Shown piece by piece: positions 1 through 64,000 of a stretch of 64,000 nucleotides of DNA. Within the stretch, counting starts at the first letter, position 1, and every line of letters starts with the position of its first letter. A program made the position numbers and the translations under genes. The DNA comes from Aequorivita todarodis (lineage in GTDB: Bacteria > Bacteroidota > Bacteroidia > Flavobacteriales > Flavobacteriaceae), in the NCBI RefSeq assembly GCF_028561335.1, contig NZ_JAQQTG010000020.1, positions 62,001 to 126,000 of the forward strand. The letters are read 5' to 3'. The notes under the pieces are model-generated. The model saw only the letters and a program-made list of their open reading frames with translations. It ran no database searches and had not been told where the DNA came from.

Positions 1-5
1 AGAAG

Positions 6-980
6 ATGCGCGAAGCGGCATTCGTCAAGCAAAATAAGGAAAAATGGATTGCTTTTGAAAAGGCAATCACACTTAATTCAAAAATAAGTCCAGACCAGCT
101 TGCCGACCATTACATCCAACTTACCAACGACCTTGCCTATGCGCAGACCTATTACCCTGACAGCAAGGCGCTTCAGTATTTAAATTCGTTGGCTTCGCAG
201 GCGCACCAAAAGATTTATAAGAATAAAAAAGAAACCAAAAACCGCATTGTAAGTTTTTGGAAATACGAGTTTCCGCTGTTTTTCCGGCAGCATCAGCGTA
301 TGTTGCTCTTTTCGTTTTTAATCTTTGCCACCGCTACGGCAATTGGCGCCATTTCAGCCTTGAACGACGATTCATTCGTTCGATTGATTCTCGGCGACGG
401 TTACGTAAACGAAACATTGAACAATATTGACAAAGGCGACCCGACCGCCATTTACAAAAGCGGCAGCGAGATCGGCACTTTTTTGGGCATTACCATCAAC
501 AACATCCGTGTGGCGTTTTTGGCGTATGCTTTTGGGGTGATCACTTCTTTGGGAACCGCCTATTTGCTCTTCAGCAACGGGGTAATGCTCGGGGCTTTTT
601 TCACATTTTTTTATAATCGTGATTTGCTCTTTGAAGCTTCAAAAAGCGTTTGGCTGCACGGCACCATCGAGATTTCGGTAATTGTTATTGCAGGCTGCGC
701 GGGAATGGTGATGGGCAACAGCATTCTTTTCCCCAAAACATATTCGCGGAAAGTTTCTTTCTTAAAAGGCGCTAAGGACGGCCTTAAAATCGTGGTGAGC
801 ACCATTCCCTTTTTCATCATTGCCGGTTTTATTGAAGGGTTTATAACCCGTTACAGCAATATGCCCGTTTGGTTGGCAATGACCATTATTTTTACTTCCT
901 TGGCACTTATTATTTTTTATTACGTTATTTATCCCATCATCCTCAACAAAAAGCATGCAGCACAAACACATACCGCTTAA
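6..980 (+). CDS. SpoIIM/DUF95-family integral membrane protein
   Basis: A 324-residue protein with a soluble, charged N-terminal ~95 residues followed by several hydrophobic segments (first near residues 98-118, others through the C-terminus). It resembles the stage II sporulation protein M (DUF95) family, which in non-sporulating Bacteroidota is an uncharacterised membrane protein encoded beside DUF4129, DUF4350, MoxR and DUF58 genes. That is exactly the order that follows here, so the operon probably starts to the left of the window. The ATG lies five bases from the window edge, so an upstream start cannot be excluded. Its 3' end overlaps the next gene by 26 bp, suggesting translational coupling. 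Function is unknown; family placement is fairly sure. Confidence 0.8.
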   Translation: MREAAFVKQNKEKWIAFEKAITLNSKISPDQLADHYIQLTNDLAYAQTYYPDSKALQYLNSLASQAHQKIYKNKKETKNRIVSFWKYEFPLFFRQHQRMLLFSFLIFATATAIGAISALNDDSFVRLILGDGYVNETLNNIDKGDPTAIYKSGSEIGTFLGITINNIRVAFLAYAFGVITSLGTAYLLFSNGVMLGAFFTFFYNRDLLFEASKSVWLHGTIEISVIVIAGCAGMVMGNSILFPKTYSRKVSFLKGAKDGLKIVVSTIPFFIIAGFIEGFITRYSNMPVWLAMTIIFTSLALIIFYYVIYPIILNKKHAAQTHTA

Positions 981-1881
981 ACAGCAACGCGACGTAGGCG
1001 AAATGATCACGGTCTATTTCGAGTTTTTCAAACAGAATTTCAAGCCTTTTTTAAACATTTTTATCAGCTATAACGGAATCTTTATCCTTGGATTTTTGGG
1101 CGTAAGCTATCTTTTGGTTACTGGTTTCATCGGTACATTTGTAAACACGCCCGTTTTTGGAATAGGTGCGGATACTTCCAGTTACGAAGCTTATTTTATT
1201 TCGGGGGTTGTGGGTTTTATTGTTCTCTTTATGATCACGGCCCTCCTAAATTATAGCCTCGCCGCGGTTTATATGATTCAGTACCAGCAAAATAAAGGCG
1301 GTGCCGTGGAGAAAAAGAAGGTTTGGGAAATGGTAAAACAAAATCTCGGAAAAATTTTCCTCTTCGTCATTTTGGCGATGTTTATGTATGTTGTGCTCGT
1401 GGTTTTTGGCGTAATTATCTCTTTTATTCCACTTTTGGGAACCATTGCCTATTACATAATGATTTTGGCCTTCATGAGTTGGATGGGCCTTTCGTTTATG
1501 GCCATGATAAACGACAACAAAGAAGTAACCGACGCTTTCGGGGAAGGCTGGAAACTGCTGAGAAAGTACTTTTGGAAAAGCGTCCTTTCAAATTTGGTGA
1601 TTGGCATGCTGCTCGGCATTTTAATGATGGTCGTTTTGATGGTTCCCGGAATTTTGATAGGAATCTATGCCTTCCATTCCTTGGACACGGGCGTTGACCT
1701 TGCCAATTCGCCAGTGGCAAATGTGATTTGGACGCTGGCACTTTCTTTTGTTTTAATACTTTATACCATTAACCAATCGCTTTCGCAGTTTGTAAACGGA
1801 ATTCTCTATTATTCCCTGCACGAGGAAACCTATAACGAGGCCACCCGAGAACGTATTGAAAATATTGGCGCGGGTGAATAG
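955..1881 (+). CDS. Multi-pass membrane protein of the MoxR-linked operon
   Basis: A 308-residue protein with about six hydrophobic stretches separated by short charged loops and a polar C-terminus. No catalytic motif is visible. It lies between the SpoIIM-like and DUF4129 genes, overlapping both, which is the usual position of an uncharacterised membrane protein in this Flavobacteriia operon. An in-frame ATG at 1003 could be an alternative start just before the first membrane segment. Role unknown; probably part of the same membrane assembly as its neighbours. Confidence 0.75.
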   Translation: MQHKHIPLKQQRDVGEMITVYFEFFKQNFKPFLNIFISYNGIFILGFLGVSYLLVTGFIGTFVNTPVFGIGADTSSYEAYFISGVVGFIVLFMITALLNYSLAAVYMIQYQQNKGGAVEKKKVWEMVKQNLGKIFLFVILAMFMYVVLVVFGVIISFIPLLGTIAYYIMILAFMSWMGLSFMAMINDNKEVTDAFGEGWKLLRKYFWKSVLSNLVIGMLLGILMMVVLMVPGILIGIYAFHSLDTGVDLANSPVANVIWTLALSFVLILYTINQSLSQFVNGILYYSLHEETYNEATRERIENIGAGE

Positions 1882-2599
1882 ATACCTTTTCATATTATTT
1901 TTTCTTTTGAATTCCCTCGCAGCCATAGCTTCCGTGAAAGATAGTCTCACGGTTTCAATTGACAGCACCAAGGTTGTTCCAAAACATTTTTCAGAAAATT
2001 TAAGTGAGAAATATTCCGGAAGTGATTTTGACTACGATGCCATGGAAGGCGAGGCCGAAAACTTTTTGGGGCGCGCCATTACCTGGTTTTTCCAAAAGCT
2101 CGGGGAAATTTTCGGCATCAACCTTTCACCCGAAATGTATCAGATCATCAAATTCATTATTTATGGCCTGCTCATCGTTTTCGCAATATATATTTTGGTG
2201 AAATTGCTCGTCGGCGATAATGCTTCGTCCTTTTTCAGCAGAAAAAGCAAAATGGTCGCGCCGCTCAATATTCAAGAGGAACATATTGAAAATATAGACT
2301 TGGACAGCTACATAAAAAACGCTTTAAAGGAAGAAAATTACCGCTTGGCGATTCGCTATATGTATCTTAAATCATTGAAATTACTGTCGCTGAACAACAT
2401 CATCGATTGGCATTTTGAAAAAACCAACAGCGACTATTACCGCGAAATTGAGAATACTACCTTAAAGGAAAACTTCAAAAAAACTTCCTATCTCTACGAC
2501 AACATTTGGTACGGCGAATACGCACTGGATAAGGCCGGTTTTGAAAACGCCGAAAAAGATTTTGAACGACTGAACCAAAACCTGAAAAATGCTGGATAA
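1874..2599 (+). CDS. DUF4129 domain protein with signal peptide
   Basis: The frame is open from a TTG at 1856, but I prefer the GTG at 1874, because translation from it begins directly with a clean signal peptide (hydrophobic run ending LNSLAAIAS). The 241-residue product then has an extracytoplasmic stretch, one transmembrane helix around residues 90-115 and a C-terminal cytoplasmic DUF4129 domain with the typical region ENYRLAIRYMYLKSLKLL. DUF4129 proteins are found with MoxR, DUF58 and DUF4350 genes in transglutaminase/protease-like membrane systems of unknown function. The start overlaps the preceding stop codon region and the end overlaps the next gene by 11 bp. Confidence 0.78.
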   Translation: MNRYLFILFFLLNSLAAIASVKDSLTVSIDSTKVVPKHFSENLSEKYSGSDFDYDAMEGEAENFLGRAITWFFQKLGEIFGINLSPEMYQIIKFIIYGLLIVFAIYILVKLLVGDNASSFFSRKSKMVAPLNIQEEHIENIDLDSYIKNALKEENYRLAIRYMYLKSLKLLSLNNIIDWHFEKTNSDYYREIENTTLKENFKKTSYLYDNIWYGEYALDKAGFENAEKDFERLNQNLKNAG

Positions 2600-3776
2600 A
2601 CGTTCAAAAAGGGTACTGTGGATTTTCGGAATCGCGTTGCTGGGCATCGTGATTACGGAGCTCGTGCGCCCAAAACCTATCGATTGGCGCGCCAGTTACA
2701 CTTCGGCAGATAAAATTCCGTTCGGCGGGTTTGTGCTATTTGAGGAAGCCCCTTCCCTATTCAAAAATGCCGAAATAGAAAAGATTGCCAAAGACCCCTA
2801 CGAGTTTTTGACGGACAGCACCTATGCGCAAAATTCGGCCTATATTTTTATCAATGACGAAATATTCTTTGATGAAAGACAGACCGATGAAATTTTAAAA
2901 TATGTGGAAAACGGAAACACAGTGTTTATCGCTTCCCGCAGCATTGGTTACATTCTGCGGGATTCCCTCGGCATCGAATCCACGGCCAATTACAATATTT
3001 TGGAAGAAGAAATTCGCCCTCAATTTTTCTCGCCTTCTCTAAAGCAGGATTCGCTTCCCGCTTTCAAAAAAGGCGTTTTTAAAGCTTCCTTTATCGAAAT
3101 TGACACCTTAAATACCACCGCATTAGGATATTATGAAAATGCCGATAATGCATTGGGAGATTTGAATTATGTGAAAGTAAACTTCGGAAAAGGACAGTTT
3201 TTATTGCACAACTTGCCCGAAGCTTTTTCAAATTATTATCTGCTAAAAGGCAACGAGCAATACGCCGCCAACGTGCTCTCGTACATAGATGCGGACAAAA
3301 TTTATTGGGATGAATATTTAAAATCCGGCCGAAAAGTGGTCACTTCGCCCATGCGATTTGTTTTGGACCAAGCGCCGCTCACTTGGGCATATTATGTTTT
3401 AATTGGCGGATTGTTGATTTTTGTACTTTTCAAGGGAAAAAGGGAACAGCGGATTGTGGAAGTTATTGAGCCGATGGAAAATACTTCGGTGGAATTCACC
3501 AAAACCATTGGCGACCTATATTTTCAGCATAAGGATTACAGCAATATTATTGCAAAGAAAATCACCTATTTTATGGAAACCCTTCGCTCAAAATATTATG
3601 TGAACACAAATGAAATTACGGAAGATTTCATCAAAAAACTGGCGCTGAAAAGCGGAAATACATTGGAAAAGACCCAGAAATTGATGCACTTAATAAAACA
3701 TTTAAAAGAAAAATCAGTCCACAGTGAAGCCGATTTGCTGGAACTGAACAAGCAAATAGAAGCATTTAGACTATAA
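2589..3776 (+). CDS. DUF4350 domain-containing membrane protein
   Basis: A 395-residue protein: an N-terminal membrane anchor (residues ~8-26), a long extracytoplasmic DUF4350 region whose fold resembles glutamine-amidotransferase-like or GldG-like modules, a second membrane helix near residues 265-282 (YYVLIGGLLIFVLFKGKRE), and a cytoplasmic C-terminal ~110 residues. The ATG overlaps the previous gene by 11 bp and the stop is three bases from the MoxR start, so the four genes are clearly co-translated. Exact function unknown. Confidence 0.78.
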   Translation: MLDKRSKRVLWIFGIALLGIVITELVRPKPIDWRASYTSADKIPFGGFVLFEEAPSLFKNAEIEKIAKDPYEFLTDSTYAQNSAYIFINDEIFFDERQTDEILKYVENGNTVFIASRSIGYILRDSLGIESTANYNILEEEIRPQFFSPSLKQDSLPAFKKGVFKASFIEIDTLNTTALGYYENADNALGDLNYVKVNFGKGQFLLHNLPEAFSNYYLLKGNEQYAANVLSYIDADKIYWDEYLKSGRKVVTSPMRFVLDQAPLTWAYYVLIGGLLIFVLFKGKREQRIVEVIEPMENTSVEFTKTIGDLYFQHKDYSNIIAKKITYFMETLRSKYYVNTNEITEDFIKKLALKSGNTLEKTQKLMHLIKHLKEKSVHSEADLLELNKQIEAFRL

Positions 3777-3779
3777 ATT

Positions 3780-4772
3780 ATGGAAGAAACACAGGAAAAT
3801 CCGTTGGAATTCAACGCGCGAATCGATTTAAAAAATCTGCAGGAAGCTGTTGAAAAAATAAAAGCCGAACTCGGAAAGGTAATCGTTGGCCAACACGATA
3901 TGCTGGAAATGCTAATCATTTCAATACTTACCGACGGCCATTCGTTGATTGAAGGCGTACCGGGCGTTGCGAAAACCTTGACCGCAAAACTGTTGGCAAA
4001 GACGTTGGCGGTAGATTTCAGCAGAATCCAGTTCACGCCAGATTTGATGCCGAGCGATATTTTGGGAACTTCAATTTTCAACGTAAAAACGAGCGAGTTT
4101 GAATTTAAGCAGGGTCCCGTTTTCTCAAACATCGTTTTGATTGACGAAATAAACCGTGCCCCCGCAAAAACACAGGCTGCACTTTTTGAAATTATGGAAG
4201 AGCGCCAAGTAACGATGGATGGCATCGAATATAAAATGGAACCGCCATTTTTGGTTTTCGCCACCCAAAACCCTGTGGAACAGGAAGGAACTTACGCCCT
4301 GCCGGAAGCGCAATTGGACCGTTTTCTTTTTAAAATAAATGTGCCCTATCCTACTTTGGAAGAAGAAATCCACATCCTTGAAAACGAACACCACCGGAAG
4401 GATGCTTTTGTTTTAGACAGCGTGACACAAGTACTGGACGCAAAACAGATTGCGGAATATCAACACACCATTAAACAAATAATTATTGAAAGCAATTTGC
4501 TGAAATACATTGCCGCAATTGTGGACAATACACGAACCAACGCAAATCTATTTTTGGGTGCCTCTCCACGTGCATCGTTGGCGATTATGAATGCTTCCAA
4601 AGCATTGGCTGCAATGAACGGCCGCGATTTTGTAACGCCGGACGATATTAAAAAAATTGCTCCTTCGGTTTTAAGACACAGAATTATGCTAACCCCGGAG
4701 CGCGAAATGGAAGGAATAACGGCAGATAAAGTGGTGCAACAGATTATTGAAACTATTGAAATTCCGCGTTAG
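3780..4772 (+). CDS. MoxR-family AAA+ ATPase
   Basis: A 330-residue AAA+ ATPase. Walker A is GVPGVAKT at residues 59-66 and Walker B ends in LIDEINR around 120-125; a sensor-1 segment ATQNPVEQEGTY follows. These are signatures of the MoxR family, which acts as a chaperone or metal-insertion ATPase, usually with von Willebrand-type or DUF58 partners. The following DUF58 gene and the preceding DUF4129/DUF4350 genes form its standard Bacteroidota neighbourhood. The client is unknown. Family assignment is firm. Confidence 0.93.
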   Translation: MEETQENPLEFNARIDLKNLQEAVEKIKAELGKVIVGQHDMLEMLIISILTDGHSLIEGVPGVAKTLTAKLLAKTLAVDFSRIQFTPDLMPSDILGTSIFNVKTSEFEFKQGPVFSNIVLIDEINRAPAKTQAALFEIMEERQVTMDGIEYKMEPPFLVFATQNPVEQEGTYALPEAQLDRFLFKINVPYPTLEEEIHILENEHHRKDAFVLDSVTQVLDAKQIAEYQHTIKQIIIESNLLKYIAAIVDNTRTNANLFLGASPRASLAIMNASKALAAMNGRDFVTPDDIKKIAPSVLRHRIMLTPEREMEGITADKVVQQIIETIEIPR

Positions 4773-4788
4773 GGATTCGGGATTTGTT

Positions 4789-4812
4789 AACCTGCCTGCC
4801 GATAGACAGGTT
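4789..4812. repeat. Small palindromic intergenic element
   Basis: Inverted repeat AACCTG ... CAGGTT with a 12-base centre (CTGCC-type core) between the MoxR and DUF58 genes, followed by direct copies of the AT-rich word TTGAATTTTGAA. Similar CCTGCC palindromes are common between genes in flavobacterial genomes. No function can be read from it. Confidence 0.45.
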
Positions 4813-4863
4813 CAGGATTCATTAAATCTTGAATTTTGAACCTTGAATTTTGAATTAAAAAAA

Positions 4864-6198
4864 ATGAAGAAATTCCTTAAAAGCCTATACCTAAAAAAAC
4901 GATTTTTCAGCGTGCTGTTCTCGCTTGCGGTGCTGTTTGTGGTTTCGTACTTTTTTCAGGAACTGTTTGGCGTGGCAAAGCTTTTGTTTTATTTGCTTTT
5001 GGGAGTTTTCGTTTTTGATGTTTTCCTATTATATCGAAATAAAACTGGAATTCAGGCACAGCGAATACTGCCCGAAAAGCTTTCCAACGGTGATGATAAT
5101 TCCATCGAAATTAAGGTTGTAAATAGGTTTCAGTTTAAAACTTCCGTGAAGATTATTGACGAATTGCCCATTCAGTGGCAGATTCGCGATTTTAAGATCG
5201 AAGCTATTTTAAATGCTTCCGAAGAAAAGAAATTTACCTATCAAGTCCGGCCAACAGAGCGCGGGGAATATCACTTCGGAAATCTGAATATCTTTTCCTC
5301 TACGGTTTTGGGATTGGTTGCCCGTAAACAACAGTTTTCCGCGGAAGCGATGGTGCCAAATTATCCTTCGTTTCTTCAGCTTAAAAAATATGATTTCATC
5401 GCTTTTACCAATAGATTGAAGCTTTTCGGACTTAAAAAAATCCGAAGAATTGGCCATACCATGGAGTTTGAGCAAATAAAGGATTACACGTCGGGCGACG
5501 ATGTGCGGAATATAAACTGGAAAGCCACGGCAAAACGAAACAGCCTGATGGTGAACCAATTTCAGGATGAAAAATCACAGCCGGTATATTCGGTAATCGA
5601 TAAAGGAAGGGTAATGAAAATGCCCTTCAACCAACTGAGTTTGCTGGATTATGCCATTAATGCTACACTTGTTATTTCAAACATAGTCCTCAAAAAACAC
5701 GACAAAGCCGGAATGTTCACGTTTTCCCGAAAAGTGGAAGACCGTGTCATTGCGCAACGGCGAAGTGCGCAAATGCACCTTATATTGGAAACACTTTACA
5801 ATGTGGAAACCGATTTCTCGGAAAGTGATTTTTCGCGATTGTATGTTGATGTGAAGCGACATATCAAGCAACGAAGCCTGCTTTTGCTTTTCACAAATTT
5901 TGAAACGATGGATGCTTTGCACCGTCAGTTGCCGTATTTACAGGCAATCAACAAAGCCCATCTTTTGGTGGTTATCTTTTTTGAGAATACCGAGTTGAAA
6001 TCCTTTATGCACAAAAAAGCAACCACCACCCATCAAGTTTTTGAGAAGACAATTGCTGAAAAATTTATTTATGAAAAGAAGCTGATCGTAAACGAGCTAC
6101 ATAAATACGGCATCCAATCCATTCTTACCGCGCCGGAAAACCTTACGGTGAATACCATCAATAAGTATTTGGAAATAAAGGCGAGAGGGCTTCTTTAA
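4864..6198 (+). CDS. DUF58 domain protein
   Basis: A 444-residue protein. The frame is open from a TTG at 4843, but the ATG at 4864 (MKKFLKSLYLKKRFFS) is the likelier start. Two N-terminal membrane helices (about residues 15-55) precede a beta-rich region and the DUF58 core with the diagnostic segment DVRNINWKATAK, then a degenerate von Willebrand factor A-like fold (YSVIDKGR). DUF58 proteins partner with MoxR ATPases. Last gene of the operon that begins left of the window; the palindromic element and 91-bp gap before it may lower its expression relative to moxR. Confidence 0.87.
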   Translation: MKKFLKSLYLKKRFFSVLFSLAVLFVVSYFFQELFGVAKLLFYLLLGVFVFDVFLLYRNKTGIQAQRILPEKLSNGDDNSIEIKVVNRFQFKTSVKIIDELPIQWQIRDFKIEAILNASEEKKFTYQVRPTERGEYHFGNLNIFSSTVLGLVARKQQFSAEAMVPNYPSFLQLKKYDFIAFTNRLKLFGLKKIRRIGHTMEFEQIKDYTSGDDVRNINWKATAKRNSLMVNQFQDEKSQPVYSVIDKGRVMKMPFNQLSLLDYAINATLVISNIVLKKHDKAGMFTFSRKVEDRVIAQRRSAQMHLILETLYNVETDFSESDFSRLYVDVKRHIKQRSLLLLFTNFETMDALHRQLPYLQAINKAHLLVVIFFENTELKSFMHKKATTTHQVFEKTIAEKFIYEKKLIVNELHKYGIQSILTAPENLTVNTINKYLEIKARGLL

Positions 6199-6228
6199 AT
6201 TTTCACTATAAATTATATTGATTAAATA

Positions 6229-6255
6229 TGTAAATTTGCATAAATATAATTTACA
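6229..6255 (+). promoter_or_regulatory. oxyR promoter with perfect inverted repeat
   Basis: A perfect 8-bp inverted repeat, TGTAAATT (6229-6236) and AATTTACA (6248-6255), spaced by 11 bp, ends at the base before the oxyR ATG. A perfect -7 element TAAATTTG (6231-6238) lies inside it. LysR-type regulators commonly autoregulate through such dyads, so this may be the autoregulatory site; transcription would start only ~10 bases before the ATG. Confidence 0.5.
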
Positions 6256-7194
6256 ATGACAATCACCCAACTTAAATACGTTTTGGCAGTCGCCGAACAG
6301 CAGAATTTCACAAAAGCTGCCGAAAAAACTTTTGTAACGCAACCCACGCTAAGTATGCAGATTCAAAAACTGGAGGAGGAATTGGAAATCCAGATTTTTG
6401 ACCGAAGTAAAAAACCCATTGAACTTACGGGCGTCGGTAAAAAAATTGTGGAGCAGGCACGAAACATTGTCAATGAGTCCGAACGCATGCAAGATGTTGT
6501 GGACCAGGAAAAAGGCTTTATTGGCGGGAATTTCAAACTCGGCATCATTCCTACCGTAATGCCAACATTGCTTCCTATGTTTTTGAAGAATTTTTCAAAC
6601 CGTTATCCAAAGGTGCAATTGAAAATTGAAGAACTGAACACAGACGAAATCATTACAAAAATTAACGATGGCTATTTAGATGCCGCCATTGCAGCCACTC
6701 CGCTGGAACAGGAAAAAATAAAAGAAAGACCCATTTATTATGAGCCATTTGTAGGCTACATTCCGGAAAATCACCGTTTGGCCTCAAAGGAAAAGTTGGA
6801 AACCAATGACCTTGACATTGAGGATATATTATTGCTAGAAGACGGGCATTGTTTCCGCGATGGAATTATAAACCTCTGCAAAGCTTCAAAAAACGGGAGA
6901 AGTGAAAAATTTCAATTGGAGAGCGGTAGTTTTGAAACGTTATTAAAACTAGCCGACGAAGGTTTGGGCATGACGCTCCTTCCCTATTTACATACCTTGG
7001 ATATTTTGCCTTCGCAAACCAAGAATTTAAGATATTTTAAGGAACCTTCCCCTGCACGCGAAGTGAGCTTGATTTACAGTAAAAGTGAGTTGAAAATGCA
7101 AATTATCAATGCGCTGCACGATATTATTTCTGGCGTAATCCGCGGGGCAATTGCTTTTCAGGACGTGAAAATTATAAGTCCGACTAAAAAGTAG
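6256..7194 (+). CDS. oxyR: LysR-family peroxide sensor OxyR
   Basis: A 312-residue LysR-type regulator: N-terminal winged helix-turn-helix (residues ~1-60, FTKAAEKTFVTQPTLSMQIQ) and a periplasmic-binding-like effector domain. The segment EDGHCFRDGIINLC places cysteines at residues 199 and 208, precisely the peroxide-reactive pair C199/C208 known from Escherichia coli OxyR, which form a disulfide on oxidation and switch on antioxidant genes. Monocistronic, with its own promoter and followed by a strong terminator. No catalase or peroxiredoxin gene is adjacent. Assignment is very confident. Confidence 0.93.
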   Translation: MTITQLKYVLAVAEQQNFTKAAEKTFVTQPTLSMQIQKLEEELEIQIFDRSKKPIELTGVGKKIVEQARNIVNESERMQDVVDQEKGFIGGNFKLGIIPTVMPTLLPMFLKNFSNRYPKVQLKIEELNTDEIITKINDGYLDAAIAATPLEQEKIKERPIYYEPFVGYIPENHRLASKEKLETNDLDIEDILLLEDGHCFRDGIINLCKASKNGRSEKFQLESGSFETLLKLADEGLGMTLLPYLHTLDILPSQTKNLRYFKEPSPAREVSLIYSKSELKMQIINALHDIISGVIRGAIAFQDVKIISPTKK

Positions 7195-7260
7195 CCCTTA
7201 TTCAGAGGTCAGTATTCAATGGTCAGTGAAATAACTAAATAACCCATTAACTATTAACTA

Positions 7261-7292
7261 AAAAATCCCGCCGAAAAAGGCGGGATTTTTTT
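7261..7292. terminator. Bidirectional rho-independent terminator
   Basis: Stem ATCCCGCC/GGCGGGAT with a GAAAAA loop, flanked by A5 on one side and T7 on the other, so it can end transcription from oxyR (plus) and from the small gene at 7291-7488 (minus). Confidence 0.92.
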
Positions 7293-7488
7293 ATGGGTTT
7301 AGATAAATTAGACATTGATTTAATTGGGGGTTCTGCTTGATAAGCGAGTCAATCCAGACTTTTAGTTCTTCTACTTCGTAGGGAAGTAATCTGGTTAACG
7401 CTTTCTTCAACTCCTTGCAAAACAAATTGACGTCAAAACTTACTTTTGAAAGTACAGCTTTGGTGTAATCAAACATTGCTCTTGCCAT
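7291..7488 (-). CDS. Small conserved protein, unknown function
   Basis: A 65-residue protein beginning MARAMFDYTKAVLSKVSFD and containing FCKELKKALTRLLPYEVEEL. I recognise this as a short soluble protein widely conserved in Bacteroidota with no assigned function. It is predicted mostly helical, with two cysteines. Its stop codon touches the bidirectional terminator, consistent with a real monocistronic gene. Confidence 0.75.
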   Translation of the reverse strand: MARAMFDYTKAVLSKVSFDVNLFCKELKKALTRLLPYEVEELKVWIDSLIKQNPQLNQCLIYLNP

Positions 7489-7678
7489 AGCTAATTGAGG
7501 TTTAGTTAAAAATTTAAGTAGGTAGATTTTTACAATAGGCAGAAGATTTTGTTTTAATGCGTTTTAAATATAACCATTTTTTTCGAATTAAATTCTGTTT
7601 GCGAGCCAATTAAGCTTGTTAAAAAATTGTTAATCACCTATCTGTGTTTCGCAAACCTTTGCACAATTGAGGTTTACA

Positions 7679-8131
7679 CTATTTAACCTTTAAAGTCCAT
7701 TCAAATTCAAAAGTAGAAACGACATCCCCCGCCGCATCCTTTCCTTCAGATTTCATCCAAATGGTTTGACCTTCCCCCGTAGAAATAGTTTTATCAATTG
7801 CTTCATTTATTAATGCACCATCGGTACAGGTAAACAAAATTCTGCCCTTAGCTTTTTTAGTGAAAGTAGCTCTATTATTCGCCACGAGCATCGAGATGTT
7901 TTTATTACTCTCCTTTATTTTCGACATAACCATAGCTCCGGTACTGAGCTCTGCAGCCATCCCCTGTACCGCCCAAAAAATGGATTTGAACGGGTTTTGA
8001 TTTATCCATCGATGTTTTACCGTGGTTATGCAAGTTGTTTCTGAAATTGATTTCACGCGTACGCCCGTAAAATAAGCCGAAGGCAATTTAAACAATAAAA
8101 AAGTATTGATTTTACTTGGGCTCAGTTTCAT
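7679..8131 (-). CDS. DUF4442 (hotdog-fold thioesterase-like) protein
   Basis: A 150-residue protein matching the DUF4442 family, which adopts the hotdog fold of acyl-CoA thioesterases. The central helix region NPFKSIFWAVQGMAAELSTGAM is typical of the family and sits where thioesterases carry their catalytic acidic residue. Substrate unknown. It stands alone, divergent from the DUF4870 operon. Confidence 0.8.
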   Translation of the reverse strand: MKLSPSKINTFLLFKLPSAYFTGVRVKSISETTCITTVKHRWINQNPFKSIFWAVQGMAAELSTGAMVMSKIKESNKNISMLVANNRATFTKKAKGRILFTCTDGALINEAIDKTISTGEGQTIWMKSEGKDAAGDVVSTFEFEWTLKVK

Positions 8132-8238
8132 TTTGACTTAAATATTATACGAAGATATTCAATATATTCTACACTTCCTATTTGTTAAAAATATGTTAAT
8201 TATAGTACTATGCGTAACATACTACTGTCTTTTAGACA

Positions 8239-8246
8239 TATATTTG
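8239..8246 (+). promoter_or_regulatory. Bacteroidetes-type -7 element
   Basis: TATATTTG matches the TAnnTTTG consensus recognised by the Bacteroidota primary sigma factor and lies 19 bases before the DUF4870 ATG. No convincing TTG -33 element is present. Confidence 0.55.
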
Positions 8247-8265
8247 CATAAGAAAATAACAAGCA

Positions 8266-8766
8266 ATGGAAACTACAATTTCAGAAAACCAGAAAAACGT
8301 AAGTGCATTTATTCACTTATCCACCTTTTTAAAATACTTTTTCCCGTTCGCGAATTTTATCGCGCCATTATTGATTTGGACATTCAATAAGGAAAAGGCT
8401 TTTGTGGACGAGCACGGAAAGCAGGCAATCAATTTTCAACTGAGTGTTTTAATCTACACCATACTTATTGGATTGATTTGTCTCCCCTTCTTTATCATTT
8501 TCGCGACGGACTTTATTTCATTGATAGAAACCATTGATAACAATGCAGGGGAATTTTCAGTAAACAACATTCAAAATCTTTCAGGATACATATTATTGTT
8601 CGGATTGGCCATTTTATTGCTTCTGGCATTGTTCGTTTTTGAACTCTATGCCGTAATAAATGCGTCCATCCACGCTTCGCGCGGGCAACTTTATCATTAC
8701 CCACTTTGTATTCCATTTATAAAAACCAACCTTAAAAACCCTATTCAAAATGAGCACATTAGTTAG
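8266..8766 (+). CDS. DUF4870 domain membrane protein
   Basis: A 166-residue protein with three to four membrane helices and the DUF4870 signature (SAFIHLSTFLKYFFPFANFIAP followed by EHGKQAINFQLS). Such proteins often precede PadR-PspC-DUF2807 genes, as here, and the set is regarded as an envelope-stress or adaptation module. The 3' end overlaps the next small gene by 17 bp. Confidence 0.82.
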   Translation: METTISENQKNVSAFIHLSTFLKYFFPFANFIAPLLIWTFNKEKAFVDEHGKQAINFQLSVLIYTILIGLICLPFFIIFATDFISLIETIDNNAGEFSVNNIQNLSGYILLFGLAILLLLALFVFELYAVINASIHASRGQLYHYPLCIPFIKTNLKNPIQNEHIS

Positions 8767-8935
8767 TTACCTATTGGCCGCCATTTTACAATTTATAGGC
8801 GTAAGTATGCCCACGGAACAGGAAACTGTTAGCGCATTGACTCATCAACAATGCGAAGAAACCACCAGTGTGCTTCCCTATTCATTCATCATCAATAGCG
8901 AACAAGAATTAAAAACAAGTAAAAACGAATTATGA
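8750..8935 (+). CDS. Small protein of the PadR/PspC operon
   Basis: A 61-residue product with a hydrophobic N-terminus (TLVSYLLAAILQFIGVS) and a polar tail. It overlaps the DUF4870 gene upstream and shares an ATGA stop/start overlap with the padR-like gene downstream, so its translation is coupled to both neighbours. I do not recognise a family; it may serve mainly to couple translation, or be a small membrane peptide. Confidence 0.5.
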   Translation: MSTLVSYLLAAILQFIGVSMPTEQETVSALTHQQCEETTSVLPYSFIINSEQELKTSKNEL

Positions 8936-9270
8936 AAATCGAAAACACAAAAGCACAGATGCGAAAAGGAGTTTTGGAGTTCTGTATCCTTTCCGTTTTA
9001 AAAGACGGCGAGGCATATACCTCAGACATTCTTGAAACTCTAAAGGACGCAAAAATGCTTGTCGTGGAAGGCACCATCTACCCGCTGCTTACAAGGCTGA
9101 AAAATGCGGGGCTGCTTTCTTACCGTTGGGAAGAATCTACCAGCGGACCGCCACGCAAGTATTACGAACTTACCGATACCGGTAAACTATTTTTAACCGA
9201 ATTGAACGATACCTGGGCAGAACTGCAACAGGCCGTGAACAAAGTAACCAGCGAAAAAAACAAACAATGA
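8932..9270 (+). CDS. PadR-family transcriptional regulator
   Basis: A 112-residue winged-helix protein of the PadR family: RKGVLEFCILSVLK, YTSDILETL, VVEGTIYPLLTRLKNAGLL and SGPPRKYYELTDTGK are the classic conserved segments. It overlaps the following PspC gene by 4 bp (ATGA) and probably represses the promoter of its own operon (8266-11768) in response to envelope stress, by analogy with similar loci. No effector can be predicted. Confidence 0.9.
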   Translation: MKIENTKAQMRKGVLEFCILSVLKDGEAYTSDILETLKDAKMLVVEGTIYPLLTRLKNAGLLSYRWEESTSGPPRKYYELTDTGKLFLTELNDTWAELQQAVNKVTSEKNKQ

Positions 9271-10979
9271 ACAAGACAGTAAATATAAATTTGGCAGGCA
9301 CTTCCTTTCACATAGACGAAGATGCCTTCGGGAAACTTTCGCGCTACTTGGACGCCATCCGCAAATCGCTGAAAGGAGCTGACGGTAGTGAAGAAATTAT
9401 GCAGGACATTGAAGCCCGCATCGGCGAACTTTTTTCCGAAAAAATTGAAAGCCCTTCACAGGTAGTCACTTTAAAAGATCTTGACGAAGTGATTTCAGTG
9501 ATGGGACAACCTGAAGATTATGAAGTTGACGACGAAATTTTTGAGGACGTACCGCCTTCCTCAAAAAACTATACCAAATCCCGAGCAAATGCTTCACACA
9601 AGCAACTTTTTAGAGACATTGACAACAAATATATTTCAGGGGTTTCCTCTGGTCTGGGCCATTATTTCGGAATCGACGCAATTTGGATCCGTCTTTTATG
9701 GATACTGTTGATCGTTGCCGGATTCGGCTCTCCAATTGTTGTCTATATACTATTGTGGATTTTGGTTCCGCCAGCGCTTACAACTTCGGAAAAGTTGCGA
9801 ATGACTGGCGAACCAGTCAACATTTCAAACATTGAACGAAAATTCAAGGAAGGTTTTGACAATGTTGCCGATCGCGTAAAAAACGTGGATTACGACAAAT
9901 ACGGCAATAAAATAAAAACTGGCGCTTCGGGTTTTTTCGACAGCTTGGGAAACTTAATCGTGGCACTTTTTAAAGTGTTCGCGAAGTTTATTGGCGTCAT
10001 TATAATCATCGTTTCCCTTTCAACTATTATTGGCCTGGTCGTGGCGTTTTTCACCTTCGGCTCCATGGATTATTGGGCAAGCAATGAAATAGCCGAAAAA
10101 ATAGCGATGGTAGATGTAACCAATGTGCCCATGTGGCTATTGGCTCTATTGGGGCTATTTGCCATTGGCATCCCGTTTTTCGCCTTGTTTGTTTTAGGGT
10201 TGAAACTTTTGATAAGCAATTTGAAATCCATGAGCCCTACCTTGAAAATATCACTAATCGTTGTTTGGGCTTTATCAATAATTGGGTTGACCATTTTGGG
10301 AATCAAACAAGCTACCGAAGAAGCATACGACGGAAATTATATTGAAGAGCAGGCATTGGCCGTGCGAACGGGAGATACATTGCAGATTTCGATGCGTGCC
10401 GACAAACAATTCAGTTACCGAGTGAGCCGTGACAATGCGTTGCAGTTGAAATATGATGCCAATGAAAAAAAGGTGATTTATTCCAATGATATTATCCTGA
10501 ATATAAAATCCTCAAAAGATTCCATTGGTAAAATTGTTATTGAAAAATCTGCCGAGGGCAACAACCAGCTTGAGGCAAAAAAACGCGCGGAAGCCATTGA
10601 ATACAACTATTCTTTTGAAAATAGCAATCTGGTGCTGGATGGATTTTTCATCACGGCCACCAAAAATAAGTATAGGGACCAGCAAATAGAAATAACCGTT
10701 TATCTGCCTGAAGGAACTGTAATCTTTTCAGATGAAAACGTAAATTCCTACTACAATTACAGCTCAAATTTTGCTGAATTGAGCGATTATGACAATGACG
10801 CGCACTATTACAGAATTTTGAAAAACGATTATGAATGTCTGAACTGTAAAGAAAAAGAGGAAAACGTTCAGGAAATTGATTCCTTGGAAATGATAGATTC
10901 CGGAAAAATCCAAGATACCATCAAACCCATAAAAAATGAAAGTTGGGAAGAAGATGTAAAAAATGATTTGAAAATTTGA
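9267..10979 (+). CDS. PspC domain-containing membrane protein
   Basis: A 570-residue protein. Residues ~1-85 form an N-terminal segment with LDAIRKSLKGADGSEEIMQDIEAR-type helices, ~110-172 hold the PspC domain (SGVSSGLGHYFGIDAIWIRLLWIL), then further membrane helices (around 230-345) and a large C-terminal domain that is predicted extracytoplasmic, beta-rich and resembles DUF2807-type modules. PspC proteins take part in envelope stress responses. Its neighbours are a PadR regulator and a DUF2807 lipoprotein. Confidence 0.85.
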   Translation: MNKTVNINLAGTSFHIDEDAFGKLSRYLDAIRKSLKGADGSEEIMQDIEARIGELFSEKIESPSQVVTLKDLDEVISVMGQPEDYEVDDEIFEDVPPSSKNYTKSRANASHKQLFRDIDNKYISGVSSGLGHYFGIDAIWIRLLWILLIVAGFGSPIVVYILLWILVPPALTTSEKLRMTGEPVNISNIERKFKEGFDNVADRVKNVDYDKYGNKIKTGASGFFDSLGNLIVALFKVFAKFIGVIIIIVSLSTIIGLVVAFFTFGSMDYWASNEIAEKIAMVDVTNVPMWLLALLGLFAIGIPFFALFVLGLKLLISNLKSMSPTLKISLIVVWALSIIGLTILGIKQATEEAYDGNYIEEQALAVRTGDTLQISMRADKQFSYRVSRDNALQLKYDANEKKVIYSNDIILNIKSSKDSIGKIVIEKSAEGNNQLEAKKRAEAIEYNYSFENSNLVLDGFFITATKNKYRDQQIEITVYLPEGTVIFSDENVNSYYNYSSNFAELSDYDNDAHYYRILKNDYECLNCKEKEENVQEIDSLEMIDSGKIQDTIKPIKNESWEEDVKNDLKI

Positions 10980-11048
10980 GTGAGGATGCTATAAAATCTC
11001 GAAAAACAGTAACAGTAACCATTGATTTATAACCAAAAACACATAATT

Positions 11049-11768
11049 ATGAGAACTTCAAAATTTATTATGGCCATTGCCGCAGCATTTCTTTTAAGCG
11101 CTTGTCATTTCAATATTAATACAGGCGAAAACGGCAACGGAAATGTTATTACCGAAGAGCGCACCGTTTCTGAAGATTTCACGGAAGTACGCGGGAGTGC
11201 CGGACTGGACGTTTATCTCACGCAAGGCGATGAAAACAAAATAGTTGTGGAAGCCGATGAAAATCTGCTTCAATATATTGAGACCGATGTGGAAGATGGG
11301 AAACTGCACGTTACCACTTCAGAAAATATTGGCCACTCAAAAGCAAAGAAAGTTTATGTTACTTACAGAGAATTGACCAACGTTGAAGCAAGCAGCGGAG
11401 CGGATGTAACCGGAAATTCCGTTATTAAAAGTGAAAGACTTTCATTAAAGAGCAGCAGTGGCGCAGATTTAAAAGTAGAGGTTTTTTCAAAGGAACTTTC
11501 TGCCAAGTCCAGTAGCGGTGCAGATTTGGAGGTTTCCGGAAAGGCTTCCTCTTTCACGGCAGACGCCTCAAGCGGCAGTGAAATTAATGCGAGGGAATTA
11601 TTCGTAGCCACCTGCAATGCCGAAGCCTCCAGCGGTGCGGAAGTAACCGTAAACGTAAAGGACAATCTGGAAACACACGTTAGCAGCGGCGGAAATATAA
11701 ACTATTACGGAGACCCTGTGTCAGTAAACTCAAATAAAAGCCATTCGGGGAGCGTGAACAAAATGTAA
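11049..11768 (+). CDS. DUF2807 (head-GIN) domain lipoprotein
   Basis: The ATG at 11049 gives a signal peptide with lipobox LLSAC, hence a 239-residue lipoprotein. The rest is a repetitive beta-helix built on recurring SSGAD/SSGAE motifs (at least six copies), characteristic of the DUF2807 putative auto-transporter adhesin head GIN domain. It follows the PspC gene by ~70 bp and probably belongs to the same transcript. Likely cell-surface; function unknown. Confidence 0.85.
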   Translation: MRTSKFIMAIAAAFLLSACHFNINTGENGNGNVITEERTVSEDFTEVRGSAGLDVYLTQGDENKIVVEADENLLQYIETDVEDGKLHVTTSENIGHSKAKKVYVTYRELTNVEASSGADVTGNSVIKSERLSLKSSSGADLKVEVFSKELSAKSSSGADLEVSGKASSFTADASSGSEINARELFVATCNAEASSGAEVTVNVKDNLETHVSSGGNINYYGDPVSVNSNKSHSGSVNKM

Positions 11769-11811
11769 ATGCTATCGATACGTTTTTTTCTAAAACACAC
11801 TCTGAATTGCC

Positions 11812-11852
11812 AAAAAGGCTTAACATTTTCTAAAAGAATTGTTAGGCCTTTT
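11812..11852 (+). terminator. Intrinsic terminator after the PspC/DUF2807 operon
   Basis: Hairpin with arms AAAAAGGCTTAACA and TGTTAGGCCTTTT (one mismatch in the stem) running into a short T-rich tail. Confidence 0.65.
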
Positions 11853-11918
11853 CACATTTATAAAAATTTTAAGAGGGTTTTGTTTTTAAAATTCCATCTT
11901 TAAAACAAAACTAAAATT

Positions 11919-12350
11919 ATGAAAAGACTCCTAATAGTATTAGCAATAGTTGTATTTGCATCCTGCAGCTCTGACGATGATTCGGGCGATGCAAACACCA
12001 ATGAATTTGAACAGATAAAAACCACCCTCCCGCAAGGAGAATGGAAGATCACAAAATTGATCGATGGCCAGTCAGACCACACGGTCGATTTTGAAAGTTT
12101 TGTTTTTACATTTAGTGAAGATGGAACCGTGGCTGCAAAAAACGATCTTTTTACCGAACCCGGAACGTGGGCTTATGACAATAGCTCCAATAGTGGTGAG
12201 GAATTGGTTTTGCAATTCAGTGAAACAACTCCTTTTGATGAAATAAATGACGATTGGGATATTGTTTCGGTAAGCAATTCAAAAGTTGAACTCAAGGATG
12301 TAAGCGGTGGCAACGGCGATACGGAACTGCTCACTTTTTCAAAATTGTAA
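11919..12350 (+). CDS. Lipocalin-like lipoprotein
   Basis: A 143-residue protein with signal peptide and lipobox FASC followed by an acidic SSDDDSGD tether, as is usual for Bacteroidota lipoproteins. The mature part contains GEWKITKLIDG and FTFSEDGTV followed by a GTWAYD strand, the pattern of small lipocalin-like (DUF4923/DUF5004-type) eight-stranded barrels. Ligand unknown. Monocistronic, ended by a strong terminator. Confidence 0.75.
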   Translation: MKRLLIVLAIVVFASCSSDDDSGDANTNEFEQIKTTLPQGEWKITKLIDGQSDHTVDFESFVFTFSEDGTVAAKNDLFTEPGTWAYDNSSNSGEELVLQFSETTPFDEINDDWDIVSVSNSKVELKDVSGGNGDTELLTFSKL

Positions 12351-12371
12351 ACTTTAAAAAATCCTAAGATC

Positions 12372-12401
12372 AAAAATGCCGCGGTAAAAGCGGCATTTTT
12401 T
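12372..12401. terminator. Rho-independent terminator
   Basis: Perfect stem AAAAATGCCGC/GCGGCATTTTT with an 8-base loop, between convergent genes (lipoprotein on plus, trxB on minus); it can serve both. Confidence 0.9.
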
Positions 12402-12421
12402 GATGTTTATATTTTGAAAAC

Positions 12422-13384
12422 TTAAGCCGTAACCTCAGTTTCTATAGTTGCCAAATAACGTTCGGCATCCAAAGCCGCCATACAACCGGTTCCCGCAGCG
12501 GTTACCGCTTGGCGGTATTCCTTGTCCTGCACGTCGCCACTGGCAAAAACGCCCGGTTTGTTGGTTTTGGTGGATTTTCCTTTTGTAATAATATAACCTG
12601 TATCATCCATATCCAACTGACCCTTGAAAATTTCAGTATTAGGCTTGTGCCCAATAGCTATAAACAGACCGGTAATTGCTATTTCTTCCTTTTTACCAGT
12701 TTGGTTGTTTACCATTCGCAAACCTTCAACTACAGTATCTCCCAAAACCTCATCCACTTCAGTATTGTAAAGTACTTCAAGGTTTTTAGTGTTGTTAACT
12801 CTGTGTTGCATCGCTTTGGAAGCTTTCATATAATCTTTACGGACAAGCATGGTAACTTTTCTACAGATATTCGCCAAATAGGTAGCTTCCTCCGCAGCGG
12901 TATCGCCTGCCCCAACTATGGCAACGTCCTGATTTTTATAGAAAAACCCATCGCAGACCGCGCAGGCAGAAACCCCGCCACCGCGCAATTTTTGTTCGCT
13001 TGGAATGCCCAGGTATTTTGCTGTTGCTCCTGTTGAAATTATTACGGTTTCAGCTTCAATTTTGGTGGAATTGTCCACGGTAACTTTATGGATTCCGCCC
13101 ACTTCATCACTAAACTCAACATTTGTAACCATCCCGATCCGCACCTGTGTTCCGAAACGTTCGGCCTGCTGCTGCAGTTGCACCATCATGGTTGGGCCGT
13201 CAATTCCTTCGGGATAGCCGGGAAAATTATCCACTTCAGTAGTTGTGGTCAATTGTCCGCCGGGTTCCATTCCGGTGTACAGAACAGGTTTTAAATCTGC
13301 GCGTGCAGCATATATTGCCGCGGTGTATCCCGCTGGGCCTGAGCCAATGATAAGGCATTTTATTCTTTCAATAGTTTCGCTCAT
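12422..13384 (-). CDS. trxB: Thioredoxin-disulfide reductase
   Basis: A 320-residue low-molecular-weight thioredoxin reductase starting MSETIERIKC; a longer reading frame begins at 13450 but lacks family similarity there. FAD-binding GSGPAGYTAAIYAARA near residues 14-29, redox-active CAVC at residues 141-144, NADPH-binding GAGDTAAEEATYLA after it, and the C-terminal FAD contact ASGDVQDKEYRQAVTAAGTG. It reduces thioredoxin with NADPH in the cytoplasm. Downstream of mqo on the same strand with a 113-bp gap, so possibly separately expressed. Confidence 0.96.
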   Translation of the reverse strand: MSETIERIKCLIIGSGPAGYTAAIYAARADLKPVLYTGMEPGGQLTTTTEVDNFPGYPEGIDGPTMMVQLQQQAERFGTQVRIGMVTNVEFSDEVGGIHKVTVDNSTKIEAETVIISTGATAKYLGIPSEQKLRGGGVSACAVCDGFFYKNQDVAIVGAGDTAAEEATYLANICRKVTMLVRKDYMKASKAMQHRVNNTKNLEVLYNTEVDEVLGDTVVEGLRMVNNQTGKKEEIAITGLFIAIGHKPNTEIFKGQLDMDDTGYIITKGKSTKTNKPGVFASGDVQDKEYRQAVTAAGTGCMAALDAERYLATIETEVTA

Positions 13385-13497
13385 GATATTTTCTTCAATA
13401 GTGTTTTTCGAATGGCAAAAATAGCAACTTTCAAAGGAATGTGCCTGCAAAAGTTATGAAGAATTGTTATTAAAGTATTAAGCAAGCCTATCGTTTT

Positions 13498-15000
13498 CTA
13501 CGGAAGGTTTATTTGAAGTGTTTCGGAACATTTGAAGCGTACCTTTTTAAATTCTTCCGTATTTTCCTCGATTTCCTTATTCCAAAAAGGCACCATTTCT
13601 GAAAGTTTCTGTTGCCATTTTTCAGATTTAAATTGCTGCGGAAAGGCAAAATCCAAAACGTGGACCATAATAGCTACTGCCACCGAAGCGCCCGGCGAAG
13701 CACCCAAAAGTGCAGTAATTCGGCCGTCTTTGCTATGCACCACTTCCGTTCCAAATTCGAGCGTGCCTCCCTCCTCTTTGTCGCGTTTAATAATCTGTAC
13801 CCGTTGCCCAGCTACTTTTAGTTCCCAATCTTCACTTTTGGCATCTTTTACGAACTTTCGAAGTGTTTGCATCCGGTCTTCATGGCCCATTCTTACCTGT
13901 TCTATCAAATATTTTGTGAGCGGGATATTGTGCCAGAAAACGCCCCACATAGACGGAATATTGTCCCATTTTATACTTTTGAAGAGGTCAAAAAATGAAC
14001 CTTCCTTCAAGAATTTCGTACTGAAACCCGCAAAAGGACCGAACAGGAGTTCCTGTTTTCCGTCAATATAGCGCGTGTCCAAATGTGGCATGGACATTGG
14101 CGGTGCACCCACTTCGGCCTTGCCGTAAACCTTGGCGTGGTGTTTTTCAATTATAGCCCTGTTTTTGCAGATGAGCCACTCCCCGCTCACGGGAAAACCG
14201 CCGTAACCATCCTTTTCGTCAATTTCCACTTTTTGGAGTAAAGGCAACGCGCCGCCACCGGCGCCAATAAAAACATGTTCGGCATCACAATGGATTCTTT
14301 CCTTCGTTTTCAGGTTTTTTATTTTTACCAACCAGTCCTCGTCTTTCGTTGGATCAACATCTTCTACTTCGTGCAGTGTGAAAACTGGCGTATCAAATTT
14401 TTCTTCCAAAATTTTGAAAAAGGTTCGGGTAAGCACGCCGTAATTTACCTCTGTTCCCAATTCCATGCGGGTCGCGGCGATTTTTTCGGAATTGTTTCTT
14501 CCAGTCATCATCAACGGAAACCACTGTTCCATTTCCTTGAAATCTTCCGAAAATTGCATGCCTTCAAACATAGGATGCTTTGTCATTTCGGCTACGCGTT
14601 TCTTTAAAAATTCAACATTATCTTCCCCTTCAACCCAGCTATGATGTGGAACTGGGTGCATAAAATCCTTTGGATTCCCAATTAAATTATGGTTCACCAA
14701 AAAAGACCAAAATTGTTTCGATTTCTCGAACTGTGTACAGACTTTTATGGCTTTTGAAATGTCTATGGAGCCATCTTCGTTTTCGGGTGTGTAATTCATT
14801 TCACAAAAAGCGGAATGCCCAGTGCCGGCGTTGTTCCAGGCCGCGGAACTTTCCAGAGCAACCCTGTCCAATCTTTCGAGAATTAGTATTTTTTGGTCGC
14901 TGTCAATCAGTTTCAGCATTAGCGCAAGGGTGGCGCTCATAATGCCGCCGCCCACACAGATAAGGTCGTAGTGTCCGTTGATTTTTTCTGAAGAATTCAT
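13498..15000 (-). CDS. mqo: Malate:quinone oxidoreductase
   Basis: A 500-residue FAD-dependent membrane-associated malate dehydrogenase (quinone). The N-terminal dinucleotide-binding motif CVGGGIMSATLALMLK and conserved segments ESSAAWNNAGTGHSA, RMELGTEVNYG and FGPFAGFSTKFLKEGS are those of the Mqo family. It oxidises malate to oxaloacetate and feeds electrons into the quinone pool, here menaquinone by inference. The ATG at 15000 is preferred over an upstream start at 15042, which would add a non-conserved N-terminus. Confidence 0.95.
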   Translation of the reverse strand: MNSSEKINGHYDLICVGGGIMSATLALMLKLIDSDQKILILERLDRVALESSAAWNNAGTGHSAFCEMNYTPENEDGSIDISKAIKVCTQFEKSKQFWSFLVNHNLIGNPKDFMHPVPHHSWVEGEDNVEFLKKRVAEMTKHPMFEGMQFSEDFKEMEQWFPLMMTGRNNSEKIAATRMELGTEVNYGVLTRTFFKILEEKFDTPVFTLHEVEDVDPTKDEDWLVKIKNLKTKERIHCDAEHVFIGAGGGALPLLQKVEIDEKDGYGGFPVSGEWLICKNRAIIEKHHAKVYGKAEVGAPPMSMPHLDTRYIDGKQELLFGPFAGFSTKFLKEGSFFDLFKSIKWDNIPSMWGVFWHNIPLTKYLIEQVRMGHEDRMQTLRKFVKDAKSEDWELKVAGQRVQIIKRDKEEGGTLEFGTEVVHSKDGRITALLGASPGASVAVAIMVHVLDFAFPQQFKSEKWQQKLSEMVPFWNKEIEENTEEFKKVRFKCSETLQINLP

Positions 15001-15118
15001 TTTAAGAACAGTTTCTTCAAAATTAGAGATTGTAATTTCCAAAATACCTTAAGAAGATGCTAATTAACCAAGGAAATTTCAACTTTTGAAATATTCGAAT
15101 ATTAATTGAAGTACTTTA

Positions 15119-15148
15119 TTGCGAAACTTCATATTTTGGTTATTTTTG
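15119..15148 (+). promoter_or_regulatory. Promoter of the tRNA-Pro gene
   Basis: TTG (15119-15121), a 19-bp spacer and a perfect -7 element TATTTTTG (15141-15148): the textbook Bacteroidota promoter layout, about 85 bases upstream of the tRNA. Confidence 0.7.
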
Positions 15149-15162
15149 CACTTCCAAATTCG

Positions 15163-15218
15163 GATTTACGATTTACGATTTACGATTTGGAATTTTCAAT
15201 TTTGAATTTTCAATTTTG
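15163..15218. repeat. Short direct repeats in the tRNA leader
   Basis: About 3.7 copies of the 7-mer GATTTAC (15163-15188) followed by two perfect copies of the 14-mer AATTTTCAATTTTG (15191-15218). They fall between the promoter and the mature tRNA, so they would be in the transcribed 5' leader. Confidence 0.75.
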
Positions 15219-15232
15219 AATTTGTAAAAAAT

Positions 15233-15310
<78 letters not shown>

Positions 15311-15311
15311 T

Positions 15312-15337
15312 AAAAGACACTTTCGGGTGTCTTTTTT
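15312..15337 (+). terminator. tRNA-Pro terminator, copy 1
   Basis: AAAAGACAC/GTGTCTTTT stem followed by TTT. Directly follows the functional tRNA. Confidence 0.85.
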
Positions 15338-15440
15338 ATTGGGGTGGCGCAATGAAACCACCACGAAAGTGGTTTCGTTGTGCCGCTCAACGACCCAAGC
15401 AGGTTCATCCCGAAGCCTCGGGACTGTAATCCTGACTTTT

Positions 15441-15468
15441 AAAAAGACACTTTCGGGTGTCTTTTTTT
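15441..15468 (+). terminator. Terminator-type hairpin, array copy 2
   Basis: AAAAAGACAC/GTGTCTTTTT stem with TTTCGG loop and a T tract; nearly identical to copy 1. Confidence 0.75.
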
Positions 15469-15551
15469 ATTGGGGTGGAGTGGTTTCGTTGTGCCGCTCA
15501 ACGGCCCAAGCAGGTTCATCCCGAAGCCTCGGGACTGTCATCCCGACTTAT

Positions 15552-15582
15552 AGAAGGCATCTTATGGGTGCCTTCTGTTTTT
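15552..15582 (+). terminator. Terminator-type hairpin, array copy 3
   Basis: AGAAGGCA/TGCCTTCT stem and a GTTTTT tail. Bases differ from copies 1 and 2 on both arms, yet pairing is kept. Confidence 0.7.
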
Positions 15583-15670
15583 GGGGTGGCATTGTCCGTT
15601 GGCGCAGCCAAAAGGGCAATGGCGTACGACGACCCCATAAGCAGGTTTAAAAAAAGTCATCCCTAATTAT

Positions 15671-15694
15671 AAAAGACACTTTTGGGTGTCTCTT
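15671..15694 (+). terminator. Terminator-type hairpin, array copy 4
   Basis: AAAAGACAC/GTGTC stem, the right arm then reading TCTTTATT; the most decayed tail of the four. Confidence 0.6.
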
Positions 15695-15711
15695 TATTAT
15701 GATGAAGTTAT

Positions 15712-16653
15712 TTAAAATGAAATGATTGCCAAAATAGAACTTATAGAAATAAAAACCCAAAGCGAAACCCCAAGAATCATCGGCTTCCAGCCTGCCGATT
15801 TTATCTTGTCTATGGAAAGTCCGGCGCCAATTAAAAACAGGGTCAACACCAAAAGCGATTTTGAAATACTGGTAATGCCTCCCGTAATAACGGCAGGAAT
15901 GGCTACGTAACTATTAAGTATGATTGCCAAAATAAACAGGAAGATGAAATAAGGAATTTTCACGCTTTTTCCCTTTCCTTTAAAAAGAAATACAGATAAC
16001 AAGGAAAGCGGGATAATCCAAAGTGCCCTGGCCAGTTTTACGGTTGTTGCAACTTTCAGCGCTTCTTCCCCAAATGTATAGGCCGCACCAACTACCGAGC
16101 TGGTGTCGTGAATGGCAATTGCGCACCAAAGCCCAAACTCGTGCTGGTTCAGCCCGAACAAGTGCCCGAGCGGCGGAAAAACAATCAAGGCGATGGAATT
16201 CAACAGGAATATAACACCCAGGGAGATTGAAATATCCTTTTCCGAAGCATCTATGACCGGTGCAACGGCAGCAATGGCGCTTCCGCCACAAATCGCGGTC
16301 CCCGAACTGATGAGATGACTGCCCTTGCGGTTCATCTTTAAAAGTTTCCCCAAAAAATAACCAAGAATCAAGGTTATAGAAATTGAAAACACGGTCAATA
16401 TAAACCCGTCTTTTCCAGCGGCCACGGTCTCTTTTAAATTCATTCCAAAACCCAGGCCAACTACAGCTATTTTCAGAAGCCAGTTTACCGCTTTACTGTT
16501 AAGCGTTAGGAATGGATGCCCTAAAAAATATGAAAAAAGGAACCCGCCCACCAAGGCCACGGGGCTGCTAACGTAACCCAAAATACAAAGCACCATACAT
16601 AATATAAACAGTACCTTTACGAGTGTTTCATTCCGATTGGCAATTTCTTTCAT
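15712..16653 (-). CDS. YeiH/UPF0324-family putative sulfate exporter
   Basis: A 313-residue protein with ~10 membrane helices and the UPF0324 (YeiH) signatures VVGLGFGMNLKET, SSGTAICGGSAIAAVAPVI and AIHDTSSVVGAA. Members are annotated as putative sulfate or sulfonate-derived anion exporters; the substrate is not experimentally settled for most. It overlaps the upstream MscS gene by 4 bp (ATGA), so the two are translated together. Confidence 0.88.
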   Translation of the reverse strand: MKEIANRNETLVKVLFILCMVLCILGYVSSPVALVGGFLFSYFLGHPFLTLNSKAVNWLLKIAVVGLGFGMNLKETVAAGKDGFILTVFSISITLILGYFLGKLLKMNRKGSHLISSGTAICGGSAIAAVAPVIDASEKDISISLGVIFLLNSIALIVFPPLGHLFGLNQHEFGLWCAIAIHDTSSVVGAAYTFGEEALKVATTVKLARALWIIPLSLLSVFLFKGKGKSVKIPYFIFLFILAIILNSYVAIPAVITGGITSISKSLLVLTLFLIGAGLSIDKIKSAGWKPMILGVSLWVFISISSILAIISF

Positions 16654-17792
16654 TTTTGACCTTCTTCTTTTTTAATTGTTTCCTCTTTATTTTTTAGATC
16701 CTCTTCGTTTTCCTTTTCCTTTTTTAGTACAACCGTTCGGTACGGAAATGGAATCTCGATTCCTTCACTGTCAAAACGTTTTTTTATGCTTTCCAGCAAA
16801 TCACAGCGCATCTCAAAGGAATCTGAATAATTTTGCGCCCAGGCCCAAGCACGGACCGTGACCGAGGAATCATTTAACGAAACAAGGGCCGTCCGGACCA
16901 CTGGTTTTCCGTCTAAAATATCGGTCGCCGATCGGTTGTCCATAATTAGGGGGTGCTTTTCGCATTCCTCTTGCATAATTTTTTTTGCCAAATCAACATC
17001 ACTGTCATAGGAAATTCCTATTTCAATCCTCTCGCATATCTTCATTTCGCCCAAATCATAATTTATCAGTTTCTCCTTATTGATAATGGCATTGGGAATG
17101 ACGATCATTTTGTTTTCAAAATTGCGTATTACCGTGTGGCGCAGCGTTATATCTACAACGGTTCCCACCATCGTGTCGGTAACTTTAATAACATCGCCAA
17201 TCCTGAAAGGTTTAAATGAAATGATAAACACGCCACCCACCAAATTTGCCAACGCTTCCTGCGAAGCAACACCGGCAATAAGCGCAATTACCCCTGCCCC
17301 ACCAAGTGCGGTTTTCGCAATACCCTCAAGCGAAGGAAATGCCAAAAGTGCAAAAAGGATTCCCGTAGTATATATGCCAATGATAGCCACATACCGTAAA
17401 AACTTAAAGCTTGTTGGGTCTTCTGCATTTACGATTTTTCTTTTAATGCTTAAACGAAACCACATATTTGTGGATGCAGCACCCACAATGGTTACCACCG
17501 CAACAATTCCCAAATAAAGAATTAATCTGAAGTTGTGCCGAAGTGCATCGTATTTTTCTTGATTGACAAAAAGAAAGCTTAAACCTATCAAACCGAGAAC
17601 GAGCCAAAGCGCGTTCAGTATCCGTCTTACCCAGTTAACTGCTCTTGGAGGCTCATCCGGATATTTTTTCGATTCTTGCCGGAGTAGCCATTTGTGGAGA
17701 AGATTTGTTAACAATCGCAGGATGATTACGGAGCCGATAATCTTCGAGGCGTAAATGATTTGATCCTTATATATTTCAAAAAAATCCATCAT
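16650..17792 (-). CDS. MscS-family small-conductance mechanosensitive channel
   Basis: A 380-residue protein. Four N-terminal membrane helices extend beyond the three of E. coli MscS; the pore-lining helix region (GGAGVIALIAGVASQEALANLVGGVFIISFKPFRIGD, about residues 165-205) and the following beta domain (GTVVDITLRHTVIRNFENKMIVIPNA) are diagnostic. A charged, Lys/Glu-rich C-terminal tail of ~30 residues follows. Releases solutes on hypo-osmotic shock. Two adjacent ATGs (17792 and 17789) are equally possible starts. Confidence 0.9.
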   Translation of the reverse strand: MMDFFEIYKDQIIYASKIIGSVIILRLLTNLLHKWLLRQESKKYPDEPPRAVNWVRRILNALWLVLGLIGLSFLFVNQEKYDALRHNFRLILYLGIVAVVTIVGAASTNMWFRLSIKRKIVNAEDPTSFKFLRYVAIIGIYTTGILFALLAFPSLEGIAKTALGGAGVIALIAGVASQEALANLVGGVFIISFKPFRIGDVIKVTDTMVGTVVDITLRHTVIRNFENKMIVIPNAIINKEKLINYDLGEMKICERIEIGISYDSDVDLAKKIMQEECEKHPLIMDNRSATDILDGKPVVRTALVSLNDSSVTVRAWAWAQNYSDSFEMRCDLLESIKKRFDSEGIEIPFPYRTVVLKKEKENEEDLKNKEETIKKEEGQK

Positions 17793-17981
17793 ATCTTTAT
17801 AATTGTCCTTTTTTAAATTCGAAGTTTATTCCCGTTCATCCCAAGATTGTTTCTGGTAAAAATCTATAGGCGATTGCAAGGTTTTTTTAACATACAAAAA
17901 CTGTTCGTGAAAATATAACAGGGATCGGCACGTTTTGGAGTTCCTATATCCTTAAAAATTTATGCAAAATCAGCTAAAACT

Positions 17982-18758
17982 CTACTGATCCTTTGCTGCT
18001 TTACGATCAGCCTGCTGCTTTTCAATTCTTCTATTTTCTTTTTCAACGTATTTTTTATGTGCTATTGAAGCCACAAAATCTCTTTTACGCGAATAAAGGT
18101 TTTTAATTACATCCGCCTTTCCGTAAACCGTAATTACATCGCCGGGCAAAATACAAAAACTGCCCGTGGGCGAACCCACATAATCGCCATTGGCACGGTC
18201 TATTCCCAAAATGGTGATACCTTCATGGCGCAAATCCATTTCCAGCAAGGTTTTGTTCGCCATCCAGTTATCCTTATCCACTTTTTTCTCGCTTACTTTG
18301 TAGTCGTCCTTTAAATGCAGGACTGCAGCATAATCCTGAATATCCAGGTCGGTATATTTTTTCAGCATCCTATTTATTATTTTGGAGAGCCCACGGTCCA
18401 CCCATTTACTTTTTACGGCCCACCAAACCAAACTCAAACCTAAAACCACGATAACCAAACCGTACAATTTGGAAGTTAAAGTATCCGGCAAGACGAAGGT
18501 TAAAATTAGGGAAGACATTACAGTTACAATCCCGGCGTTACCAATTAGCATGAGGTTAAATACAATTTTACGGCGAACGGGGTGATTCATTATTTTTTCT
18601 GATTCGGAAGTAGTGAAACCCGCACCGGTATAGGCAGAACGCGCTTGAAACCGTGCGCTTTGTGTAGAAAGCCCGGTATGGATCAACGCAATCGTGGCAA
18701 TTTTTGTAATCAATGCCGAAAGGGCTACCACTAAAAATAAGGTTACTGCTGCAATCAT
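17982..18758 (-). CDS. Membrane protein with TrkA-C (RCK_C) domain
   Basis: A 258-residue protein. N-terminal membrane segments contain SARFQARSAYTGAGFTTSESE, a loop also seen in TrkA-C-linked ion transport proteins; the C-terminal part (about 160-235) is a TrkA-C regulatory domain with MDLRHEGITILGIDRANGDYVGSPTG and LPGDVITVYGKADVI. A Lys/Arg-rich tail ends the protein. Probably a regulatory or transport subunit for cations; no pore signature is present, so the transported ion is not known. Confidence 0.72.
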   Translation of the reverse strand: MIAAVTLFLVVALSALITKIATIALIHTGLSTQSARFQARSAYTGAGFTTSESEKIMNHPVRRKIVFNLMLIGNAGIVTVMSSLILTFVLPDTLTSKLYGLVIVVLGLSLVWWAVKSKWVDRGLSKIINRMLKKYTDLDIQDYAAVLHLKDDYKVSEKKVDKDNWMANKTLLEMDLRHEGITILGIDRANGDYVGSPTGSFCILPGDVITVYGKADVIKNLYSRKRDFVASIAHKKYVEKENRRIEKQQADRKAAKDQ

Positions 18759-18907
18759 ATATTTTCAAAATTAAGAAGAAATATTCGGCTTCCCGTTCTT
18801 TATAAGAATATTATAACTTCATTTATTTTCGTAACCTTTTATTTAAAAAAAAATACGTGTTCATATCAAAAATGAATTTTTTCCAACAAAAATTCTCTAA
18901 GTCCAAC

Positions 18908-18950
18908 TGATAATTATCATTTTATGGTTTGCAAGGCACCCCTATTTTTG
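18908..18950 (+). promoter_or_regulatory. CRP/FNR-type box and -7 element of hemN
   Basis: Perfect palindrome TGATAATTATCA (18908-18919), i.e. the FNR core TGAT-N4-ATCA, then 23 bp, then a perfect -7 element TATTTTTG (18943-18950). The box centre would be near -41 to -43 of the start site, the position for a class II activator. Start codon follows at 18969. Confidence 0.8.
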
Positions 18951-18968
18951 AAGTCGAAAAAATAATCC

Positions 18969-20333
18969 ATGCAGAACAATTTAGTTTCAAAATACAACGT
19001 CCCGGGCCCGCGATATACCAGTTATCCCACAGTTCCTTATTGGAACAATGCGGAGTTTTCACTGAGCGAATGGAAAAGAAACGTCATCCAAAGTTTTTCG
19101 GAAAGTAATTCCAGTGAAGGCATAAGCCTCTATATTCACCTACCTTTTTGTGAAAGTCTCTGCACTTTTTGTGGCTGCAACAAGCGGATTACCAAAAACC
19201 ACGGAGTGGAAACGCCCTATCTGGATTCTGTTTTGAAGGAATGGCGGCTTTATTTGGAAATGTTCCCCGAACGTCCAATTATAAAGGAATTGCACCTCGG
19301 CGGCGGTACGCCCACCTTTTTTTCCGCGGAAAATTTAAAACTGCTCATAAAGGGAATTTTTCGCGATGCCAGCATGGCCGAAAACCCCGCTTTTAGTTTT
19401 GAGGGTCATCCCAACAATACCAAGGGCGAGCATCTACAAACACTTTTTGATTGTGGTTTTACGAGGGTGAGCTACGGCGTACAGGATTACAACCCTACAG
19501 TGCAAGTGGCCATCCACAGGCTGCAACCCTTTGTGAACGTAAAAAACGTAACCGAAACCGCACGCCAAATTGGCTACACCTCCGTGGGCCACGACATTAT
19601 TTTCGGGCTTCCCTTTCAGAAAAGGGAACACGTTATTTATTCCATAGAAAAAACCAAGGAATTGATGCCAGACCGCATCGCCTTCTATAGCTACGCCCAT
19701 GTGCCGTGGATAAAAGGAAATGGCCAGCGCGGTTTTAAAGAGGCAGATTTGCCCAGTGCCGCCGAAAAGCGCGAAATGTACGAAACCGGCAAAAAAATGC
19801 TGGAAGAGGCGGGCTACATTGAAATCGGGATGGACCACTTCGCCCTTAAAACCGATAGCCTCTACAAAGCAGTGGAAAACAAAAAACTGCACCGCAACTT
19901 TATGGGCTATACCGATAGCAAGACCCAACTCATGCTGGGGCTTGGCGTTTCTGCCATTGGCGACAGTTGGTACAGTTTTGGGCAAAACGCAAAAAATGTA
20001 GAAGAATACCAAGATTTGGTGGAACAGGGCATTCTTCCCGTTTATCGCGGTCATATGCTCAATGAGGAAGATTTAATTATTCGCAAGCATATTTTGAATA
20101 TGATGTGCCGTTTGGAAACTTCCTGGGAAGATGCCTCGCTCCAATTTAAAGAATTGCCGGATGCACTTGACAAACTGAAAGAAATGGAAGATGACGGGTT
20201 AATTAAAATTGGTGCCACAAAACTTCAAATTACTGAAAAAGGACGTCCGTTTGTACGCAATATATGTATGGCTTTTGATGTACTTCTGCAGCGCAGCCAG
20301 CCCGAAACGCAATTGTTTTCGATGACCGTTTAG
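18969..20333 (+). CDS. hemN: Oxygen-independent coproporphyrinogen III oxidase
   Basis: A 454-residue radical SAM enzyme. The cluster motif is CESLCTFCGC (CxxxCxxC plus the extra Cys typical of HemN) around residues 62-71, and GGGTPTFF follows; YNVPGPRYTSYPTVP at the N-terminus is the HemN family signature. It converts coproporphyrinogen III to protoporphyrinogen IX without oxygen, so heme can be made for cbb3, Nor and cytochromes under anoxia. The FNR-type box upstream fits anaerobic induction. Monocistronic. Confidence 0.96.
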   Translation: MQNNLVSKYNVPGPRYTSYPTVPYWNNAEFSLSEWKRNVIQSFSESNSSEGISLYIHLPFCESLCTFCGCNKRITKNHGVETPYLDSVLKEWRLYLEMFPERPIIKELHLGGGTPTFFSAENLKLLIKGIFRDASMAENPAFSFEGHPNNTKGEHLQTLFDCGFTRVSYGVQDYNPTVQVAIHRLQPFVNVKNVTETARQIGYTSVGHDIIFGLPFQKREHVIYSIEKTKELMPDRIAFYSYAHVPWIKGNGQRGFKEADLPSAAEKREMYETGKKMLEEAGYIEIGMDHFALKTDSLYKAVENKKLHRNFMGYTDSKTQLMLGLGVSAIGDSWYSFGQNAKNVEEYQDLVEQGILPVYRGHMLNEEDLIIRKHILNMMCRLETSWEDASLQFKELPDALDKLKEMEDDGLIKIGATKLQITEKGRPFVRNICMAFDVLLQRSQPETQLFSMTV

Positions 20334-20367
20334 TCAATTTGACAAAAATTAATTTTTTTTCATTTTG

Positions 20368-20420
20368 TGACCTACGTCATATTTTACCGCAAACACAATA
20401 CTGACCTTTGTGTCAGAAAT
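20368..20420 (+). promoter_or_regulatory. Dual-site promoter of the porin-nirK operon
   Basis: CRP/FNR-type box TGACCTACGTCA (20368-20379), 23 bp, then a -7-like GACCTTTG (20403-20410). Overlapping the -7 element and start site is TGAC-N6-GTCAGAAAT (20402-20420), the same pattern found upstream of the Rrf2 gene at 40030-40464 and of the RIC gene. This suggests activation by a CRP/FNR protein and repression by an NO-sensing Rrf2 protein. Confidence 0.7.
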
Positions 20421-20438
20421 CAAAAAAAAACCATTCTT

Positions 20439-21722
20439 ATGAAGGTTTCAAAAAGTGTGTTTCTTTTCCTGTTGGTACTTAGTTTTACCAAGGGATTCTC
20501 ACAGTTTACCGTTGACGCCGAATTGCGTCCCCGCTTTGAATATAGACACGGATACAAAACTCTTTTCCCAGATAATTCGGATCCGGCGACCTTTGTATCA
20601 CAGCGCACGCGGCTGAACTTTGGCTATAAGACCGAAAAGCTGTATTTCTATTTAAGCCCCCAGGACGTAAGGGTTTGGGGCGATGTGCCACAGCTGAATG
20701 TTGCAGACGAAAACGGATTTTCACTGCACCAAGCCTGGGCCGATGTCTTGTTAATTTCAGACCTTTCCTTGAAAATTGGGCGCCAGGAAATTGTTTACGA
20801 CGATCAGCGTTTCTTTGGAAATGTGGGCTGGGCGCAACAAGGCAGAAGCCACGATGCGGCAATCGTGAAATTTGAACCCAGTTTTATGAAACTTCATTTT
20901 GGCGCGGCATACAATCAGGACGGGGAAGCCTTGGCTGGAAATATCCTTACCACAAATACCTATAAAAGCCTTCAATATATTTGGCTTCACAAGGATTGGA
21001 AACCACTCTCGGCGAGCTTCCTATTTGTGAACAACGGCTTGCAATATATAGACGAAACGGACGAATCAAAAAACGATACGCGCTACAGCCAAACTGCGGG
21101 AGTTCATTTAAACGCCAATTTGAGTAAATTCAACTTTGCTTCCAATCTTTACTATCAATTCGGGAAGGACGTGGCAAATAATGATTTGAGCGCTTACCTC
21201 CTTTCGCTGGAAGCAACTTATTCCGTATTGGAGAATTTAAAAATTGGTTTAGGTGGCGAGCTGCAGAGCGGAAATGAGTACGGCGCCCCTTCCGATGGAA
21301 AAAACAAGGCCTTCAATCCGCTTTATGGCACCAATCATAAATTCAACGGGTTTATGGATTACTTCTATGTAGGCAACCACATCAACAATGTGGGGTTGCT
21401 GGATTTGTATGGAAACGTGAAATATGCCTTCAATAAAAAATCAAACATCAATTTGGCGCTTCATCAATTTTTCGCTGCCGCAAAAATAAATGACAATACG
21501 TCAAAAGATTTGGGCTTTGAATTAGATTTGGTAACTTCGCATAAATTGAGCGAATACGTGCAGGTTCAAGCAGGGTATTCGCAGTTTTTTGCACAGAAAG
21601 GTATTGAAATCACAAAAAACAATTTTGACGCTAATACAAACAACTGGGGCTGGCTCATGGTGACCATAGACCCTATTTTGTTCACTTGGCAAAAACCAAA
21701 AACTGAAAATAATAAACAATAA
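20439..21722 (+). CDS. Alginate-export-type outer-membrane porin
   Basis: A 427-residue protein with signal peptide (MKVSKSVFLFLLVLSFTKGFSQ) followed by alternating beta-strand pattern through the C-terminus, matching the alginate export/porin family (LRPRFEYRHGY, SQRTRLNFGYKTEKLYFYLSPQDVRVWG, SLKIGRQEIVYDDQRFFG). Despite the family name it is probably a general or anion porin; first gene of the nirK operon, so nitrite or nitrate entry is a reasonable guess. The ATG at 20439 is chosen because it starts the signal peptide; the frame is open further upstream, through the promoter. Confidence 0.82.
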   Translation: MKVSKSVFLFLLVLSFTKGFSQFTVDAELRPRFEYRHGYKTLFPDNSDPATFVSQRTRLNFGYKTEKLYFYLSPQDVRVWGDVPQLNVADENGFSLHQAWADVLLISDLSLKIGRQEIVYDDQRFFGNVGWAQQGRSHDAAIVKFEPSFMKLHFGAAYNQDGEALAGNILTTNTYKSLQYIWLHKDWKPLSASFLFVNNGLQYIDETDESKNDTRYSQTAGVHLNANLSKFNFASNLYYQFGKDVANNDLSAYLLSLEATYSVLENLKIGLGGELQSGNEYGAPSDGKNKAFNPLYGTNHKFNGFMDYFYVGNHINNVGLLDLYGNVKYAFNKKSNINLALHQFFAAAKINDNTSKDLGFELDLVTSHKLSEYVQVQAGYSQFFAQKGIEITKNNFDANTNNWGWLMVTIDPILFTWQKPKTENNKQ

Positions 21723-21749
21723 AAACAACCATATTTTAAAACCGAACCT

Positions 21750-23216
21750 ATGAAATTAGTTATCAACCACAAATTAATTACCAAAATGCTGCTTGGTTTA
21801 GGCACGGTGGCATTTCTTTCGGGCTGCGTAAATGACCAATCCGACAAAAAATACAACGACACCGTTGATATTCCCGTAAACCAAGAAATGATTGCGGAAC
21901 TTACCTCCCCACCCAACGTACCTACTCCCGTAGGAAAACGAATGGCCAAAAAACTAATCGTGGACTTGGAAATCCAAGAACGCGAGGGCGAAATGACCAA
22001 CGGCGTAAAATATGTGTATTGGACCTTTGGCGGAACCGTTCCGGGAAGTTTCATCAGAACCCGTGTGGGCGACGAGGTGGAATTTCACTTAAAAAACCAC
22101 CCGGACAACAAGCTTCCGCACAACATTGACCTTCACGCCGTGAACGGTCCCGGTGGTGGGGCAGAGTCTTCCTTTGTAGCTCCCGGCCACGAAAAAGTAT
22201 TCTCTTTTAAGGTGCTTAACCCAGGACTCTATGTGTACCATTGCGCAACCGCACCAGTAGGTATGCACATTGCCAACGGAATGTACGGACTTATCTTGGT
22301 GGAACCCGAAGGCGGCTTGCCTCCGGTGGACAAAGAATATTACATTATGCAGGGCGATTTCTATACCGAAGGCAAATATGGCGATCGGGGCCTACAGGCA
22401 TTCGATATGCAAAAAGCCATCGATGAAAAACCAGACTATGTTGTTTTCAACGGACACGTAGGTGCCATGACCGGCGACAATGCCATTACCGCAAAAGTGG
22501 GCGAAAAAATCCGTCTTTTTGTTGGGAATGGTGGCCCTAACCTGGTTTCTTCCTTTCACGTAATTGGAGAGATTTTTGACAGAGTGCACGTTGAAGGCGG
22601 CGATATGATCAACGAAAATGTACAAACAACCTTGATTCCTGCCGGGGGTGCCGCAATTGTGGAATTCCGCATAGACGTTCCCGGAACCTTCATACTTGTG
22701 GATCACTCTATTTTCAGGGCCTTCAATAAAGGTGCCTTGGCGATGCTAAAAGTAGAAGGGGAAGAAGACAAACGCATTTATTCCGGTGAAATCCGCGACG
22801 GTATCTATCTTCCAGAAGGTGGAGCCATCCAGTCTATGCCAAACGGAGCAAGAAAAGAAGCAAAAGAAGAAGTGAAGGCATTGAGTATTGAGGAGCGAAT
22901 GAAATTCGGAAAAGATAAATATATGGCTACCTGCGTTGCTTGCCACCAAGCAAATGGACAAGGTATTGAAGGCGCTTTTCCTCCATTGGCAAAATCTGAT
23001 TACCTAAATGCCGATGTGGACAGGGCTATCGATATTGTATTGCACGGTAAATCGGGTGAAATTACCGTTAACGGTAAAAAATACAACAGTGTAATGACTG
23101 CCCAAGCGCTTTCTGATGAAGAAGTAGCCAACGTACTTACATACGTTTACAACAGTTGGGGCAATTCCAAAAAAGAAGTTACCCCAGAAATGGTGCAAGC
23201 TGTTAGAAACAAATAA
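21750..23216 (+). CDS. nirK: Copper nitrite reductase fused to cytochrome c
   Basis: A 488-residue lipoprotein (lipobox SGC, Cys26). Two cupredoxin domains carry type-1 copper ligands H124, C165, H173 and M178 ([18 protein letters not shown]) and type-2 ligands H129, H164 and H319; catalytic D127 and H270 are present. The C165-H173 spacing of 8 is that of class II NirK. A C-terminal class I cytochrome c domain has CVACH (C395, C398, H399) and likely axial M449. Reduces nitrite to NO in the periplasm, the fused heme delivering electrons. Second gene of the porin-nirK-SUMF1-SCO operon. Confidence 0.95.
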
Positions 23217-23230
23217 TAAACTTTTTAAAA

Positions 23231-23998
23231 TTGAAATTTTATAACACCGCCTTTTTTATAGCCTTTTCTTTATTATTTTGTGGAGTCACGGCCCAAAATG
23301 ATAAGATGGCCCTAGTAAAGGGCGGTGTTTATTTACCGCTATATGGCGCCGAAAACAAAACGGTAAAGGTAGATCCTTTTTTGATGGACGTATATCCCGT
23401 AACCAATTCAGATTATTTAAAATTTGTGGAGGAAAACCCTCAATGGAAAAAAAGTCAGGTCAAACCTTTATTTGCCGATAAAAGTTATTTGACCAATTGG
23501 AAAAATGACGAAACCTTTCAAGGGCTGCCCGATGCGCCCGTAACCAACGTTTCATGGTTTGCAGCCAAAAAATACTGCGAATGTCAAGGCAAACGTTTAC
23601 CGACCATGGACGAATGGGAATTCGCCGCCATGGCCAATGAAGAAGTACAGGATGCCAGAAAAATAGAAGCCTACAACCAGTTCATCCTAAACTGGTACGA
23701 AACCCCAAAAACCTTTAAAAACCCCATAGGTGAAACCTTCAAAAATTATTGGGGCATCTACGACCTTCACGGCTTGGTGTGGGAATGGACCTTGGATTTT
23801 AATTCCGTCTTAATTTCAGGGGAATCCCGAAAGGATGTTGATAAAGACTCCAATCTCTTCTGCGGAAGCGCGGCCATCGGTGCTTCCGATTTAATGAATT
23901 ATGCGGCCTTTATGCGCTATGCCTTCCGGGGAAGTATGAAAGCGCGCTATTCCTCCCAAAATCTGGGTTTCCGTTGTGCGAAGGATGTTGAAAACTAA
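23231..23998 (+). CDS. Formylglycine-generating-enzyme-like (SUMF1) secreted protein
   Basis: A 255-residue protein with signal peptide, starting at TTG (no ATG is available before the conserved part). It contains SUMF1/C-type-lectin-fold landmarks: MVDVYPVTN-like FLMDVYPVTNSDYLKF, PVTNVSWFAAKKYCECQGKRLPTMDEWEFAA, YDLHGLVWEWT and the closing NLGFRCAKD. The cysteine pair used by true formylglycine-generating enzymes is not clearly present. Placed between nirK and a SCO gene, it may help assemble or protect NirK; that role is inference from position. Confidence 0.8.
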   Translation: MKFYNTAFFIAFSLLFCGVTAQNDKMALVKGGVYLPLYGAENKTVKVDPFLMDVYPVTNSDYLKFVEENPQWKKSQVKPLFADKSYLTNWKNDETFQGLPDAPVTNVSWFAAKKYCECQGKRLPTMDEWEFAAMANEEVQDARKIEAYNQFILNWYETPKTFKNPIGETFKNYWGIYDLHGLVWEWTLDFNSVLISGESRKDVDKDSNLFCGSAAIGASDLMNYAAFMRYAFRGSMKARYSSQNLGFRCAKDVEN

Positions 23999-24010
23999 AA
24001 AAACAGAAAG

Positions 24011-24631
24011 ATGAAAAATTTTAGATTTATGGCAGTATTGGTTGCATTAGTGGCCTTATTTTCCTGCAATAACAATTCAGAAAAAAACACAGGCGCCGCT
24101 GAAACAGCAAAGGTAAAAAAGGCGGAGGGCGATGCCATTCCGGAAATGTCAATCTACAACCTTCCCTCCCATTGGACGACCCAAAATGGGGAAGAAATTG
24201 AACTGAAGGATCTGCAAGGAAAAGTAGTGGTCATGGTTATGATCTACACAACCTGCAAAGCCGCCTGCCCTCGGTTGGTTGCCGATATGCGCAATATTGA
24301 AAAACAAGTGCCCGAGGAAAAAAAGGACAATGTGCAATATGTTTTTGTGAGCATCGACCCAGAAACCGATACGCCCGAAAGACTAAAAGCGTTCAGTAAA
24401 GAGAATGAAATGGAAGATGACAAATGGCTCTTCCTTCGCGGGACCGAAGAAGACACCCGCGAATTTGCAGCAGTGCTGGCGGTTAATTACAAGCAGATCT
24501 CACCCATGGATTTTTCACATTCAAACATCATAAGTGTTTTTGACCAAAATGGTGAAATGGTGCATCAACAAGAGGGCTTGGGCGTTGATAATAAAGAAAC
24601 GGTGCAGGCCATTATTGATTTGGCGAAATAA
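24011..24631 (+). CDS. SCO1/SenC-family copper chaperone lipoprotein
   Basis: A 206-residue lipoprotein (lipobox LFSC) with the thioredoxin-like SCO fold. The copper-binding CKAAC motif (in YTTCKAACPRL) and the distal His in DFSHSNIISVFD are both present. SCO proteins deliver or reduce copper sites; here, as last gene of the nirK operon, the likely client is the NirK type-1/type-2 copper centre. cbb3 oxidase, with its CuB, is another possible client. Confidence 0.9.
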   Translation: MKNFRFMAVLVALVALFSCNNNSEKNTGAAETAKVKKAEGDAIPEMSIYNLPSHWTTQNGEEIELKDLQGKVVVMVMIYTTCKAACPRLVADMRNIEKQVPEEKKDNVQYVFVSIDPETDTPERLKAFSKENEMEDDKWLFLRGTEEDTREFAAVLAVNYKQISPMDFSHSNIISVFDQNGEMVHQQEGLGVDNKETVQAIIDLAK

Positions 24632-24683
24632 GAAAAACAGATCCTAAAAAACAGAGAGTTGCAAATATCATTGCTTTGACATC

Positions 24684-24869
24684 TCAACTTTTTCTTGCGG
24701 GATTGTCATTTTTCTTTTTTCGGTTATGAACCATGTTTTTACGTTTTTTGCTTCGCTTTACATACAAAATTAACCCGCCTATTATTGCGAAACACACGAC
24801 GATTGATATTATTGTGGCTACCAAACCACCCGTAAAATCAACCAAAGGAATGAAGTCTGTTATTTTCAT
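24684..24869 (-). CDS. Small single-span membrane protein
   Basis: A 61-residue protein: short N-terminus, one hydrophobic helix (about residues 15-38) and a very basic tail (KRSKKRKNMVHNRKKKNDNPARKS). ATG at 24869; an in-frame TTG lies six bases upstream. No family recognised. It ends the minus-strand gene string that includes fixH and the TauE/SafE gene, so a role in oxidase or copper-site assembly is possible but unproven. Confidence 0.5.
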   Translation of the reverse strand: MKITDFIPLVDFTGGLVATIISIVVCFAIIGGLILYVKRSKKRKNMVHNRKKKNDNPARKS

Positions 24870-24881
24870 AGTCAAAAAGAT

Positions 24882-25049
24882 TTAAACGTTTTCGTCTTCG
24901 GGAGCAGTTATTTCATCCTCATGCTTTTTCTTGCCACCCATCACAAAGCTGATAACGATAGCAGCAAGAACAACGCATAAAACTGCAAAGAAAATTATAA
25001 GGGCCGTACCTATACCCCAGTTTGCCAAAGGAATCATTGCATGTATCAT
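24882..25049 (-). CDS. Small single-span membrane protein
   Basis: A 55-residue protein starting MIHAMIPLANWGIGTAL with one strongly hydrophobic helix (about residues 12-37), then GGKKKHEDE and an acidic tail. It fills the gap between the TauE/SafE gene and the other small membrane gene, with 12-bp spacings on both sides, which supports a real co-transcribed gene. CcoQ/CcoS-sized; no family recognised. Confidence 0.5.
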   Translation of the reverse strand: MIHAMIPLANWGIGTALIIFFAVLCVVLAAIVISFVMGGKKKHEDEITAPEDENV

Positions 25050-25061
25050 ATTTTGAATATT

Positions 25062-25799
25062 TTATTGGTTATTGATTGTTGTGTTTTCTGAAATTGTATT
25101 GTCGCAATTATAATTGGCATCAACCGTTTCCGTCATCGGTTTTGGGGAAATGTAGGGAATGCCCAGCCCCAGGCCCCGAACTATAAAAAGACAACCGATA
25201 ATTACTACAAACACCGGAATTGCCCGACGGATGCGCTGCCGAACCTGTGCGTTTAAAAAATTGCCCAAATAAATGGCAGAGGTCATCAGGGGAATGGTTC
25301 CCAAGCCAAAGACTGCCATATACAAACTTCCCTGCAGAGCATTGCCGGAAGCGATAGCTCCAAAAACTGCCATATATACCAAACCACACGGCAGGAAACC
25401 GTTTAAGAAACCGATAGTCAAAAAAGTATCGGGGGTTTTCTTTTTGAGTTCCTTCCCGAGAGCGGATTTCACTTTGGAAATAATACGATAGATAGGTTTT
25501 GAAAAATTGTAATTGTTGAAAGTTTTCTGCGGAATAAAAATAACCGCAAGCATCAAAACCCCTATCAAAATAGAGAGTTGCTGCTGAAAACCGAAGAGAT
25601 TCAAACTTCTTCCCACCAACCCAAAAACAAGCCCAATAATACTGTAAGCCAATATCCTTCCGAAATGATATAGAAAAATCTGCCCAACTTTCTTCAGATT
25701 ATTACTTCTGTCCACGGGCAACAGAAACGCAATAGGCCCACACATCCCCACGCAGTGGAAGCTTCCCAGTAATCCGAATATGAGGGCGGTGTATAACAT
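25062..25799 (-). CDS. Sulfite exporter TauE/SafE-family (cytochrome assembly-linked) protein
   Basis: A 245-residue protein with six or more membrane helices of the TauE/SafE (DsbD-like transmembrane) family; FHCVGMCGPIAFLLP and GFLNGFLPCGLVYMAVFGA each hold a conserved Cys-Gly or Pro-Cys pair in a repeated half. Genes of this subgroup routinely follow ccoG-fixH in Bacteroidota and are thought to serve copper or thiol transport for cbb3 assembly. The 5' flank carries a 7-bp tandem repeat 30 bp upstream of the ATG. Confidence 0.82.
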   Translation of the reverse strand: MLYTALIFGLLGSFHCVGMCGPIAFLLPVDRSNNLKKVGQIFLYHFGRILAYSIIGLVFGLVGRSLNLFGFQQQLSILIGVLMLAVIFIPQKTFNNYNFSKPIYRIISKVKSALGKELKKKTPDTFLTIGFLNGFLPCGLVYMAVFGAIASGNALQGSLYMAVFGLGTIPLMTSAIYLGNFLNAQVRQRIRRAIPVFVVIIGCLFIVRGLGLGIPYISPKPMTETVDANYNCDNTISENTTINNQ

Positions 25800-25827
25800 T
25801 TTTTTGTTCCTGGTTTCAGGTTTCAGC

Positions 25828-25944
25828 GTTAAGTGTTAAGTGTTAAGTGTTAAGTGTTAAGTGTTAAGTGTTAAGTGTTAAGTGTTAAGTGTTAAGTGTT
25901 AAGTGTTAAGTGTTAAGTGTTAAGTGTTAAGTGTTAAGTGTTAA
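25828..25944. repeat. 7-bp tandem repeat (GTTAAGT, about 16.7 copies)
   Basis: Sixteen uninterrupted copies of GTTAAGT plus a partial copy, perfect throughout, in the 5' flank of the TauE/SafE gene (minus strand) and downstream of fixH. Perfect repeats of this length are prone to copy-number change by slippage. Confidence 0.97.
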
Positions 25945-25984
25945 TGTAATAAATTTTCAAAATTTGAATGAAACCTAAACTTTT

Positions 25985-26016
25985 AAACTTCTCAACTCAT
26001 AAACTTCTCAACTCAT
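25985..26016. repeat. 16-bp perfect tandem duplication
   Basis: AAACTTCTCAACTCAT occurs twice back to back just past the fixH stop codon and near the 7-bp repeat tract. Confidence 0.9.
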
Positions 26017-26019
26017 CCA

Positions 26020-26466
26020 CTAATAAACTATTTCATTTTTATATAAATAATCTTTTCCTTCATAACTCCATTGTACAATGGTGTTCCATCTTCCGGCCAC
26101 CAACAATTCATCGGGAATTAATACGCTGTGGGATGAAAGTTGCAAAGGCTCTTGAAAATCAAGTTTTTTGTTGGACGGTCGATAAAGAAGAATTGTACCC
26201 GTAATTTTGGAGTAATCCATATTTTCGGGAAAAGTTAGCATCCAGCCTGCTTCGGTTTTTTTCCCTGTAATGTTGACCGCCAAGGAATTTGAATTTGCCC
26301 TGTCATCAATTTCTTTTTGATAGACCAATTCCTTTTTATAATATTCCTCCGTTACCAAATCGTAATCGTACTTTTTGTCGGTACTTATTTTTATAACGAA
26401 AAATAAGATAAAGCCTATAAAAAGTACCATTCCAATCACCAATCCGGTTCCCCAATTTATTTTCAT
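26020..26466 (-). CDS. FixH/CcoH-family cbb3 oxidase assembly protein
   Basis: A 148-residue protein: N-terminal membrane anchor (about residues 8-27) followed by a periplasmic beta-rich domain, with KKYDYDLVTEEYYKKELVYQ characteristic of Bacteroidota FixH. FixH/CcoH stabilises cbb3 oxidase assembly. It follows ccoG by 127 bp on the same strand. Confidence 0.85.
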   Translation of the reverse strand: MKINWGTGLVIGMVLFIGFILFFVIKISTDKKYDYDLVTEEYYKKELVYQKEIDDRANSNSLAVNITGKKTEAGWMLTFPENMDYSKITGTILLYRPSNKKLDFQEPLQLSSHSVLIPDELLVAGRWNTIVQWSYEGKDYLYKNEIVY

Positions 26467-26509
26467 CCCAATAGTATTTATTGATTGTTCGTATTATTTA
26501 TTTCCAAGC

Positions 26510-26543
26510 TTCGCCTTAAATCTATAAGATTCACTTCGGCGAA
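26510..26543. repeat. Intercistronic stem-loop
   Basis: TTCGCC/GGCGAA arms (extended by AAG/CTT outside) with a 22-base loop between ccoG and fixH. It could act as a processing or mRNA-stability hairpin; it lacks a T tract. Confidence 0.45.
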
Positions 26544-26593
26544 ACCTTGCTGGTTATTTTTCCTTCATCGGGCATCAAGCACCCAGCACCCAT

Positions 26594-28018
26594 CTATTTA
26601 TAATTTCTTGGTCCGAGGAACGTGACGCTGGTGGTTTCTATCAAATCGTCACCGCTGTAAACCTCGATTACCGCCCGGTTTTTATCGCCGCTCAACGCTG
26701 CGTTGTTTATTTCAATGAAAAGCGTTCCTTCAGCCAAACCTTGCGCGGGAACTACAATTTCACCCTGTTTTACGCTGTGAATGGTTCCTTTTGGCGATTT
26801 CAGCTTAAAGTGAATGTCCTCAATATTTTTTGTGGTCTTGTTGAGCAATTTATAAGTGAAAACATTGCTGATAATATTGTTGTCCTTATGTTCATAAAGC
26901 TGCCCGGGAAGCCTAAGAATATTAGCTTCCACATCACTTCTTAAAAACAGCATTCCGGTAAGCACGCCGATTAGAATAACCAAAACAGCCGTATATCCCT
27001 TCAATCGGGGCGTAAATTTGAAAGGTGCTTTCTTTTCAATATTCTCTTCACTTGCATAGCGAATCAAGCCCTTCGGAAGGTTTACCGCTTCCATAATACT
27101 GTCGCAAGCGTCTATACAAGCCGTACAGTTTACGCACTCCAGCTGTGTACCGTTTCGGATGTCGATGCCGGTAGGACAAACGTGAACGCATTGAAAGCAA
27201 TCTATGCAATCCCCCTTGCCGGAGGCTTCCCGATCTTCGTTCTTTTTAAATTTTGCACGGCCTACTTCCTTTTCGCCCCGCTTATGGTCGTATGCCACAA
27301 CAATTGATTTGTTGTCCAGCAACACGCCCTGCAATCTTCCATAGGGACAAGCTATAATACAAACCTGCTCGCGAAACCAAGCAAAGATGAAATAAAACAC
27401 TGCCGTAAAAATCAACAAAGATGATACTGTGCTCAGATGTTCCATTGGTCCGTCCATAACATAGCGGATCAATCTATCACTTCCTATTAAATAGGCCAAG
27501 AAAATATTGGCAACAAGAAATGAAATAACAAAAAACAGGAACCATTTCAGTGAGCGTTTCCTTATTTTTTCGGCATTCCATTTTTGCTTGTCCAGACGTA
27601 TTTGGGCACCTCTGTCGCCATCTATCCAGTATTCAATTCTTCTGAAAACCATTTCCATAAAAATGGTCTGGGGGCAGATCCACCCGCAGAAAATCCTTCC
27701 GAAGGCGGCCGTAAAGAAAATAATGAACACCACCATTATGATCATCATAATCACGAAGAGGTAAAAATCCTGGGGCCAAAACGGAAACCCGAAAATGTTG
27801 AAACGGCGTTCCAAGACATTAAAGAGCAAAAATTGGTTGCCGTTAATCTTCACAAAAGGAGCGGCAAAGAAAAAAGCAAGCAATACATAGCTTACATACT
27901 TTCTGTACTCATAAAATCTTCCAGAAGGTTTTTTAGGATAGACCCAAGCTCTTTTTCCTTCTTCGTTTATGGTACCAATACTATCTCTGAAACTTTCGTT
28001 TTCTTCCGGAATGCTCAC
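26594..28018 (-). CDS. ccoG: Cytochrome c oxidase accessory protein CcoG (FixG)
   Basis: A 474-residue membrane ferredoxin-like protein with about five membrane helices. Two [4Fe-4S] motifs: C271-C274-C277-C281 (CIDCFQCVHVCP) and C295-C298-C301-C305 (CVNCTACIDACD). Earlier cysteine pairs CGWIC (111-115) and CIIAC (220-224) are the membrane cysteines of the NapH-like core. CcoG functions as a copper reductase in cbb3 assembly. The C-terminal ~100 residues form an Ig-like periplasmic domain. Part of the ccoS-to-fixH string. Confidence 0.95.
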   Translation of the reverse strand: MSIPEENESFRDSIGTINEEGKRAWVYPKKPSGRFYEYRKYVSYVLLAFFFAAPFVKINGNQFLLFNVLERRFNIFGFPFWPQDFYLFVIMMIIMVVFIIFFTAAFGRIFCGWICPQTIFMEMVFRRIEYWIDGDRGAQIRLDKQKWNAEKIRKRSLKWFLFFVISFLVANIFLAYLIGSDRLIRYVMDGPMEHLSTVSSLLIFTAVFYFIFAWFREQVCIIACPYGRLQGVLLDNKSIVVAYDHKRGEKEVGRAKFKKNEDREASGKGDCIDCFQCVHVCPTGIDIRNGTQLECVNCTACIDACDSIMEAVNLPKGLIRYASEENIEKKAPFKFTPRLKGYTAVLVILIGVLTGMLFLRSDVEANILRLPGQLYEHKDNNIISNVFTYKLLNKTTKNIEDIHFKLKSPKGTIHSVKQGEIVVPAQGLAEGTLFIEINNAALSGDKNRAVIEVYSGDDLIETTSVTFLGPRNYK

Positions 28019-28079
28019 TTTCGTAAATTTTTAATTGTAAAACTTGACAGTTGAGATATTAATTGGAAAATAATATATA

Positions 28080-29063
28080 TTATTTACGCTCCAATTGTGA
28101 CTCTTCAACGGCAGGCTCTTCGGTCATTTCAACCTCAACCTTAGTTGAATCAGCGGCTTTTACCTCATTAGTGCCCGAAGCTGCGTTTTCGTCTTTCCAA
28201 ATATCTCCTTCGGGCTCCTTGCCATCTGCAGGATTGGTGCCGTGGAGTGTCATTACATAACTTGCTACTTGGGCCATTTCATTAGGTTTTAGATCGGTTT
28301 TCCAAGCAATCATCCCTTTTCCTGCGCGCCCACCTTCGCTAATGGTATGGAAAATATTCTTGATACCACCGCCCAATATCCAATAATCATCGGTAAGGTT
28401 TGGCCCAATTCCTCCTCCTCCACTATCCTTATGGCAAGCGACACAGTTTTCGGTAAATATTGTCTTTCCAGCAGCAATATCAGATGGGTCGGTAAGTTGT
28501 TCTACTGTCTCTGCATCTATTAAGTCCTTGTTGTTTTTCTTAAATTCAGCAACTTCCAATTTGGCCTGTGCTACCTCAATTTCATATTCCTCAGTTTGGT
28601 TTGTGCCATCAAATATGTGGTAACGCACCAAATATACAACTGCGAAGATGATGGTTGCATAAAACATATACACCCACCACGGCGGAAGGTTATTGTCCAA
28701 TTCACGAATACCGTCATAGTTATGGTCCAATACAATTTCCTGCTCTTTAGCCACAGGTTTGGCATCGAGCATTTCCTTGTATTTTCTTTTGAACCAACCG
28801 AAACGATTATCTACTCGCATTTTCTCCGCTAAAAGATACCGTTCTTGGGCTTCACCGGTCAAGCCGTCAAATAATACACGTTGAAGGGCAGCAACAATAA
28901 TTTCCAATGCAATTGCGAAGAAGAACAACATGCCCAGAACAGCCCAAATAATAGGATATTTTACGATGGCCCATTGGTCACCGGAGTCAATGATTAATTC
29001 CAAGAGAAAAAAGGCGAGGATGATAAAGCCGATAACTCTTAAATATGATGCTGTGGTTTTCAT
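28080..29063 (-). CDS. ccoP: cbb3 oxidase subunit III, monoheme form
   Basis: A 327-residue protein: two N-terminal membrane helices (about 10-25 and 36-62), the family hallmark YDGIRELDNNLPPWW before a further helix (~130-148), and one cytochrome c domain with CVACH at C207-C210-H211. Proteobacterial CcoP has two heme c sites; only one CxxCH is present here. The C-terminus is rich in Glu/Ala and disordered-looking. It overlaps ccoQ by 4 bp. Transfers electrons to CcoO/CcoN. Confidence 0.93.
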   Translation of the reverse strand: MKTTASYLRVIGFIILAFFLLELIIDSGDQWAIVKYPIIWAVLGMLFFFAIALEIIVAALQRVLFDGLTGEAQERYLLAEKMRVDNRFGWFKRKYKEMLDAKPVAKEQEIVLDHNYDGIRELDNNLPPWWVYMFYATIIFAVVYLVRYHIFDGTNQTEEYEIEVAQAKLEVAEFKKNNKDLIDAETVEQLTDPSDIAAGKTIFTENCVACHKDSGGGGIGPNLTDDYWILGGGIKNIFHTISEGGRAGKGMIAWKTDLKPNEMAQVASYVMTLHGTNPADGKEPEGDIWKDENAASGTNEVKAADSTKVEVEMTEEPAVEESQLERK

Positions 29064-29257
29064 AGTAGTTCGTCGTTTTGGTTGTTAGTATCTAAGTCCA
29101 ATGGAATATTGCTTACTTCCTTTATATGTTCTTTTTTGGCAGTAATTACCCAATAAAAGAGTACCACAAAAAAGATGAAGAATATTAATAGCGAAATCAA
29201 TGGATATATTTGAACGTTGTCTATGTTCTCGAGGTTTCCTTTTACAAATTTCAACAT
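29060..29257 (-). CDS. ccoQ: cbb3 oxidase subunit IV (CcoQ-like)
   Basis: A 65-residue single-span protein (helix about residues 19-42, LISLLIFFIFFVVLFYWVIT) between ccoNO and ccoP, overlapping ccoP by 4 bp. CcoQ stabilises the complex in other bacteria. Identification rests on size, topology and place. Confidence 0.8.
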   Translation of the reverse strand: MLKFVKGNLENIDNVQIYPLISLLIFFIFFVVLFYWVITAKKEHIKEVSNIPLDLDTNNQNDELL

Positions 29258-29259
29258 AA

Positions 29260-31461
29260 CTATTCGTTTTTAGCCGAAGCATCTTCGGTGTTCTGTACTT
29301 TAATATCGGTTCCCAAACGTTGCAGATAAGCAATAACGGCAACTATCTCACGGTTTTTCATTTCTACAAATGCTTCCCCATTTTCCTCAGCGTATTTCTT
29401 GCTGGCTTCATACGTAGCCACAAAATCTGGATCGCTGTATAGATTCTGCTCAATTTTTGCACCTTGCTCATCCATCCATTGTTGCGCATTCGCTATTTCC
29501 TCTTCGGTATAGGGAACTCCCAAGGTTACCATCGTGCGCATTTTTGTTTCGGTGTCTGATTTATCCAATTCTGAATTTATCAACCATTTATAGGAAGGCA
29601 TAATGGAGCCCGAGGAAGTACTCTGCGGATCGTACATATGGTTCAAGTGCCAGTTATCTGAATATTTTCCACCAATACGGTGCAAATCAGGACCCGTACG
29701 CTTACTTCCCCATAGGAATGGGTGATCGTACACATATTCCCCAGATTTTGAATATTCACCATAACGTTCCACTTCGCTTCTGAACGGTCTAATCATCTGC
29801 GAATGGCAGCCTACGCAACCTTCACGGATATAGATATCCCTTCCTTCCAATTCCAAAGGCGTGTATGGTTTCACACTTGAAATTTTTGGCACATAATCAT
29901 CTACCATTAGCGAAGGTATAATTTGCACCATACCTCCAATTAAAATGGCAATGGTTGCGTAAATGGTCAATTTAACAGGGCGACGCTCAAGCCAAGTGTG
30001 CCAACCTTCACCGGCAGTCTGTCTTTTGGTCACGGGCGCGAGTGGCGCAGCTTCGGCCAATTCATCAGTAACCTTGCTTCCTTTTCTTGCCGTCATCACA
30101 ACGTTATAAAGTAAAATGAAGGCTCCCGTAATATAGAGCGTTCCACCTATGGCGCGCATCCAGTACATTGGGATAATTTGGGTAACGGTTTCCAGGAAGT
30201 TTCCGTAGGTAAGCGTACCGTCTGGGTTGAACTGGTTCCACATAGAAGCCTGCATAAAACCTGCTACATACATAGGAAGGGCATACATGATGATACCTAG
30301 TGTTCCAATCCAGAAATGGGCGTTTGCCAATTTCACGGAATATAATTTTGTTTTGAAAAGTCGCGGTACCAACCAATAGATCATACCAAAGGTCAGAAAT
30401 CCGTTCCAGGCCAATGCCCCAACGTGTACGTGCGCAATAATCCAATCGCTAAAGTGGGCAATTGCATTTACGTTTTTAAGCGAAAGCATTGGACCTTCAA
30501 AAGTTGCCATCCCGTAACCGGTAATTGCCACTACCATAAATTTCAATACGGGGTCAACCCGTACTTTATCCCAAGCGCCGCGCAGGGTTAAAAGCCCGTT
30601 TATCATACCTCCCCAAGATGGAGCAATAAGCATTACGGAAAACGCAACGCCCAGGTTTTGGGCCCATTCCGGCAGTGCCGAATACAACAAGTGGTGCGGT
30701 CCTGCCCAGATATAAATAAAAATCAACGACCAAAAGTGTACAATGGATAGTCGGTAGGAATATACCGGTCTATTGGCCGCTTTCGGCACAAAATAATACA
30801 TTAAACCAAGGAAAGGCGTGGTAAGGAAGAACGCAACCGCATTATGCCCGTACCACCATTGCACCAGCGCATCCTGTACACCGGAATACATGGAATAACT
30901 CTTCAGGGCGTTCACCGGAATGGCCATACTGTTCACGATATGCAAAACAGCTACGGTTACCCAAGTTCCCAGATAGAACCACAAGGCAACGTATAAATGG
31001 CGTTGGCGTCTTTTCACCATTGTCATAATTAGGTTGATGCCAAAAGCAACCCAGATTATTGCGATGGCAATATCAAATGGCCACTCAAGCTCGGCATATT
31101 CCTTTGAAGTTGTGTAGCCCAACGGAAGCGTTATCGCAGCACCGACAATGATCGCCTGCCAACCCCAAAAGTTTAGGTTACTAAGAAAATCACTCCACAT
31201 TCGCGCTTTTAGCAAACGCTGGGTGGAATAATAAACCCCTGCAAAAATGGCGTTGCCCACAAAGGCGAAGATCACCGCGTTTGTATGCAGCGGACGTAAA
31301 CGCCCGAAACTGAGCCACGAAATACCATCGGTCAGGTTTGGGAACAAAAACATAAAAGCGAGCAATAAGCCCACGCTCATACCAATGAGGCCCCAAAAAA
31401 TGGTTGCATTGATGAATTTTTTGACAATCTGGTTGTCGTAGTAAAACTGTTCTGTTTGCAT
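29260..31461 (-). CDS. ccoNO: cbb3-type cytochrome c oxidase subunits I+II (fused CcoN-CcoO)
   Basis: A 733-residue fusion. The CcoN part (about 1-480) has the His ligands in LRPLHTNAVIF, WWYGHNAVAFF, WAGPHHLLYSALP and IAHVHVGALAWNGF; the CcoO part (about 510-733) carries CVGCHSQMIRPF with a single heme c. Subunits I and II are fused in many Bacteroidota. This is the high-affinity terminal oxidase, reducing O2 to water and pumping protons. Second gene of the operon starting with ccoS. Confidence 0.96.
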   Translation of the reverse strand: MQTEQFYYDNQIVKKFINATIFWGLIGMSVGLLLAFMFLFPNLTDGISWLSFGRLRPLHTNAVIFAFVGNAIFAGVYYSTQRLLKARMWSDFLSNLNFWGWQAIIVGAAITLPLGYTTSKEYAELEWPFDIAIAIIWVAFGINLIMTMVKRRQRHLYVALWFYLGTWVTVAVLHIVNSMAIPVNALKSYSMYSGVQDALVQWWYGHNAVAFFLTTPFLGLMYYFVPKAANRPVYSYRLSIVHFWSLIFIYIWAGPHHLLYSALPEWAQNLGVAFSVMLIAPSWGGMINGLLTLRGAWDKVRVDPVLKFMVVAITGYGMATFEGPMLSLKNVNAIAHFSDWIIAHVHVGALAWNGFLTFGMIYWLVPRLFKTKLYSVKLANAHFWIGTLGIIMYALPMYVAGFMQASMWNQFNPDGTLTYGNFLETVTQIIPMYWMRAIGGTLYITGAFILLYNVVMTARKGSKVTDELAEAAPLAPVTKRQTAGEGWHTWLERRPVKLTIYATIAILIGGMVQIIPSLMVDDYVPKISSVKPYTPLELEGRDIYIREGCVGCHSQMIRPFRSEVERYGEYSKSGEYVYDHPFLWGSKRTGPDLHRIGGKYSDNWHLNHMYDPQSTSSGSIMPSYKWLINSELDKSDTETKMRTMVTLGVPYTEEEIANAQQWMDEQGAKIEQNLYSDPDFVATYEASKKYAEENGEAFVEMKNREIVAVIAYLQRLGTDIKVQNTEDASAKNE

Positions 31462-31474
31462 AGTTTTAATAGAA

Positions 31475-31702
31475 TTATTCCTGCCAGGTGGCAGGCTCGG
31501 TTTCTGGTTTGGTTATGGTTTTTTTTGAAGTGTTTTTTATGTTCGCGCTGCCTTCCTTTACCAGTTCATCCTCAAAAAGCATACGGACGGAAGGCGTATA
31601 GGTATCGTCATACTGGCCTTTCTTTACGGAATAGATAAATAGCGCAAAAAAAATGAGCGCCACAAAAACGCTGATTGCCAATAGCATATAAATTATGGTC
31701 AT
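31475..31702 (-). CDS. ccoS: cbb3 oxidase maturation protein CcoS
   Basis: A 75-residue single-span protein (helix near residues 4-26) with the CcoS motif GQYDDTYTPSVRMLFED. Needed for cofactor insertion into cbb3 oxidase in other bacteria. First gene of the operon, with its ATG 18 bases from a perfect -7 element. Confidence 0.9.
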   Translation of the reverse strand: MTIIYMLLAISVFVALIFFALFIYSVKKGQYDDTYTPSVRMLFEDELVKEGSANIKNTSKKTITKPETEPATWQE

Positions 31703-31719
31703 ACCTGAAAATTATGATT

Positions 31720-31762
31720 CAAAAATATTATTGCAAACGCCTTTAAAATATGACATTCGTCA
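31720..31762 (-). promoter_or_regulatory. CRP/FNR-type box and -7 element of the cco operon
   Basis: Box TGACATTCGTCA (31751-31762 on plus), 23 bp, then the minus-strand -7 element TATTTTTG (31727 down to 31720, perfect). Same geometry as the hemN promoter. It lies in the intergenic region after ccoI and before ccoS. Confidence 0.8.
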
Positions 31763-31765
31763 ATT

Positions 31766-34171
31766 TTACTTATTTATATTCGTTCTTAATTTCTTTCCCG
31801 CATATTGGGTAGCTATTGTTGTAAAAATAACAATACTTATTGAACTTAGGGGCATCAAAATAGCAGCAACCACTGGTTTTAAATGTCCCGTAACCGCAAA
31901 TGTCAACCCTATTAGATTGTAAAATAGGGAAAATAAAAATGCCCATTTGATAATCTTTATACCCTTTTTCGAAAAATTCAAAAAATCCCCTATTTTATTA
32001 AATCGGGTAGCGTCCAAGATCCCATCGCAAGCTGGGGAAAAGACGTTTGTGTTTTCCGAAATCACAAAACCTACATTGCTCTGTTTTAAGGCACCGGCAT
32101 CGTTCAAACCATCACCAATCATAAGTACCTGCTTTCCTTTTTGCTGAAGGGCTTTTATAAAATTCAACTTGTCGTCCGGTTTTTGGTTGAAATATAGTTT
32201 TGTGCCTTTGGGCAGTAATTCTTCCAGCCGTTCACGCTCGCCTTCGTTGTCGCCCGAAAGGACAACCACATCTTTATCGGTACCCAACTGTTCAAAAATT
32301 TCAGCAACACCGTTTCTGTACTCACTGTTGAATATGTAACAACCCTTGTAAACCTGGTTGGCGCTAATATGGACGGTAGTTCTATTTTTTACTTCGGAAG
32401 TCAATTCATCATAATACCCCACAAATTCATAGGATCCCACTTTTATGGAATTGTTTTTAGCAGTTGCGGAAATCCCCTTCCCTACTTCTTCTTCAAATTC
32501 ATCCAAGGTTTGGATATTATTTTTGTCGAGCATATTGTAAAGCGAGCGGCTCAAGGGATGGCTCGACGCCCGAAGTGTACTCGTGAGCAATTGCTTTTCT
32601 TCCTCTGAAAGCGCAATACCTTCATAGCTAATCATATTTTTTTGGTTGGTAGTGAGGGTTCCCGTTTTGTCAAAAACCACGGTGTCCAGCTTCGCCATTT
32701 GTTCGATTACTGAGGCTTCCTTCAAATAGAGTTTTTCCCTTCCGAAAATGCGCAGCACATTGCCCAAAGTGAATGGCGCGGCAAGGGCAATGGCGCACGG
32801 ACAGGCCACGATCAAAACCGAGGTGAACACATTAAAGGCTTTGGAAGGATCGACCACAAGCCAAAAAATGGTAGAAATAAATGCTATGGTAAGTAGAACG
32901 ACAGTAAATCGTTTGCTGATACTGTCCGTAATCGATTCAAAAATGCCGGATTTATCCTTGCTGAAAACGTCGTTGCTCCACAATTGGGTAAGGTAACTTT
33001 GGGCTACGGGTTTCAGAACTTCCACTTCCAAAATACCGGCTTGTTGCTTGCCGCCCGCAAAAAGTTTATCACCACTCTGTTTTGAAATAGGCTCCGCTTC
33101 ACCGGTAACAAAACTGTAATCAATGAGTGCATTTCCCTTAATTAAAATAGCATCCACGGGAATTATTTCGTTGTTTCGAATCAATAAGCGGTCGCCTTTC
33201 TGTACGGTATAAACCTCTGCTTGTTCCTCGATGGTGTTTCCTTCGGCATTTTTAAAAAGTCTTGTAACGGCAATTGGGAAATACGATTTGTAATCCCGCT
33301 CAAAGGAAAGGTAGCTGTAGGTTTTCTGCTGAAAAAATTTCCCAAGCAATAAAAAGAAAACCAAGCCCGAGAGACTGTCAAAAAAGCCAGTGCCCAAGTC
33401 GAATACTATGTCTATCGTGCTTCGTATAAAAAGCACCGCGATGCCCAAAGCGATGGGAACGTCTATGTTTAGAATTTTTGAACGAAGTCCTTTATATGCA
33501 GAAGTAAAATACCCGCTTCCTGAGTAAAAGACCACGGGCAGCGAAAACGCGAACATCAACCAGCGGAAAAACGGCTTAAACTGGTCCAACCAGAATTCGG
33601 AATGCTCAAAATATTCAGGAAATGAGAGGAACATAATATTTCCAAAGGCAAATCCCGCTATGCCAAGTTTGTAGATAAGGCTTCGGTTGATATATTTTTC
33701 CTTTTTTTCGGAATCGTCCAGCGAAATATAGGGTTCGTAACCTATTCGGCTTAAAAGAATTACTAAATTTTTAAGCGAATTCTCTTCAGCAGAAAAAGTA
33801 ATCCGTACCGTTTTTTCGGGAAAGTTAACCTGTGAGGATTTAACGGAAGGATTTAGTTTATTGAGATTTTCCAATATCCAAATGCAACTACTGCAATGGA
33901 TGGAAGGAATCAAAAAAGAAACGATCTGCGTATTGCCGTCGTTAAATTCCAGCAATTTTTCCACAATTGCCCCATTGTCGAGAAAATCATATTTCCCCGC
34001 AATTTCCTTTGGGGAAATGCCGGGCGTATTTTCCAGATCGTAATAATAGCTTAAATCGTTGTCGTGCAGAATATCAAAAACCGTCTTGCAGCCGTGACAG
34101 CAGAAGGATTTATCCTCATGTTTGATTTCAACGTCCAAACACGTATCACCACAATGAAAACAGTTTACCAT
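31766..34171 (-). CDS. ccoI: Copper-translocating P1B-type ATPase CcoI
   Basis: An 801-residue P-type ATPase. N-terminal Cys cluster CFHCGDTC...CCHGC, then a heavy-metal-associated domain with HCSSC, eight membrane helices, CPC in IVACPCAIALAAPF, phosphorylation DKTGTLTTN and hinge GDGLNDAGAL. CcoI (FixI) exports Cu(I) needed for the CuB site of cbb3 oxidase. It is transcribed towards ccoS, 63 bp away, and has its own CRP/FNR-type promoter. ATG at 34171; the TTG just before is less likely. Confidence 0.94.
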   Translation of the reverse strand: MVNCFHCGDTCLDVEIKHEDKSFCCHGCKTVFDILHDNDLSYYYDLENTPGISPKEIAGKYDFLDNGAIVEKLLEFNDGNTQIVSFLIPSIHCSSCIWILENLNKLNPSVKSSQVNFPEKTVRITFSAEENSLKNLVILLSRIGYEPYISLDDSEKKEKYINRSLIYKLGIAGFAFGNIMFLSFPEYFEHSEFWLDQFKPFFRWLMFAFSLPVVFYSGSGYFTSAYKGLRSKILNIDVPIALGIAVLFIRSTIDIVFDLGTGFFDSLSGLVFFLLLGKFFQQKTYSYLSFERDYKSYFPIAVTRLFKNAEGNTIEEQAEVYTVQKGDRLLIRNNEIIPVDAILIKGNALIDYSFVTGEAEPISKQSGDKLFAGGKQQAGILEVEVLKPVAQSYLTQLWSNDVFSKDKSGIFESITDSISKRFTVVLLTIAFISTIFWLVVDPSKAFNVFTSVLIVACPCAIALAAPFTLGNVLRIFGREKLYLKEASVIEQMAKLDTVVFDKTGTLTTNQKNMISYEGIALSEEEKQLLTSTLRASSHPLSRSLYNMLDKNNIQTLDEFEEEVGKGISATAKNNSIKVGSYEFVGYYDELTSEVKNRTTVHISANQVYKGCYIFNSEYRNGVAEIFEQLGTDKDVVVLSGDNEGERERLEELLPKGTKLYFNQKPDDKLNFIKALQQKGKQVLMIGDGLNDAGALKQSNVGFVISENTNVFSPACDGILDATRFNKIGDFLNFSKKGIKIIKWAFLFSLFYNLIGLTFAVTGHLKPVVAAILMPLSSISIVIFTTIATQYAGKKLRTNINK

Positions 34172-34202
34172 CAATCTAAAAAATTGCTCGTTATACCTGT
34201 TG

Positions 34203-34245
34203 CAAAGGTTGCAAGAGATTTGGTTTCGAGAAATGACAATTATCA
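34203..34245 (-). promoter_or_regulatory. CRP/FNR-type box and -7-like element of ccoI
   Basis: Box TGACAATTATCA (34234-34245), 23 bp, then minus-strand AACCTTTG (34210 down to 34203), one mismatch from TAnnTTTG. Confidence 0.72.
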
Positions 34246-34290
34246 GCTTTTATCTTATTCTGAAATAACCGTTCGCACGATTATTTTGCC

Positions 34291-35505
34291 TTAAGCAGAA
34301 AGATATGAACTTTTAATGTTTCTGAAAAATAAAATTCCCACCGCCAGCGGAAAGGCACAGCTTAAAATGGCCAACAGCCAATAATATTCGACGAAAAAAG
34401 GCAGGCCCAGCCAAAGCGCAAAGGCTTTATAGAAAATAAGTAGCTCGGTGCTGATGAAAGCGAAAAAGAAAATCCACAAAAAGTTTTTGGACAGTTTTAT
34501 CAATTTGAAATATTCCAAAAAGCCGAGCATTGCCATTATTACGATGCCGAGGAAAACCATATGCAAATAGCCGATTACAAAATCCTTCAATCGAAAAGCT
34601 AAGTTTGCGATGTAGGGAAAAGCAGAGAAAAGCTGCATCAAAATCTTTAAAGCGAGCAAGGCTCCGGCAAATTTCAAAAGAAAAAAACAGGCTGGGCCAA
34701 ATTCAGTTCTCAAAACCGAAAAATGGTTTTTAAACAATGAATAAAGTTCAAAAAATGCCAAAAGCTGGGCCACGGCGCCGGCCAGTCCCAAAAGGTAAAT
34801 AACCGTGGGCGGCACAAACCAAAGAAAGGAAAGAAAGACCGTAAGTATCACTCCAAAATTCAAAAGCAGAAAAAACGATTTCAATTTTTCGGGGTTGAAG
34901 TGGATTCCCTTTTCCTCAAAAACATAGAACAAAACGCCCAACAAAGCAATTAGGAACCAACCGTTATACTGAAAATGCAGATAAAAATAAATAGAGGATT
35001 TGTACCAAATGGATTCCGGACCCAGAGTGGCCATCACGCCCCCGATTGCCCACGGGCCAATACTGGAAATAACCAGATACCACAGCGCGGTTTTTATGAG
35101 TTTCCAGGAAAATCGCTGTTTAAAATGCTTCGGAATATATTTCATTGCAAACCAGGCAAACCAATAGGAAGCGAACAAAAACAACGTGGAGAAAATAATG
35201 GAATACAACGCATACCCCTGAATGGGAAAAGTTACAAGCATTCCCACAATACAAAGATTTGTAAACAAAAAAATACGTTTGTACAGTTTCGGCTTTTGTG
35301 CTTCGGAAAGGAAAATTTTATAGATTAAAGTGGTCAGCCCTAAATAAATCCAGCCCAGCAAAGCCGTGTGGGAATGTGCGTGAAGGAGAAATTTATAATT
35401 GAAAGGAAGAGATGCAACAACATAGAACCTCAGCAAAACGCCCATTAATGCTACGATCAAAAAATAAGCCAAGGCTATGCCTATATGTTTCTTTAAATCT
35501 ACCAA
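34291..35505 (-). CDS. Polytopic His-rich membrane protein, heme-copper-oxidase-like
   Basis: A 404-residue protein with about 12 membrane helices and no close family that I can name. Intramembrane His positions H42, H44, H46 (LLHAHSHTALLGWIYLG), H177 (YLHFQYNGW) and H315 (IGYLHMVFLG) recall the heme-ligand helices of cbb3/NorB subunit I (compare IAHVHVGALAWNGF), but no HH pair in a helix-VII-like context is visible. It sits 127 bp downstream of the NO-repair gene RIC on the same strand, so a role in NO or heme stress is plausible. NnrS is another His-rich family to compare, but its usual motifs were not seen. Confidence 0.6.
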   Translation of the reverse strand: MVDLKKHIGIALAYFLIVALMGVLLRFYVVASLPFNYKFLLHAHSHTALLGWIYLGLTTLIYKIFLSEAQKPKLYKRIFLFTNLCIVGMLVTFPIQGYALYSIIFSTLFLFASYWFAWFAMKYIPKHFKQRFSWKLIKTALWYLVISSIGPWAIGGVMATLGPESIWYKSSIYFYLHFQYNGWFLIALLGVLFYVFEEKGIHFNPEKLKSFFLLLNFGVILTVFLSFLWFVPPTVIYLLGLAGAVAQLLAFFELYSLFKNHFSVLRTEFGPACFFLLKFAGALLALKILMQLFSAFPYIANLAFRLKDFVIGYLHMVFLGIVIMAMLGFLEYFKLIKLSKNFLWIFFFAFISTELLIFYKAFALWLGLPFFVEYYWLLAILSCAFPLAVGILFFRNIKSSYLSA

Positions 35506-35522
35506 GCCGTAAAATTAAAAAA

Positions 35523-35574
35523 ACAGTCCGGAATATGGCAGCAAACATTCAAAGTTGCCAATTTTCCGAACTGT
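35523..35574 (-). other. Stem-loop between RIC and the His-rich membrane gene
   Basis: Arms ACAGTCCGGAA (35523-35533) and TTCCGAACTGT (35564-35574) pair with a single mismatch around a 30-base loop that itself can form a small GGCA/TGCC stem. No T tract follows on the minus strand, so it is more likely a processing or stability element than a terminator. Confidence 0.5.
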
Positions 35575-35632
35575 CCTGAAAACCAATCAAATAAAAATCA
35601 AGATTTGGGGATGGGAATACTCTTTTATAGCG

Positions 35633-36358
35633 TTAGTTTCTTTTAAGTTTCTTTTCCAAATTCAAGGCCTTTGGGAAAAGGATATTATTTTCCAAGTGGA
35701 TGTGCTGGTGCAGGTCCTGCTCAAACTCGTCGAGCTTTGCATAAAATGCGCGATACGTGTTACAGGCGCCCTGTGGTGGAGTAAAGTTGTTGCTCAATTT
35801 TGAAATCTTGCGCAAAATCTCGCCAGCTTCCTCGTGTTCTTCCTCCATCATTTTTATGGGGTTTTCCACAGTGCCAAAATGGATTGCGGGTACTTCGCCG
35901 TTTTCGCGCTCTGCAGTTACCAGTTTTTTGATGAAAGGGAACAGGATCAATTCTTCCTTTCTCTGGTGTGCCGCCATAGCTTGAACCACTTGTGTTACCA
36001 AAGCCTCAATTTCGGCAAGTTCGGTATAATGGTGACCGTGTACGTGGTTCACTCGTTTTGAATATTGCAAAAGCAAGGGACTGCTTTCCTCTACATAGGT
36101 ATGGTGTACGTTTATAATATGGTCGGCCAAAAAGTCCAACTTCCAACTGTTATAATCGTGGGCACGGTCCTGTACTTTGTCGAGGTTTAATAGCTCCTCT
36201 TCCAAAATTGATGGATCTACTTTGGCCTTTTCGCAGGCGCGGGCAATACTGATGCCTCCGCCGCAGCAAAAATCGATGCCATGCTTTTTGAATATATGTG
36301 CGGCCTTTATGTTTTCGGTAACCACATCGGCTACGGTACGTTCTTGGAGTGTTGTCAT
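35633..36358 (-). CDS. Iron-sulfur cluster repair di-iron protein (RIC/ScdA/YtfE)
   Basis: A 241-residue protein: N-terminal DUF542/ScdA_N domain with GIDFCCGGG (C31, C32) and a C-terminal hemerythrin-like four-helix domain with multiple His/Glu ligands (HHTYVEE, HVHGHHYTELAE, HQRKEELILFPF, EEEHEEAGE, HQHIHLENNILFP). RIC proteins repair NO- or peroxide-damaged Fe-S clusters and act on NO in the cytoplasm. The ATG at 36358 removes a non-conserved N-terminal extension. The promoter carries both regulatory motifs seen for denitrification genes. Confidence 0.93.
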   Translation of the reverse strand: MTTLQERTVADVVTENIKAAHIFKKHGIDFCCGGGISIARACEKAKVDPSILEEELLNLDKVQDRAHDYNSWKLDFLADHIINVHHTYVEESSPLLLQYSKRVNHVHGHHYTELAEIEALVTQVVQAMAAHQRKEELILFPFIKKLVTAERENGEVPAIHFGTVENPIKMMEEEHEEAGEILRKISKLSNNFTPPQGACNTYRAFYAKLDEFEQDLHQHIHLENNILFPKALNLEKKLKRN

Positions 36359-36390
36359 AATTTTTAAACTTTTAGTGAATATTATTGGTG

Positions 36391-36457
36391 CAAATTTCAA
36401 CAGAAAAAAAGGAACAAAGTATGACTTAAATCATAAAATGACATTTTTATCAGAAAT
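36391..36457 (-). promoter_or_regulatory. Promoter of RIC with CRP/FNR-type and Rrf2-type sites
   Basis: CRP/FNR-type box TGACTTAAATCA (36422-36433), 23 bp, minus-strand -7-like GAAATTTG (36398 down to 36391). Just upstream is TGAC-N6-ATCAGAAAT (36439-36457), matching 15 of 19 bases of the palindrome half in front of the Rrf2 gene at 40030-40464. Confidence 0.68.
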
Positions 36458-36508
36458 AAGGATTGGCCGTTAACTCGCTAATACTTAATAGCATTTAAGC
36501 AACAGATG

Positions 36509-36973
36509 CTATTCCCAAAAAGGATCGTGATAATCGGGAGGTTTTCCCAATTCGCTGTGTATTTCCTCTATTTTCTCCAGTTGTGCCTTCGTAGCCACTT
36601 GCTGTATTTCGTTAAAAAGCACCCGTTCCTCAAACCGGATGTGCGCATCGAGTTCCTCTTCCAAATGGTGGAGCGACTTTTCAGGGTTTTTTGTATCATT
36701 GAAAAGTCGTTTTATCCGTCGGTGTTCCTTTAGGGCGCGTTCAATTAATTCATTATCTTTTTCAAGTATCGGGAAAAGATATTTTTCCTCATCCCTAAAA
36801 TGGGGCTTTATTTCGTTTTCATAAAACCACTTTGCGTATTCCTGCAGGCGTTCGGTCTCAATATTCTTACTGAAACCTTTCCGCAGTTTCCAACTGAACA
36901 GTAGGCCAAAATGGTGTTGCCGGCTTAATGGTATCAATGCCTGATGGCGTTTAATAGGTTTTTTCTTCTCCAT
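36509..36973 (-). CDS. Hemerythrin-like HHE domain protein
   Basis: A 154-residue four-helix protein with HHE-type ligands: LSRQHHFGLLFSWKL, HFRDEEKYLFP, HRRIKRL and HIRFEERVLFNEIQ. Cytoplasmic, no signal peptide. Such proteins bind O2 or NO at a di-iron site. Four bases downstream of the zinc-ribbon gene, so in the same transcript. Confidence 0.88.
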   Translation of the reverse strand: MEKKKPIKRHQALIPLSRQHHFGLLFSWKLRKGFSKNIETERLQEYAKWFYENEIKPHFRDEEKYLFPILEKDNELIERALKEHRRIKRLFNDTKNPEKSLHHLEEELDAHIRFEERVLFNEIQQVATKAQLEKIEEIHSELGKPPDYHDPFWE

Positions 36974-36977
36974 AGAT

Positions 36978-37271
36978 TTAAGGGTTTTCTATATATTTTA
37001 TGTGTTTGCCGCCACATTTTGGGCAACGTTCCACAATTCGTTTTTTGTTTTTAAATCCGTCCACGTGCTCCACCATGAATTTCCCGACTTTAACGTATTT
37101 GTCCCGATGGTTTTTTACATCTATCTGTTTGTCCTTGGGCATTAGGCGGATTTTATCATCATATTCCTGATAGCCCCAACAAAAAGGACAGTTTTTTTCG
37201 CCAACCGCTTCTTTGGATATTTCTTTCGGTTCCTTCCGAAAAAATGTCAGTAAACGATGAATATAACCCAT
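36978..37271 (-). CDS. Small zinc-ribbon protein
   Basis: A 97-residue protein with two CxxC pairs, CPFC (near residue 28) and CPKC (near residue 84), separated by a basic linker (KDKQIDVKNHRDKYVKVGKFM). I do not recognise a named family; a rubredoxin-like or zinc-ribbon metal site is likely. It is 85 bp downstream of the SDR gene. Confidence 0.6.
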   Translation of the reverse strand: MGYIHRLLTFFRKEPKEISKEAVGEKNCPFCWGYQEYDDKIRLMPKDKQIDVKNHRDKYVKVGKFMVEHVDGFKNKKRIVERCPKCGGKHIKYIENP

Positions 37272-37356
37272 TTATATAGATTTAAAAAATGATTGTTTAT
37301 TCTAACAGACTAAAGACTCGATTATATATGAATTTTTCTATACCATTCAAATATTC

Positions 37357-38103
37357 TTATATGCTGTGTCTTTTCGTCCTATGCCAATTTTTATCCGGTG
37401 CCTTTGGGTTAAGTGGCCTAACGGTCATTTCACTTATTAGCATATTGTCCGGTGTCTTCAAAATGTGCAACAACGTAGAGGCAATATCTTCTGGCTGAAG
37501 CATGTTTCCATGGGCCTCTATTCCAGAACTCTTAAAAAAAGAAGTGTCTATAGAACCGGGATTTAAACAAGTAACCTTAATATTATATACCCTTAATTCC
37601 TTAAAAAGTGCTTCGCTAAAACCATTGATGCCATATTTTGTAGCAGAATAGGCGGCACCTTCGGCGCGGGTGGTAATGCCGAGAATGGAACCGATATTTA
37701 CTATATGTGCACTGTCTTTTTTTGGCTTCATAAGTTTTACGACTTCTGAAGTGATACTGTACATTCCATTCAGGTTGGTGTTTATCATTTTGTACCATTC
37801 GCCTGCAGGCATTTCGTCTATCTTTCCGAAAGAACCCGCGCCCGCATTGTTGATAAGAATATCCGGGGAATTTTGTTCGGAAAAAGTTTTGTCGATCCAA
37901 TTTTTTACAGCTTTTCCATCAGAAATATCAAGCTTTACGGGAATGAATTTACGGCCGATACTTTTTTGCGATTTTTGAAGCGCATCGTTATTACGGGCAA
38001 GTCCAAAAACCGTTGCGCCCGCTGCCGCCAATGCTTTGGAAATGGCTGCCCCCAGCCCACTGCTGGCGCCGGTAACGATTGCTATTTTATCTTTTAGTTC
38101 CAT
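37357..38103 (-). CDS. Short-chain dehydrogenase/reductase
   Basis: A 248-residue classical SDR: cofactor motif TGASSGLG (residues 12-19), NNAG, catalytic Ser in NIGSILGI, YSATK (Tyr-x-x-x-Lys) and a PGSID stretch after it. Substrate unknown; the gene belongs to the stress gene string downstream of the Rrf2 genes. Confidence 0.9.
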   Translation of the reverse strand: MELKDKIAIVTGASSGLGAAISKALAAAGATVFGLARNNDALQKSQKSIGRKFIPVKLDISDGKAVKNWIDKTFSEQNSPDILINNAGAGSFGKIDEMPAGEWYKMINTNLNGMYSITSEVVKLMKPKKDSAHIVNIGSILGITTRAEGAAYSATKYGINGFSEALFKELRVYNIKVTCLNPGSIDTSFFKSSGIEAHGNMLQPEDIASTLLHILKTPDNMLISEMTVRPLNPKAPDKNWHRTKRHSI

Positions 38104-38111
38104 TTGAAAAT

Positions 38112-38561
38112 TTATGGATTATAGCTGCCCGGTTCTACGCGAAAACCAATAGCCAAGCGGTTCCAACCGTTGATTGCAACAATGGCCATGGTTAGCTCCA
38201 AATGCTCTTTTTCACTAAAATGTTCGGCAACCGATGCATACAGTCCATCTGAAATTTCGTTTTGGGAAATCAAGGTCAACGCCTCGGTCCAGGCCAGTGC
38301 CGCTCGCTCCCTTTCGGAATAATAGGACGTTTCGCGCCAAGCGGATAAACCGTAGAGCCGTTGCTCCGTTTCACCAGCTTTACGGGCATCCTTGGAGTGC
38401 ATATCGATACAGTAGGCACAACCGTTGATTTGGGATGCGCGCATTTTTACCAGATGGTAGAGATTTTTCTCCAAGCCCGAGGCCGCTACATATTTTTCAA
38501 GTTCCAACATTCCCGCAATGGCCTTGGGGTCTGTTTTGTAATAATCCAATCGTTTCTGCAT
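38112..38561 (-). CDS. Carboxymuconolactone decarboxylase/AhpD-like protein
   Basis: A 149-residue AhpD-fold protein with the redox motif CAYCIDMH (CxxC plus downstream His), typical of alkylhydroperoxidase-D-like peroxidases. ATG at 38561; the frame is also open from a TTG 21 bases upstream that overlaps the reductase stop. Eight bases upstream of the SDR gene. Confidence 0.87.
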   Translation of the reverse strand: MQKRLDYYKTDPKAIAGMLELEKYVAASGLEKNLYHLVKMRASQINGCAYCIDMHSKDARKAGETEQRLYGLSAWRETSYYSERERAALAWTEALTLISQNEISDGLYASVAEHFSEKEHLELTMAIVAINGWNRLAIGFRVEPGSYNP

Positions 38562-38574
38562 TTCCGTTATTTTT

Positions 38575-39249
38575 TTAATCAAAATCTTCCGTTACGATTT
38601 TGTCCTTTGAAACATTGAGGTTGACCAATTGTTTTTCAACCGCCTCCATCATTGGCGGTGGCCCACAGAGATAGAAATACGAATCCACTGGCGAGGCATT
38701 TTGCTTTATAAACGCTTCTGAAATCTGGCCGTGCGCATATTTATCGGTTTTTTCCTCGGAAAGGATATTTATGAAATTATTTCCGAGCATTTTCTCAAAT
38801 TCATTTTTTAAGATAATATCGGAAGCGGTTTTATTGGCAAAAAGAAGTTTATTGTTGCCCAAATTTCCTTTTTTTCGCAATTCCCGAAGAATGGCAATAA
38901 AGGGCGTAACCCCTGCCCCACCGGCAATAAAAGTACCTTCGCCTTTGTATTGGATTGCCCCAAAGATATCGTTTACTATTAGGTTGTCCCCTGGCTTCAA
39001 ACTGAGCAATTCATTGGTAACCCCTTTGTGTTCGGGATAGGTCTTTATCATAAATTCCAGATAATCATCTTCGGGAAGACAGGTAAATGTAAAAGGCCTC
39101 CCTTCATTTTGCCAGCCCTGTTTGTCAATAAAAATTTCGGTGGCCTGGCCGGGGATAAAATCCACGCCCGCGGGTTTTTCTGTTACAATGTGCAGCACAT
39201 CGTGGGTGTGGTGCTCAATTGTTTTGATTTTTACAGGTTCATTTTTCAT
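38575..39249 (-). CDS. FAD/NAD(P)-binding oxidoreductase (ferredoxin reductase-like)
   Basis: A 224-residue protein: FAD-binding barrel with GRPFTFTCLP (RxxT/S type), then the nucleotide-binding domain with FIAGGAGVTPFIAILRE and closing YLCGPPPMMEAVEKQL. It lacks an attached 2Fe-2S or globin domain. It may reduce a nearby partner such as hemerythrin or an AhpD-like protein. ATG at 39249 begins the conserved part. Confidence 0.87.
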   Translation of the reverse strand: MKNEPVKIKTIEHHTHDVLHIVTEKPAGVDFIPGQATEIFIDKQGWQNEGRPFTFTCLPEDDYLEFMIKTYPEHKGVTNELLSLKPGDNLIVNDIFGAIQYKGEGTFIAGGAGVTPFIAILRELRKKGNLGNNKLLFANKTASDIILKNEFEKMLGNNFINILSEEKTDKYAHGQISEAFIKQNASPVDSYFYLCGPPPMMEAVEKQLVNLNVSKDKIVTEDFD

Positions 39250-39303
39250 ACTAAAACGGTTTATTTGTTTGATGCCTCCCTGCGCCCCAAGTTTCAAAAA
39301 AAA

Positions 39304-39645
39304 TCAATCTTTATATTGTTCCATTTCTTCCATGGCAATGGTAGCGTGGGCATAGGCCGCCCCGGCGCGCATTTCGGAAGCGACCCAAATGGCTTCCATA
39401 ATTTCCGCCTTGCTCGCGCCTTTGCGCAGGGCCTGCGGGGTATGCGCACGGATGCAATAAGGGCATTGGGTAACGTGCGCAACGGCCACGGCAATCAATT
39501 GTTTTGTCTTTTCGTCAAGGGCGCCGGCTTCAAAAACGGTCTTGCTGAAATTACGCCAGGCCTCAATATTCTTGGGAGCCAAAGCCGCCTTTTTTTGTGC
39601 CAGTTCGCGAGTGGTTTCGGGGAATATATCTTTCTTTTCCATCAT
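39304..39645 (-). CDS. Carboxymuconolactone decarboxylase family protein (AhpD-like)
   Basis: A 113-residue AhpD-fold protein with CPYCIRAHT at its centre and helix ASKAEIMEAIWVASEMRAGAAYAH. It is a second, shorter paralogue of the gene at 38112-38561. Likely peroxidase-type activity; electron donor unknown. Confidence 0.86.
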   Translation of the reverse strand: MMEKKDIFPETTRELAQKKAALAPKNIEAWRNFSKTVFEAGALDEKTKQLIAVAVAHVTQCPYCIRAHTPQALRKGASKAEIMEAIWVASEMRAGAAYAHATIAMEEMEQYKD

Positions 39646-39695
39646 TGTGAGTTTAAATTTAACAATTCTTCAACCCGATTTTAGTTAAAGAGGGT

Positions 39696-39992
39696 TTAAC
39701 TTTCAAATTCAATTTTCGAATTACTTTCCATAATGGCAATGGCGTGAAAATCGGATTTTATTTCCAGACTATGCGCCACCATAGCCGGAATGATAAAGGT
39801 TATACCCGCAAAAAGTGTATAGGTCTCTTCCGGCATTATTAAGTTGGCTTCACCCTTTAAAACAACGATTACGGCCTCGCGGGTGCTATGGTGCAGTGGC
39901 ATTTCCATCCCAGCCTTTGCGGTTACTTTCAAGGTTTTAAAGACCTTACCGTTTTTTAAGGGGATCATTTCAGGTTTGTGTATTGCTTCCAT
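39696..39992 (-). CDS. Small cupin domain protein
   Basis: A 98-residue single cupin: metal-binding strands contain MPLHHSTREAVIVVLKGEA and the second cupin motif around IPAMVAHSLE. It follows the Rrf2 gene by 37 bp. Specific activity cannot be predicted. Confidence 0.82.
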   Translation of the reverse strand: MEAIHKPEMIPLKNGKVFKTLKVTAKAGMEMPLHHSTREAVIVVLKGEANLIMPEETYTLFAGITFIIPAMVAHSLEIKSDFHAIAIMESNSKIEFES

Positions 39993-40029
39993 TTTATTAC
40001 CATTTTGTCATAAATAGTTGTAAAATTTT

Positions 40030-40464
40030 TTATCGCTTTAAAAAGGACATTCCATCATCCACGCCGTGGGCAAGTTCATAGAGACTGGTATTTTGAAGCA
40101 TTTTTTTCAAATTGTCCCGTATTCCCGCAAACTTGTTGTGCATTAGGCACGGTTGGTTCGCATCGCAGGAATCAAACCCGAGAGCGCAGCCCATATATAT
40201 GGAATCACCGTCTATGGCAGAAACAATATCGCTCAACTTAATGGCCTCTGCCCTACCCTTAGGAATTACAAAACCGCCCGTGGGCCCCTTCAGCGAATGG
40301 AGAATATCCCGCTTGGCCAATTGATGCAGGATTTTTGCGGTAAATGCTTCTGGGGAATTGACATTATAAGCGATGTCCTTTAAACTAACGCGATTTCCCA
40401 AAGAGGATTGCGAGGCAATATATACCGACGCTTTTATTCCATATTGACACGCTTTCGAAAACAT
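40030..40464 (-). CDS. Rrf2-family Fe-S regulator, NsrR-like candidate
   Basis: A 144-residue Rrf2 protein with winged helix (residues ~1-70) and three cysteines C93, C100, C106 (CALGFDSCDANQPC) at the spacing expected for a cluster-binding Rrf2 such as NsrR or IscR. Its promoter holds an 11-bp-arm palindrome whose half recurs at the RIC and porin-nirK promoters, which is why I favour an NO-sensing NsrR-like role. ATG at 40464 preferred over a TTG at 40485. First gene of the cupin-AhpD-reductase-hemerythrin string. Confidence 0.82.
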   Translation of the reverse strand: MFSKACQYGIKASVYIASQSSLGNRVSLKDIAYNVNSPEAFTAKILHQLAKRDILHSLKGPTGGFVIPKGRAEAIKLSDIVSAIDGDSIYMGCALGFDSCDANQPCLMHNKFAGIRDNLKKMLQNTSLYELAHGVDDGMSFLKR

Positions 40465-40482
40465 TACCAATTTTATATTGAG

Positions 40483-40526
40483 CAAAGGTACATAAAATTC
40501 CTATTTCTGATAAAGTTATCAGAAAT
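40483..40526 (-). promoter_or_regulatory. Rrf2 promoter with 24-bp perfect palindrome
   Basis: Perfect inverted repeat with arms ATTTCTGATAA (40503-40513) and TTATCAGAAAT (40516-40526) around AG, 12 bp upstream of a perfect minus-strand -7 element TACCTTTG (40490 down to 40483). The palindrome covers the -33 region, as expected for a repressor operator, probably autoregulatory. Confidence 0.8.
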
Positions 40527-40564
40527 AAATTATTTCAGCACGATGGCAGTTGGTTTTAAAGTGA

Positions 40565-40993
40565 TTATAGTTTCAGAAATGTTTCCCCGTTCCGAAGTTT
40601 TTCAGAAAGTTGCATTACGGTGGTATTTTCACACATATTTTTCAAACCCTCCCGAACATCATTAAACTGATCATGGACCGGACAGGGATGTTCTGAGGAA
40701 CATTCGGGGAGCCCTAAACTGCAACCTTTAAAAATGGAATCCCCATCAATACAGGCAACTATTTCCGCAAGTGTGAGTTTGGATTTCTTTTCCAAATAGA
40801 AACCGCCATTGGGACCTTTCTTTGAAAGAATTATCCCTGAACGTGCAAGTTGTTGGCAGATTTTAGCGGTAAATGGTTCCGGGGAATCAACAGCTTTGGC
40901 AATTTCGACAATATTGGGTCTTCTATCCAGTTGGGATTGCTCCGCAATGAAGAGGACAGATCTTATTCCGTATTCGCACGCTTTTGAGAACAT
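40565..40993 (-). CDS. Second Rrf2-family Fe-S regulator
   Basis: A 142-residue paralogue of the preceding protein, sharing FSKACxYGI, SPExFTAKI, KGPxGGF and IDGDSI. Cluster-type cysteines are C91, C98 and C104 (CSLGLPECSSEHPC). It has its own perfect -7 element (41009-41016) and precedes the other Rrf2 gene by 100 bp. Which of the two senses NO, and whether this one handles Fe-S or redox signals, cannot be told from sequence. Confidence 0.85.
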   Translation of the reverse strand: MFSKACEYGIRSVLFIAEQSQLDRRPNIVEIAKAVDSPEPFTAKICQQLARSGIILSKKGPNGGFYLEKKSKLTLAEIVACIDGDSIFKGCSLGLPECSSEHPCPVHDQFNDVREGLKNMCENTTVMQLSEKLRNGETFLKL

Positions 40994-41008
40994 ATTTTTT
41001 GTTTTGTT

Positions 41009-41016
41009 CAAATTTA
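41009..41016 (-). promoter_or_regulatory. -7 element of the second Rrf2 gene
   Basis: Minus-strand TAAATTTG, a perfect TAnnTTTG match, 16 bases before the ATG. Confidence 0.55.
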
Positions 41017-41039
41017 AAAAATTCCAGCAATTAAAAAGT

Positions 41040-41084
41040 ATAAAAACACCTTAAAGTCTATGTATGGAGTGTCTTAAGTTGTTG
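41040..41084 (-). terminator. Terminator of the CoA-transferase gene
   Basis: On the minus strand an imperfect hairpin with arms AACAACTTAAG and CTTTAAGGTGTT (bulged) runs into TTTTTA. It lies 27 bp past the CoA-transferase stop codon. Confidence 0.55.
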
Positions 41085-41110
41085 AAAACAAAAAAATATT
41101 CAAATAAAAG

Positions 41111-42376
41111 TTAATGAAATCGTTGTTTCGCAGCCTTCTCCAAGGCTTCCCGATGGTCGGGATGGGCAATGGAAATAAGCGCTTTGGCACGTTGTTCCAA
41201 TCCCTTTCCGAAAAGATTCACCACTCCGTACTCCGTAACCACATAATGCACGTGCGCCCTAGTGGTTGTAACGCTGGCGCCTTCCTTTAAAAAAGGGGTA
41301 ATTTTGGAAATGCCTTTATTGGTTATCGACGGCATCGCAATTATGGGCTTCCCGCCTTCTGAAAGCGAGGCGCCACGGATAAAATCCATCTGTCCGCCCA
41401 CGCCGGAATATTGGTACATCCCGATGCTATCCGCACAAACCTGGCCGGTCAAATCAATCTCAATGGCGCTGTTTATTGCCGTAACTTTCGGGTTTCGGCG
41501 AATAATGGCAGTATCATTGGTATAACCTGCTTCCTTGAAATGCACAATCGGGTTGTCGTCAATAAAGTCGTATAATTTTTTGGTTCCCATTGCGAAACAG
41601 GTAACTATTTTCCCGGTTTTTATTTCCTTGTCCTCGCCGGTAATTATTCCTTTTTCTACCAATGGAAGAATGCCGTCGCTGAACATTTCAGTGTGGATTC
41701 CCAATCGTTTATGGTTGCCCAGGTTGTGGAGCACCGCATTTGGAATATTGCCGATGCCCATTTGAAGCGTGGCGCCATCTTCCACCAATTCAGCAACATT
41801 TCTTCCTATGGTAGCCTCGATTTCAGAAGTTTCTCCTAAAATTGAAGCGTAAATAGGCGTATCTATTTCGACCCCGAAATCTACATTATTTATATGAATA
41901 ATGCCATCGCCGTGGGTTCTTGGTACGTTCGGATTGATTAGGGCAACTACATGTTTTGCAGTCTGGATGGCGGGCAGGGTAACATCAACCGAAACGCCAA
42001 GCGAACAATACCCGTGCTTATCCGGCGGTGAAACCTGAATGAAAGCCACATCCAAGGGAAGAATATTTCTTCTGAAAAGCCAATGGATTTCACTTAAAAA
42101 GACTGGAATATAATCGCCGTGGATTGTATTGACTCCTTTCCGAACATTATCGCCCACAAAACAACTGGAAAGCTTAAAAGCCTCCGTGTAAGGCGCCTGG
42201 GTGTATTTGGCCTCCCCGTGGGTGTGGATTTGGATTATCTCAACATTTTTCAGCTCGCGATAACGCTCACACAAAGTGTCTATCAACAAATTGGGCGTCA
42301 TTGCCGCGCCCTGAAAAAATACGCGATTATTTGATTTTACTATGGATACGGCCTCTTGGGCGGAAACGATTTGCAT
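41111..42376 (-). CDS. Acetyl-CoA hydrolase/transferase (CoA-transferase) family protein
   Basis: A 421-residue family I-type CoA-transferase of the acetyl-CoA hydrolase/4-hydroxybutyrate CoA-transferase group. The catalytic Glu lies in GIHTEMFSDG, the oxyanion/CoA-binding GxG-type segment in LQMGIGNIPNAVL, and GVGGQMDFIRGA is a conserved family block. Probably exchanges CoA between acetate and another acyl group. An ADP-forming acyl-CoA synthetase is encoded 5 kb away, so the pair may link to acetate metabolism. Single gene with its own terminator. Confidence 0.88.
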   Translation of the reverse strand: MQIVSAQEAVSIVKSNNRVFFQGAAMTPNLLIDTLCERYRELKNVEIIQIHTHGEAKYTQAPYTEAFKLSSCFVGDNVRKGVNTIHGDYIPVFLSEIHWLFRRNILPLDVAFIQVSPPDKHGYCSLGVSVDVTLPAIQTAKHVVALINPNVPRTHGDGIIHINNVDFGVEIDTPIYASILGETSEIEATIGRNVAELVEDGATLQMGIGNIPNAVLHNLGNHKRLGIHTEMFSDGILPLVEKGIITGEDKEIKTGKIVTCFAMGTKKLYDFIDDNPIVHFKEAGYTNDTAIIRRNPKVTAINSAIEIDLTGQVCADSIGMYQYSGVGGQMDFIRGASLSEGGKPIIAMPSITNKGISKITPFLKEGASVTTTRAHVHYVVTEYGVVNLFGKGLEQRAKALISIAHPDHREALEKAAKQRFH

Positions 42377-42382
42377 AATTAG

Positions 42383-42402
42383 CCCCCTTACCCCAAAGGG
42401 GG
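42383..42402. repeat. CCCCCTT/AAGGGGG palindrome
   Basis: Seven-base arms with a six-base loop, of the type often scattered between flavobacterial genes. A weaker relative (CCCT/AGGG) lies at about 43294-43308. The rest of the 253-base gap (42377-42629) has a CCACGAC/GTCGTGG pair at 42504 and 42576 but no supported gene. Confidence 0.55.
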
Positions 42403-42629
42403 AATCCGGGTCGGATGTTTAGTTAATAATAATGCAAAGGTTGGGAATCTTATCTGCTTCTAAAATGATTTTAGTCAGATTTTTTGGAAATTGAACTTTT
42501 GAGCCACGACGGTTGAAATTACGACTGTTGGAAGCACAACGGTTTGAAACCCGAGTGATAGTAATTATTCTTTTTGTCGTGGGTCGTGTAGCGAAGCGGT
42601 CGGGGGTCAAATCGTCGTCTTGATTCCTT

Positions 42630-43226
42630 TTACGCTTTTACATTCAGGGTTTCCAAAATATCATTAATTATTGAAACTCCTTTATCATTATTGTACCACA
42701 CTTGCAGCATTTCCTTAAAGGCATCGTCAATCTTTCCGTGATGTTCCTTGTAATCGGCAACCAATTTTGTCGCAGCCTTGGAACGTGGACCCCAAGTTTG
42801 AAGTACGTTGAAAGCTTCATCAAGCATAATAACCACGGGGATGGAGCGCGAACCATTGGTTAAAAATTCATCCATCAATTCCGGATTTTCATCTCGAAGC
42901 ACAATTTTCAAGTCGATGTTTTCTGAAAGTTGTGCAATTTTGTTTAGGAATGGAAGCGTTTGCGCCGCATCGCCACACCATGGTTCGCTAATTACCAGCC
43001 ACGTCTGTTTTTCAGAAATGTTTTTGAAAACCTCCATGCTTTCTTCCGGAATTTCAGCGGTTTTGTCCAATCGCTTGGTACGGCTGAAGTTCAGTTTTGT
43101 ATAATCAATCTTTTCTTGGGTTTCTTCGCCAGTGGTGCGGCCTTCCGCCACCAATTGTTTGAAAAGCAAGTTGTATTCGGAATAATCCATTGCTTTTTTT
43201 ACGGAGTTTTCTATTAAATTTTTCAT
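42630..43226 (-). CDS. Thioredoxin-family protein with single active-site Cys
   Basis: A 198-residue cytoplasmic thioredoxin-fold protein with the active-site loop EPWCGDAAQTLPFLNKIA and cis-Pro segment SRSIPVVIMLD. The motif is CGDA rather than CxxC, so only the nucleophilic cysteine remains and dithiol oxidoreductase activity is unlikely; a monothiol or peroxide-type role is possible. It lies downstream of nadB behind a pair of overlapping hairpins. Confidence 0.82.
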   Translation of the reverse strand: MKNLIENSVKKAMDYSEYNLLFKQLVAEGRTTGEETQEKIDYTKLNFSRTKRLDKTAEIPEESMEVFKNISEKQTWLVISEPWCGDAAQTLPFLNKIAQLSENIDLKIVLRDENPELMDEFLTNGSRSIPVVIMLDEAFNVLQTWGPRSKAATKLVADYKEHHGKIDDAFKEMLQVWYNNDKGVSIINDILETLNVKA

Positions 43227-43274
43227 CTTATTTTTTTACTTTTTTAGATTTTGTTATAAGATAATTTGGGATTC

Positions 43275-43369
43275 AGATTTCTATGATTTTGTACCCTAAC
43301 CCTAAAGGGAAATCATAGAAATCTTCATTTTTCATCCTTTAGGACAGAGGCAAAAAAATGAAGATTTCT
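43275..43369 (-). promoter_or_regulatory. Two overlapping, mutually exclusive hairpins
   Basis: Hairpin A: AGATTTCTATGATTT (43275-43289) pairs perfectly with 43310-43324. Hairpin B: AGAAATCTTCATTTTT (43317-43332) pairs perfectly with 43354-43369. Bases 43317-43324 belong to both, so only one can form at a time. The loop of A contains a CCCTAACCCTAAAGGG-type mini-palindrome. Located in the 174-bp gap between nadB and the thioredoxin-like gene, both on minus. May be a switch, or overlapping copies of a palindromic repeat. Confidence 0.75.
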
Positions 43370-43400
43370 ATTTCTTTTTAATGGCATTATTATTTCCAAA

Positions 43401-44972
43401 TTATTCTACGGCATTCCTTTTTTTATAATCTTCATTAAAATATCCCCCACGGTTTTCCTTTCGTTTCAGGGATTGCTGGATAATCAAATGCGCCACGTTT
43501 ACCATATTCCGAAGCTCTGAGAGCGCAGTATTCAATTTGTGTTTTTGGTAGAGTGCTTCCATTTCAAAATACAAAATTTCCAGTTGTGCCGAAGCTTTTT
43601 CTAAATCGCTATTGTTTCGAACCACGCCTGCATATCTTCGCATCAACCGTTGCAACTGCTCCGTTTTTTGCTGAAGGATTTCAGAGCCTTTCAACAAAAC
43701 CGTGCCTTCGTCATTCCATTCCGGAATGGCTTTGGTCGTGTGGGAAGGCTTATGTTTACAGAGATACTGAAAAATGCGATCCGCATAGACCAAAGCTTCC
43801 AACAACGAATTGGATGCCAGTCGGTTGGCGCCGTGCAAGCCGGTGTATGAACATTCGCCACAGGCAAAAAGATTTTTTACCGAAGTCTTTCCATCCATAT
43901 CCACAACCACTCCGCCACACATATAATGCGATGCGGGAACCACGGGAATCCAATCATTTGCCACATTGATGTTTCGCTGCAAACAGGTTTCGTAAATAGT
44001 TGGGAAGTGTTTTTTGAAATCATCAATATCCAAATGCGTACAATCCAGAAAAACACAATCGTCGCCCGATTTTTTCATTTCGGAATCTATGGCGCGCGAA
44101 ACGATATCACGGGAAGCCAATTCGCCCCGTTCGTCATATTTCAACATAAACCGTTCGCCCTTTTTATTCCGAAGAAATGCCCCGAAGCCACGCACCGCTT
44201 CCGAAATCAAAAAGGAAGCGCCGTTGTTTCCGTCGTAAAGTGCGGTGGGGTGAAACTGGATAAACTCCATATTTTGGATGCGCGCCTTTGCGCGATAGGC
44301 CATCGCAACGCCATCGCCCGTTGCAACGGCCGGATTGGTGGTGTGCCCGTAAACCCGCCCCATTCCACCGGAAGCCAGCGTGGTGCAGTCAGCCTTTATC
44401 GTAAAAATATTCCCGGAAATCTGATCCAAAACATAGGCCCCGTAACAGGAAAGATTTTCAGTCCTTTCTTCGGAAAAGTGATGCTCGGTTATCAAATCTA
44501 TCGCAAAATGATGTGGCAGTAAAGTTATATTTGGCAGTTGATTGGCGCGTTCCAAAAGCGTGTTTTCAATCTCGTTGCCCGTGGTGTCTTTATGGTGGAT
44601 TACCCTAAATTTTGAATGGCCTCCTTCCCTGCCCAAAGTGAGTTCGCCGTCGGCGTCGGTGTCAAATTTGGCACCCCACGCCATCAGTTCGCGCAATCTT
44701 TTTGGGCCTTCTTTTATGACCATTTCCACAACCGCTCTGTCGCAAAGTCCGTCGCCCGCAATCAGCGTATCCTCAATGTGTTTTTGAAAGGAATCTTCCT
44801 TCAAGTCAAAAACCGCCGCCACGCCGCCCTGCGCATATTTGGTGTTCGATTCAGACTGGTGCGCTTTGGTTACAACCGTGATTTTTTTCTTCGGAAATTC
44901 CGCCGCAAGCTTTACCGCAAGCGTCAAGCCCGCAGCGCCCGAACCGATAATCAAAAATTTGGTTTCCAGCAT
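43401..44972 (-). CDS. nadB: L-aspartate oxidase
   Basis: A 523-residue flavoprotein of the succinate dehydrogenase/fumarate reductase family: FAD motif IGSGAAGLTLAVKLA at the N-terminus, HHKDTTGNEIE, GGMGRVYGHTTNPAVATGDG and the active-site Arg-rich SHYMCGGVVVD, then ANRLASNSLLEALV. It oxidises aspartate to iminoaspartate for NAD synthesis, using O2 or fumarate as acceptor in other organisms. Overlaps nadA by one base (TAATG). Last of the four genes in the cytochrome/oxidase-like/nadA/nadB operon. Confidence 0.95.
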   Translation of the reverse strand: MLETKFLIIGSGAAGLTLAVKLAAEFPKKKITVVTKAHQSESNTKYAQGGVAAVFDLKEDSFQKHIEDTLIAGDGLCDRAVVEMVIKEGPKRLRELMAWGAKFDTDADGELTLGREGGHSKFRVIHHKDTTGNEIENTLLERANQLPNITLLPHHFAIDLITEHHFSEERTENLSCYGAYVLDQISGNIFTIKADCTTLASGGMGRVYGHTTNPAVATGDGVAMAYRAKARIQNMEFIQFHPTALYDGNNGASFLISEAVRGFGAFLRNKKGERFMLKYDERGELASRDIVSRAIDSEMKKSGDDCVFLDCTHLDIDDFKKHFPTIYETCLQRNINVANDWIPVVPASHYMCGGVVVDMDGKTSVKNLFACGECSYTGLHGANRLASNSLLEALVYADRIFQYLCKHKPSHTTKAIPEWNDEGTVLLKGSEILQQKTEQLQRLMRRYAGVVRNNSDLEKASAQLEILYFEMEALYQKHKLNTALSELRNMVNVAHLIIQQSLKRKENRGGYFNEDYKKRNAVE

Positions 44973-45898
44973 TATTTCGATAGTTCCAGCATTCGCTCAA
45001 TGGGCAGAATGGCTTTTTTTCTTATTTCCTCGGAAACTTCTATCTGCGGAGTTTCGTGCAGCAGACAGTCGTACAGTTTTTGCAAGGTGTTCATCTTCAT
45101 AAACGCGCATTCGCTGCAGGCACAGGTGTTGTCCTCTTCCGCAGGCGCGGGAATCAACACGGCTTGCGGTACTTCCTGTTGCATTTTATGAAGGATTCCA
45201 GCTTCGGTGGCGACTATAAATTTTTCCGCAGGATGTTTTTTCACATAATCAATCATGCCCGCCGTAGAACCGATATAGGTCGCGGTCTCCAAAATATGGC
45301 TCTCACTTTCGGGGTGCGCAATAATTTTTGAACCCGGGTGCTCTTTGTAAAGTTTCAGCAATTTATCCATTGAAAACGCTTCGTGTACTATGCAGGCGCC
45401 GTCCCAAAGCAGCATTTTCCGACCGGTTTTCTTTTGAATATATTTCCCCAAATTTTTATCGGGCGCAAAAATAATGGGAACGTCCTTCGGCACGGAATTC
45501 ACGATTTTTTCGGCATTGGAAGAGGTGCAGATAATATCGCTCAATGCCTTTACTTCCGCAGAACAATTCACATAGGTTATTACCACGTGGTCCGGATGCG
45601 CCTCCACCAATGTGCTGAAAGCATCGGGCGGACACGAATCTGCCAGCGAGCAACCCGCCATCAAATCGGGCAACAAAACTTTTTTGTCGGGGTTCAAAAT
45701 CTTTGCGGTTTCCGCCATAAAATGCACGCCGGCAAAGACGATCATTTCGGCATCCGTTTCCGCAGCTTTTTGCGAAAGGCCCAAACTGTCGCCCACATAA
45801 TCTGCCACTTCTTGAATTTCGGGCACTTGGTAGTAGTGCGCGAGGATTACTGCGTTTTTCTGCTTTTTCAGTTCGGTTATTTTTTGATGTAAATCCAT
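44972..45898 (-). CDS. nadA: Quinolinate synthase
   Basis: A 308-residue NadA with the conserved cysteines that hold the [4Fe-4S] cluster in sections [11 protein letters not shown], a TCSSN-type region and CACSECAFM near the C-terminus, plus [14 protein letters not shown]. Condenses iminoaspartate with dihydroxyacetone phosphate. The cluster is oxygen- and NO-sensitive. Its ATG lies seven bases from the stop of the NorB-like gene, which is unusual for a nadA neighbour. Confidence 0.95.
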
Positions 45899-45904
45899 CG
45901 GAAA

Positions 45905-47230
45905 TCAAGTTTTAATTTTTTGAAGTAATGCTTTGAAAATAGGCGTCGCAACAATCAACAACGAAACAAAAATCCCTATTCCAAAGATGAAAAATGAAAT
46001 ATAGTACGGCACGATTGAATCCTGCATTTCAGCGAACGATCCTTCCTTTGAAACGTACATCCAGTAGCTGCGCTTGGCCCCGGCAATTATCAACGAAACG
46101 AAAAAGATAAACAGCGAAATATTGAATGCCACAAAACCCCTTTTTACCCATTTGGTATCGGTTTGCAGCGTTGGCCGCACGTAGTGGGCAATAAAGAAGA
46201 GCGCCGAAAAAAGGATCGTCGTGTTAATGCCTATCGTGGTTCCCATAGAATGCGCCACCGTAATATGCGTGCCGTGGGTAAAGAAATTGATGGCGGGAAT
46301 GGAGAACAACAGCGCCAAAATAATGTTTATAAAAATCCAAAAATCGGTTGCCAGCAGAAACCGATATGTCATGGGATGGTTTTCCTTTTCCACCTTTAAA
46401 ACGGAGCGTTTCCAATTGTAAATGATCGACGCCAAAACAATCCACTCGGTCATACTTATCGCATAGGCAACGTAGCGGATCCACGGCTGTGTGGGCAGTA
46501 AATAAGTGTGGTGCGCCCAGCCGAACATCAAATTGGTGAGTCCCAAAAAGTAGAAGAAAAACGCCATTTTATTGGTAGCAACGTCGGTATCCTTTTTGAT
46601 TTTTGACATCAAATAGATGGAGATTCCGTAAACAAGCATATTCCACGAACCGGTAAATGAGCCGGTAGATTTCCACTGTACGGCGAAATCCTTTATAAAA
46701 TGCAGCCTAAAAAAATCGAACAGCCAAAAATGCGCCTCCATCAAATGGTAGCACATAAAGGCGATACCCGTGCCCCACATCCAAAAATAGACGGGCCAGC
46801 CCTTCATATTGGTGTAAAGCGTTTTGAAATAATTGATGCCGAAAAGTACCCAGCCCAGTAATATCGGGATCATCAAAATGGGTTTGAAGGCGAAATATTC
46901 GCGCCCCTCGGTATAATCGAAAGCAAAAGAGAAATAAATGGCGACGCCCGTCAACAGGAAAAGTACGAAATGCAGCGATTGCAATTTGCGAGAAAAAAGC
47001 TCAAATTTTTCAACCCAAGCGATAAAGAAATAGATGCTGCCCGTAGCGGCGAGCACAATCCACGAAGTTTCCGAAGTAACGTGAAAGGGCCGCAGTTTGG
47101 AGAAGGGAATCGTTTCCTTTAAAAAATCGGGCAAGAGGTATTGAAACGATGCGGTTAACCCAAAAAGCATCCCCAAAAACAGGGCGGTGAGCGCAAACAA
47201 CAAGAAATATAGCGGCACTTTATTCTTCAT
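45905..47230 (-). CDS. Divergent NorB-like heme-copper-oxidase-superfamily subunit
   Basis: A 441-residue protein with ~12 membrane helices, collinear with NorB (the THG motif is at 318-320 in both proteins). Kept: H50 (LRPFH, low-spin heme), the HH pair 240-241 (GWAHHTYLLP), THG 318-320 and H327. Changed against the canonical NorB of this window: H187 (metal ligand) becomes T189, E191 becomes T193, E195 becomes N197, and H329 (low-spin heme ligand) becomes M329. So the third active-site metal His is missing and one heme may have His/Met ligation. Paired with a NorC-like cytochrome and followed by nadA-nadB. Enzyme activity unknown. Confidence 0.78.
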   Translation of the reverse strand: MKNKVPLYFLLFALTALFLGMLFGLTASFQYLLPDFLKETIPFSKLRPFHVTSETSWIVLAATGSIYFFIAWVEKFELFSRKLQSLHFVLFLLTGVAIYFSFAFDYTEGREYFAFKPILMIPILLGWVLFGINYFKTLYTNMKGWPVYFWMWGTGIAFMCYHLMEAHFWLFDFFRLHFIKDFAVQWKSTGSFTGSWNMLVYGISIYLMSKIKKDTDVATNKMAFFFYFLGLTNLMFGWAHHTYLLPTQPWIRYVAYAISMTEWIVLASIIYNWKRSVLKVEKENHPMTYRFLLATDFWIFINIILALLFSIPAINFFTHGTHITVAHSMGTTIGINTTILFSALFFIAHYVRPTLQTDTKWVKRGFVAFNISLFIFFVSLIIAGAKRSYWMYVSKEGSFAEMQDSIVPYYISFFIFGIGIFVSLLIVATPIFKALLQKIKT

Positions 47231-47651
47231 TTCGGTATTTTATTTTAACCCAGCCCGTGGCCTCGATCTCGGCGTCATAATTGGGGTAAATGCCCGTTTC
47301 ATCCACCTGTTTCAGGTATTCCACGAGGGCATCCTTTTCTTCTTCTGTAAAATGGAATTGCGGCATACTCTTCACTCCGCTGTTCAAAAAAGCCTTTATA
47401 TAGTTTGGGCCCTTGCCTTCGGTAGAATAAATATTGGTCAAATCGGGGCCCAAATACCCGCCCAAACCGTACAATTGGTGACAGGACCAACAACGGTTGC
47501 TTTGGAACAGCTGCTGGCCTTTCACTGCCACTGGAGATAACTTTTCGACGGCCACGTAGCCGTCGGTATTATAGATTACATAGTTATAAAAGCCGAAAAG
47601 GGCGAGCAAAATCGCCATAATGAAAATATAAGGCCTTGGATTGGAGACCAT
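47220..47651 (-). CDS. NorC-like membrane-anchored cytochrome c
   Basis: A 143-residue protein: N-terminal membrane anchor (residues ~6-25), monoheme cytochrome c with CWSCH (C54, C57, H58) followed by QLYGLGGYLGPDLTNI, which parallels NorC (CHTILGEGAYYAPELT), and likely axial M96 (KSMPQFHF). It overlaps the downstream oxidase-like gene by 11 bp. The ATG at 47651 is preferred; a longer frame opens at 47690. Confidence 0.88.
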   Translation of the reverse strand: MVSNPRPYIFIMAILLALFGFYNYVIYNTDGYVAVEKLSPVAVKGQQLFQSNRCWSCHQLYGLGGYLGPDLTNIYSTEGKGPNYIKAFLNSGVKSMPQFHFTEEEKDALVEYLKQVDETGIYPNYDAEIEATGWVKIKYRNEE

Positions 47652-47673
47652 TTCAATTTGAATTATTTGGGCA

Positions 47674-47747
47674 TAAAAATACCTTTTCACTGCTGTGCGA
47701 AATATGATATTTATCAGTTTTTAAGACTTAGACATCTTTTATTTTCG
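47674..47747. promoter_or_regulatory. Divergent promoter pair sharing one CRP/FNR-type box
   Basis: Box TGATATTTATCA (47705-47716). Exactly 23 bp to the left, minus-strand TATTTTTA (47681 down to 47674); exactly 23 bp to the right, plus-strand TATTTTCG (47740-47747). Each is one mismatch from TAnnTTTG. The box therefore serves the cytochrome/oxidase-like/nadAB operon and the acyl-CoA synthetase in equal geometry. An imperfect dyad (47721-47740) between box and right -7 element resembles one at the norC promoter. Confidence 0.75.
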
Positions 47748-47803
47748 TACTTCCCAAAAATCCCTCGAATTCACTTTGCATTTCAACATCATTTCTAAAA
47801 AAT

Positions 47804-49858
47804 ATGGTCAACAACCAACTACTAAATCCGAAAAGTATCGCCATAATCGGTGCTTCCAATGACACCAAAAAACCCGGTGGCAATATGCTTAAAAATATTC
47901 TTGCCGGAGGGTTTGCGGGAAATCTTTACGCGGTGAATCCAAAGGAAGAAAGGGTTCAGGGCATAAAGAGTTTTTCTGAAGTAAAGGAAATTCCCCAAAC
48001 CGACCTTGCCATTCTTGCCATTCCGGCAAAATATTGTCCCAAAACGGTAAAAATTTTGGCCAAAGAAAAAAATACGAAGGCTTTTATAATCATTTCCGCA
48101 GGTTTTGGCGAAGCGGGCGAACAGGGAAAACAATGGGAGCAGCAGATAGTTTCGACGGTCAGTTCGGTTGATGGTTGCCTGGTTGGTCCAAACTGCATCG
48201 GCGTAATCACCGAAAATTACAAAGGCGTTTTTACGGCTCCCGTGCCCCAATTCAACCCAAAGGGGTGCGACCTCATCTCGGGGTCGGGCGCCACGGCAGT
48301 CTTTATTATGGAAGCAGGAATGGCGCTGGGCGTTTCCTTCGCGAACGTATTTTCCGTTGGAAATGCAGCCCTGACGGGCGTTGAGGATATTTTGGAATAT
48401 ATGGATGATAACTTCGATGCCGAAAAAGACCCGTTGATTAAATTGGTGTATCTCGAAACCATTTCCAATCCGCAAAAGCTGTTGAAACACGCTTCATCCC
48501 TCATAAAAAAAGGTGCAAAAATAGCGGCCATCAAAGCAGGAAGCACCGCCGAAGGCAGCCGTGCCGCCACCTCGCATACCGGAGCGATTGCGAGTAGCGA
48601 TATGACGGTGCGCGCGCTATTCCACAAAGCGGGGATTGTGTATTGCAGCAGCCGTGAGGAACTGCTAAGCGTGGCCTCCATTTTCAACTACAAAAAACTG
48701 GAGGGAAAAAACATCGCCATTATCACCCACGCCGGAGGGTCAGCGGTGATGCTGGCAGATGAGCTTTCCAAAGGCGGCCTAAAAGTTCCCGAAATATCAG
48801 GGCCCGATGCCGAAAAGCTGAAAACCTTCCTCTACCCCGGCGCTTCCGTAGCCAACCCAATCGATTTTTTGGCCACGGGCACTGCGGAACAATTGGGCAT
48901 CATTATCGATTATTGTGAACACAAATTTGACAACATAGACGCAATGGCCGTGGTTTTCGGCAGTCCGGGGCTTTTTGATGTGGAAAATGTTTATAATGTG
49001 TTGAGCGTCAAACTCGAAATCTGCAACAAGCCTATATTTCCCGTGCTGCCTTCCGTGGTGAACGCGCAGCGCGAAATCCAATCGTTTTTGAAAAAAGGAC
49101 ATATCAATTTTCCCGATGAAGTGGTTTTGGGGAAAGCCCTCTCCCAGGTTTTCAATACGCCGGAACCTGTTTCCGAAGCAATTTCACTCCCGAAAATTGA
49201 CATCGAAAAAATACGAAGCGTTATCGATACGGCCTCCGAGGGTTACTTGGGTGCCACCCAAACGCAGAAGCTATTGGATGCGGCGGGAATTCCGAGGGTT
49301 ACGGAACTGGTGGAAAATTCAAAGGAAAAACTGCTCGCCGCAATGGATTCCCTGGAATTTCCGGTGGTGATGAAGGTCGTGGGCCCGCTCCACAAAAGCG
49401 ATGCAAAGGGTGTGGTGCTGAATATCACTTCAAAAGAAGAAGTTTCGGAAACTTTTGATAGGCTGATGCAAATAGATTCAGCAACGGCGGTGATGGTTCA
49501 GCCGCAACTGGCGGGACTGGAACTGTTTGTGGGCGTAATGAAGGAGCCCGGTTTCAACCATACTATTCTATGCGGTTTGGGCGGGATTTTCATCGAAGTG
49601 CTAAACGATGTTTCGGCGGGTTTAAGCCCTATTTCAAAAAACGAAGCCCAGCAAATGGTCCAATCGCTTCGCGGGTATAAACTCATTCAAGGTGCGAGGG
49701 GCCGAGAGGGCGTTGACGAAAACCAGTTTGTGGAAATCATCCAACGGCTTTCGGCTTTGGTGGAAGCCGCCCCGGAAATCACGGAGATGGACATCAATCC
49801 GTTGATTGGCACCCGAAAAAATATTGTTGCCGTTGATGCACGGGTGCGGGTTGGGTAA
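47804..49858 (+). CDS. Acetate--CoA ligase (ADP-forming) family protein
   Basis: A 684-residue single-chain ADP-forming acyl-CoA synthetase. Order: CoA-binding Rossmann domain (about 1-140, IAIIGASNDTKKPGGN), succinyl-CoA-ligase-like domains (about 140-460) with the phospho-His segment SHTGAIASSD, then a C-terminal ATP-grasp domain (about 470-684, EFPVVMKVVGP, GLGGIFIEVLNDV, TEMDINPLI). It interconverts acetyl- (or other acyl-) CoA plus ADP and acetate plus ATP, giving substrate-level ATP under oxygen limitation, which suits the CRP/FNR-type promoter. Confidence 0.92.
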   Translation: MVNNQLLNPKSIAIIGASNDTKKPGGNMLKNILAGGFAGNLYAVNPKEERVQGIKSFSEVKEIPQTDLAILAIPAKYCPKTVKILAKEKNTKAFIIISAGFGEAGEQGKQWEQQIVSTVSSVDGCLVGPNCIGVITENYKGVFTAPVPQFNPKGCDLISGSGATAVFIMEAGMALGVSFANVFSVGNAALTGVEDILEYMDDNFDAEKDPLIKLVYLETISNPQKLLKHASSLIKKGAKIAAIKAGSTAEGSRAATSHTGAIASSDMTVRALFHKAGIVYCSSREELLSVASIFNYKKLEGKNIAIITHAGGSAVMLADELSKGGLKVPEISGPDAEKLKTFLYPGASVANPIDFLATGTAEQLGIIIDYCEHKFDNIDAMAVVFGSPGLFDVENVYNVLSVKLEICNKPIFPVLPSVVNAQREIQSFLKKGHINFPDEVVLGKALSQVFNTPEPVSEAISLPKIDIEKIRSVIDTASEGYLGATQTQKLLDAAGIPRVTELVENSKEKLLAAMDSLEFPVVMKVVGPLHKSDAKGVVLNITSKEEVSETFDRLMQIDSATAVMVQPQLAGLELFVGVMKEPGFNHTILCGLGGIFIEVLNDVSAGLSPISKNEAQQMVQSLRGYKLIQGARGREGVDENQFVEIIQRLSALVEAAPEITEMDINPLIGTRKNIVAVDARVRVG

Positions 49859-50068
49859 AGTTTTAATATTGATGAAAATGCTGACTGCGATGGTTCGGAA
49901 ATACTGGGGCAGTTGTGTTATATTTGAAATTAATCAAATAAAGGTACAATGGGTATAAATGCAACTATTATCTTTATCTAACTGTTGTAGTGTATTTAAA
50001 AATCAACTACCGTAAGTGTAAGGTAATTGCGGACAAAATTTGTAATTCTATCTTGCAACAAAAAAAAG

Positions 50069-51022
50069 ATGATAATAGATAAATCACATTTCGAAAAACA
50101 GATAGACACTATAAATCAAATTCTTTGGAAAAAAGACTTTGAAGTAGTTCCATTGCAAAAAATGAAACTTATGAACTTCAAAAAAGAGGAAGTTTTACAA
50201 CACTATTCTCTGACTTTTCAAAACTTTCCATTAGTTATAGAAAAATCATCAAATGAAATTGGAATATCAATATTTGCATCTGAATTCTTTGAAGTATATT
50301 ATGAAGTGGTCAACAGAGACCGCACTATTTCGGCGGAAAAAAATAGTGAAATTCTAAAAAAAAGGAAGAATTTCAATGCAGAAAATAACTTAGAAACCAT
50401 TGAAATATTCGTGGATGAGTTTTTTCACTCATTGATTTACAACTATGAAAGTTTCATATCCAATACGATGAAACAACATTATTTTGTCGGGGTAAATGAT
50501 GAAGTCAAAATTTTATTGAACATTCTGAAACGTTATAAAAACGTCTTAAAAGATAAGACAAAGCAAATAGATATATTTTGGAGTATTCGCCTCGATAAAA
50601 ATATTTCCGACTTAATTTTAGAAATGCTAATTGAATTTATTGAGCAAAGACTAAACATACTAACCATTTCAACGGATAATATTAATTTTGAAAACACCTT
50701 AACCTATGTGGAAAATGACATTGCAAGTATTGAATGGAATGGTTCTCAACAAGAGCTTTGCGAGCTCATATTAGAATTAGAGGAAAAAGAATGGATAGCA
50801 CAAATCAAAACGGGAGATAGAAGAAAAATTGCTAGTTCAATTACTAAAATCTTTAATTTAGATAAAACAAAAAGAAGAAAAAATTCTAATGCAGATAATT
50901 CATTTTACCAATTATTAAAGGGAGAATACGAGGATAAAATAAGAAAATACCCTTTTATGGAAAAAGATAATTACGAGAAAAAATTTAATGGAATTATAGC
51001 TTGTACAAAATCACAAACTTAA
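50069..51022 (+). CDS. Unknown protein, AT-rich accessory gene
   Basis: A 317-residue protein with no recognisable catalytic motif; largely helical, with Lys/Glu-rich surface. Its last ~90 residues (WNGSQQELCELILELEEKEWIA... then KIASSITKIFNLDK) look like a winged-helix end that I have seen in Bacteroidota proteins such as RteC-like ones, at low confidence. Base composition is clearly more AT-rich than the flanking genes, suggesting horizontal origin. ATG at 50069; a longer frame starts with TTG at 50027. A perfect -7 element TATATTTG lies at 49919-49926. Confidence 0.6.
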   Translation: MIIDKSHFEKQIDTINQILWKKDFEVVPLQKMKLMNFKKEEVLQHYSLTFQNFPLVIEKSSNEIGISIFASEFFEVYYEVVNRDRTISAEKNSEILKKRKNFNAENNLETIEIFVDEFFHSLIYNYESFISNTMKQHYFVGVNDEVKILLNILKRYKNVLKDKTKQIDIFWSIRLDKNISDLILEMLIEFIEQRLNILTISTDNINFENTLTYVENDIASIEWNGSQQELCELILELEEKEWIAQIKTGDRRKIASSITKIFNLDKTKRRKNSNADNSFYQLLKGEYEDKIRKYPFMEKDNYEKKFNGIIACTKSQT

Positions 51023-51044
51023 TAAAAATTTCACCACAACACGA

Positions 51045-51152
51045 GTATAAACCCAATAGCGGGTAAGTGCATAAACCAAAAGTGTTTTTATAAATTTAAG
51101 GTCATTTATAAATCGAAAAGTAAGTGTGCAAATCCCGCTACTGCGCTTATAC
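51045..51152. repeat. Long nested imperfect palindrome
   Basis: Outer arms GTATAA (51045-51050) and TTATAC (51147-51152); next TAGCGGG (51057-51063) with CCCGCTA (51134-51140); TGC (51068) with GCA; and a central TTTATAAAT/ATTTATAAAT pair (51087-51113). The 108-bp layout of stacked arms recalls integron attC folded sites or other single-strand recombination sites, but the canonical attC end motifs were not clearly found. Confidence 0.6.
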
Positions 51153-51212
51153 CAAAAATTGTACAACATATTAGCCCAAAACAAAAATTAACAATGAGAT
51201 ATGAATTAATTG

Positions 51213-51220
51213 TATCTTTG
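51213..51220 (+). promoter_or_regulatory. -7 element with leaderless-type spacing
   Basis: TATCTTTG, a perfect TAnnTTTG match, ends 4 bases before the GTG start of the next gene; transcription would begin at or next to the start codon. Confidence 0.55.
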
Positions 51221-51224
51221 AAAT

Positions 51225-52004
51225 GTGGAAAAAATCGGAGAAATAGAAATTCGTGTTATTGGGAAATCTGGAAATCAAGATTTAAGTCCTGAAAACTATG
51301 ACATTAAGCATATTGTATCAATATTGCAGAATGTTGAGGATTTACTATTTCCTACTAACAAAAAGGATAGACCAATTATAACCTACGATATCCAAGAGGG
51401 TTCTGTTCGACATTTGTTCAAAACCACAATCCAAACAGTAATTGGATTTAGTGCAGTTTTATCACAAATTCAGGCAAATGAGTCAATCGATTTTCTTGAA
51501 TTAAAGACTGCTAGAGCAATTGAAAATATTCAAAATTTATCTCGTCAAAAAAATTACGAATTTCAAATAAAAACATCGCTTAATGATAGTTATGAATTAA
51601 CCATTAATCCAAATACAAAATTTATCAGAACAGAAAATATTTGGGTAGATGCAGAGTTTTATTTTTATGGTATTTTAAAAGATGCTGGTGGCAAAAGCAA
51701 AGCCAATATACATTTAGATACAGATGATTTTGGATACTTGTCCATAGAAACTGGAGAAGAATTTTTAAAAGAAAGAGAGGAAAACTTACTTTACAAAAAG
51801 TATGGTGTTCGAGCCAAAGGCCAACAAAATATAGAAACTGGAGAATTAGATACTAAATCACTCCAATTAATTGAGCTTATCGATTATCAACCGAAGTTTG
51901 ATAGTGATTACTTAAATTCTCTTATCAAAAAAGCCAAGGATAGTTGGAAAAATATTAATGCTGACGAATGGCTGTTAAATTTAAGAGGAGGTTATGAAGC
52001 ATAG
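51225..52004 (+). CDS. Unknown protein encoded with a PIN domain gene
   Basis: A 259-residue protein starting at GTG (no closer ATG). It begins MEKIGEIEIRVIGKSGNQDLSPENYDI; the rest is mixed alpha/beta with the segment RPIITYDIQEGSVRHLFKTT. I do not recognise a family. It overlaps the PIN gene by 11 bp, so the two are translated together. In such pairs the first gene is often the antitoxin, but it is much larger than usual for one. Confidence 0.65.
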   Translation: MEKIGEIEIRVIGKSGNQDLSPENYDIKHIVSILQNVEDLLFPTNKKDRPIITYDIQEGSVRHLFKTTIQTVIGFSAVLSQIQANESIDFLELKTARAIENIQNLSRQKNYEFQIKTSLNDSYELTINPNTKFIRTENIWVDAEFYFYGILKDAGGKSKANIHLDTDDFGYLSIETGEEFLKEREENLLYKKYGVRAKGQQNIETGELDTKSLQLIELIDYQPKFDSDYLNSLIKKAKDSWKNINADEWLLNLRGGYEA

Positions 52005-52476
52005 TGTCTTATTAGATACAAGTTTTTTCATTAGACTTCTAAACGATGAAGACCCACTTCATACAAATGCAGTTGGATATTTTAAATACTTTTTAGAAAA
52101 CGACATTGTTTTAAAAGTCTCAACAATCTCAATTGCAGAATACTGTGTGCTGGGAAAATTAGAAGACTTACCTTTAAAAAATATTCAGATTGTTCCTTTC
52201 AATTTAAAAGAAGCCGAGAAAACTGGACAATTTGCAAATATAATCTTTGCAGAAAATAAAGTTAGTGAAGAAACACTAATACCTCGTGCAATAATACCGA
52301 ATGATTCCAAACTCTTTGCCCAAGCTGACTTAGATAAATCAATTACACATTTTGTGACTTCTGATATTCGCTCTAAAAATACTCTCGCATTATTGAAAAA
52401 AGGAATCAATCCAAAGTTTGAGATTATTTCTATTGACGTTCCCTTCACTGAAACTTTTGGTATTTTAGACCTTTAA
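51994..52476 (+). CDS. PIN-domain ribonuclease-like protein
   Basis: A 160-residue PIN-fold protein. The acidic residues of the active site are visible: LDTSFFIRLLND (first Asp), ISIAEYC (Glu) and THFVTSDIRS (last Asp), as in VapC-type RNases. Longer than typical VapC (about 130). Overlaps the upstream unknown gene by 11 bp. Possibly the toxin of an atypical toxin-antitoxin pair. Confidence 0.78.
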   Translation: MKHSVLLDTSFFIRLLNDEDPLHTNAVGYFKYFLENDIVLKVSTISIAEYCVLGKLEDLPLKNIQIVPFNLKEAEKTGQFANIIFAENKVSEETLIPRAIIPNDSKLFAQADLDKSITHFVTSDIRSKNTLALLKKGINPKFEIISIDVPFTETFGILDL

Positions 52477-52551
52477 AAAAAGTTGCCAACAACGCATCCT
52501 ACGAAAAGCACCAATCTCCTTCTTCAAAACTAACATTCTCTATTTAATTCT

Positions 52552-52785
52552 TTAAACCGCCCAAACCACAACAAGCAAAAGGGTCAAAAACGCCACGAGC
52601 AGTACCTTCCAAAAAGCATTTGCTTTTTTAAGTTCCATAAAAAAGAATGCCACGCCTATAAATTTCAAAAAGGAAAGCCCTAAAATGATTGTTGCAACAT
52701 AGGTAAAATCCAGATTGGCAAACACCGCGGAAAGCAGGGTCAGGCCAATCAAAACAAGCCAGGTGATGTTAAAAGTGCGTTCCAT
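52552..52785 (-). CDS. norF: NorF-like cytochrome c oxidase subunit IV family protein
   Basis: A 77-residue protein with two to three membrane helices (TWLVLIGLTLLSAVFAN, then LSFLKFIGVAFFFMELKK) of the prokaryotic cytochrome c oxidase subunit IV family. Two bases downstream of norE and last gene of norCBQDEF, the position of NorF in Paracoccus. Accessory, not catalytic. Confidence 0.82.
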   Translation of the reverse strand: MERTFNITWLVLIGLTLLSAVFANLDFTYVATIILGLSFLKFIGVAFFFMELKKANAFWKVLLVAFLTLLLVVVWAV

Positions 52786-52786
52786 T

Positions 52787-53371
52787 TTAAAAGAGTAAAT
52801 AGATTATAGGGAATAGCAACAGCCAAATCAAATCGCACATATGCCAAAAGGCTGCGCCCGATTCGTAATCGGCAATTTTGAGAGTTTGGGGTTTTTTGCT
52901 GAGGGTCCTTCCCAAAACCAGCAATATAATTATCCCCACCACTACGTGTATTACGTGAAAAAGTGTGAGCATCCAATAATAGCCAAAGAAAGCATTGAAG
53001 CCCATCGTCAATCCAGCTTCAATCTTATCGGCGTATTCCACGGCCTTTAGGGCCAAAAACAACATTCCGCCGAGAATGGTCAACCGAAGAAACAACTTGC
53101 TTTTGCTAAAATTCCCCAATTTCAGAAAATGCACCGACTGCGCCATGCACCAACCGCTGCTGAGCAGAAAAACAGTATTTATAGTGCCATAAGCCGTGTT
53201 GAGCAACAGGCGGGATTCGTGAAAAAGTTCGGGCTCTGCCCTTGCATTCAGCCCCATAAAAACCAGGGCAATCCCGAAGGTTACCAATTCCAAATAAATA
53301 ATAATCCACAGCAGGATGCCGCCCGGTGGGTAAAAAATGTTTTTGTAATCTATTTTGGCCGTAGTGTCCAT
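52787..53371 (-). CDS. norE: NorE-like cytochrome c oxidase subunit III family protein
   Basis: A 194-residue protein with five membrane helices and the CoxIII family pattern (FYPPGGILLWIIIYLELVTFGIALVFMG, ...TLFHVIHVVVGIIIL, ...WHMCDLIWLLLFPIIYLLF). NorE is an accessory subunit for NO reductase maturation or activity. One base separates its start from the norD stop. Confidence 0.87.
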   Translation of the reverse strand: MDTTAKIDYKNIFYPPGGILLWIIIYLELVTFGIALVFMGLNARAEPELFHESRLLLNTAYGTINTVFLLSSGWCMAQSVHFLKLGNFSKSKLFLRLTILGGMLFLALKAVEYADKIEAGLTMGFNAFFGYYWMLTLFHVIHVVVGIIILLVLGRTLSKKPQTLKIADYESGAAFWHMCDLIWLLLFPIIYLLF

Positions 53372-53372
53372 T

Positions 53373-55142
53373 TTAGCTTTGGTGTTTTATTTTATCGTAC
53401 AGTTTTACCAGCGATTGCAGCAATTCCACGGGCGTGGTCAAAATCTGGAAATGGTTCTGCCCAAACATCTGTGGCAAGTAATATTTTGCCTGCGCTTCAA
53501 TAGCCAAGGCATACGAATTGATGTTCCGCTGGTTCAATTCCCGAAGTGCTTGCTTTACATCGTTAATGCCGTATTTGCCCTCGTACTTGTCGTAATCATT
53601 GGGTTTTCCGTCAGAAATCAGGATGACCCATTTGTTTTTGGTATCGCGTTTATCGAGCAAGGCTCCCGAATGCCGCAATGCCGTACCGATGCGCGTATAG
53701 CCACTTGGCTGCAGGGCGCCCACCTTTTTTTTTGCCTTTTGCCACTGTTCGTCAAAATCCTTTAAAGTTAGATAGGTGCTGTGGTTTCGGGTTTTGGAAT
53801 AGAATCCGGCGATGGAAAAATCCACATTAAATTCCTCCAAAATTTCCCCAAAAATGATGGAGACCTGTTTTTCCACATCAATCACCCTGTTGTCGGCAGC
53901 ATAGCCATCGCTGGAAAGGCTACTGTCCAAAAGCATCAAAATGGAAAGGTCTTTTTCCTTTTTGCGTTTTGAGAGATAGATATTTTCGGAAGGCGTATGG
54001 CCCGAATGGACGTCAACGTAAAGGTCCGTAAGCGCGTCGAGATCAAATTCCTCGCCCTGCAATTGCCTGCGCTGCTGCTGGTATTTATTGTTTACCGAAG
54101 TGAGCATCTTCCGCAGGCCCATCAAAGTGGAAGCGTGCTGGCGAAGCGTATTTTTGTAATAATCAAAATCGGTTTCGGTTTGGGTTTGGGGGAAAACCTT
54201 GCAGAAATCCGCTTTGTAAGTGCGTTTGGAATAATCCCACTCGTCATACAAAATGTGATGGCCCGAAGTTTCCAATTCGGCACTCTCCGAAATGGTAGTA
54301 TTTTCAATAAACTCGGCCTGATAGATGGAATGCGTTGGGTCGTCCACCCGCACGGTCTGTTTCATATTCAAGTCCTCCAGCGCATTGGCGTGGTCGTCCA
54401 GTTCGTCATCGCCATCAAAATCGCGCCAACCGCCCTCCCACTCTTCCGCGGTTTCGGCCTTTTCAAAATTGTGGGTAAGCACGTAATCTTCCTGCGCTTT
54501 CTTGTCAACTTCAATGGATTTTATCTCCTCCACCGCATTGGCCTTCAAAATGGTGTTTATCTCTTCCTCAATGGCGATTTTTACTTTTTCCGAAATATTC
54601 TCAAGTACCTTTTTCTTCACAGTTTCCGGGGAATTCTCCATCCATTTCCCATAAATAAACGAATAATCGGGCAGATTTTTTTCCGAAGCATTTTCTTCAA
54701 AAAGCAATTTCAGTTCGGCATAAATGGTTTCCGTTCCCGGGAATTGACTGAAAATCTCCTTCAATACTTTTTCAGAATTTTCCTCGGAAACCTTTCGCGC
54801 TTCTTCCAAAGTGTGCTCCTCGCCCAATTCATAATTTAGCTGAAAACTTTTTTGGATGGAAAGATAAAGCGTCCTAAAAATGTAAAAACCAAGATTTTTT
54901 TCCGAAGTATCAAAACCCGAAAACCGTTCGGGCAAAAAGAAGGCATTGTTCTTATAACCGCCCTCCTGCTCTGCCTCAAAAATTTCGATGGGATGGCCCG
55001 TTACGGCCCGTGCCATCAACGTAAGCCGTGGCTTTATTTCGCAAAGCTTTACGGTGTGCGCAATGGCTTCCCTCGCACTTTTTTTTCGGTGCTTTAGAAA
55101 TTTGGCAACCTTCGCAAAGATAAACTCATCGGGTTCAAACAT
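53373..55142 (-). CDS. norD: NorD: von Willebrand factor A protein for NO reductase activation
   Basis: A 589-residue cytoplasmic protein; the C-terminal ~200 residues are a VWA domain with the metal site DSSLSSDG (about residues 403-410), then LISDGKPNDYDKYEGKYGIND. The long N-terminal region is charged and helical with a Glu/Asp-rich middle. NorD works with the AAA+ protein NorQ to activate NorCB, by analogy with CbbQ/CbbO. 10 bp after norQ. Confidence 0.92.
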   Translation of the reverse strand: MFEPDEFIFAKVAKFLKHRKKSAREAIAHTVKLCEIKPRLTLMARAVTGHPIEIFEAEQEGGYKNNAFFLPERFSGFDTSEKNLGFYIFRTLYLSIQKSFQLNYELGEEHTLEEARKVSEENSEKVLKEIFSQFPGTETIYAELKLLFEENASEKNLPDYSFIYGKWMENSPETVKKKVLENISEKVKIAIEEEINTILKANAVEEIKSIEVDKKAQEDYVLTHNFEKAETAEEWEGGWRDFDGDDELDDHANALEDLNMKQTVRVDDPTHSIYQAEFIENTTISESAELETSGHHILYDEWDYSKRTYKADFCKVFPQTQTETDFDYYKNTLRQHASTLMGLRKMLTSVNNKYQQQRRQLQGEEFDLDALTDLYVDVHSGHTPSENIYLSKRKKEKDLSILMLLDSSLSSDGYAADNRVIDVEKQVSIIFGEILEEFNVDFSIAGFYSKTRNHSTYLTLKDFDEQWQKAKKKVGALQPSGYTRIGTALRHSGALLDKRDTKNKWVILISDGKPNDYDKYEGKYGINDVKQALRELNQRNINSYALAIEAQAKYYLPQMFGQNHFQILTTPVELLQSLVKLYDKIKHQS

Positions 55143-55152
55143 GGCTTTTGGA

Positions 55153-55974
55153 TTAGATCATCAAATCGCAGAGGTCGGTGAGCGCTTGGGTAATTTCCAC
55201 GTCGTCGGTCAACGGTTCCACAACGGCCACTTTTACCGAAAGCCGCTTCGGAAGGCCACTGTTTATAAGCATTGCCGCATCGACCAGCAAACGGGTGGAA
55301 ACGGTTTCGGTAAGCCCCAACTCGGTGAGATTGCGGATTTTATTGGCAATGTTCACCAGTTTTTTTGAAGTGTCTTTGTCCAAGCCAGTTTCAGCTGCAA
55401 CGATTTCGGTTTCGTCTTTCGCGGTCGGATATTGAAACGAAAGCGCCACAAAACGCTGGCGGGTAGATGGTTTCAGCTCTTTAAAACCTTTTTGGTAGCC
55501 GGGATTGAAAGACGCCACGAGCATAAAATCGGGATGTGCCTTTACGGTAATGCCTAGTTTGTCAATATAAAGTTCCTTTCTGTGGTCAGTTAAGGAATGT
55601 ATGGCAACCACCACATCTGGGCGGGCTTCGGCAATTTCATCCAAATAAAGAATGGCGCCCTCTTTTACGGCTGTCGTCAAAGGCCCGTCCACCCAAATGG
55701 TCTCGGTGCCCTTGATAATGTAGCGCCCTATAAGGTCTGTGGAAGAGGTTTCCTCATGGCAGGAAACGGTGATAAGCGGTTGCTCCAACTGATGCGCCAT
55801 ATAATCTACAAACCGCGTTTTGCCAGTGCCCGTTGGCCCTTTCAGCAAAATGGGGAGTTTGTTCTTAAAAGCGTGCCGAAAAACCTCAACCTCGCGGTCT
55901 ATGGGTTTATAAAAGGGTATTTCCGAAGAAAATTTTAGGCTTTCCTTTATGGTGATTGTTTCTGTGATTGACAT
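55153..55974 (-). CDS. norQ: NorQ: MoxR-type AAA+ ATPase
   Basis: A 273-residue AAA+ protein of the CbbQ/NirQ/NorQ family. Walker A is GPTGTGKT (residues 46-53), Walker B ends LYLDEIAEARPDVV, and CbbQ-type block RQRFVALSFQYP is near residue 180. Pairs with NorD in inserting the iron or activating NO reductase. The 168-bp gap to norB holds a CCCGA/TCGGG stem-loop but no box of the type seen elsewhere. Confidence 0.93.
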   Translation of the reverse strand: MSITETITIKESLKFSSEIPFYKPIDREVEVFRHAFKNKLPILLKGPTGTGKTRFVDYMAHQLEQPLITVSCHEETSSTDLIGRYIIKGTETIWVDGPLTTAVKEGAILYLDEIAEARPDVVVAIHSLTDHRKELYIDKLGITVKAHPDFMLVASFNPGYQKGFKELKPSTRQRFVALSFQYPTAKDETEIVAAETGLDKDTSKKLVNIANKIRNLTELGLTETVSTRLLVDAAMLINSGLPKRLSVKVAVVEPLTDDVEITQALTDLCDLMI

Positions 55975-56142
55975 AATTCAAGATTTTTAGTGTCGTTACA
56001 ACTGTACTGAAATTAGACAGCGGAAAACTATTATTAAAAGGCCCGAAACATGGTTCTGGTCGGGAATGACTTAAAACTGTTTTATATGAAAAAATTCCCG
56101 GGTTTTCAGGTATAAGAGCGTAACCAGCTTCAGGCCTTTATA

Positions 56143-57492
56143 TTAGAGATAGCTGCTTTCCACGGTTTCCAGGGCTTCATCCGTGGGGCGACCGTGCTTG
56201 TAAAAATCATAGATATAGGTTAGGACCCCAATGGCGAACAGACTGGCGCAGAGTATAAGCACCACAAAATGAATACTGATTTCTTTTTGGACGGCCATAA
56301 ATTCCATTCCGAATTTTCGTTCCAGATAAACCTGCGCAACGCCAGCGACCCCAAAGGCCATCGTCATCCCAATCATTCCAATATTTGTGGTCCAAAAAGC
56401 CACGCGTCCGCGAACGCCGTCGTAAAATTTACGTCCCGTCATATTGGGCAGGCTGTAGCTTATAATTGCCAAAACAATCATTGCATAGGCGCCCCAAAAT
56501 GCCAAGTGGCCGTGCATTGCGGTAACCAAGGTTCCGTGGGTGTAAAGGTTGGTTTGCGGCAAAGTGTGCGCAAAACCTAAAAGGCCTGCACCTACAAAGG
56601 AAACAATGGCAGCGCCGAGCGTCCAAAACAAAGCGATTTTGTTTGGGTGCTTTTTCTCTCCTTTTCGGTACATATTTACCGCGAAAAGCGCCATAGCAAG
56701 GAACGCCAAAGGCTCCAGGGCAGAGAAAATTCCACCGACGATGAGCCAAATTTTATTCACACCTATATAATAGTAGTGGTGGCCCGTGCCTAACACGCCT
56801 GAAAGAAAAGTAAGGCCCACGATTACATAAAGCCATTTTTCAATAACCTCGCGGTCCACGCCTGTTAACTTTATTAAAAGGAAGGCGAGGATACCGCCCA
56901 TAATGAGTTCCCACACGCCTTCAACCCAAAGGTGCACTACCCACCAGCGGAAAAAGCTGTCGGTTACCTGACTGTCAAACGGCAACATTCCGGGAATGTA
57001 CAGCAGCGCCGCAAACAGCAGGCCCATGGAAAGCACCAGCGCCGTTGTTGTTTTTCGTTTTCCTTTAAAGAGCGTCAAAAGTATGAGTGCCAAAAACAGC
57101 AGTACGTTTAAAACTACCAAATAGTCAAGCTGGCGTGGAATTTCCAAAAATTTACGGCCTTCCCACCAGTTAAAGTGATAGCCCACTATAGCCGCTACGC
57201 CAACCGCTGCAAGCGAAATGAGCTGTACATACGCCAGTTTCACGCTAACGAGTTCGCGTTGGGCCTCCTCGGGGATAATGTAATAGGCAGCGCCCATAAA
57301 CCCAGAGAGCAACCAGACCACAAGCAAATTGGTATGCACGGCGCGCGCGGTGTTAAAAGGAATAAAGTCGTGCAGGCCGTCCATCCCGATACGGGCAAAA
57401 CCCATAACAAAGCCATAGGTTATTTGAAGTACCAGTAAAAGCATGGAAAGTGCAAAAAACCAGTACGCTACTTTTTGAGATTTATATTTCAT
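56143..57492 (-). CDS. norB: Nitric oxide reductase subunit B (cNOR)
   Basis: A 449-residue, 12-helix catalytic subunit. All signature residues are present: H53 (low-spin heme), H187 with E191 and E195 (WWVVHLWVEGVWELIMGG), H238-H239 (GTGHHYY), H327 (high-spin heme) and H329 (low-spin heme; THGTLVTAMHGHL). Reduces NO to N2O in the inner membrane. ATG at 57492; a longer frame adds 25 unrelated residues. Directly follows norC. Confidence 0.96.
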   Translation of the reverse strand: MKYKSQKVAYWFFALSMLLLVLQITYGFVMGFARIGMDGLHDFIPFNTARAVHTNLLVVWLLSGFMGAAYYIIPEEAQRELVSVKLAYVQLISLAAVGVAAIVGYHFNWWEGRKFLEIPRQLDYLVVLNVLLFLALILLTLFKGKRKTTTALVLSMGLLFAALLYIPGMLPFDSQVTDSFFRWWVVHLWVEGVWELIMGGILAFLLIKLTGVDREVIEKWLYVIVGLTFLSGVLGTGHHYYYIGVNKIWLIVGGIFSALEPLAFLAMALFAVNMYRKGEKKHPNKIALFWTLGAAIVSFVGAGLLGFAHTLPQTNLYTHGTLVTAMHGHLAFWGAYAMIVLAIISYSLPNMTGRKFYDGVRGRVAFWTTNIGMIGMTMAFGVAGVAQVYLERKFGMEFMAVQKEISIHFVVLILCASLFAIGVLTYIYDFYKHGRPTDEALETVESSYL

Positions 57493-57514
57493 CGGTATAA
57501 AATTTAATTGGTGG

Positions 57515-57961
57515 TTAGTTGTTGGTGAGTTGCTTGTCTTTTGCCAGCGGCGAAACAATGCGGTCAAAACCGTTTAGGTCTATCTCGCCTATCCAGTTAA
57601 AAAAGGCGATAACGTCCATGGCCTCTTCCTCGGAAAAACCGTAGGCTACCATTTTTCGCTCGTTGGGAGCCCAGGGTACGGGCGTCATAAGAACGGCTTT
57701 TACGTAGCCTTCGCCACGGCGTTCAATAACTTTTGTGAGTTCCGGAGCATAATAGGCGCCCTCGCCCAGAATGGTGTGGCAGCCCATACAGTTGTTTTCT
57801 TCCCAGATTACCTTACCGCGCACCACTTGGGCGGTAATGTTTTCATAATTGGTTTGGTCCTGGCCGTCGCTGAAGGAATAGATGGTAAGGCCAATAAAGA
57901 TCAGAAAGGTTACGAGTGTTCCCCCAAGGAAAAATGCCCGTGCTTGTTGTTTGGATAGCAT
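57515..57961 (-). CDS. norC: Nitric oxide reductase subunit C
   Basis: A 148-residue membrane-anchored cytochrome c with CMGCH (C58, C61, H62) in NNCMGCHTILGEGAYYAPELT and axial M104 in ERKMVAYGFS. The N-terminal anchor spans about residues 9-29. Passes electrons to NorB. ATG at 57961; the frame is open from 58027 but that part is non-conserved and includes the promoter. Confidence 0.95.
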   Translation of the reverse strand: MLSKQQARAFFLGGTLVTFLIFIGLTIYSFSDGQDQTNYENITAQVVRGKVIWEENNCMGCHTILGEGAYYAPELTKVIERRGEGYVKAVLMTPVPWAPNERKMVAYGFSEEEAMDVIAFFNWIGEIDLNGFDRIVSPLAKDKQLTNN

Positions 57962-57983
57962 ATTGGTTGGTTTAAAATTATAT

Positions 57984-58049
57984 TTAAGACTTATATATCT
58001 TAATAGCAAAATAAATAAGAATGACAAAAATGTAATATGACCATTATCA
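57984..58049 (-). promoter_or_regulatory. norC promoter: CRP/FNR-type box, -7 element and start-site dyad
   Basis: Box TGACCATTATCA (58038-58049), 23 bp, then minus-strand TTATTTTG (58014 down to 58007). Across the expected start site lies the dyad TTAAGA (57984-57989) / TCTTAA (57998-58003), placed like a repressor operator. Confidence 0.72.
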
Positions 58050-58258
58050 TATAAATTAGAATTTTTAGTATTTTTCTAAAAATTGATGAGAGCGGACCTC
58101 GGCCGAGCTGGAAAAGATGGTTTAGAATTTATATATCGGGATTTCAATTTAAAAATAATTATGTACTGCCTTATGTTCTTATTCGTACGAAGGCTAAAAT
58201 GTTACGCTTTTAAATAGCTTGTATGCACCAGTTGCCTTTACTGAAAAAAGTAAAAAAT

Positions 58259-58294
58259 AAAGTTATCATTTTGGTAACTTTTGTGTTAACTTTG
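58259..58294 (+). promoter_or_regulatory. higBA promoter and operator-like repeats
   Basis: A perfect -7 element TAACTTTG (58287-58294), 16 bases before the higB start, plus three related copies of GTTA(A/T)C around it (GTTATC 58262, GGTAAC 58273, GTTAAC 58285) as an inverted and direct set, likely the autoregulatory operator. Confidence 0.55.
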
Positions 58295-58310
58295 CTACAA
58301 ATTATTTTAC

Positions 58311-58604
58311 GTGAAAATATTTTCGAGAGGAACATTGCGGGATTTTTGGGAAAAGCACGGCGACTGCGAACTTCAATTGAAAACTTGGTATCGTGAAACT
58401 GAAAAATCAAATTGGTCATCAATCAACGATCTTAAATCCGAATACCCGAGTGCAAGTATTTTAAAAGATAACCGAATGGTCTTCAATATTAAAGGAAACG
58501 ATTATCGACTGATTGTTAAGTTTAATTTTGAATATCAACTGGCTTGGATACGTTTTATAGGAACACACGGAGAATATGATAAAATTAACGCAAACGAAAT
58601 TTAA
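58311..58604 (+). CDS. higB: HigB-family toxin (RelE fold)
   Basis: A 97-residue protein starting at GTG. FWEKHGDCELQLKTWYRE, then NRMVFNIKGNDYRLIVKF and WIRFIGTHGEYDKI are the conserved blocks of HigB toxins, which cleave mRNA on the ribosome. Toxin first, antitoxin second, the usual higBA order. Inserted between norC and the 600-residue gene, both on the other strand. Confidence 0.9.
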   Translation: MKIFSRGTLRDFWEKHGDCELQLKTWYRETEKSNWSSINDLKSEYPSASILKDNRMVFNIKGNDYRLIVKFNFEYQLAWIRFIGTHGEYDKINANEI

Positions 58605-58605
58605 G

Positions 58606-58962
58606 ATGAAAATAAAACCTATTAGAAACGAAGCGGATTACCAAAAAGCCTTGGAGCGCTTGGAAGTTATTTTTGATGCCAAAAGAGGAACTGAAGAAAG
58701 CGACGAATTGGAAATTCTGGCAATGGTAATAGACAATTATGAAAATGAGAATTTTCCCATTGACCTGCCTGACCCGATTGCCGCAATTAATTTCCGGATG
58801 GAACAAATGGGCCTAAAACAGAAAGATTTAGTGAAAATGATTGGTTTTAAAAGTCGAGTGAGCGAAATAATGAACAAAAAACGCAAACTGACTTTGGAAA
58901 TGATTAGAAAACTGAACGCTGATTTAAATATCCCGACAGAAATTTTGATACAAGATTATTGA
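58606..58962 (+). CDS. higA: HigA-family antitoxin (XRE helix-turn-helix)
   Basis: A 118-residue protein (ATG at 58606, one base after the higB stop; another ATG at 58576 overlaps higB). N-terminal HigA segment IRNEADYQKALERLEVIFDA, then a helix-turn-helix of XRE type: MEQMGLKQKDLVKMIGFKSRVSEIMNKKRKLTLEMIRKL. It binds HigB and represses the operon. Confidence 0.9.
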   Translation: MKIKPIRNEADYQKALERLEVIFDAKRGTEESDELEILAMVIDNYENENFPIDLPDPIAAINFRMEQMGLKQKDLVKMIGFKSRVSEIMNKKRKLTLEMIRKLNADLNIPTEILIQDY

Positions 58963-59113
58963 GCAAGTTACCCGGAGCACGAAAAGCCGCGAGGACTCTC
59001 AAAAGCACTAATGTTTGGCTTGGGGATAATCTGAAAGGCAACTGCTTATTTGCTACCACATTCCTTTATACTAAATATTGTGGCGTATTTTAAAGATTTG
59101 AATCTCTGACCCA

Positions 59114-60916
59114 TTACCCAACCTGCAACTGCAATTCCTGCAACTGCAAAATCTCCTTTTTGGCATCGGCTAAATCCCTTTCAAATTGGGCTTTATTGTC
59201 TAAAATATAATTTGCCGTCAAATCATAATAATGCGCAATCCCATCGAGAAGATTTTCACTGAATTTTTCCCAGGTTTTGAAATCGCGGGCAGTTGGCGTT
59301 AAGGTATGCTTCATTTCCTTCTTTAAAAAATCTATATAGAGCCTTAATTCGGCAACAAACATTAAAGGCCTGTTGGGGTATTGCATTATATTTTGGCGGC
59401 CGTAAATATGATCAGTCATCTCGCGCAGACTGGCAACCTTTGAGAAATTGACGATATTCGGTCCCGGGCAAATGGTTACCGCCGTAAGCTTTTTTAGAAA
59501 GGGCACTTCATACCGAATAGCCGCCGCATTGCTCAGGCCGATGCACAGACATTCTTTGCCCAACACCTCTTCGCGCTGCAGCTCCAGTTCTTCCTCGGAA
59601 AGATTTAAGCTTTCCAATTGCTCCAGTTTCATCTTTTGGTATTTGCTCGACGCGGTACATATCGGTTCTTTGGTAAACTCAGTATTGGATACCAATAGCT
59701 TTTCGGTACACGGACTGCCGGGCTTTTCCTTTGCTATCCGGTCCAAACGTTCCTTTTCGGCGGTGGTTCCCTTTAAATAATTGAACTGTACCCCCAACGG
59801 CGACGCTTTGCTCCGAACTACATCCCTGTCTTTCGACTGGCGGAGCAACTCCAACGTATCCTCATCAACCGTAGTAGCTTCCGGGCATAACAGAAAGGGC
59901 GTGCCCCAACCCGTGCCGTCCACTTGGTAGTAATTGCGCAGCAAGTTATCCTCCTCACTGGTGCCAATACCGCCCTGTACCTTAATTTTTATGGGATGCG
60001 GTTCAGAAAAGGTAAGTTTTCCCTTGGCCGTGAGTGCAGGATTGTAAAGCTCAAAAAGGCTATCCTGCAATTCCTGTCTTTTCTCTTTAAATTCCTGGAG
60101 AATCGGCCCCATCAATAGGCCCTGGGTGGCAAAAACGTGGCCACCGCAATTAAGTCCGGATTCAATGCGAAACTCACTGACCCAGATTCCCTTTTTCGCC
60201 AAATATTTCCCCTGTATCAACGCCGAACGGTAATCACTCACCTTAATCACTACTTTTTTGTGAAAGGAGCCCCATTCATAGGCATCAAAGGCCGAAAAAT
60301 TTTCCATATAATTATAAAGTCGCGGGTTCATTCCCGCAGAAAAAATAAGGGACGAATTGGTAAGTTCGCTTTTGGCGTAACCTTTTAGGGCGGTCAGCGC
60401 ATCCGATCCGTTTTCAATTATATCCTTGTTTTTGTCCAGATTTTCCTTGTCCACCTTAGTCATAATATTCACTTCCACCGCTCCTGGCACCACCAGTTTA
60501 AGCAGCAATTTTTCCAATAATCCTTTCTTTTCGGGATTTAGGGTAAAAAGCCATTCGTGATACTTATCCTTTAGCAGGCTTGTATCGGGAAGCATTTCGA
60601 AATATTTTACAAGATCCGATCCCCCTTCAAATGTGGATGCCTTGAGCCGTTCCATTTTTGAAGTGACGATGCGCTGCATCAGGTTCAGGTAATCGGTTAT
60701 ACGCCTGGCTCTGTAATCCTCCTCTTTTACGGTAATGGGAACGTATGGTTCGTTATTTTGGCCGTAGTAATATTTCCGCATTACTTCCAAAATGTTATCC
60801 TCAATAACCGAAATGGCCGAGTTGATGCCAAAGCAGGCAACTTTTATTGGGGAATCAATGGTGTAGGCAATGCCCATGACGGGAATGTGAAAGGTGTGCG
60901 GACTGGTAATTTGCAT
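59114..60916 (-). CDS. Nitronate-monooxygenase-like FMN barrel protein with Cys-rich extension
   Basis: A 600-residue protein starting at M (60916). The first ~370 residues look like a 2-nitropropane dioxygenase/nitronate monooxygenase TIM barrel: KKVVIKVSDYRSALIQGKYL, SGLNCGGHVFATQG (near 253-266) and KVQGGIGTSEED...GTGWGTPFLLCPEATTV (near 312-350), the last two corresponding to FMN phosphate-binding loops. A ~230-residue C-terminal extension has cysteines C403, C420, C456, C458 and C483. Two ends of the insert are helical. It lies downstream of nosDFY and has its own CRP/FNR-type box. I do not know its substrate. Confidence 0.62.
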   Translation of the reverse strand: MQITSPHTFHIPVMGIAYTIDSPIKVACFGINSAISVIEDNILEVMRKYYYGQNNEPYVPITVKEEDYRARRITDYLNLMQRIVTSKMERLKASTFEGGSDLVKYFEMLPDTSLLKDKYHEWLFTLNPEKKGLLEKLLLKLVVPGAVEVNIMTKVDKENLDKNKDIIENGSDALTALKGYAKSELTNSSLIFSAGMNPRLYNYMENFSAFDAYEWGSFHKKVVIKVSDYRSALIQGKYLAKKGIWVSEFRIESGLNCGGHVFATQGLLMGPILQEFKEKRQELQDSLFELYNPALTAKGKLTFSEPHPIKIKVQGGIGTSEEDNLLRNYYQVDGTGWGTPFLLCPEATTVDEDTLELLRQSKDRDVVRSKASPLGVQFNYLKGTTAEKERLDRIAKEKPGSPCTEKLLVSNTEFTKEPICTASSKYQKMKLEQLESLNLSEEELELQREEVLGKECLCIGLSNAAAIRYEVPFLKKLTAVTICPGPNIVNFSKVASLREMTDHIYGRQNIMQYPNRPLMFVAELRLYIDFLKKEMKHTLTPTARDFKTWEKFSENLLDGIAHYYDLTANYILDNKAQFERDLADAKKEILQLQELQLQVG

Positions 60917-60945
60917 TTGAGAATGAATTTGGATTGAAAATTTGG

Positions 60946-60988
60946 TAAAGATGATTAATCCAAAATTGCCATAGTATGACAAAAATCA
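60946..60988 (-). promoter_or_regulatory. CRP/FNR-type box upstream of the 600-residue gene
   Basis: Box TGACAAAAATCA (60977-60988), 23 bp, then minus-strand CATCTTTA (60953 down to 60946), two mismatches from TAnnTTTG: the weakest of the set in its -7 part. Confidence 0.6.
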
Positions 60989-61033
60989 TAAATAATACAT
61001 ATTACTCTTTAATAGGGCGAGAAATGATTTCAA

Positions 61034-61065
61034 AAAAAATATCACTCCGGTGGAGCGATATTTTT
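61034..61065. terminator. Terminator after nosY
   Basis: Stem AAAAATATC-(A)-CTCC / GGAG-(C)-GATATTTTT with loop GGT; symmetric A/T flanks allow use on either strand, here for nosDFY. Confidence 0.85.
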
Positions 61066-61091
61066 ATATGAAATTTTTATGATGTTTTATC

Positions 61092-61874
61092 TTAAAAATC
61101 CTTCCGCTTCGCAATGCGCCAAATAAAGAAGGTTGGCACTACTACCCAAACAATTAGCATCGCAAAGGAAAGCAACAGTCCGAAACTGGTGCCGAAGAAT
61201 TTTTGGAATACCGCACCGGTATAGCCCAATAATGCCGAAATGTCGAGTTTTAAAAGTATCAAAACTCGCGACAGATCTACTGGGTTCAGCATGGTTGCGA
61301 TGAGTGAAAACTTATCCAGCGGATAATCCTCAAAATATAAAAGCGACATCAAAAAGATACCGTCATAAATTACGGCCATAAACAACCAAAGCAGAATGGC
61401 ATAGCCAAAACCTTTGATTTTGTTCTCATTAGAAAGGGCTATAACGAAAGCCAATGCGGTGAAAATAAAGGTTAGAAATCCGCCTGTAATTAGGAGAAGT
61501 GTAAAATCCCAGATGGCACTGCTGTTAAAAATTCCGTAGAAAACAAAAGGGAGGCCCAAACCAATTACCAAGCTCATCGCCAACGAGGTGGCGACTCCAA
61601 AATATTGCCCCAAAAAGATGGAGCTCCGTTTTACGGGCTGTGCCAAGAGCAGCTCCGTAAATTCGCGGGAATTGTAATAATACATCACCCCGAAAATAGT
61701 GCCGATTAACGGTACCAAAATAATGATTACGTTCATCAGGGTTATCACCGCTTTTGAGAGGTCATTGTTCAAAAACAAGAGCACCACGCCCAGCAGTAAA
61801 TAGAACAGGAAATACACGTAGCTCCAGCGGCTTCGCATTAAATCGTAAAAACTGTATTTTAGTATCTTAAGCAT
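61092..61874 (-). CDS. nosY: NosY-like ABC transporter permease
   Basis: A 260-residue protein with six membrane helices of the ABC-2 type (TLMNVIIILVPLIGTIFGVMYYYNSREFTELLLAQPVKRSS). Overlaps nosF by 8 bp. With NosD and NosF it is needed to mature the CuZ site of nitrous oxide reductase. Confidence 0.92.
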   Translation of the reverse strand: MLKILKYSFYDLMRSRWSYVYFLFYLLLGVVLLFLNNDLSKAVITLMNVIIILVPLIGTIFGVMYYYNSREFTELLLAQPVKRSSIFLGQYFGVATSLAMSLVIGLGLPFVFYGIFNSSAIWDFTLLLITGGFLTFIFTALAFVIALSNENKIKGFGYAILLWLFMAVIYDGIFLMSLLYFEDYPLDKFSLIATMLNPVDLSRVLILLKLDISALLGYTGAVFQKFFGTSFGLLLSFAMLIVWVVVPTFFIWRIAKRKDF

Positions 61875-62577
61875 AACTTGAGGATAAAATGGAGGCTATG
61901 GCGTGTTCAAAATCAGGCTGTTCGGTCTTGGTTTTCAGTTCCGTAATGGTTCCCTTAAAGTAGATTTTTCCTTCTAAAAGAAAAACTATCTCGTCGGCAA
62001 TTTCTTCCACAAAACTCAAAATGTGTGAGGTGACCAAAATGGTTTTTCCCTTTTCCCTTTCGGAAAAAATCAAGTTCTTCAACCGCAGATGCGAGATGGG
62101 ATCGAGGCCACTCGTGGGTTCATCAAGAATAATCAAAGGGCTGTCAAACATAAACGTAAGCACCAAATTTACTTTCTGTTTTGTGCCGCCCGAAAGGTTT
62201 GCCAATTTTTTATTGAGAAAGGATTGCAACTTAAAAAGGTCAATCAACTCTTCGTCCTTGGTGGCTTTTGAATCGCGCAGATCCTTGATCATCGCGATAA
62301 GCTCATTCACTTTCAGATTGCCGGGGAAATTGGCTATTTGGGGCAGGTAATCGATCTTTTCACGATATTTAAAATTGTTCTTTAAGGATTTCCCATAAAT
62401 GGAAATTTCACCTGAATCGGGCAAAACCATTCCCAGTATAGCTTTTATGAGCGTGGTCTTTCCCGAGCCGTTGGGGCCGAGAATGGAAAAGATGCCACCT
62501 TCTTTTATGGAGAGATCAATGCCCTTTAGCACTTCGTTCTTTCCGAATTTTTTATGTAAATCCTTAATTTCTATCAT
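61867..62577 (-). CDS. nosF: NosF-like ABC transporter ATP-binding protein
   Basis: A 236-residue ABC ATPase: Walker A GPNGSGKTTLIKA, signature LSGGTKQKVNLVL, Walker B LIILDEPTSGLDP and the H-loop VTSHIL. Overlaps nosD (14 bp) and nosY (8 bp), so the three are tightly coupled. Confidence 0.94.
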   Translation of the reverse strand: MIEIKDLHKKFGKNEVLKGIDLSIKEGGIFSILGPNGSGKTTLIKAILGMVLPDSGEISIYGKSLKNNFKYREKIDYLPQIANFPGNLKVNELIAMIKDLRDSKATKDEELIDLFKLQSFLNKKLANLSGGTKQKVNLVLTFMFDSPLIILDEPTSGLDPISHLRLKNLIFSEREKGKTILVTSHILSFVEEIADEIVFLLEGKIYFKGTITELKTKTEQPDFEHAIASILSSSYA

Positions 62578-63817
62578 GAGCTATTTTTTTCATTCTTGGA
62601 TTTTCGTCCATCAAATCGTCTGGGGTGAACACTGGGGAAACTTTTTCAGAAAAGTCAATGATGTCTATAAACAGACTTCGCATTAAAATTATGGTTTCCG
62701 GAGTGCGGTTCACTATGTACGAAAAGAGCTTTACAGGGCGGTAGGCCACATCGCCTATCCCGTTTTTGTTCAGGTCGTAACCCGTGTAATCGCTCCAGTA
62801 ATTGCCGTCGAATTTATTGTTGTTGATCCGTCCGTTATAGGAAATATCAAATGAATTATAGAGAAAGTTGTTATTTATCACTTGGTTTTCGTAGCAGGCA
62901 CCTTTCACTTTTATTGCGTAGCCATTGCTGGTAAAATCGTTGTTGGAATACTCCAAACGGTTGCTTCCTTCCACAGTTATACCCACCGTGTTTTCAAGAA
63001 ATAGGTTGTTTTTGATATTGGCGTCGTTTACTTCCTTCAACAGTAACCCGTAGGCAGCGGTCCCCCAGTTTTTCTGAATAATATTGTGCTCCACCTCCAT
63101 AAATTTTGAAAACATCAAAGCAATTCCGGCGCCGTTGGTTTCAAAAACGTTATTGATTACACGGTTATCGTTGCTGAACATAAAATGAAGGCCGTAACGC
63201 ACATTGTTCTTGCTAAGATTATTGGTGATGGTTATATTATCAGAGAATTCAAGATAAATGCCATCGCGGACCTTCTGGACGTCATTTCCCGTTACTTCCA
63301 CATTTTTACAATACCAAAGATGAATGGCGTTGCCCGAGTTGAATTCGGTTACGGCTTCCCCCCGAACCTTGTTGTTCAGCACTTTTCCATCGTTGGATTT
63401 TTGAAGGTAAATTCCGAAGAAAAGTTTTTCGAGCTCCAAATTCTGAATGAGGAATCCCGTGCTATTTACAACCCGTACGGCAGCATAGTCTGTAGTGTAG
63501 CTTACGCCTACGTTGATGATCCTAAAGCCATCGAGCGTAACATTATCTGTGCCAATGGTGATGATTTCCCCTTTTTCCTCGCCATCAATCGTGGGCATGT
63601 CTTCCCCGATTAAGGTAATGCTTTTATCAATTTTAATGTTGGCCTCTTTATAAATGCCTTTTTTCACCAAAACAGTATCGCCATCCGCAGCTTGAAGCAC
63701 GCCTTCCTGAATTGATTTTACAGGGCACGTGGAGCAGACCGTTATTGTTTTTGACCATAGGTTTGCACTGGAAAACAATATGAGCAGGAGAAAAAATATG
63801 TGGTGTTTGTTTTTCAA
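62564..63817 (-). CDS. nosD: NosD: periplasmic copper-processing beta-helix protein
   Basis: A 417-residue protein starting at TTG (no ATG in frame before the stop upstream), with a signal peptide (FFLLLILFSSANLWS) and a right-handed beta-helix made of repeated Asn ladders (NNLSKNNVRYGLHFMFSNDNRVINNVF...). NosD delivers sulfur or copper components for NosZ maturation. The usual preceding nosZ and nosL genes should lie right of the window. The final ~180 bases of the window, upstream of nosD, hold no gene I can support. Confidence 0.92.
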   Translation of the reverse strand: MKNKHHIFFLLLILFSSANLWSKTITVCSTCPVKSIQEGVLQAADGDTVLVKKGIYKEANIKIDKSITLIGEDMPTIDGEEKGEIITIGTDNVTLDGFRIINVGVSYTTDYAAVRVVNSTGFLIQNLELEKLFFGIYLQKSNDGKVLNNKVRGEAVTEFNSGNAIHLWYCKNVEVTGNDVQKVRDGIYLEFSDNITITNNLSKNNVRYGLHFMFSNDNRVINNVFETNGAGIALMFSKFMEVEHNIIQKNWGTAAYGLLLKEVNDANIKNNLFLENTVGITVEGSNRLEYSNNDFTSNGYAIKVKGACYENQVINNNFLYNSFDISYNGRINNNKFDGNYWSDYTGYDLNKNGIGDVAYRPVKLFSYIVNRTPETIILMRSLFIDIIDFSEKVSPVFTPDDLMDENPRMKKIAHDRN

Positions 63818-64000
63818 AATGAAGTCAAAATTAATCAGTACAAGGTCATTCTCTTGCGAGATGATTAAAAAAATGAAGATACAGAATTTAAAGAAGTTTC
63901 AAAATTGAAATGCATGAAACTGATGGTTTCGGAAATCGGTTAGATTTCGGTTTATAAAAAAGCCTTCAGCAAGTTTTAAGAACTAATTAGTTATTCAGAA

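Follow-up and report, generated by a model that had tools for sequence, protein, structure and literature searches.

An operon of two genes was identified on the reverse strand of the window (the whole stretch of 64,000 nucleotides analyzed in this study), running from 47651 to 45905 and consisting of a cytochrome c gene followed by a NorB-like gene, with an overlap of 11 bases between the two. The 441-residue reading frame and the cytochrome c gene upstream were both found where the first-pass annotation had placed them. The start of the cytochrome c gene is better assigned to the ATG at 47651, which is preceded at 59 bp by a palindromic box, than to the less likely GTG at 47690. The operon includes the following features:

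45905..47230, reverse strand: NorB-like subunit of predicted COX1 fold, 441 amino acids (open reading frame and homology)
47220..47651, reverse strand: NorC-like, membrane-anchored monoheme cytochrome c, 143 amino acids from ATG 47651 (open reading frame, homology to NorC, and box position)
47705..47716, no strand: Fnr/Crp-type palindrome TGATATTTATCA before the two-gene operon, 59 bp before ATG 47651 (box search)

The window also contains the genes of a canonical cNOR and a gene for a repair protein:

56143..57567, reverse strand: canonical cNOR NorB, likely ATG 57492 (motifs HLWVEGVWE, GTGHH, and MHGH in the sequence)
57515..58027, reverse strand: canonical NorC, probable start ATG 57961; Fnr-like box at 58038 (family search and box search)
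53373-55142, reverse strand: NorD (named from sequence and gene order)
55153-55974, reverse strand: NorQ (named from sequence and gene order)
35633..36400, reverse strand: di-iron repair protein of the RIC/ScdA type, probable start ATG 36358; Fnr-like box at 36422 (homology)

NorD and NorQ (53373..55974, reverse strand) are presumably the chaperones for FeB of the cNOR, and the homologue of the RIC protein in locus L188 matched both the ScdA_N and Hemerythrin domains. In addition, nirK, a cbb3 oxidase, and nosD/F/Y-like genes were recognized in the window from sequence only, and nosZ was located 1.5 kb past the window end. One open reading frame (21750-23216, forward strand) resembled a copper nitrite reductase with a C-terminal CxxCH cytochrome c domain, as read from its translation. 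The identification of the NorB-like protein as NosB was rejected, since NosB is described in PMC9697520 as a smaller membrane protein with an LNHYIGM motif; a 203-residue reading frame with this motif was found beside NosZ (L215:688-1299).

The NorB-like protein was assigned to a single Pfam family, COX1, with a score of 100.8 bits (cut-off 34.8, E 1e-28). No NCBIfam model scored above its cut-off for this protein, the best being ccoN with 35.9 bits against a cut-off of 583. The protein matched the solved cNOR subunit 4xyd_A with an E of 7.8e-10, or 9.3e-26 when a profile of 87 family members was used, and the same profile matched cbb3 subunit I with an E of 5.7e-18. These matches point to one membrane subunit with a NorB/cbb3-type (COX1/NOR) fold, and a predicted structural model showed the same fold. 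The identity to NorB was about 25%, and the loci were divided in score, with family members at 369 to 800 bits (fragments aside) and canonical NorB at 80 to 91 bits.

Heme-copper oxidases and NO reductases share a signature of six His (PMC3413370), and four of the six (H50, H240, H241, and H327) are kept in the NorB-like protein. The codons at the ligand positions are located as follows, all on the reverse strand:

47081..47083, reverse strand: H50, low-spin heme ligand by homology (His in 101 of 101 readable rows)
46664..46666, reverse strand: T189, at the place of the helix VI metal His (codon read and alignment)
46652..46654, reverse strand: T193, at the place of the first NorB active-site Glu (alignment of 102 rows)
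46640..46642, reverse strand: N197, aligned with the second active-site Glu of NorB (Asn in all 102 rows)
46508..46513, reverse strand: H240-H241, the pair of metal-site His that is kept (both in all 102 rows)
46250..46252, reverse strand: H327, proximal heme b3 ligand by homology (alignments)
46244..46246, reverse strand: M329, at the place of the second low-spin heme His (codon read and alignments)

In the H-x-H motif of helix X, the first His is the ligand of the high-spin heme and the second that of the low-spin heme. In a MAFFT alignment, T189, T193, and N197 faced the His, Glu, and Glu of NorB, and M329 faced the second His of the H-x-H. All four of the residues named in the first-pass annotation are present in the translation. 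A profile-profile alignment agreed with MAFFT in pairing HH with HH and M329 with the second His, but the start of helix VI was shifted by one residue, because the NorB-like family is one residue shorter there, and the invariant G190 instead of T189 came to lie opposite the NorB His. By alignment, the helix VI metal His is absent in either register.

Conservation was assessed in an alignment of 102 rows, comprising the query and 101 Bacteroidota loci. Two loci were dropped from the count, L013, a draft-genome locus whose reading frame is interrupted inside the gene, and L177, a fragment below the 360-bit limit, and the partial genes L172 and L176 were kept. Position 189 was occupied by Tyr in 47 rows, Asn in 31, Thr in 12, Leu in four, Ala and Gly in three each, and Ser and Met in one each, and by His in none; position 193 was Val in 85 rows, Thr in 16, and Ile in one. 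Residues K187, Q185, W186, G190, G194, N197, H240, and H241 were invariant in all 102 rows, and H50, H327, and M329 were each present in all 101 rows with a letter at the position. Of the two residues whose conservation had been in question, M329 proved to be fixed, whereas T189 is not conserved as a residue, yet is never replaced by His. A fixed metal ligand at position 189 is hard to reconcile with the eight residue types that occur there. The substitutions also withstood the two objections raised against them at the outset, as none of the 102 homologous rows keeps both His and no other conserved His is aligned with the vacant positions. The further conserved His are H319, which NorB also has, and H322, found in 97 of 100 readable family rows and replaced by Leu in all nine rows of NorB; both lie outside helix VI, in or just before helix X and ahead of the heme b3 ligand H327.

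The family thus resembles cNOR in its predicted NorB fold and in having a NorC-type monoheme cytochrome c as a partner, and it departs from cNOR at the metal and heme sites. Of the three FeB His of cNOR, located in helix VI and in the HH pair, the pair is present in 102 of 102 rows and the helix VI His in none. The low-spin heme b of cNOR is bis-His ligated, in contrast to the family, where Met329 (101 of 101 readable rows) would be a ligand. The two helix VI Glu of cNOR are replaced by Val, Thr, or Ile at position 193 and by Asn at position 197 (102 of 102 rows). A separate difference was observed in the G-R-E-Y motif, whose Glu has a role at the calcium site. This residue (E111) is Glu in 101 of 101 family rows and Lys in nine of nine Bacteroidota NorB rows, and the Lys suggests a lost calcium site in the cNORs of Bacteroidota.

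The dN/dS of the NorB-like gene was 0.036-0.063 in five pairs, with two further pairs saturated, which indicates strong purifying selection. The ligand changes predicted for the NorB-like protein are a conserved redesign, not decay. While the ligand losses, taken alone, would fit a degenerate NorB paralogue or a sequence artefact, the pattern is shared by 102 aligned sequences, and the dN/dS together with an identity to NorB of only about 25% rules out a pseudogene or a recent NorB duplicate; hence practically no credence is given to this explanation.

A NorC-like gene was found directly upstream of the NorB-like gene in 89 of the 102 loci and anywhere in the neighborhood in 94. Among the 89 upstream cytochromes, a CxxCH (as called) was present in 87, and a G-x-(G/A)-(Y/F/H)-type motif followed it in 82. 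The partner belongs to the Pfam family Cytochrom_C and is 28% identical to the NorC encoded in the window (pairwise E 3e-14). The consistent linkage of this cytochrome c agrees with the earlier proposal that the electron supply is retained.

A phylogeny was constructed from 20 of the 102 family rows together with cNOR, qNOR, and cbb3-type sequences. The tree was unrooted, contained no A-type outgroup, newer NOR classes, or NOD, and left out the 73-residue fragment qNOR_L197. The NorB-like family formed its own clade (support 99/99), as did the cbb3-type rows (100/100), and cNOR and qNOR grouped together (100/99) with the NorB-like family outside. A grouping of the family with cNOR alone was rejected in the AU test (p 0.011), subject to the long branches involved. 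The suggestion of a new class within the heme-copper superfamily is supported to the extent that an unrooted tree with long branches separates the clade. These sequence relationships support the NorB-like family as a lineage of its own beside cNOR/qNOR and cbb3, and as a variant of the heme-copper superfamily that is not cNOR. It is probably a separate, previously uncharacterized class of the respiratory oxidase superfamily. A 471-residue stand-alone CcoN-like protein, found in loci L056, L058, and L064 (one genus code), was placed beside the cbb3 rows.

No description of this ligand set was found in the literature searched, the main NOR survey (10.1073/pnas.2316422121) being outside that search. 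In a denitrification gene survey from 2025, the Nor set was built from the PNAS NOR survey and candidates without conserved ligand-binding domains were excluded (PMC12569097); the NorB-like family was therefore probably left out of it. A search of plasmids returned 214 records, all below 60% identity, of which the best 20 of 214 ranged from 21.7 to 24.6%. One of the matches, on an Azospirillum plasmid and annotated as cbb3 subunit I (L214:2414-3766), was rejected as a family member since its motifs are those of canonical cNOR; it lies near DUF2249 and hemerythrin genes.

Other members of the superfamily also differ from the family. The qNOR has a fused N-terminal cytochrome-like domain, in contrast to the 441-residue family protein with its separate cytochrome c gene. 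The cbb3 subunit CcoN has the third CuB His and the H-x-H, whereas in the family the third CuB His is missing, as is the second His of the H-x-H; the family also has a NorC-like monoheme partner and forms a separate clade. The eNOR, sNOR, gNOR, bNOR, and nNOR, compared here by description only, are NORs of the same superfamily and are related to B-type oxidases in the account given by PMC11388526. A cupredoxin second subunit is predicted for sNOR, gNOR, and eNOR in PMC8756737, unlike the cytochrome c partner of the family.

A parallel at the metal site is offered by the putative NO dismutase, a qNOR-derived enzyme that was likewise compared by description only. As described in PMC3413370, its site resembles that of NOR, except that Asn stands in for one His of unstated position; the other His are kept, in a fused 14-helix qNOR architecture. 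The family has Asn at position 189 in 31 of 102 rows; it differs from the dismutase in having also lost the low-spin heme His and in keeping a cytochrome c partner. By analogy, the family could be a functional NO reductase with an altered binuclear center, in which H240 and H241, together with one polar side chain (N197, Q185, or Tyr/Asn 189), would hold a metal, as the invariance of the HH pair and N197 and the Asn189 rows may suggest. However, position 189 varies among eight residue types including Leu, Ala, and Gly, all 102 rows have Gly at position 190, its counterpart in the alternative register, both Glu are lost, and the NorD-docking motif is absent. This reading is considered rather unlikely.

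The docking motif presumably corresponds to a D-R-E sequence that was present in nine of nine NorB rows and in none of the 102 family rows. In Paracoccus NorB, D220 and E222 are needed for FeB insertion by NorQD (PMC9976466). From its place and the D-x-E spacing, we infer that D-R-E is the D220/E222 docking pair, with an inexact fit to the His numbers of that paper. Its absence fits a site that is not loaded by NorQD. It does not prove an empty FeB site, because qNOR has none of these docking acids and does not depend on NorQD for its FeB (PMC9976466). The FeB-depleted cNOR variants D220A and E222A are nearly inactive according to the same source (PMC9976466). The ligand losses argue against NOR-type catalysis, both because FeB-depleted cNOR is nearly inactive and because of the lost carboxylates. 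The Glu pair of the active site is needed in cNOR.

The regulation of the operon was examined through its palindromic box. The pattern TGAYNNNNRTCA, which presumably resembles an Fnr site, was found upstream in 23 of 89 loci versus 2.0 in shuffles; this count is not independent of the discovery of the pattern, since it was read off the same 89 operon upstream stretches. The occurrences were split between all 12 Aequorivita-type operons and 11 of 77 others (1.8 in shuffles), and outside Aequorivita 13 box sites were observed versus 4.1 expected from local density (p 4e-4). Hence, the box is firm in Aequorivita and patchy beyond it, and the regulon argument is weaker outside this genus, where the box occurs in only 11 of 77 operons. 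The link of the family to NosZ and nor genes is independent of the box. Among six patterns of other boxes searched upstream of the operons, five were found in none of the 89 and TTGN8CAA in 10 (9.3 in shuffles).

Within the window, nine box sites were identified, of which eight lie at most 200 bp before an open reading frame. Specifically, they precede hemN, a gene at 20439, a metal P-type ATPase, RIC, the gene at 41111-42376, the NorB-like operon, norC, and a 622-residue gene, and the ninth is located 295 bp before ccoN. With the site of the operon itself excluded, seven of eight sites remain within 200 bp before a reading frame (p 3.3e-5), a result independent of the box discovery. Two boxes also precede the nos operon cytochrome beside the window (L215 4721 and 4831). 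In this genome, norC, RIC, the nos operon, and the NorB-like operon thus have an Fnr-type box in common. The gene at 41111-42376 (reverse strand) was judged by eye to be acetyl-CoA hydrolase-like, and its Fnr-like box at 42466 hints at acetate metabolism within the regulon.

The boxes before hemN and 295 bp before ccoN would also suit a reductase of another substrate, O2 or peroxide, with heme b3 and a distal His pair, as would the cytochrome c peroxidase-like genes (by eye) that neighbor 13 of 90 non-Aequorivita loci. Such an enzyme is improbable: all nine cbb3-type rows in the comparison have a third CuB His that the family lacks, and the link to NosZ described below would be left unexplained.

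A scan of one genome collection returned 12 loci, 11 from Aequorivita and one from a Flavobacteriaceae bacterium. The family was found in 15 of 299 Flavobacteriaceae genomes (own genome included) with at least 42% identity, in eight of 395 genomes of a phylum sample, where two matches (G577 and G481, partial) lay outside the class, and in 77 of 395 genomes of a class sample (profile search). In the class sample, 64 genomes had both the family and clade II NosZ, 13 the family only, 66 NosZ only, and 252 neither. Clade II NosZ was therefore present in 64 of 77 family genomes versus 66 of 318 others (OR 18.8, Fisher p 1.8e-24, kinship ignored). In 16 of the 64 genomes with both, the two were on the same contig, and in 15 they were within 20 kb, across ten family codes.

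Known NORs were infrequent among the family genomes, with cNorB in five of 77 and qNOR-length reading frames in seven of 77; three other matches of this search were the family proteins themselves. Among the NosZ genomes without the family, cNorB was found in 10 of 66 (one partial) and a qNOR-length frame in one of 66. Neither a replacement of known NOR by the family among NosZ genomes nor a joint occurrence of the two was supported, as a known NOR occurred in 11 of 64 genomes with the family and 11 of 66 without it (p 1.0). A match to the NirK of the window was present in 16 of 77 family genomes (NirS was outside this search), so most family genomes need not make NO themselves. In Flavobacteriaceae, cNorB was found in 11 of 15 family genomes versus 28 of 284 others (p 4.4e-8), in a tally made by hand with reading frames above 700 residues dropped and one partial counted. 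The associations with NosZ and cNorB indicate that the family belongs with N-oxide respiration generally and fix no single step.

Genes in the neighborhoods of the family gene were labeled partly by eye, and the labels of Rrf2, Crp, and RIC were confirmed by Pfam for one member each. Within about 5.5 kb, a Rrf2 or Crp/Fnr regulator, RIC, a nor/nos gene, or a 404-residue membrane protein was found in 61 of 90 non-Aequorivita loci, a count taken without a background set. The 404-residue protein, encoded in the window at 34291-35505 (reverse strand), has an HAHSH motif, and 16 of 90 non-Aequorivita loci carry a relative close to the family gene. It gave no Pfam match and only a chance-level NCBIfam match (E 0.35), and may be another heme- or NO-related membrane protein. 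A 622-residue protein (59114-60982, reverse strand, Fnr-like box at 60977) has relatives near the family gene in 14 loci (neighbor cluster 13), and gave no Pfam or NCBIfam match at E 0.01. In the neighborhoods L099-L189, nadA/nadB, a tryptophanase-like enzyme, and a proline-dehydrogenase-like enzyme recurred with no obvious link (all names by eye). The last of these was present in 25 loci and was always encoded downstream on the same strand.

The Crp/Fnr or Rrf2 genes, found near 38 of 90 non-Aequorivita loci, might be taken to indicate a heme-based NO/O2 sensor or a non-catalytic NO binder. This is highly improbable for a membrane subunit with a cytochrome c donor, in which Pfam and NCBIfam found no signaling domain.

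The association and linkage with clade II nosZ, together with the even occurrence of known NOR among NosZ genomes, could instead reflect an electron conduit, in which the catalytic site has been retired and heme b3 (perhaps capped by H240/H241), a His/Met heme b, and heme c would carry electrons between the quinone pool and those cytochromes of the periplasm that supply NosZ. The loss of one metal His and both catalytic Glu alongside invariant electron-transfer positions would be in keeping with this, as would the presence, next to 13 of 90 non-Aequorivita loci, of a cytochrome c gene resembling (by eye) the one that opens the nos operon. However, the family is absent from 66 of 130 NosZ genomes and hence is not needed for N2O reduction, nosZ itself lies within about 5.5 kb in only two of 90 non-Aequorivita loci, and the invariance of H240-H241, K187, Q185, and N197 would be needless in a retired pocket. 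A conduit is unlikely on balance, though it is the main rival reading.

The same invariant residues (K187, Q185, N197, H240, and H241) suggest that the pocket is still in use. Our preferred reading, held tentatively and a little short of even confidence, is a two-subunit heme protein that receives its electrons from cytochrome c and belongs to the anaerobic N-oxide regulon in Bacteroidota, with a metal-poor b3 pocket and a putative role as an NO scavenger. In this scheme, heme b would be ligated by H50 and M329, with a potential above that of a bis-His heme, and heme b3 by H327. The FeB site would be empty, or would hold a weakly bound metal on H240-H241 with water or polar side chains (N197, Q185, and Tyr, Asn, or Thr at 189). 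Electrons would pass from the periplasmic pool to heme c, heme b, and heme b3, where NO may be bound and, at a low rate or at very low NO levels, reduced in the metal-poor distal pocket, so that NO would be scavenged in cells respiring N2O. Stated more broadly, the complex may be one without a non-heme metal and with a His/Met low-spin heme, widespread in N2O-respiring Bacteroidota and acting either as a heme-only NO consumer or as an electron conduit, a proposal that is likewise tentative and somewhat more doubtful than assured.

In one large survey, 53% of the genomes that had nosZ and lacked nir belonged to Bacteroidota (PMC12569097), and the NorB-like family is carried by many N2O-respiring members of this phylum (64 of 130 clade II NosZ genomes in the class sample). 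If the protein consumes NO, it would change the view that many such bacteria have no NO step, and if it is an electron conduit, it would provide a new route into N2O respiration. A conserved branch that has given up two of the six His while keeping its electron donor is a test of which elements of the binuclear center matter, and for what: a heme-only NO enzyme would break the rule that the superfamily needs a binuclear center, and otherwise the family would represent an oxidase turned conduit.
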